A stretch of 20,263 bases of DNA, from positions 1 through 20,263 of IMG/VR virus record IMGVR_UViG_3300007346_000335; one strand, written 5' to 3'. Made by a program: the position numbers and the translations under genes. Shown piece after piece: positions 1 to 20,263 of this stretch. This stretch comes from a virus. The number at the start of each line of letters is the position of its first letter. Position 1 is the stretch's first letter. The notes beneath the pieces were generated by a model, which saw only the letters and a program-made list of their open reading frames with translations, did not search any database and was not told the origin of the DNA.

Positions 1-334
1 CGTCGAATCGGCTCCATTTCACCACCGACTCTGCGTAATGAATCCATCCGTCTAGATACCAAGTGGCGAGCCCATACCCGGCATCAGCCTGGCATAAGGC
101 AACTACCCCACAGTCTAATACTGCAGTTTTTATCCCCCACCGTTCCAGTTCTTCCTCAAAGACTGCTGTGTCGCCCTGCCGTAAACGCCTGTACCACTGG
201 CGCTGTGGCTCCGGTGTCGCAATACCGTAATAAGCTAAAACCGCACGCGCCAGGCTCAGGCAGTCGCCTGTGCCGTGTTGCTCAAAATTAGATCCCAAAC
301 GGTAAGGTTTACCGATGAGCTGGTGCGGGATCAC
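1..334 (-). CDS. NlpC/P60-like tail-tip peptidase, 3' part cut off by the window
   Basis: Read on the minus strand, a frame opens with GTG at 334 and stays open to the window edge (111 codons). The GTG overlaps the TGA of the upstream gene as GTGA, so translational coupling is likely. The N-terminal part contains GTGDCLSLARAVLAYYG at about residues 22-38, which resembles the catalytic-cysteine helix (DCxxLxRxxY) of phage NlpC/P60 proteins. Near residue 101 is the segment GWIHYAESV, whose histidine could be the second catalytic residue. In siphoviruses such proteins sit at the tail tip and cut peptidoglycan during entry or help assemble the tip. Gene order (tape measure, minor tail protein, then this) fits. 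The C-terminus is not visible, so the family call is moderate. Confidence 0.65.
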   Translation of the reverse strand, partial: MIPHQLIGKPYRLGSNFEQHGTGDCLSLARAVLAYYGIATPEPQRQWYRRLRQGDTAVFEEELERWGIKTAVLDCGVVALCQADAGYGLATWYLDGWIHYAESVVKWSRFD

Positions 335-777
335 AAGTTGCGAACCGATCCGGTTGTGGGTAATGCGCCGACCAGCTTTCTGGTCAAAACCCGTGTTGGC
401 GCTTGCGTTCCAATCGCGTCAAGACTGCTTGACAAGACCAGCTCGATCGTTTCGGGGTCATAAGAAAAGCTGGAGACAAGCCAAGTCTCTGAGGTCAAAG
501 GACTTTGACCTAAGCGCTGATAAGTGCTGGGGTTCATTAACCAGTTCTCCACCGTAACGTTCGCAAAACCAGTGACCAGTTGATTGGCGATATTCATTGC
601 TAAGGTGTTGTTCGCCAAAACCAAAGCGGCTTGCAGGTTATCGCCGCTGCGGCTTTTGGTTGCACCTTGATAAATGAAAGACAAGTATGAATACCCGTTG
701 ACAGATGAGCCAACTTTGCCGTTTTGGTAGTCCCCGTAGGGAGTATCAACAAAGGTGGCGATGGCTTGGATTGACAT
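331..777 (-). CDS. Minor tail / tail-tip assembly protein
   Basis: 148 residues. The ATG at 777 overlaps the tape measure stop as TAATG, and its own TGA overlaps the next start as GTGA, so it sits tightly between two tail genes. The middle (VNGYSYLSFIYQGATKSRSG, then DNLQAALVLANNTLAM) resembles minor tail proteins of the DUF1833/lambda gpL kind, where a beta-rich domain follows a short lead and each protein is about 150-230 residues. The C-terminal stretch RVLTRKLVGALPTTGSVRN looks like the arginine-rich end of that group, but I see no cysteines that could bind a metal cluster as in lambda gpL. Position between tape measure and NlpC/P60-like peptidase supports a tail-tip role. The exact family is inferred. 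Confidence 0.6.
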   Translation of the reverse strand: MSIQAIATFVDTPYGDYQNGKVGSSVNGYSYLSFIYQGATKSRSGDNLQAALVLANNTLAMNIANQLVTGFANVTVENWLMNPSTYQRLGQSPLTSETWLVSSFSYDPETIELVLSSSLDAIGTQAPTRVLTRKLVGALPTTGSVRNL

Positions 778-3700
778 TAGACCCCAACGCGAGAACGGGT
801 TGACCTGCTGTTCTTCAGGCTACTCATGGTACGGTTGAAGCCGCCATCAGCGCCCTGCTTGGCTGCTTGGGAAATACCAGCGCGGAACTGGTCTTCCGTG
901 ACAAACTTCATGCCGTTGATTTCAGTGACGTTGTAGTTGACCGAGATCGAGCCACCGCGAGTGTTGCCGCTGCTGTAACGGTCCATTGCAGCTTGGCTGG
1001 CGCTGTTGTTGGTGACATACCCGCCGCTCGCGCTCATGGTTAAAAGTTCAGGACCACGCTCGCCCACGATGTAGCTTCTGCCAGGTTGAGCAAAGCCGCC
1101 ATCGGCAAAGCCCGGAAGTTTGAGTTGTGTTCCAGCGCCCGAAATTGCTGCTCTAATAAACATACGGCCCACGTCCTTTAATAGGCTGCTTGCAATCTCT
1201 TGAAGCGTCTCCTGTAGATCTTTTGCCCCAGTAACTGCAGCCTCGATTGTTCCTACCAGCGCGTCTTCTAAAGCGGTGCCCAAGCGCTTAAACACGTTTT
1301 TTTCTAGATCTTCAGAAATGGCTTTGATCTTTTTTATTTTTTCTTCTTCGTCCTTAAACCTTTGGCTCTCTTTGGCTGCTTCAGTCTGATCGGCAACTAT
1401 ACTTCCTTGTTTGCCCTTTAACTCAAGTAGTTTGTCAATAAGTTCTTTAAACTCTGGGTTGTTTAATGCCTCTAGTTGTTGTACTGTCTGGTCTATTACA
1501 TTTTCAACCCCAATACTTGCGGACGTAATTGCTGCCCTTTGTTTGGCTAATTCCGGGTTTACGCCGGACTTAAGCAACTCAATGTACTGCGCCGTTTCAC
1601 GGTTTCCTTCGTTTAATGAGTTTGTGATGTTAGCTTGTTTTGCTGCAGCAGTGCTAACTAAGCTTATGCCCTCAAGAGCAAGTTTCGCAGCCGCACTTTT
1701 TTCACTATTTTCTTGCGTCAATTGGCTTAAACGTTCGCGCCCTTTTTGGAGCACAGAGTTCAACGCGGTTTCTGCTGCGGATACCTCGTTTGCTTGAGGG
1801 GTAAGACTAGGCAAACCTCCCATGCCCTGAATACTGGGAGTTTGTGGCAATTTTGACATCAAATTTTGCAGACGAGATATTGTAACTTCAATACTTTGAA
1901 TTTCTGCCTGTAGCCCACCAATACGCGCTGCAGATTCTTGCTTAAAGGCTTCAGACGCAAAGGGACTACTCATAAGGGCTCTCTGCCCAGCTATTGACTG
2001 CTCAATCTGACCTTTGGCTGCTGTTTCCTGTGCAATCAGGCGCTTTACGGTAAGGTCGTAAGCATATTTGAATGATTCATTGCGCTGTTTGTCTAATCTA
2101 TTATTTACTTCGGCAATCTTTCGTGCGCTATCTTCGTTTATACGCGCCACGCGGCGGGCATTATCTTGCTTAAAGCGCTCCACAGCTAAAGCGGCTTCCT
2201 TAGCGTCAAGCTGAATTTTGGCCTCGGTCAGCTTTCTGTTTTCATCCGCTTCAATAATTCCGTTTTTGTACTGTGCTACTGCAGCCGTGAGTTGCGCAGC
2301 TATGCCTTCACGCCCAGGAGCAGCGGTAAAGCTAGCCTCTAACTGCCCAAGAGCAGCAGATACTTCCAGCCGCTCTCGCCGCTGATCTTGAATTAATTTA
2401 AGCTCTTTTTCCCTGAAATCTATAACTGCTTTCTCAGACTTTAATTGAGCGTCTTGAATACGCCTAATAGCGTTTATACGCTCATCTTCTATCTGACGCT
2501 CCAGCTTAATACGCATGTCTCTATAGGTTTTCGCTGTACTCTCGTTTATGTCATTAATTTTTTTAACGTTATTTTCTTGGGCTGTGATTATTTCGCGTTC
2601 GTTCTCAAGGCGCTCTTTGGTTAATTTCTCGTTTTGGAGCGTTCTAAACGCGCTTAAGGTTGCTTCAATACGAGCACGCTCTTCAGGAGTTCTACCACCG
2701 CCTAGCTCTTGTTGTTTATCTAAAACAGCCTCAACTGCTTGCCGTTCTTTTGCTCGGTAGTCCAAAAGTTGTTTAGATAGCTTAAAGTCAGTGTTACGCA
2801 GCTGCCCAGCAGACCGTAGTGCGTCGTTGTACTTTTGTTGCTCTTTGACTGTTCGAGTTAACGTTTCCGTTTCCTCATCAAGTAGGCGCTGTCTTTTTTC
2901 GTACTCTGCTGTTCCCTTCAAACTAGACTCAAATAAAGCATCGCCAAGAGCTTTTGCTCCAGGGATTAAGTTTATTAGCCCAGTAGCTGCGGTGATAACA
3001 GCGTTAAAAACAACTAAAATTGCTTGAACACCGCGTAAGATTGCGGTAATGGCTTGAGCGAAAGGCGCACCAATGATTCCAATTGTTGTCGCTGCGGCAG
3101 CTGATACACCCTCAAAAGCCTTCTGCAGTTCATTAGCGGAACCAGCAGCAAGTCGAGTTCCCTGACCACCTATATCCCCTGTCTGTAGGGCTACAGCTTG
3201 TTCAACACGTTGCTGGGCTGTTTGAGCAGCCCCGTAGCGATTCAATAAACGTACTTGTGCTTCGAGTTCAGCTGTTACATTGATCCCCGAATCGCGGAGA
3301 CCTTCCATATTGCTCGTCGCGTTCTGCAGCGCACTGCCAATATTGGCGGCCTTTTTGGATAAATCGTCAAAAACTCTGCCGATAACACTACCAATAAGGC
3401 TGCCGGCAAGACCTCCACCAATACCTCCTATACCAAGTCCACCGAGGCCGCCGCCGAGAACTTCTCCAGGGCCGCCGCCGAACAGGGCCGAAAAACCAAA
3501 ACCAGTTGCGGCGTCCCTAAATTTGCCAGTAAGCCCTCTAGCTTTATTTCTGTTTGAGCCAACGCCAGAACCGCCTCGTTGACCAAGTAGCTGAGCATCT
3601 TTGATTTTTTCGTTGATCTGTGCAATTTGGTCTTCGTACTTCCTAAAAGCTCCGGTGCCAATCGTTGTGGTTTCAAGAAGATTTTCAAGTTCCCTTCTGA

Positions 3701-4415
3701 TATTTCTAAGCCCTTTAAGGGTTGTCGCGTCGTCGATAAGTTTGCTGAAATCTGGCGGTAAGATATTTTGACCGGGACGGCGACCACCGCCACCGCCACC
3801 GCCACCGCCTCGACCACCACGACCACCGCCCGTAGGCGCGTCACCTCTTAAGGATTTAATAGTGTTGCCAAGACCTGTAAGCAAACGCTCAGTTTCAATA
3901 ACACGGACCTTGACTAAGTCCAAGCCGTCTAAAAGTTTTTGGAAAGGGTTTCCACCTTCAAGCCTCGGTCGAAATCCCGTGGGTGCATCTAAAAATTTGA
4001 TCCGTACGCTCTGAATTTCAAATAGTAAGTCCTTAACTTGATTTAGTTGTCGTACCAGCGGAGCAAAATTAACTCTACCTATCTCCCCAATGCCTAATGC
4101 AGCAAGAGCTGCACGGGAAGCCAGCTCCCCCACACCAACATTGGCAGCCTTAAGATAGGCGACCAATAACTGCACACTTTTAGGCAGTTTAGATAAAGTA
4201 GCGTTTTCTAGTCGCTCTAAAGACTTATATAGTCTTGTAGCTGCTCGTTCTGCCTCACTGACACCCTCTACCTTAAAGCGAACTTTATCGGCTGCTGCTT
4301 GAAGGCGATTCGCAGCCCTTTCTACGTTCTGTACTTTTTGCTGCAGGCGGTCAACTGCCTTATCGGCTGACGATGTATCCGCTAAAACACGTATTTTTGC
4401 ATCATAAGACGCCAT
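777..4415 (-). CDS. Tail tape measure protein
   Basis: 1212 residues, the longest gene here and directly after the tail chaperone genes, as expected. It sets tail length and is packed inside the tube until infection. Seen in the sequence: a charged heptad-rich N-terminus; a glycine/arginine run at about residues 190-213; a glycine-rich hydrophobic stretch at about 308-352 and a second hydrophobic stretch at about 436-492, both possible membrane-insertion segments; long Lys/Glu/Arg-rich coiled coil at about 520-1060. The C-terminal signature (FADGGFAQPGRSY, then VGERGPELL) at about 1100-1123 is typical of phage tape measures. No lysozyme or peptidase motif was noticed. The ATG at 4415 lies 31 bases after the stop of the frameshifted chaperone extension. 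Confidence 0.95.
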   Translation of the reverse strand: MASYDAKIRVLADTSSADKAVDRLQQKVQNVERAANRLQAAADKVRFKVEGVSEAERAATRLYKSLERLENATLSKLPKSVQLLVAYLKAANVGVGELASRAALAALGIGEIGRVNFAPLVRQLNQVKDLLFEIQSVRIKFLDAPTGFRPRLEGGNPFQKLLDGLDLVKVRVIETERLLTGLGNTIKSLRGDAPTGGGRGGRGGGGGGGGGRRPGQNILPPDFSKLIDDATTLKGLRNIRRELENLLETTTIGTGAFRKYEDQIAQINEKIKDAQLLGQRGGSGVGSNRNKARGLTGKFRDAATGFGFSALFGGGPGEVLGGGLGGLGIGGIGGGLAGSLIGSVIGRVFDDLSKKAANIGSALQNATSNMEGLRDSGINVTAELEAQVRLLNRYGAAQTAQQRVEQAVALQTGDIGGQGTRLAAGSANELQKAFEGVSAAAATTIGIIGAPFAQAITAILRGVQAILVVFNAVITAATGLINLIPGAKALGDALFESSLKGTAEYEKRQRLLDEETETLTRTVKEQQKYNDALRSAGQLRNTDFKLSKQLLDYRAKERQAVEAVLDKQQELGGGRTPEERARIEATLSAFRTLQNEKLTKERLENEREIITAQENNVKKINDINESTAKTYRDMRIKLERQIEDERINAIRRIQDAQLKSEKAVIDFREKELKLIQDQRRERLEVSAALGQLEASFTAAPGREGIAAQLTAAVAQYKNGIIEADENRKLTEAKIQLDAKEAALAVERFKQDNARRVARINEDSARKIAEVNNRLDKQRNESFKYAYDLTVKRLIAQETAAKGQIEQSIAGQRALMSSPFASEAFKQESAARIGGLQAEIQSIEVTISRLQNLMSKLPQTPSIQGMGGLPSLTPQANEVSAAETALNSVLQKGRERLSQLTQENSEKSAAAKLALEGISLVSTAAAKQANITNSLNEGNRETAQYIELLKSGVNPELAKQRAAITSASIGVENVIDQTVQQLEALNNPEFKELIDKLLELKGKQGSIVADQTEAAKESQRFKDEEEKIKKIKAISEDLEKNVFKRLGTALEDALVGTIEAAVTGAKDLQETLQEIASSLLKDVGRMFIRAAISGAGTQLKLPGFADGGFAQPGRSYIVGERGPELLTMSASGGYVTNNSASQAAMDRYSSGNTRGGSISVNYNVTEINGMKFVTEDQFRAGISQAAKQGADGGFNRTMSSLKNSRSTRSRVGV

Positions 4416-4446
4416 CGTATTTCAAACAGACCACGCTAAGTTCATG

Positions 4447-4976
4447 CTAGCGTCTACGGCGAGCGCTTTCTAAAGCCGTCTCTCTGTCTTCGTTGAGAAT
4501 CTGGAAGTAGGCGCTCCAGCCAACGAGTTCTTCTGGCGTCATTGTGGTGCGGACTTCGGACAAGCTCATGCCCAGTTCCTTGGCAACGCCGAACTGCAGC
4601 ATGAGCCAGTTGTCCCTGCGAAGATCCGCTACTAGGCTTTTGGGTCCATCGGCTCGTCTTCGCCGTCGTCCAGGATTGCCAGCATTAAAGACTGCAGGTC
4701 TTTGTCCTTGACCTCGTTCTTAAGTACATCAACCTCTCCAGGTGAAAACAGCTTTTTGCCGCTTTCGTCTTTTGCCTTGCTGATCAACAGCTGAAGTGCG
4801 AATGCAGAGGCGTCGTCTGATTTGGCTTGCTTTTGGGCGCGTTCGCGCTCAGCCATAGTCAGCGGGCTGACGTACATTTCAAACACGCTGCCGTCAGAAA
4901 GCTCTACTTCGCGCTTGCTGGGCTCAAGATTTGCGGCCTTGCGAAGGCGATCGATGGCGCGGGTAGGAACCGGCAT
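4447..4976 (-). CDS. Frameshifted tail assembly chaperone (gpGT-type fusion)
   Basis: The product of an inferred -1 ribosomal frameshift. Translation starts at 4976, follows the 114-codon chaperone frame through Lys113, slips at C CCA AAA (4644 to 4638), and continues in the -1 frame to a TAG at 4447-4449. This adds 63 residues and gives about 176 in total. The added part includes FGVAKELGMSLSEVRTTMTP and EELVGWSAYFQIL, which is what the T domain of siphovirus chaperones usually looks like. Lambda gpG/gpGT is the model: the short form coats the tape measure and the T extension recruits tail tube subunits. Placement just before the tape measure fits. The slip is inferred from sequence, not measured. 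Confidence 0.85.
4632..4976 (-). CDS. Tail assembly chaperone, short form (gpG-like)
   Basis: 114 residues from ATG 4976 to TAG 4632-4634. The protein is highly charged and mostly helical by eye. It starts with PVPTRAIDRLRKAA, has a beta-like segment REVELSDGSVFEMYVSPLT at about residues 22-40, and ends in an acidic tail (DDGEDEPMDPKA). This shape, its size and its location between the major tail gene and tape measure match the non-frameshifted chaperone of long-tailed phages, which binds the tape measure until the tail tube polymerises. The slippery heptamer lies in the last codons, so most ribosomes should stop here and make the short form. No Shine-Dalgarno sequence is obvious. Confidence 0.85.
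   Translation of the reverse strand: MPVPTRAIDRLRKAANLEPSKREVELSDGSVFEMYVSPLTMAERERAQKQAKSDDASAFALQLLISKAKDESGKKLFSPGEVDVLKNEVKDKDLQSLMLAILDDGEDEPMDPKA
4638..4644 (-). promoter_or_regulatory. Slippery heptamer for -1 frameshift, C CCA AAA
   Basis: Minus-strand CCCAAAA, read as gaC CCA AAA in the chaperone frame, fits the X XXY YYZ rule for tandem slippage. It lies two codons before the TAG of the short form. After a -1 slip the frame is open for 63 codons with a T-like protein sequence. No strong stimulatory hairpin was picked out downstream by eye. Confidence 0.8.
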
Positions 4977-5013
4977 GACAAGTAGTGGTGTATGAATCTA
5001 CTGTAGCGCTGAA

Positions 5014-5040
5014 CAATAAAAAGCCCCACCGTAGTGGGGC
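5014..5040 (-). terminator. Intrinsic terminator after the major tail gene
   Basis: On the minus strand GCCCCAC, a four-base loop TACG, then GTGGGGC (5040 to 5023) form a 7-bp GC-rich stem followed by TTTTTATTG. It starts 27 bases after the major tail stop. A nearly identical element follows the capsid gene (7878-7905). Confidence 0.85.
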
Positions 5041-5066
5041 GTATGACCGTAACTTGTAGCGGACTA

Positions 5067-5840
5067 TCAGGCAGTGGTGCTGAAGTCGAAGACCGGGGCG
5101 GTCGATGGGCGGAAGTTCACGGTAACGGACTGTGCATCATCGGGGTTGATTGCCAGATTCGCAGAAGTCAACACTGCATCGAAAGTGATGGAGCGACTCA
5201 GAGTCTCGCTAACCGAACCACCGCTGAAAACACGGTCGATATACAGGCGGAAAGCAGCACCGTTTTGCTGGCGCTGCAGCACGTCCTCAATAACGCGGTT
5301 GCCCATGTCCGAATCTTCGTTGGTGAAGTAGAACGTGGCGGAACCTGTACCATCGCCAAAACCGGCGATGAAGGTGCGGAATGGCACGTACTGTTGAGAG
5401 GTCTGGCCGATCGTGGTGACATCGATTTCGGCGCGTGTCATCTCAAATGACCAGTCCCGAACTTGACCCACAGACACAAAGGCGTCGTATGCAACCTGGA
5501 ATTTGTTCGGAGAGCTGAGCGTGCCAGCGTCGGTGATGCTTACTGCAGAACCGCCATCAGTGGCAGACACTTGCATGTCCCCAGTAGAGGCTGTGTAGGT
5601 AATAACGTAGTAAGTAGTTGCGGTGCTCAGACCTGCGGGCAGTGTACCGCTGCCGGATCCGCCGGTCGTGGTGTTTACCACGCTAAATTGGACGGGATCA
5701 CCAACACGGAAACCCAAGTAGGTTCCAACAGTAAGCGTGTCAGTTCCGGTGGTAACATCGGCGGTGCCGAAAGTAGCAGTCGTACCAGCGGGCTTGTAAT
5801 ACAGGGCACCTGAAGTGCCGGACAGAACGGTGGTGGCCAT
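5067..5840 (-). CDS. Major tail (tube) protein with inserted beta domain
   Basis: 257 residues from the ATG at 5840. The frame also extends four codons upstream to a TTG at 5852, which I consider less likely. No clear Shine-Dalgarno precedes either start. The C-terminal two thirds (SVGQVRDWSFEMTRAEIDVT, then RTFIAGFGDGTGSATFYFT) resemble tail tube proteins that stack as hexameric rings. Residues about 28-108 look like a separate insertion: the pattern TLPAGLSTATTYYVITYTAS followed by MQVSATDGGSAVSITDAGT is the kind of short Thr/Ser-rich beta repeat found decorating other phage structural proteins. A strong terminator follows, as expected for an abundant product. The tube call is strong; the insertion's function is unknown. 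Confidence 0.85.
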   Translation of the reverse strand: MATTVLSGTSGALYYKPAGTTATFGTADVTTGTDTLTVGTYLGFRVGDPVQFSVVNTTTGGSGSGTLPAGLSTATTYYVITYTASTGDMQVSATDGGSAVSITDAGTLSSPNKFQVAYDAFVSVGQVRDWSFEMTRAEIDVTTIGQTSQQYVPFRTFIAGFGDGTGSATFYFTNEDSDMGNRVIEDVLQRQQNGAAFRLYIDRVFSGGSVSETLSRSITFDAVLTSANLAINPDDAQSVTVNFRPSTAPVFDFSTTA

Positions 5841-5868
5841 TGGGCGTACCAAAGAATGAAGGTTTCTG

Positions 5869-5881
5869 CGGGCACTGCCCG
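5869..5881. repeat. 13-base palindrome upstream of the major tail gene
   Basis: CGGGCACTGCCCG reads the same on both strands apart from its centre base. It lies in the 64-base gap between the tail terminator gene and the major tail start. It could be an operator half-site pair or a short RNA hairpin. No T run follows it in the minus direction, so it is not a clear terminator. Confidence 0.35.
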
Positions 5882-5904
5882 GCTTCTTACAGGTTAGCAG
5901 TTAT

Positions 5905-6336
5905 TCAACTTAGTACAGTCGCGGTGTAACCGGTGCTAACCCTGCCTACAAAATGCGGGGATTGTTCTTCGGCAGAGAACGTGGGGCCGTCGATTTCTCC
6001 TACACGAACAAAAACACCGCTGGTTTGTTTGCCGGTGTCATTGATTGTTTCTAACACGTTTACAGCAGTTGTAATTAGCTCTTGATTGCGGGCCGGACCA
6101 CGGCCTTTTTCTGTGAATACACGAATCACCAAAGCTCCGCGTGCGTTGTCTACGCTTGAGGTCAGCATTGGTTCGTTTGTAATACCGAAAGTAATGTTGA
6201 TGCGGACGTATTCAGTTGTGGTGTTTGGTGGGACGGCAGTGATGTTGTCGAAGTACACCGGCACAGACGGCGTTAGGCCGCTAAATGCTGCCAGCAGCGG
6301 TGACTCCATCGAAGCTCGAATTGCTTGATAATTCAT
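5905..6336 (-). CDS. Tail terminator protein (DUF4128/gpU-like)
   Basis: 143 residues. The ATG at 6336 overlaps the upstream neck gene's TGA as ATGA. The start (MNYQAIRASMESPLLAAFSG) followed by PVYFDNITAVPP and TEYVRINITFG is the typical beginning of DUF4128-type tail terminators, which cap the tail tube on the head side and mark the end of tail polymerisation. The central ARGALVIRVFTEKGRGP, helical QELITTAVNVLETIND and final VGRVSTGYTATV complete the expected alpha/beta order. The position immediately before the major tail gene agrees with lambda gpU and similar genes. The assignment rests on sequence pattern and gene order, not a search. Confidence 0.8.
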   Translation of the reverse strand: MNYQAIRASMESPLLAAFSGLTPSVPVYFDNITAVPPNTTTEYVRINITFGITNEPMLTSSVDNARGALVIRVFTEKGRGPARNQELITTAVNVLETINDTGKQTSGVFVRVGEIDGPTFSAEEQSPHFVGRVSTGYTATVLS

Positions 6337-6935
6337 GAACCAAAACCTCTACCAGATCTTCCTGAAAGCGGGCCATCGCGGAAGCCGAGTGTTGCTCCAC
6401 GGTCCAACGAGATTTTAAGGCCGCCTCCAGACGTATACGTGTTGTACCAGTCCAATTCTGCTGTACTGACAGCCGAAGGTTCCAGTCCCACGTCTCTGAC
6501 ATTACCTCTAATGTGCGGTCCTTTAGGGCGGCTGCCGGTTTCAACAATTTTTCCTACCGGGGGGATCTTTCTCTTTTCCTTAGTGCCATCTGCATTGATC
6601 ACCTCCTCGTACTGACCTATGAATACGCCCTCTTCCAAATCCAAAGCAATAGGAGCGTAGTCAGCGCCGTTTACTATTTCGTAATAAGCACCCTTTGACT
6701 TAAATTTGGACTTTGGTACATTCCTAAGGTCGTATTTATACACTTTTCCAGTGCCTCTAGGCCCCCCTGGTTCTGTGCCGGGAGGTACGGCGTACCAGGC
6801 GGAGGAAAACTCGCCCGAATATGCAGGGCCTTTTTGCGCTAAATCGTTCATTATCTCTACACACACTCTTCGTGAAGCTTCAGTAACGGTCTTTTTTAGG
6901 TCTTTCCTAAAGAAGTTTCTAAAGTCCTTACCCAT
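6333..6935 (-). CDS. Neck / head-tail connector protein (HK97 gp10-like)
   Basis: 200 residues. The ATG at 6935 overlaps the upstream stop as TAATG and the stop overlaps the next start as ATGA. The N-terminal helix (FFRKDLKKTVTEASRRVCVE) followed by KGPAYSGEFSSAW is the standard opening of HK97 gp10-like connectors, in which a short hydrophobic/charged helix precedes 'P..TG.L..S'. An interior segment YYEIVNGADYAPIALDLEEG is also typical: these proteins often carry 'NxxxYAxxxE.G' before a loop. The protein is longer than many gp10 members (about 110-150), with an additional Gly/Arg-rich C-terminus ending RSGRGFGS. Its order among adaptor, head closure and tail terminator genes supports a role in joining tail to head. 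Confidence 0.75.
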   Translation of the reverse strand: MGKDFRNFFRKDLKKTVTEASRRVCVEIMNDLAQKGPAYSGEFSSAWYAVPPGTEPGGPRGTGKVYKYDLRNVPKSKFKSKGAYYEIVNGADYAPIALDLEEGVFIGQYEEVINADGTKEKRKIPPVGKIVETGSRPKGPHIRGNVRDVGLEPSAVSTAELDWYNTYTSGGGLKISLDRGATLGFRDGPLSGRSGRGFGS

Positions 6936-7312
6936 TACTGCGGCCTCACGATAAGGGTGTGGTAAACAGGCTTGTCGCCGCGATAAGTCAGAATGTCGAT
7001 GATCTTGGCTTCGCGGGTCGCTCCAGCCTGTGCGTATTGGACACGGTCGGCTTCAGTTGGGTAGTAGTCGCCTAGCTCGTCGTTACCAATCAAAATCTTC
7101 ACATCCGTGGTTTGATACAGACCCTCGGATTCACGCGGGGTTAATCGACTAATGATTCCGCGCACTGTGACATTCGTGTCCGCTCCACTGACAGCGCCTG
7201 TGGCTGGGTCGTAGGTGCGGGGTGTTGTTGTCTTGATATAGGTGATGTCCTGGCCCCAATCGGCAAAAAGTTGCTTCGGTACAGGCGCAAAAGTATCGTC
7301 GATTAGTCCCAT
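6935..7312 (-). CDS. Head closure / head-tail joining protein
   Basis: 125 residues from ATG 7312, one base after the adaptor gene's stop, and ending in a TAATG junction with the neck gene. The sequence is beta-rich: DITYIKTTTPRTYDPATGAV, TNVTVRGIISRLTPRESEGL and TDVKILIGNDELG match the small beta-barrel head closure proteins (SPP1 gp16/lambda gpFII-type function) that plug the adaptor ring after packaging. The C-terminal KIIDILTYRGDKPVYHTLIV is also typical of that group, where a tyrosine-rich strand ends the domain. Size and position agree. I have not confirmed the family by search. Confidence 0.7.
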   Translation of the reverse strand: MGLIDDTFAPVPKQLFADWGQDITYIKTTTPRTYDPATGAVSGADTNVTVRGIISRLTPRESEGLYQTTDVKILIGNDELGDYYPTEADRVQYAQAGATREAKIIDILTYRGDKPVYHTLIVRPQ

Positions 7313-7313
7313 G

Positions 7314-7844
7314 TCATCCCCTCACTACGCGCACTTGGAAACCGCCAGAACCGCCGATCGTGTACGCGCCAAGGTATGACTGCAGCCATGGGTAAACGTC
7401 GAACACGTTGTTGATAGACCCGACTGCTTGACTGTCCGTGTTGTACTTCACCTTTAGTTCGCCCAGCTCGACTTGCTCGTAGATGCCGGTGGTGCCCGTG
7501 TTGCCCGTTAAAGCGTCGGTGTCGTTCGCCAGAGCGCGGGCCAGTTCATACGTTGCGTACTTGATTTCTGATGGGATTTCGCTGCATAGAAGCTCTACGC
7601 GGTCTACGTGGTAGTTATTACGGGGCCAGCTCAGGGCTTGGCTTGTGCTGCAGCGGTCGCCGTAAAAATTCAGGCCGTCGATCCAGCGGGTGGCGCTGAT
7701 GATTGCGCGGTTCTTTTGGTCGTCGGTTTTGTCGTCCCAGGTGCTGCTGTTTGGGACGGTTTCAAAGTACGAGTTTGCTTCGGCCAGCGTTACAAAGCTG
7801 TTGGAGGAGGCTCCCTTCAAAGTGGCGTCAATTACAGCTGCCAC
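7314..7844 (-). CDS. Head-tail adaptor (gp6-like connector, DnaT-like fold)
   Basis: 176 residues with a GTG start at 7844; no ATG lies upstream in frame near it and no clear Shine-Dalgarno is seen. The opening SNSFVTLAEANSYFETVPNS and the helical segment KNRAIISATRWIDGLNFYGD are the hallmark of the adaptor family often labelled 'DnaT-like ssDNA-binding' in databases, although its members in phage head-tail modules act as connectors under the portal. It continues with SEIPSEIKYATYELARALA, a helix, then a beta-rich C-terminus ending GFQVRVVRG. It lies directly after the capsid gene across a terminator, so part of its expression must come from read-through or from a promoter I could not define. 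Confidence 0.75.
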   Translation of the reverse strand: MAAVIDATLKGASSNSFVTLAEANSYFETVPNSSTWDDKTDDQKNRAIISATRWIDGLNFYGDRCSTSQALSWPRNNYHVDRVELLCSEIPSEIKYATYELARALANDTDALTGNTGTTGIYEQVELGELKVKYNTDSQAVGSINNVFDVYPWLQSYLGAYTIGGSGGFQVRVVRG

Positions 7845-7877
7845 GACAATGTGCGATGCTTTGTTTCAGTTTAACGC

Positions 7878-7905
7878 CAATAAAAAAGCCCCACCGAAGT
7901 GGGGC
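7878..7905 (-). terminator. Intrinsic terminator after the major capsid gene
   Basis: On the minus strand GCCCCAC, loop TTCG, GTGGGGC (7905 to 7888) is followed by TTTTTTATTG. It starts 28 bases after the capsid stop. Stem and flanks match the terminator at 5014-5040 except for one loop base and one extra T. Confidence 0.87.
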
Positions 7906-7933
7906 CGGTGCCATGCAGTCCAACCTGATCTTA

Positions 7934-9019
7934 TCAGGAAGGGATGGTGCTGGTGTCCAGGGAGCTGTTGACGGTGAGCTGAACCATAGGGATCAGGTCG
8001 ATGTCGTAGGTAGCGCCCCAGTTGCCTGCGGTGGCCAGTGCGGCGTTGGTGGGGTTGTCGCCAGCATTGGTCCACTTGGTGCCCATCACGTGGTAAGCAG
8101 TGTGGTAGTCCACAGACAGAACGTCCTGCTTGGACAGCACGTTGCGGTCAGCTTCGATCCGCAGATCTTGCTGGACGCCTTCCATGATGGAACCGCGCTT
8201 GGTCAGGTAGCAGTAGAACTCGCGCTGGTGACCAACCGTGCCAGGGGCAACGGTGTTCACTGCGGGGTCCATAATGACCTGGCAGCCAGCGAATTCTCCG
8301 ATAGACCGGGCGTTAACACCCACGCCGCCGCCACCCCAGGTCACAGCGCCAGAAGCGGCCAGTGCTGAAGTGGAGAAGGTCAGCAGACCCACCTGATACA
8401 GGTAGAAGCCGACGGAAGGGTGGACAACCAGGGTGTCCAGCTCGTCGCCGCGCTCGCCCAGCAGGGAGCGGCCACGGGCCACGGCAGAAGCGGTCAGGAA
8501 GTTGTCCTCGTCGCCACCGGAAGCAGCAGCAACACCCAGGTCGAGTGCGTTGGCGCTCAGGGCAGTTCCGAACAGACCAGCCAGTTGGGAGAACAGACGC
8601 TCGCTGTTCTTCTTGTTGATTGCATCTGCAAGCTGGTTGCGGATGTGAAGCATGGGATCTTCACCAGCAGCCAGAAGTGCAATGTCATCCACGGCATACG
8701 CGAAGCCGCGATGGCAGATGGTCGCAATCTGGGTGTCGGTTCCGATCTTCTGGGGCGTCAGATAACCAGCGTTGCTGGTTCCCCAAGTGGCGGTTCCGTC
8801 CATGATCTCCTCGGTAGGAGATACAGGATTGAACTCGGGAACCTGAATGCGGGTGCCGCCTTCGCGGGCATCCAGCACAGAGTTGCGCACAACAGCGCCG
8901 CTCTTCACAAACAGGGAGCGCTCTTTGATCGCCTCAGACACATAGGTGCTGAGGTTATTCCTTTTTACGATGTCCGCGAGCAGGACACCGCCGGAATAAT
9001 TCTGAAAAGGGGCGGCCAT
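7934..9019 (-). CDS. Major capsid protein
   Basis: 361 residues, ATG at 9019, no Shine-Dalgarno visible. It follows the scaffold gene and precedes the adaptor, and has its own terminator, as fits the most abundant head protein. The N-terminal region (LLADIVKRNNLSTYVSEAIK, then EGGTRIQVPEFNPVSP), a region with YAVDDIALLAAGEDPMLHIR and long helix KKNSERLFSQLAGLF, and a C-terminal LSVDYHTAYHVMGTKWTN match HK97-fold capsid proteins that pair with DUF4055-type portals. There is no N-terminal delta domain and no prohead protease gene in the window, so maturation probably relies on the separate scaffold rather than processing of the capsid protein's own N-terminus. The general call is strong. Confidence 0.9.
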   Translation of the reverse strand: MAAPFQNYSGGVLLADIVKRNNLSTYVSEAIKERSLFVKSGAVVRNSVLDAREGGTRIQVPEFNPVSPTEEIMDGTATWGTSNAGYLTPQKIGTDTQIATICHRGFAYAVDDIALLAAGEDPMLHIRNQLADAINKKNSERLFSQLAGLFGTALSANALDLGVAAASGGDEDNFLTASAVARGRSLLGERGDELDTLVVHPSVGFYLYQVGLLTFSTSALAASGAVTWGGGGVGVNARSIGEFAGCQVIMDPAVNTVAPGTVGHQREFYCYLTKRGSIMEGVQQDLRIEADRNVLSKQDVLSVDYHTAYHVMGTKWTNAGDNPTNAALATAGNWGATYDIDLIPMVQLTVNSSLDTSTIPS

Positions 9020-9087
9020 GGTTAAAAACCAAAGTCAGGGTTGACGGGATCCAAGCCACAGACTTGTAGAGGCCGCCCCACTGGGAC

Positions 9088-9804
9088 TTACAGTGACGCT
9101 TCCCGCTTCAGCACTGCTGCAAGGTCGGGATCTTGCGCGTCAATCTGCATCTGCCTCGTTATGTTAATACTACCCTCTTTCCAAGGGTTAGCCATACCGG
9201 GCGCAACAGCAGAATTAGGCGTGGGTTTGGCACCCATTCCTGCAGCACTACTGGGCTTAAAATGATGCTCAAATCCTGATCCTGGATTCTTGAGATTACT
9301 TAAGTAGGTGTTAATGTCCTGTTTAACACCTTTGTCCAGGATTGAGACGCTTCCGTCATCACTACGGTGCAGATTGTTCTGCAGAAGAAGCAACATTTGC
9401 TCCGCGTTGATTGCACCAGCTTGACTGATGGCTGCCAAAGCACTCGTGCGGGTGGTTGCAGCCTCGTTTGATGCACGCAGATCTTCAAGCTGACGCTGAA
9501 GATCGCTGATTTGCGTGTCCTTTTCTTGGGCAGTTTTGTTGGCCTCTTCCCACAGGTCTTTCCATTGGCCTTGGTCTTCCAGCGTTTTCTTGCGCTGGTC
9601 GTCCTGCTTTTTGTAGACCTCGTCAAGCTTGGTCTTGATGCCTTGGAAACGTTCCTCGGCTTCGCTTGCTTGGGTCTTCAGCGCGGAAAGTTGTGCCTCA
9701 TAGTCCGCTTTTACTGCGGCGATGGGGTCGGGAGCGCTGGTCTCTGCAGCCACGGGCTGCTCAGGTTGCGCCACGGGCGCGTCCTGGATTACTTGCTCTT
9801 CCAT
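9088..9804 (-). CDS. Capsid scaffolding protein
   Basis: 238 residues, ATG at 9804, just upstream of the major capsid gene. Composition is typical for a scaffold: a Pro/Ala/Glu-rich N-terminus (residues 1-30), a long coiled coil at about 30-112 that includes DYEAQLSALKTQASEAEERF and KDTQISDLQRQLEDLRASNE, a helical block AISQAGAINAEQMLLLLQNN at about 125-144, and a flexible Gly/Pro/Ala-rich stretch before a basic C-terminus (DPDLAAVLKREASL) that would contact the capsid protein. Scaffolds direct procapsid size and leave before or during packaging. No protease domain is apparent. The call rests on composition, coiled coil and gene order. Confidence 0.85.
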   Translation of the reverse strand: MEEQVIQDAPVAQPEQPVAAETSAPDPIAAVKADYEAQLSALKTQASEAEERFQGIKTKLDEVYKKQDDQRKKTLEDQGQWKDLWEEANKTAQEKDTQISDLQRQLEDLRASNEAATTRTSALAAISQAGAINAEQMLLLLQNNLHRSDDGSVSILDKGVKQDINTYLSNLKNPGSGFEHHFKPSSAAGMGAKPTPNSAVAPGMANPWKEGSINITRQMQIDAQDPDLAAVLKREASL

Positions 9805-9806
9805 TG

Positions 9807-9974
9807 TCAGAAGTCAAAGGGTGAAGGGGCAGTTTCGCCTGCAGGTTTTACTGCGGGCTTGCGTTTACGGGTGGGCTTGCAAACCGGCGGCTCCGGCTGT
9901 GCTTCACGCAACTCGACCAGTTCCCATTTGTAGGAACCGTCAGGCTGCTGGACACGATCCAGGGATTTGCCCAT
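9807..9974 (-). CDS. Small hypothetical protein between portal and scaffold
   Basis: A 55-codon frame, ATG 9974 to TGA 9807-9809. It ends 3 bases before the scaffold ATG and starts 28 bases after the portal stop, filling the gap between two structural genes. The protein begins MGKSLDRVQQPDGSYKWELV, continues with Glu/Pro-rich residues, then a basic patch CKPTRKRKPAVKP, and ends with APSPFDF. The YKWEL part suggests one short beta strand; the rest is probably disordered. AAGAAG about 8 bases upstream of the ATG is a weak ribosome-binding candidate. I do not recognise a family. Tiny genes in this position are common in siphoviruses and may encode head-assembly accessory peptides, which is inference. 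Confidence 0.65.
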   Translation of the reverse strand: MGKSLDRVQQPDGSYKWELVELREAQPEPPVCKPTRKRKPAVKPAGETAPSPFDF

Positions 9975-10001
9975 TGGCTTCTTATTTGCTACTTGCGTAT
10001 T

Positions 10002-11489
10002 CTACTGCGCTACTTCAGTGTCTTCTTCGGTGGATTCGGGCTCGATTACTTCCTCGATCTCCTCGCCTTCGGTTGCGGTAGGCAGAATCTCGCCTTGAAC
10101 CAGAATCTGGCGGAATTCGTCGCGGCCCAGTACGCCTTGATCGAACAGGCTGGTTAGTGCGGTGATGTCTTGGCCGATTAGTCGCTCGATGTTGAAGTCA
10201 CGGCTTAGTTGCACTTCAGGTGGTTCGATGCCGACATAGCTTGCGGCAATGTTGAAGCAACGCTGCAAAGATTGCTCCAAGTCCATTGAAACTGAGGACA
10301 GCATTGAGTTTGTGTCGATGCGGTCCAAGCGGCGGGCGTCGGCTGACTCAGCCACAAACTTTTGCTGGCTTAGGGTGCTGATGCCAAGAGAAGACATCTG
10401 CATCTGAAGCTCTTTGATCTCTGCTGACTGCGCTTCAAATGCGCTGGCCGCAGGCTCCACGTAGTAAATCTTGTTGCCTGGTGCAGTCGCCATCGCATAA
10501 TTGACGCTCACCGCTGTGTCCTTGGTTTGGTCGTCCCAGCCTTCCATAACCAAAATTGGTTGGGATGCGATGTGCAGGCTGTGGATTAGGTCGGCTTGAC
10601 GCTGAAAATGAGCCAGGTTTAGGTATGCGATGTCGAGTAGGGGCGGCTTGCTGGTAAGCGTGTCCACTTTGTCGGCATAGGTTGTGACTAGCGGAATCTC
10701 ACCAAGGCTGAATTGGCCGGACTCGACGAGTTCATAGTCGGATGTGGTGTCGGTAGCGTCGAAAGCATTTGGGTAAGGGAAGCCGCCGGACATCGCTTTG
10801 GATGCCTCTACTTGACGGAAAACGCGGTAACGACCGGGCTCGATAACGCGGATTTGGTCGTAAACCTTCTCACCAAACTCACCGTCAGGGACGACTGCCT
10901 TTTCCTTGATTCGCACTTGAACTAGATCCCCGTAGTTCACCTCGCGGTCCAAGCGCCAACCGTAGATGTTGGTGGGGTCGATCTCGATCCAGTAGGGGCG
11001 GCGGTTTAGTTCGCGCTCTTCGGCAAGGCTGCGGGCTTCCGTTGGTGCCGGAAAATCAACAAGTGTATGGCAGTGACCGTAGGTGAGTGAGCAGGTCAGC
11101 ATTCGACGGGCGTACTCGTCCAAGTCTGATCCGCTGCCATCCACATCCTTAGCGAATACGTCCGTCCAGTAAGGATCGCCAACCAAGCTAATTGGCTTGC
11201 GCAAAATAAGACCGGCGGCGGCTCGTACCAGTCGCTGGGTAAAGGGGGAGAATACGGCGCGGTTGACTCGGGCAAGATATGCGGTGTAATCCTCGCGTGG
11301 TTCGATTGGTAAAAAAGTTTCGCTGTTCTCGCGTAAATACTCGGTGCCGAGGGTGACCGCTTTCATGATCTCCCAGCCCTTCATCATGTCCAGCACCGCT
11401 TGGGTGCGGCTGAACGGGCTGTCCGTACCAGCGATTGTGCTGGAACTGACCAGATGTGTGCGGATTTGGCCGGGGACCGAATACGTCAT
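10002..11489 (-). CDS. Portal protein (DUF4055-like)
   Basis: 495 residues from ATG 11489. The portal forms the dodecameric ring at one head vertex through which terminase packages DNA. The sequence fits DUF4055-type portals: an N-terminal helix (AVLDMMKGWEIMKAVTLGTE), EYLRENSETFLPIEPREDYT, then YLARVNRAVFSPFTQRLVRA and the conserved AAGLILRKPISL at about residues 89-100. RRMLTCSLTYGHCHTLVDFP and a later LDIAYLNLAHFQRQADLIHS correspond to the core and clip/stem area. The C-terminus is acidic and disordered (VIEPESTEEDTEVAQ). Overall length is right for the family, and the gene lies between terminase and scaffold. No protease domain is fused. Confidence 0.92.
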   Translation of the reverse strand: MTYSVPGQIRTHLVSSSTIAGTDSPFSRTQAVLDMMKGWEIMKAVTLGTEYLRENSETFLPIEPREDYTAYLARVNRAVFSPFTQRLVRAAAGLILRKPISLVGDPYWTDVFAKDVDGSGSDLDEYARRMLTCSLTYGHCHTLVDFPAPTEARSLAEERELNRRPYWIEIDPTNIYGWRLDREVNYGDLVQVRIKEKAVVPDGEFGEKVYDQIRVIEPGRYRVFRQVEASKAMSGGFPYPNAFDATDTTSDYELVESGQFSLGEIPLVTTYADKVDTLTSKPPLLDIAYLNLAHFQRQADLIHSLHIASQPILVMEGWDDQTKDTAVSVNYAMATAPGNKIYYVEPAASAFEAQSAEIKELQMQMSSLGISTLSQQKFVAESADARRLDRIDTNSMLSSVSMDLEQSLQRCFNIAASYVGIEPPEVQLSRDFNIERLIGQDITALTSLFDQGVLGRDEFRQILVQGEILPTATEGEEIEEVIEPESTEEDTEVAQ

Positions 11490-11494
11490 TTAGA

Positions 11495-11746
11495 TCACCA
11501 TTTCACGCGGTTTGCCCAGTAGGCGGCAGACATTTTGCCTTTTTTGATGTTAGCTGCGTGGCGGGCTTTCCACGCTTTGTTGCGGGCCGTCCCATCCGGG
11601 CTGCCTTGGACGCCTTGCTGGCCGAAACGGATCAGTTTTACTTGGTCGCCGTCCTTTGCCAAAACGGCATGGCTCTTGCTCGGGTGGTTTGGGGTGCGCT
11701 TGGGCTTGTTGTAGCCCGAGAATTTTTCGCCTCGGTATTCAATCAT
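11495..11746 (-). CDS. Small conserved basic phage protein, function unknown
   Basis: Preferred start is ATG 11746 (83 residues, MIEYRGEKFSGYNKPKRTPN), which overlaps the end of the upstream gene by 8 bases; GAGGA lies about 11 bases upstream. A TTG at 11765-11767 would add seven residues and is less likely. The protein is basic with SKSHAVLAKDGDQVKLIRFG and a C-terminal KARHAANIKKGKMSAAYWAN. I recall closely similar proteins from cyanophages and other phages, annotated only as a domain of unknown function (possibly DUF6321). The combination of a beta-like N-terminal half and a Lys/Arg/His-rich end suggests nucleic acid binding. Its place before the portal suggests a virion or packaging accessory role, but that is not shown. 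Confidence 0.75.
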   Translation of the reverse strand: MIEYRGEKFSGYNKPKRTPNHPSKSHAVLAKDGDQVKLIRFGQQGVQGSPDGTARNKAWKARHAANIKKGKMSAAYWANRVKW

Positions 11747-11921
11747 CGTCTTCGTCCTCGACTTCAATCATCACTTCGATGCCTGAAGCAAGACGGGTCA
11801 TTAACGCCCCAAAGTCAACGGGGTCCTGGGGAGTCATGAACGCAAAGCTTGCGCCAGTTGTGCGTGACTCGGCGTCAACCTCTAGGTGTGTGCAGAAACC
11901 AGGAACGATGCGAGTGCCCAT
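11739..11921 (-). CDS. Small acidic hypothetical protein
   Basis: 60 residues from ATG 11921, which overlaps the upstream stop as TAATG. The start of the downstream gene lies within its last codons, so three genes are chained by overlaps. It has a hydrophobic-mixed N-terminus (MGTRIVPGFCTHLEVDAESR), a middle with ASFAFMTPQDPVDFGALMTR, and a strongly acidic tail (EVMIEVEDEDDD). I do not recognise the family. The acidic tail next to a highly basic neighbour (11495-11746) makes a paired complex imaginable, but that is speculation. Coding status is supported by junction spacing and reasonable composition rather than by homology. Confidence 0.65.
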   Translation of the reverse strand: MGTRIVPGFCTHLEVDAESRTTGASFAFMTPQDPVDFGALMTRLASGIEVMIEVEDEDDD

Positions 11922-12271
11922 TAGCCGTTAAAAGTGACTGCGATGTGCGGGGTGATGCTCGGTGTTCCAGATGAAATGGAATCAAGGCGGACGCGGATGG
12001 TTGAAGTGCATTTGCCGCTGTAATAATAGACGTACTCGCCGTCGGAATTGATAGTTTTGCTGGTATCGATTTCGTACCAGCGGGTGCCGCCGTTGAAGCT
12101 TGCCTCGAAGGCAAGGGTGAAATTTGCGCCCCCAGTTACTTCGACAGCGAATGTGAACTCCGAAGCGTGTGCGTGAACGCGCATTTCGTCGTTTACGGTG
12201 GTCATTGTGCCACCTGTGTACTCGACGACGTTGGTAAAACGCCTTGTGTCAACTACATTTACGATTGCCAT
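11921..12271 (-). CDS. Predicted all-beta structural protein, possibly head decoration
   Basis: 116 residues from ATG 12271, coupled to both neighbours through TAATG junctions. The sequence alternates hydrophobic and polar residues throughout: SEFTFAVEVTGGANFTLAFE, NGGTRWYEIDTSKTINSDGE, then YVYYYSGKCTSTIRVRLDSI. It ends in SITPHIAVTFNG. This looks like a single beta-sandwich or jelly-roll domain with no long helix. Such domains near the head genes often serve as capsid decoration or fibre-like surface proteins. Nothing visible identifies a ligand. A structural role is inferred from fold type and position between terL and portal; the family itself is not recognised. Confidence 0.65.
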   Translation of the reverse strand: MAIVNVVDTRRFTNVVEYTGGTMTTVNDEMRVHAHASEFTFAVEVTGGANFTLAFEASFNGGTRWYEIDTSKTINSDGEYVYYYSGKCTSTIRVRLDSISSGTPSITPHIAVTFNG

Positions 12272-12438
12272 TACTTCTTACCTCGCTTGGGGCGTTTCTT
12301 GGCGGTTTTGGCGGACTCTTTGAAGTCCTTTGCGCTTGGTGCGCCCTTTGAACCGGGTTTGCGCATTTTTTCGCCCGATCCAGCCTCGATGCGTTTACGC
12401 TTTGCGTTGATATTCGCGTATAGACCGCGTTTTGGCAT
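12271..12438 (-). CDS. Small Lys/Arg-rich conserved phage protein
   Basis: I favour ATG 12438 (55 residues, beginning MPKRGLYANINAKRKRIEAG). The open frame continues upstream to an ATG at 12516 (81 residues), but the extra 26 residues overlap a different small gene in another frame (12464-12529) and look like random basic sequence. The motif PKRGLYANINAKRKRI followed by GSGEKMRKPGSKGAP is one I recall from many phage proteins near terminase and portal genes, always of unknown function. The C-terminus (DFKESAKTAKKRPKRGKK) is strongly basic and likely binds DNA or RNA, or is a virion component packed with DNA. The stop overlaps the next ATG as TAATG. Confidence 0.72.
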   Translation of the reverse strand: MPKRGLYANINAKRKRIEAGSGEKMRKPGSKGAPSAKDFKESAKTAKKRPKRGKK

Positions 12439-12463
12439 GGATTTGGCAGCGGTTAGTCCAATT

Positions 12464-12529
12464 TTACTTCTTTTTTGTGCCCTTGGACTTGGGCTTTTTC
12501 TTACCGCCATGGCCATAGTGTCCGGGCAT
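12464..12529 (-). CDS. 21-residue Lys-rich mini-protein coupled to terL
   Basis: ATG 12529 overlaps the terL stop as TAATG, the same junction type seen at four other gene pairs in this block. The frame has 21 codons and ends TAA at 12464-12466. The peptide starts MPGHYGHGGKKK and continues with Pro, Ser, Gly and lysines to a final KKK. It is placed exactly between terL and the basic protein at 12271-12438, leaving a 25-base gap before that gene's preferred ATG. Comparable very short 'PGHY..KKK' proteins are familiar to me from phage genomes, but I cannot name a family. It could bind nucleic acid by charge. Coding is inferred from junction and composition. Confidence 0.55.
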   Translation of the reverse strand: MPGHYGHGGKKKPKSKGTKKK

Positions 12530-13776
12530 TAGTAGAGCCTGTAATTCGTCTTTCCAAGTTTACCGTAATCTGCCAAATTAAACTGCTGTAGCACTAGGTA
12601 ACCGAAGGCGTCGAAGGCGTGGTCAACACCGAGATTTTTGTTTGGTAGACCTGTTCCAGGGGCGTAGGTGAGTGTCCGTAGAGATTTGATCAGTTCTTTG
12701 CAGCGTGGGTGGATGAAGCAGCGGCGGGTTTCTGTTGCGTCTAGTAGAGCTGTGTTGACAGCGGTGATCTTGTCGCGGACTTTCCAGGGGCTGCGAGGGG
12801 TTTGAACTGTGAAACCTGATTTGCGCAGAATGTTGTGGTCCGTTGCGCCAACACCTTGGGTTTTGCGGGCACCGCCAGTGGGGTCTGGGCAGGCGATTAT
12901 TCGACGCTCCACGCCGTAGCGGCGGGTTACTTCGTCTGCGAAGTCCCATGTTGTAGCGCCGCCTGTAAGCATGATTTCGTCGAATACATAGAGGGTGTCG
13001 TCGGCTTTTACAGCGCAAATGCCTGACATCGGGTCCACGTTGAAGTCAACGCCCAACAGCAGAGGGAGGATTGGGATGTCTTTTGTGTCGCTGTTGATGT
13101 TTGCGTCCGAAAATGATACGGCAACCAAGCCGGACAGATTCTCAAAGCTGGCCTCGAATTCTTGGCGGAAAGTTCGTGCGTCCAGTTGGGTGCGGGCTGC
13201 TTCTACCTCCTCTTTTGGGACGTTGCCGCCGTCAATAGTCGTGAAGCACCAGCGCTTCCAGTCGCCTGTGGGGTCCTCTTCGCAGTAACACCAGAGGTCG
13301 TAAAACCAGCTCGCCGTTCCATCGGGGGTTGAAATGAATAGTGCCCAGCCTTGTTTGTCGGCTAGTGCGGGGCGTAATACCTCGAACCAGACTTCTGGTT
13401 CCATGAAGGCGGCTTCGTCGAGCACGATGCCGGACAATGAGCGGCCACGTAGAGCAGCAGCGTTCTCAGTTCCCTTTAGTTCGATGGTGGAACCGTTGAC
13501 TAGCTCCAGGCGTAGGTCGGTTTCGTTTTTGCTGGATATGTACTCCTTTGGGATGATCTTCTTTAGTGTTTTCCAGGCGATGTCTTTCGCCATTCGGTAA
13601 GTTGGGGCGCAGTAGAAAAAGGTCTCGCCCGGACGCTCCACGGCGGCCATTAGGAGTTCGATGCAGGCGAGGTATGATTTGCCGAATCGGCGGCCTGCAA
13701 CTAGGACGCGGAAGCGGTTTTTTGCGTTGAATACCTCGCCCTGGGCTGGGCGAAGGCTTAAATCTAAGGTGCTCAT
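12529..13776 (-). CDS. terL: Terminase large subunit
   Basis: 415 residues from ATG 13776. This is the packaging motor and nuclease that fills the head through the portal. ATPase part: Walker A AGRRFGKS at residues 27-34, Walker B GIVLDEAA at 116-123 (Asp120, catalytic Glu121), and coupling motif FIST at 147-150. Nuclease part, RNase H-like: LGVDFNVDP with Asp244, CPDPTGG with Asp298, and GVDHAFDAFGYL with Asp385/Asp389 giving the acidic metal-binding set. Length is in the usual range. It begins 15 bases after the terS stop, and its stop overlaps the 21-codon gene. All expected motifs are intact, so the enzyme should be functional. Confidence 0.96.
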   Translation of the reverse strand: MSTLDLSLRPAQGEVFNAKNRFRVLVAGRRFGKSYLACIELLMAAVERPGETFFYCAPTYRMAKDIAWKTLKKIIPKEYISSKNETDLRLELVNGSTIELKGTENAAALRGRSLSGIVLDEAAFMEPEVWFEVLRPALADKQGWALFISTPDGTASWFYDLWCYCEEDPTGDWKRWCFTTIDGGNVPKEEVEAARTQLDARTFRQEFEASFENLSGLVAVSFSDANINSDTKDIPILPLLLGVDFNVDPMSGICAVKADDTLYVFDEIMLTGGATTWDFADEVTRRYGVERRIIACPDPTGGARKTQGVGATDHNILRKSGFTVQTPRSPWKVRDKITAVNTALLDATETRRCFIHPRCKELIKSLRTLTYAPGTGLPNKNLGVDHAFDAFGYLVLQQFNLADYGKLGKTNYRLY

Positions 13777-13791
13777 ACACTAGAGCGTAGC

Positions 13792-14277
13792 TCAGCTGTC
13801 GGGCAGGGCGTCAGGACGTTCCACGCGGATGCGGATGTCTGGGAGGAGGTTGGATTGTTCCACTTGGTCGCAGCCGACCATCTTGGCAAGGGAATCCAAT
13901 ACTTGGGCGGCGGTTGCCATTTGGCCGCGTTTCATTGCTGCATGGAATAAACGGTTGCGCATTGAGAAGATTCGACCGGCCATGTTCTCGCGCTCTCTGT
14001 TGAAATCTTCGCTATTTAGTTGTTGAACACGGTTCCAGTCGCGCCAGGCAGTTGCAATGCCGATTTGCTCTTTGTCGGCATGGTCAAGTACCAGCTGACG
14101 GCAAGTTAGACCCTCTAGTTGGCGTTTGTATAGGCGTTGGACGCGATTTTCGACTTCGGAAGCGTGTTTTTTGGGGCCAAATGGACGGCGACGGGTGCCT
14201 TCACTCTTCAAATCAATGTAATCTTCGTCGCTAATGCCTTGGCCGTACTCAATTTCGTACTTTTCTTCTTCCACCAT
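13792..14277 (-). CDS. Terminase small subunit
   Basis: 161 residues from ATG 14277. The frame stays open upstream to GTG 14388, but the extra 37 residues come from the control region and look non-coding. The N-terminus is acidic (MVEEEKYEIEYGQGISDEDY) then basic (GTRRRPFGPKKHAS). A helix-turn-helix-like block lies at about residues 50-85 (RQLEGLTCRQLVLDHA, then KEQIGIATAWRDWNRVQQL), followed by long helices at about 88-135 that would oligomerise (FSMRNRLFHAAMKRGQMATA). This is the general layout of small terminases, which recognise phage DNA and hand it to TerL. The gene sits directly upstream of terL at the head of the structural block. The call is by architecture and position. Confidence 0.8.
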   Translation of the reverse strand: MVEEEKYEIEYGQGISDEDYIDLKSEGTRRRPFGPKKHASEVENRVQRLYKRQLEGLTCRQLVLDHADKEQIGIATAWRDWNRVQQLNSEDFNRERENMAGRIFSMRNRLFHAAMKRGQMATAAQVLDSLAKMVGCDQVEQSNLLPDIRIRVERPDALPDS

Positions 14278-14400
14278 CGTTCCAGGGGGCTTTTTTCGGA
14301 TTGTAACACTTTTGTGGCAGTTTAGTCCAAATTGGTGTTTGTTATTTTTTCGAGGGGGTGTAGCACAGTGTAGGGTTTGCAACCCCACCCCCTGGTACTG

Positions 14401-14409
14401 TGGTACAAT
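14401..14409 (+). promoter_or_regulatory. Extended -10 element, TGGTACAAT
   Basis: TGG TACAAT matches the TGn extended -10 with a 5 of 6 hexamer. A TTGCAA lies upstream at 14377-14382, but the 21-base spacer is too long for a normal -35. It would read right into the small-gene block. Low to moderate support. Confidence 0.35.
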
Positions 14410-14451
14410 AGTTGAGAATCGCAGGTTTTTATGTAGGTTCCCCCTGATCCT

Positions 14452-14475
14452 TGTGCCAATAAAAAAACTGGCACA
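14452..14475. repeat. Operator-like inverted repeat in the control region
   Basis: TGTGCCA at 14452-14458 and TGGCACA at 14469-14475 form a perfect 7-bp inverted repeat around a ten-base AT-rich centre (ATAAAAAAAC). The A run is inside the loop rather than after the stem, so it is not a terminator in either direction. Half-sites about 17 bases apart centre to centre suit a dimeric repressor. No repressor partner is identified here. Confidence 0.45.
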
Positions 14476-14561
14476 CTCCCCCCTGGTCGGGGACTTGGTA
14501 AGTGCTACACTAACAGTGTCGGAAGGGAGAGGTTTAGGCCATCAAACTACCGACTAAACAG

Positions 14562-14590
14562 TTGACGGGATCCCCGATTCCGTCTACACT
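14562..14590 (+). promoter_or_regulatory. Sigma70-type promoter reading into the small-gene block
   Basis: TTGACG at 14562-14567 (5 of 6 to consensus) and TACACT at 14585-14590 (4 of 6) are 17 bases apart. Expected transcription start is near 14597, giving a leader of about 190 bases before the first ATG at 14790. This is the best promoter match I found in the window. Confidence 0.65.
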
Positions 14591-14717
14591 GTAAGAGTCC
14601 AGGGGGAGCCCACCAAGCGACCCTACGACAACAACATGCGCGTCGCCCGAACGTCCCAGTGCAGCATCGCTGCCCGTGGCATCCGTTCGGCACCGTGTAC
14701 CTGGACAATAGAAGAAC

Positions 14718-14755
14718 GCGTCTAAGGCTTGGCCAGGTAGCCAGCACCTAGACGC
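14718..14755 (+). promoter_or_regulatory. Leader hairpin before the first early gene
   Basis: GCGTCTA at 14718-14724 pairs with TAGACGC at 14749-14755, and an inner TGGC/GCCA pair (14730-14733 with 14740-14743) can extend the structure. The stem is followed by TTTAG only, too short a T run for a standard terminator. It lies in the predicted 5' leader and could act as an attenuator, RNA-stability hairpin or protein-binding site. Confidence 0.4.
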
Positions 14756-14789
14756 TTTAGTGCAAACCACACCCAAAGGTCACTCAATC

Positions 14790-15077
14790 ATGATTCAGAT
14801 CAGCACACACCAAACGATCACGATGGAGAATCAAGTAACGCTTGATTTAAGCTCGTGTTCGGTGTCGGTTGTTGATAGTAAATCGAACGATCGCGTAACC
14901 ATCAAAGGTCTCACACCAGAGGCCATTAATCAGGAGGTTTCCTACTACGTTCGTTTGAAGCGTTACGCTCACGACGAACAGCAACGCACGAATGCCAAAG
15001 CCTTCTTGACTTCTCTTCTTGAGTACTGCAACGAAGGTCTGAAGTACCTGGCAGAACAGGAGACCGCCGCGTCGTGA
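14790..15077 (+). CDS. Hypothetical protein, first gene of the early block
   Basis: 95 residues from ATG 14790. AAAGG lies about 10 bases upstream and is a reasonable ribosome-binding site. A GTG at 14760 in the same frame would add ten residues but overlaps the leader hairpin zone and is less likely. The N-terminal half is beta-like (HQTITMENQVTLDLSSCSVS, then NDRVTIKGLTPEAINQEVSY); the C-terminal half is helical (KRYAHDEQQRTNAKAFLTSL) and ends in EYCNEGLKYLAEQETAAS. I do not recognise a family. Its TGA overlaps the next GTG, so the two are probably translated together. Position right after a strong promoter suggests early expression, which is inference. Confidence 0.72.
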   Translation: MIQISTHQTITMENQVTLDLSSCSVSVVDSKSNDRVTIKGLTPEAINQEVSYYVRLKRYAHDEQQRTNAKAFLTSLLEYCNEGLKYLAEQETAAS

Positions 15078-15253
15078 GACACCTTGTAACGACCTATCGC
15101 GGCCCTGAGCGTGGCTGGATCCCTGCGGGATCTGGCCGTCCCAGGTCTCACGGTGATGCGCAACGACTGGCCAATCTGCTCCGGCGGATCGATCCAGACC
15201 GTTACTTGTACCGGGTAGAAGTTCTGCCTGTCGAGCTTCCTAGCTTCCTATGA
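15074..15253 (+). CDS. Small basic hypothetical protein with GTG start
   Basis: 59 codons, GTG 15074 to TGA 15251-15253. The GTG overlaps the previous stop as GTGA. The protein is basic and arginine-rich, beginning MRHLVTTYRGPERGWIPAGS, then GRPRSHGDAQRLANLLRRID, and ends with a beta-like YLYRVEVLPVELPSFL. The helix in the middle carries a run of Arg/Leu residues that could contact nucleic acid or another protein. I do not recognise the family. Coding potential is supported by the coupling overlap and protein-like sequence. It ends 17 bases before a perfect 9-bp hairpin. Confidence 0.65.
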   Translation: MRHLVTTYRGPERGWIPAGSGRPRSHGDAQRLANLLRRIDPDRYLYRVEVLPVELPSFL

Positions 15254-15270
15254 CAGTACAGAATATCAGC

Positions 15271-15291
15271 AAGGCGGATCTCATCCGCCTT
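15271..15291 (+). terminator. Possible terminator or pause hairpin after the first small-gene pair
   Basis: AAGGCGGAT, loop CTC, ATCCGCCTT is a perfect 9-bp stem. It is followed by GTTCTTCCC, a poor T tract, so termination would be partial at best. It lies 17 bases after the stop of the 59-codon gene. Confidence 0.5.
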
Positions 15292-15350
15292 GTTCTTCCC
15301 TAGGTGCAGGACAATGCCCACGACTGGATACTTTCCAGGCTGTGACTGAC

Positions 15351-15376
15351 ACCCCAGGGTTTCTACATCCTGGGGT
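15351..15376 (+). promoter_or_regulatory. Second hairpin, in the leader of the downstream small genes
   Basis: ACCCCAGG at 15351-15358 pairs with CCTGGGGT at 15369-15376 around a ten-base loop. AATTTC follows, not a T run. It ends 23 bases before the ATG at 15400, so it could shield or expose that start, or protect a processed transcript end. Confidence 0.45.
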
Positions 15377-15399
15377 AATTTCAACCCTTTCTATCAATC

Positions 15400-15636
15400 A
15401 TGGTTAACGAAACCTACAACGGATGGTCAAACTACGAGACCTGGAATGTTGCACTCTGGCTTCAGAATGACTTCGGTTTCTATTCTGTCGCCGTAACTTG
15501 CAAACATTACAGAGACTTCCTCTGGTGTTGTATCGATAGTATTGTGCCACGATCCACCCCAGATGGAGTTTATTTCGACGACCGCCGTATCAACCACGAA
15601 CAACTAGATGCAATGTTGCTGGAGCTGGCATCATGA
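15400..15636 (+). CDS. Small conserved phage protein (NGWSNYETWNVALW family)
   Basis: 78 residues from ATG 15400. The N-terminal motif YNGWSNYETWNVALWLQND is very characteristic and I recall it from many phage, plasmid and bacterial accessory proteins annotated only as a domain of unknown function (DUF7249 by memory). A tryptophan/tyrosine-rich start is followed by HYRDFLWCCIDSIVP and a C-terminal helix NHEQLDAMLLELAS. Family members are normally about 80-160 residues, so this is a short version. The TGA overlaps the next ATG as ATGA. No Shine-Dalgarno is apparent. Function is unknown; recurrent presence on mobile DNA suggests an accessory or host-takeover role. Confidence 0.8.
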   Translation: MVNETYNGWSNYETWNVALWLQNDFGFYSVAVTCKHYRDFLWCCIDSIVPRSTPDGVYFDDRRINHEQLDAMLLELAS

Positions 15637-15902
15637 AGTTCCGAACGGAAGATTACATGCTCCCGGCTCATTGGGCCAGCTATCTTATCAACGGGGACGC
15701 TACATCATTCTCGCTGAATGATGATGGCGGCGATGAAGAGATTGCGGTGATCGATCAAATCACCGACAATATCGGACTCTCTCCGGTTAGCTGTTCTGAC
15801 GATCCAGTCTTCATGAAATACCACGATGCCAGACCTTACGGGGTTCTGGCTTGTGATTGTCTAATGTTCACCTTTCTACGGCAGATTTCTGATGTACTTT
15901 GA
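15633..15902 (+). CDS. Small conserved phage protein (LPAHWASYLINGD family)
   Basis: 89 residues from ATG 15633, coupled by ATGA to the previous gene. The segment YMLPAHWASYLINGDATSFS at about residues 8-27 is a recognisable start of a small family found in phages and plasmids (I recall DUF6926 for similar proteins). The region after it is acidic (DDGGDEEIAVIDQITDNIG) and the C-terminus carries four cysteines or aromatic residues in CDCLMFTFLRQ. The pattern suggests one compact alpha/beta domain. No catalytic motif can be named. Its last 11 bases overlap the next gene in another frame. Function unknown, probably part of the same early unit. Confidence 0.78.
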   Translation: MKFRTEDYMLPAHWASYLINGDATSFSLNDDGGDEEIAVIDQITDNIGLSPVSCSDDPVFMKYHDARPYGVLACDCLMFTFLRQISDVL

Positions 15903-16116
15903 CCGCTTCGATATTTGCGAAGCTCACTTCATGTTCGCCATGTTATTTCATGGCGGCATAGGGTGCAGCATCTACGCAAAGTTCGGACAATTGGAGAGGC
16001 TGAGGTTTCGTCCCAGTCCTCTCCTTTCAGATCCCCGTGATCTGACTGAAAACGCTCGCGATATTTACCGCCAATTGGTAGTGAATCATTGCGGCATTAA
16101 ATCCACTGCATCATGA
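15892..16116 (+). CDS. Small conserved phage protein (YFDRFDICEAH family)
   Basis: 74 residues from ATG 15892, which lies inside the end of the upstream gene (11-base overlap). The opening MYFDRFDICEAHFMFAMLFH and the C-terminal DLTENARDIYRQLVV define a small, widespread family in phages and conjugative elements whose members nearly always have 'RFDI.EA' at the start and 'L..N...IY..L' near the end. It is probably one helical domain with a central basic loop (ERLRFRPSP). I know of no assigned function. The TGA at its end overlaps the next ATG as ATGA. Confidence 0.8.
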   Translation: MYFDRFDICEAHFMFAMLFHGGIGCSIYAKFGQLERLRFRPSPLLSDPRDLTENARDIYRQLVVNHCGIKSTAS

Positions 16117-16322
16117 GCTACCTACAGTTCACAAATGATCTCGGGGAACCGTATGGTTCCTTCGAGGTTTTCTATGACATCAAAGGTCTGACACTGCTTG
16201 GTAAGGAAGTCGATCCAGGATGGTACTGGTGGCCTTGCTTTCCCGGATGTATGCCGGACGGCGATGCGGTCGGCCCATTCCTGACTGAAGAGGACGCCAT
16301 CGCTGACGCCCTGCAATCCTGA
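16113..16322 (+). CDS. Small conserved phage protein (WWPCFPGCMPDGD family)
   Basis: 69 residues from ATG 16113, coupled by ATGA. The N-terminal half has GSFEVFYDIKG, then the striking motif GWYWWPCFPGCMPDGDAVGP with two cysteines three residues apart, and a final helix EEDAIADALQS. Similar 'PGC.PDS...GPF' proteins occur in many phage genomes next to the other small families found here. The cysteines might form a disulfide or half a metal site, but two alone prove neither. The stop overlaps the first base of the terminator stem that closes the block. Function unknown. Confidence 0.78.
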   Translation: MSYLQFTNDLGEPYGSFEVFYDIKGLTLLGKEVDPGWYWWPCFPGCMPDGDAVGPFLTEEDAIADALQS

Positions 16323-16341
16323 GCCCCTACGGGGGCTTTTT
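16322..16341 (+). terminator. Intrinsic terminator closing the small-gene block
   Basis: AGCCCC, loop TACG, GGGGCT followed by TTTTATT. It starts on the last base of the preceding stop codon. In the minus direction no T run follows, so it acts for the plus strand only. The convergent minus-strand gene ends right beside it at 16340. Confidence 0.87.
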
Positions 16342-16810
16342 ATTCTCCGTAGTAGAACTGCTCGCAGAACCACTGCAAAGCGTTGATGTCCACGTTGTAG
16401 GGAGAATCGGTCCAGGGTGTTCCCCAGTCCTGATGCTGGATTGTTGGGCGGCATCCGGCTTGCCATGCAACTTCGCCACGGTCCAGCTCACCGACAATGC
16501 GGCAGGCTGGTCCGCCTGTACTAAGCAGAATCTCGAATTCTGCGCTTTCGAATGTTTCGCCGGGTGAATGCCAGCCAGAACGCAACAGCACGCTCAACGG
16601 CATTGCGTTGGCGTAGTCGGTGATGGCCTCCTGTAAGGTCTCAGGCGTGCCGGTCTCAGCGTCCCAGTCGAGATCGCTCAGGACATTGGCCGCCGGACCA
16701 GTCAAAGCGTGCGGAACTTCGCCTGCTGTGAAGTCCCAGCAGCTCAGCTCATAGAGCGCTTCGATTGTTTCGGCTTTAGCTTTGGCGTTGTCGATTGCGT
16801 GTTGAGTCAC
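16340..16810 (-). CDS. Conserved hypothetical phage protein
   Basis: The frame is open from TTG 16879, but the predicted promoter (-35 at 16879-16874) lies over that region. I therefore prefer GTG 16810, giving 156 residues beginning VTQHAIDNAKAKAETIEALY (initiator read as Met). The first half is helical and acidic. The second half contains PLSVLLRSGWHSPGE, FESAEFEILLSTGGPACRIV, GELDRGEVAWQAG, then HQDWGTPWT and LQWFCEQFYYGE. The 'EF.ILL.TGGPA.RI.GEL' and 'QDWGTPWT' motifs recur in hypothetical proteins of many phages. I know no function. It is divergent from the HTH gene and could be controlled by it. Confidence 0.72.
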   Translation of the reverse strand: MTQHAIDNAKAKAETIEALYELSCWDFTAGEVPHALTGPAANVLSDLDWDAETGTPETLQEAITDYANAMPLSVLLRSGWHSPGETFESAEFEILLSTGGPACRIVGELDRGEVAWQAGCRPTIQHQDWGTPWTDSPYNVDINALQWFCEQFYYGE

Positions 16811-16849
16811 GATAAGTGTGTTGTAGGTCTGGCTTGGTGAGCCATGCCC

Positions 16850-16879
16850 ACTATGAACCACGCTCCAGGCAGCTGTCAA
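16850..16879 (-). promoter_or_regulatory. Leftward promoter for the 16340-16810 gene
   Basis: On the minus strand a perfect -35 TTGACA (16879 to 16874) is 18 bases from CATAGT (16855 to 16850, 4 of 6). Predicted start near 16843 leaves about 33 bases before the GTG at 16810. The 9-base repeats begin 5 bases upstream of this -35. Confidence 0.5.
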
Positions 16880-16884
16880 GCAAT

Positions 16885-16920
16885 TGTCTGGGTTGTCCGA
16901 TTTTTCCGATTTGTCCAGTT
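16885..16920. repeat. Four 9-base direct repeats (iteron-like) in a divergent promoter region
   Basis: Consecutive units TGTCTGGGT, TGTCCGATT, TTTCCGATT and TGTCCAGTT run head to tail with no spacer. The consensus is TGTCCGATT; the central two differ at one position, the outer units at two to four. They lie between the leftward -35 and the start of the HTH gene, so they are candidate operator sites for that protein. A replication iteron function is possible but no initiator gene is next to them. Confidence 0.55.
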
Positions 16921-16956
16921 ATTGTGATACGGTATTGGTGGTTCACACCACACCAC

Positions 16957-17319
16957 ATGTCAACACAACAGGAAATAGCTCAACGCCTCAGCTACTCACA
17001 GGCTTTGCTTGAGCGTGGAATCCGCGTTAGCACAGTTGTGACGATGGTCAGCGCCAAGTTCGGTGTTTCACGTTCCACGGCTTACGCAGACGTTCACACT
17101 TCATCCAAAACAATCGAATCGATGGATGACGGTCCAGATCAGTCCGAGCTTTCAGAACCGCTTGACCCTGAAACGGTCCAGGCACAATTAGCTCACCTAT
17201 TTGACGTGGCAGTCGCCACAAACGATTTCAAAGCAGCCACGCAACTGGTCAAAGCACTCGACACCGCCAAGCGGTGGAACGGTTATGAAACGTCCCAGGG
17301 TGGTGGCGGTTACGCCTGA
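16957..17319 (+). CDS. Small helix-turn-helix DNA-binding protein
   Basis: 120 residues from ATG 16957. The frame extends upstream to 16816, but that part covers promoters and repeats and is not protein-like. Residues about 25-48 (STVVTMVSAKFGVSRSTAYA) form a clear helix-turn-helix, with a resolvase- or terminase-like 'FGVSRSTAY' recognition helix. After an acidic linker, residues about 75-110 are helical (AQLAHLFDVAVATNDFKAAT) and end in KALDTAKRWNGY. The C-terminus is Gly-rich. The layout resembles the small terminase at 13792-14277. It could be an autoregulator binding the repeats upstream, or a second terminase-like protein. It overlaps the exonuclease gene tail to tail by 10 bases. Confidence 0.75.
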   Translation: MSTQQEIAQRLSYSQALLERGIRVSTVVTMVSAKFGVSRSTAYADVHTSSKTIESMDDGPDQSELSEPLDPETVQAQLAHLFDVAVATNDFKAATQLVKALDTAKRWNGYETSQGGGGYA

Positions 17320-18110
17320 GGCAGTGCCGCGAAGTAATGCTCCACACGCTCCAGGAATCTAGATTCGGCACCCCGGAGTTCGAGTTCTGTCAGTTCTCGC
17401 ACCTGGGGTGCTCCAGTGCGACGTGCCACCACGATCAGACCGCCCACTGGCGCTATGTCGGTGAGACTCTTGAGACCCAAACTGTACGCACCAAGCTGAT
17501 CGATGTAGTTATTCAGCATGTCCTCGCTGCGTTCGCGTAACGAGGTTTTCCAATCCACAATGAATGGGCCTTTGCCGTTGATGTCCAGCAGGGCATCACA
17601 CGTTCCAGCCATACCTGCTGCGTGGTGAATGGAAAATTCCACTGCGTGAATGGCGGTGACGTTGTCTGCGATCCAGCCGCGTAGGCCGCGTGCGTAGCCG
17701 GAAGCGCTCCAGGGCACTCTGGGTGCTCCTTGGATGGCCCTTTCGATGCCCCAGCGGGTGATCGAGCCAGGGCAACGTTCCAGGCCGTCTGTGGACGTTT
17801 TCCAGGCGTTGCGTTTGTTGGCGGTTTGGCGGGCGAGTTTCGCTCCAGTCTTTAGTAGGTATTCCGCGTGATTATGCGCCAGCGTGCCCCGCGTTGCTGC
17901 CATGTCTCGGTCTTCAGCAGCAGTCGGTCGAGCCAGCCACCGTTCCAGGGACTGTTGTTGCCATTCGGGTGCTGTTTCTTTGAGTATGTGCGTAACGCTG
18001 TGAAAAATGCTGCCAGACTCATCCCGATAAATGCGGAAAGGGCCAGAGTCATCACGGACCAGGGCGGACTTACGCAACGAGGCTAGTCTGTTTTGTGCTC
18101 CTTTAGCCAT
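17310..18110 (-). CDS. PD-(D/E)XK exonuclease, RecB/Cas4-like
   Basis: 266 residues from ATG 18110. The motif order is that of the RecB-like nuclease superfamily: GTLAHNHAEYLL with His79, an acidic VEFS with Glu158, AGTCDALLD with Asp172, FIVDWKTS with Asp186 and Lys188, and IDQLGAYSLGL with Gln205 and Tyr209. All are present, so it should be an active metal-dependent DNA exonuclease used in phage replication or recombination. No iron-sulfur cysteine set is seen (a single Cys lies next to Asp172), so it is closer to phage RecB-type nucleases than to Cas4. Neighbours (SSB-like protein, primase) support a DNA metabolism role. Its start lies within the 3' end of a small upstream gene. Confidence 0.88.
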   Translation of the reverse strand: MAKGAQNRLASLRKSALVRDDSGPFRIYRDESGSIFHSVTHILKETAPEWQQQSLERWLARPTAAEDRDMAATRGTLAHNHAEYLLKTGAKLARQTANKRNAWKTSTDGLERCPGSITRWGIERAIQGAPRVPWSASGYARGLRGWIADNVTAIHAVEFSIHHAAGMAGTCDALLDINGKGPFIVDWKTSLRERSEDMLNNYIDQLGAYSLGLKSLTDIAPVGGLIVVARRTGAPQVRELTELELRGAESRFLERVEHYFAALPQA

Positions 18111-18241
18111 GCGTGTGTTAGTTGCCTGACCTTAGTATCAGCCAAGTGGTAGCTACTAACCCATCCTATCTGGTCTCCTACAGTGATGCGTACCATGCCG
18201 TTGGGTTCGGTTTCTAGCTTTGCGTTGGGTGCCTGGAGCAT
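18083..18241 (-). CDS. Small hypothetical protein overlapping the exonuclease start
   Basis: 52 residues, ATG 18241 to TAG 18083-18085. Its last 28 bases overlap the first codons of the exonuclease in another frame, as expected for a translationally coupled pair. The sequence looks real: MLQAPNAKLETEPNGMVRIT, then VGDQIGWVSSYHLADTKVRQ, ending LTHAWLKEHKTD. It suggests two or three beta strands followed by a helix. A promoter-like TATAGT lies 22 bases upstream of the ATG. I do not recognise a family. A role in controlling or assisting the exonuclease is possible because of the coupling; no direct evidence shows it. Confidence 0.55.
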   Translation of the reverse strand: MLQAPNAKLETEPNGMVRITVGDQIGWVSSYHLADTKVRQLTHAWLKEHKTD

Positions 18242-18263
18242 TTAAATACAGTTTCCCATATTT

Positions 18264-18292
18264 ACTATAGCCGATAAAAAACCCCCAGTGAA
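18264..18292 (-). promoter_or_regulatory. Leftward promoter overlapping the terminator
   Basis: Minus strand: TTCACT (18292 to 18287, 4 of 6) and TATAGT (18269 to 18264, 5 of 6) with a 17-base spacer. It would start RNA near 18257, 16 bases before the ATG at 18241. The -35 lies in the loop and inner stem of the terminator at 18274-18303. Confidence 0.5.
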
Positions 18293-18303
18293 TGGCTGGG
18301 GGT
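18274..18303 (-). terminator. Intrinsic terminator for the leftward SSB-like transcript
   Basis: Minus strand: ACCCCCAG, seven-base loop CCATTCA, CTGGGGGT (18303 to 18281), followed by a run of five more T, then ATC. An 8-bp GC-rich stem plus T run is a standard Rho-independent terminator. It lies about 250 bases after the SSB-like stop. Confidence 0.82.
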
Positions 18304-18401
18304 AAGACTGGAGCCGGGAAGGCGTCCTACTGGGGTTATGAAGCCCAGCGCAAGGGTGACGGAAGTCGAGCTTGCTGTCTTAGTTCTACTGTAGCCATCA
18401 A

Positions 18402-18433
18402 GAAACCCCCTAAGCGCAAACTCAGGGGGTTTC
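18402..18433. repeat. Perfect 10-bp inverted repeat in the spacer
   Basis: GAAACCCCCT (18402-18411) and AGGGGGTTTC (18424-18433) form a perfect stem with a 12-base loop. On the minus strand the second arm ends GGGGGTTTCTTGATGG, giving a weak T run, so partial termination leftward is possible. On the plus strand it is followed by AGGGACCC and would not terminate. Confidence 0.55.
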
Positions 18434-18552
18434 AGGGACCCTCAACCCGCTATCTCGTTGCCGAGGCAGTCAGCCAGAGAATGAACTCTGGGGCAGGGGC
18501 GCCGTAGCTGACCTGCCATCAGATTCATTGTATCACATCTGCCAATACAGAA

Positions 18553-19131
18553 TCAGGCGTCCTTGAATGGGTTTCCGCCGTCTAGGAGCCTATGAATGTT
18601 AAATCCGGCTTCTTGGCACTCGTTCCAAGCAGAGTCGATAGTCTTCTGCGTTGATGGCTTGCGCGGTACAGGCCGAAGCTTGTAATTAGTGTTCAAGCCG
18701 GTGCCTTCCTTGGCCAAGATAAAGTCCCAAGCTTTCAGGTCGGCGTAGTCCTCTACCTGAGAGACCTGATCAATCTCTTTAATGATTGATTTTTGTGTCA
18801 AGCTCATCACTTGAATGGTGCTGCTCTCGAAGTTGTAGACGGGAACAGCGATTGCGAACTTGACAGGCTCAGGACCAGTGCCTTCACGGTTCTGGCGGCG
18901 CTGGTAGTTAGGCCCCATTTCCTCTTCGATTTGAACAGGATTGGGATCATCCAGAAAACGGAAAGGACGGACTGATCCGTCAGATGCCTCGCCCCACCAT
19001 TCGTAGAACTCTAAAGGCACGTCTGACATCAGCGCAAAACGTACGCTGCTGCCTGACTGAATTTTGCTTGGATTTAGGTAGCCGCCGCCACCGCCTCCAG
19101 ATACCGCTGCTTGGTTTTTGAGAAATCCCAT
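18553..19131 (-). CDS. Probable single-stranded DNA-binding protein (gp32/OB-fold-like)
   Basis: 192 residues from ATG 19131. The N-terminus is MGFLKNQAAV followed by a run of six Gly and YLNPSKIQSGSSVRFALMSD, a start typical of phage SSBs in which a flexible Gly-rich lead precedes 'G....RFL'. Aromatic residues in EFYEWWGEA and PFRFLDD could stack on bases. A later block KFAIAVPVYNFESSTIQVMS, then LTQKSIIKEI and KAWDFILAKEGTGLNTNYKL, resembles the second half of T4 gp32-like cores. The protein lacks an obvious acidic tail. It is divergent from the primase and near an exonuclease, which supports a replication role. Family assignment is from pattern only. Confidence 0.6.
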   Translation of the reverse strand: MGFLKNQAAVSGGGGGGYLNPSKIQSGSSVRFALMSDVPLEFYEWWGEASDGSVRPFRFLDDPNPVQIEEEMGPNYQRRQNREGTGPEPVKFAIAVPVYNFESSTIQVMSLTQKSIIKEIDQVSQVEDYADLKAWDFILAKEGTGLNTNYKLRPVPRKPSTQKTIDSAWNECQEAGFNIHRLLDGGNPFKDA

Positions 19132-19173
19132 TGAATGGCTTTGCTGTGGGCTAAATCTGCCCGGTGCTTAAAC

Positions 19174-19201
19174 ACACTAGCACAGTGATGGGGGTTGTCA
19201 A
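19174..19201 (-). promoter_or_regulatory. Leftward promoter for the SSB-like gene
   Basis: Minus strand: perfect TTGACA (19201 to 19196), 16-base spacer, TAGTGT (19179 to 19174, 4 of 6). Predicted start near 19167 leaves about 36 bases before ATG 19131. Confidence 0.5.
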
Positions 19202-19207
19202 GGCACT

Positions 19208-19213
19208 TACAAT
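19208..19213 (+). promoter_or_regulatory. Possible rightward -10 for the primase gene
   Basis: TACAAT (5 of 6). The hexamer 17 bases upstream, GTGATG, is a poor -35, so this would be a weak or activated promoter. Transcripts would start near 19220, at the foot of the leader hairpin. Confidence 0.3.
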
Positions 19214-19215
19214 GA

Positions 19216-19254
19216 AAAAAGCGCTCCAAAGGGCGGTGAACCTTGGAGCGTTTC
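19216..19254. promoter_or_regulatory. Hairpin in the primase leader with A and T runs on its flanks
   Basis: CGCTCCAA (19222-19229) pairs with TTGGAGCG (19243-19250), 13-base loop. On the plus strand TTTCGTTTC follows, giving a weak terminator or attenuator just before the primase ribosome-binding site. On the minus strand the stem is followed by CTTTTTTC, a better terminator that would block transcripts antisense to the primase before they reach the SSB-like promoter. Confidence 0.6.
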
Positions 19255-19280
19255 GTTTCATTCCTGTAGGAGTCTAGCAA

Positions 19281-20263
19281 ATGGATCTTCCATCTTTTGT
19301 AAGGTCGCTGCCGAGCCACTGGGCTTGTGCTCCGATCTACGCAAGTGGCGTTGAAATGCCCGGTGGTGGCGTTGCCTGCGGCAAAAACCCGTTGGGTAGG
19401 GCGCACCACGATGACCTTTCCCCTGAAGCGGCTGCGCTTTACATCGAGCGGGCACCAGAAACATTCCAGGCAATCGGTGTCTTTACTGGTTCTCGCAGCA
19501 AGGGTTTGGTGATCCTTGATGTTGATGCAAACCTTGGTGCTGTTCTTCAGAAGTGGGGCAAAACACTTGAAGGCGCTCCAAGGGTTAACTCTCCTAAAAA
19601 AGCGGCGGCGAAGTTTCTTTTCACTGTTCCACACGAATTACATTCTGAGGTTCGTGGAATCAGTCTTGCCGCTAGTGGTGAAGGTTGGGAAGTTTTATGG
19701 GGCCGTCAGGGGCTCGTAGGAGGCGCTTACAAGTCTGGCGGTGCATACACACTCGAAGGGGACTTGAATGACGTTCCAGAGGCTCCTGCGTGGCTCCTGG
19801 AGCGTATGAAGGAGTCCCATAAGGAGTCCAAGAGCAAGTCCTCGTCCAAAGTCCTTAAGGATGGCCGCTGGGCCATGCGCTCCAAGGAAGAGCGCATCGT
19901 TATCGCTCAATCCTGTCTGTCTGTCATCCAGCCGCAGGGTCGTGGCTCAGAAGACCTGTGGTGGCGGATTGGTGCGATGCTCCATTCCGAACTGCCTGAT
20001 GACGAGGGCCTCAACCTGTGGCGTGAGTGGTCGCTCCAAGATGATGAGTACGTCGATGACTGGAAGGACGGTAAGGATCCTTGCCTTGCTCGCTGGGAGG
20101 CTGGCTTCAAGGCTGGTGGCGGCCTTGGTATGGGCAGCCTGATCAAGCTCGCGGATCACTACGACCCAGAGAGGGCGCGATTTCAGAGGGACGGTTGTGC
20201 ATCGGTTATCGAAGAGGTCGAGGCGAAGCCGGTCATCTATGCCCGTGCGCAGCTTTCTTTCAA
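19281..20263 (+). CDS. Primase-polymerase (AEP type) with PriCT-like domain, 3' end cut off
   Basis: ATG 19281 with a good ribosome-binding site AGGAG at 19268-19272, eight bases upstream; the frame is open to the window end (327 codons seen). Residues about 1-175 resemble the bifunctional primase/polymerase domain: FQAIGVFTGSRSKGLVILDV includes the metal-binding pair Asp80/Asp82, and WEVLWGRQGLVGGAYKSGG (136-154) carries Glu137 and the loop before EAPAWLLERM. Residues about 204-291 match a PriCT_2-type domain (RIVIAQSCLSVIQPQ, EDLWWRIGAMLHSE, LNLWREWSLQDDE, GMGSLIKLAD). A superfamily 3 helicase domain would be expected downstream but is outside the window. It would prime and open phage DNA for replication. 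Confidence 0.85.
   Translation, partial: MDLPSFVRSLPSHWACAPIYASGVEMPGGGVACGKNPLGRAHHDDLSPEAAALYIERAPETFQAIGVFTGSRSKGLVILDVDANLGAVLQKWGKTLEGAPRVNSPKKAAAKFLFTVPHELHSEVRGISLAASGEGWEVLWGRQGLVGGAYKSGGAYTLEGDLNDVPEAPAWLLERMKESHKESKSKSSSKVLKDGRWAMRSKEERIVIAQSCLSVIQPQGRGSEDLWWRIGAMLHSELPDDEGLNLWREWSLQDDEYVDDWKDGKDPCLARWEAGFKAGGGLGMGSLIKLADHYDPERARFQRDGCASVIEEVEAKPVIYARAQLSF

Follow-up and report, generated by a model that had tools for sequence, protein, structure and literature searches.

The window analysed here is a stretch of 20,263 nucleotides of viral DNA (positions 1 to 20,263 of the IMG/VR record IMGVR_UViG_3300007346_000335). Its minus strand follows the usual siphovirus head-to-tail order, with genes for terminase, portal, scaffold, major capsid protein, adaptor, head closure, tail terminator, a probable major tail protein, a 114-codon G protein and a tape measure protein. 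The major capsid protein shares 72% identity with its counterpart in the single-cell marine virus AG-345-A17; the host is likely a cyanobacterium. No Rfam family match and no tRNA was found in the window. The features considered below, together with the evidence on which each assignment is based, are as follows.

5067..5852, minus strand: probable major tail protein gene, upstream of G (weak match to phrog_158, major tail protein, E 0.08; gene order)
5023..5040, minus strand: hairpin resembling an intrinsic terminator, placed between G and the major tail protein gene
4998..5007, minus strand: GCTACAGTAG, putative -10-like promoter motif, right after the terminator and about 30 nt before the G start
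4447..4976, minus strand: whole GT coding region, predicted fusion of 176 aa (113 + 63) (sequence, relatives, coding constraint)
4632..4976, minus strand: G-like tail assembly chaperone, zero-frame product of 114 aa (phrog_344, Pfam Phage_TAC_13 below cut-off, 2ob9 fold)
4638..4644, minus strand: -1 slippery heptamer C_CCA_AAA, two codons before the G stop (read in the sequence; conserved in relatives)
4447..4638, minus strand: T-like extension in the -1 frame, 63 codons plus TAG (pN/pS, AlphaFold model, tail PHROGs 337 and 14766)
777..4415, minus strand: probable tape measure protein gene, 1212 aa (position and length)

The G gene follows the major tail protein gene and immediately precedes the tape measure gene, both of which were assigned by position, length and weak profiles. 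The tape measure gene starts at 4415, 31 bases past the T stop, and the Pfam family Tape_meas_lam_C was matched weakly near the C-terminus of its product (E 0.028). The same gene order is found in the record of cyanophage S-2L, where it is annotated as major tail protein, chaperone and tape measure.

The G reading frame extends from ATG at 4976 to TAG at 4634-4632 and ends with the codons GAC CCA AAA GCC TAG. Its product matched phrog_344, a tail assembly chaperone family (E 1.8e-5), and, under the cut-off, Pfam Phage_TAC_13 (E 0.006). G and T were modelled separately, and the alignments were composed of the window and viral_contigs loci only. The AlphaFold-type model of G is of moderate to low confidence (pLDDT 65.5). 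Its best PDB fold, and thus the closest solved structure to this model, is the HK97 tail assembly chaperone 2ob9 (Foldseek probability 1.00, E 1.6e-3; 15% identity, TM about 0.5), followed by YqbN (3klu); a PDB sequence search by the G profile gave no meaningful match. By sequence or by modelled fold, the G part thus appears to be homologous to known tail assembly chaperones.

A preliminary description of this DNA placed the end of the chaperone frame at 4632 and a slippery heptamer at 4644-4638, two codons ahead of the stop. Reading of the minus strand agrees with this, and the phase of the heptamer is correct. In-phase heptamers of the XXXYYYZ type occur 23 times in the 4,216 codons of the 14 window genes, and C_CCA_AAA at 4644-4638 is the only one located within 200 nt of the stop of its gene. 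In the first set of relatives, CCCAAA followed by A, G or C is present in phase at 150 of the 158 G-bearing loci among the matches listed, and its distance to the end of the G stop codon is exactly 13 nt in nearly all of them. Alignment of the site in related phages, suggested in the preliminary description, revealed that GAC CCA AA is invariant across 139 aligned relatives, against a background use in the same G genes of 27% of proline codons for CCA and 71% of aspartate codons for GAC. The seventh base of the heptamer varies among A, G and C in these relatives, AAC replacing lysine by asparagine in G with XXXYYY being kept. Such a pattern is what selection on the slip site would predict; the relatives share ancestry, hence it is reported here without a probability.

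The -1 frame, read as CCC AAA AGC CTA GTA ... CGC TAG, was confirmed to be open for 63 codons down to 4447, with its TAG at 4449-4447. Beyond the two slipped codons, the 63 codons of the extension span 4638-4450, and their translation contains both of the peptides previously quoted from it. Since long open -1 frames are common in the window (at least 60 codons past the stop in 6 of the 14 genes), openness proves nothing alone and conservation, which is strong, carries the case. When 150 distinct ungapped extensions were analysed, the T (-1) frame had a pN/pS of 0.25, against 1.24 for the G frame continued beyond its stop and 3.1 for the third frame. Judging from this constraint, the -1 extension appears to be conserved as a protein without a start codon of its own.

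The first ATG, GTG or TTG in the T frame is indeed remote from the beginning of the extension, as had been pointed out: it is an ATG at 4602, 12 codons in, and GCAGGGA is present slightly more than 10 bases upstream of it. T might therefore be a separate small protein, translated from this ATG or a later one with no frameshift. Yet purifying selection for the T frame already acts on the codons that follow the slip site and precede the first internal start (pN/pS 0.30), which argues that ribosomes enter this frame through the heptamer rather than at an internal start. Moreover, the T reading begins exactly at the invariant slippery heptamer, and in the relatives using a +1 frame (see below) the conserved reading begins right at AAA_AGY. 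Independent initiation of T is accordingly very improbable. Slippage of the polymerase at the C/A run during transcription would yield the same protein outcome as slippage of the ribosome, but the run is merely C3A4, its seventh base is often G or C, and transcriptional slippage has been described for longer homopolymers, namely A runs over 7 and T runs over 8 (PMC3711429); this origin of the extension seems even less probable than an internal start.

The extension is modelled with confidence as four helices (AlphaFold, mean pLDDT 90). Comparison with T-domain profiles, another step proposed in the preliminary description, gave a modest match to the tail PHROGs 337 and 14766 (E 2e-4), and Pfam gave no credible T match. 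A PDB sequence search by the T profile returned no meaningful match, and the fold of the T model weakly resembles the tail assembly chaperone of phage RcRhea (E 0.24). D6PII1, a viral protein of 179 residues, was matched by the G model and also by the T model, as would be the case for a natural in-frame G-T fusion. No direct sequence match of G or T to the lambda proteins was found, and the T label is supported by position and by the tail-family matches. Sequencing or assembly errors can split chaperone genes and D6PII1 resembles an in-frame fusion, but the idea that G and T are truly one gene, broken by an indel or by decay, is already refuted, as far as genomes can tell, by the recurrence of the split with a stop just past the site in isolated phages as well as in over 140 distinct contigs, which come from many metagenomes, and by the finding of an in-frame G-T fusion at none of 222 G+T loci.

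Taken together, the relatives, profiles, fold and gene order support the earlier proposal of a gpG/gpGT-type chaperone made by a -1 shift. The window phage is thus best described, with a probability of about 0.94, as a siphovirus distantly related to cyanophages and carrying a lambda-type G/GT chaperone gene with a -1 slip, from which G and a rarer GT would be produced. What is directly available for this phage is its sequence, the evolutionary constraint acting on it, and the fold and family matches.

According to this reading, most ribosomes would terminate at the TAG at 4634-4632 and release the 114-aa G, and a minority would slip one base back on C_CCA_AAA to synthesize the 176-aa GT, tRNA-Pro re-pairing from CCA to CCC and tRNA-Lys from AAA to AAA. 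The analogy with lambda suggests that G would bind the tape measure protein and that GT, the less abundant product, would recruit the major tail protein through its T domain. The slip, its efficiency and the division of roles between G and GT are what we infer. The lambda heptamer is G_GGA_AAG, and the window differs from lambda in having C_CCA_AAA and a stop only two codons past the slip. Both share a short chaperone gene flanked by the major tail protein and tape measure genes, a -1 heptamer near the end of that gene, and a second domain encoded in the -1 frame without a start (PMC5009743 and general knowledge). In lambda itself, the tape measure protein is the partner of G and the major tail protein that of the T part of GT, the scarcer form, the G:GT ratio being 30:1 (PMC5009743). 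G/GT frameshifting is widely conserved in long-tailed phages (PMC5009743; PMC8211752), in agreement with the preliminary description, which presented the principle as well known in this group.

No conserved stimulatory RNA structure was detected past the heptamer by RNAalifold, which covers nested structures only and proposed five scattered pairs with no compensatory changes; in the window itself, the hairpin downstream of the heptamer is not clearly better than in shuffled sequence (z -1.0). A low slip rate without a strong stimulator is plausible, because the stop lies two codons past the site and C_CCA_AAG is highly shift-prone in E. coli (PMC5009743).

Scans with G and with the extension showed that the G/T family is common among viral contigs. 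Named relatives include the cyanophages KBS-S-2A, S-2L and S-H1 and the single-cell marine virus AG-345-A17, to which the search with T added the Prochlorococcus phages MED4-184 and MED4-117 and the Nitrincola phage 1M3-16. The collection of bacterial and archaeal genomes gave a sole match (L287, 3001-3324), on a 12-kb contig binned as an uncultured gammaproteobacterium and possibly a phage contig. KBS-S-2A and S-2L have homologous G and T, the same gene order and the same -1 layout as the window. They are more distant relatives and have another heptamer, C_CCA_AAG in S-2L and A_AAA_AAC in KBS-S-2A, the latter being also found with the -1 layout in the likewise more distant S-H1 and Nitrincola phage 1M3-16. 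The records of KBS-S-2A and S-2L carry no T frameshift annotation; indeed, T is annotated as a frameshift product in none of the related phage records examined, and no paper on a G/T frameshift in cyanophages was found in the literature searched.

Loss of the heptamer together with a broken extension, which the preliminary description had named as evidence against a programmed shift, was not encountered among the relatives: loci with C_CCC_AAG, A_AAA_AAN or AAA_AGY keep the extension intact. A_AAA_AAC or A_AAA_AAA takes the place of the heptamer in a small metagenome group (L239-L244). A pattern search for GAY CCC AAG AAY TAG found 40 contigs, a count that, like that of the +1 loci below, comes from targeted searches and is uninformative on natural frequency. 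C_CCC_AAG occupies the exact position of the heptamer (L247-L286, L017, L028, L057 and L058), and T is kept in the -1 frame at 28 distinct loci of this type, with a T pN/pS of 0.15 among them. This site is not of the XXXYYYZ type, because tRNA-Lys would need to pair with CAA, and the simplest reading is that tRNA-Pro alone slips from CCC to CCC. At the MED4-184 locus (L164, 1489-1504), T is also in the -1 frame; the overlap GCA AAG GAA TCC TAA is without a heptamer and includes only an A_AAG-like tetramer.

Other members of the family have T in the +1 frame. This arrangement is represented by 40 distinct T sequences among L162 (AG-345-A17) and L167-L246, all with an invariant AAA_AGC or AAA_AGT. 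The codon preceding AAA_AGY is mostly ATG, with CCC in four cases and TTG in one, and the conserved T protein starts at once. These sites are accounted for if tRNA-Lys slips by +1, from AAA to AAA. A -2 shift was considered and rejected, as re-pairing at ATG_AAA_AGY would place tRNA-Lys on TGA. Like the window, the +1 relatives, with T at AAA_AGY, and the haloarchaeal phage HSTV-2 have a G/T chaperone with T out of frame, and for HSTV-2 the shift is very likely +1 according to a review (PMC5009743). Shifts of both signs were reported by PRFect in actinobacteriophage data, where many sites are not XXXYYYZ (PMC10885494).

On a tree of G, the site types cluster without forming simple clades, the alignment being short and many forks unresolved. 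The contig designated L167 or L038, which has T in +1, falls among -1 sequences with C_CCA_AAG. When it was compared with L018, L043, L045 and L169, positions 1-1291 were found to be 96-97% identical to -1 members, and L043, which belongs to that lineage, matches positions 2179-2291 at 97% identity. The intervening part (1292-2178) resembles L168/L169; besides ATG_AAA_AGT and a T in the +1 frame, it has an HNH endonuclease gene on the minus strand. Since both flanks come from one lineage, L038 is not a simple two-way chimera, though this is a single contig; its mosaic looks like a cassette exchange that would have changed the direction of frameshifting from -1 to +1. More generally, the chances seem evenly balanced that this is one lineage with a switchable sign, in which the site and T form an exchangeable cassette, sometimes beside an HNH gene; L038 would then have passed from C_CCA_AAG to AAA_AGY, and the C_CCC_AAG clade would have stayed at -1, presumably through slippage of tRNA-Pro alone, in the P site.

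As regards the window phage, this is an ordinary new case of the known lambda mechanism and mainly a point of annotation: as anticipated in the preliminary description, ordinary ORF calling would miss the 63-codon T domain, there being no start near the beginning of the extension. The switching of shift direction within a family is the part worth following. Hundreds of natural site variants (C_CCA_AAA/G/C, C_CCC_AAG, A_AAA_AAN and the +1 site AAA_AGY) are joined to homologous proteins, and this series lets one ask which variants yield the G:GT ratio that is required and whether it matters at all in which direction the ribosome slips.

Upstream of G, the terminator-like hairpin and the motif that follows it may constitute a terminator-promoter unit separating expression of the major tail protein from that of the chaperone. 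A terminator-like hairpin followed within about 20 bases by GCTAYAGTA is found on the minus strand at 5040-4998, at 18303-18263 and at about 18430-18386. Many relatives have a GCTAYAGTA-type motif about 30 nt upstream of G; among 189 distinct upstream regions, 47 have GCTACAGTA exactly. A plus-strand copy, GCTACACTA, is located at 14504-14512, past a C-rich and then a G-rich stretch and upstream of small plus-strand ORFs that begin at 14760.
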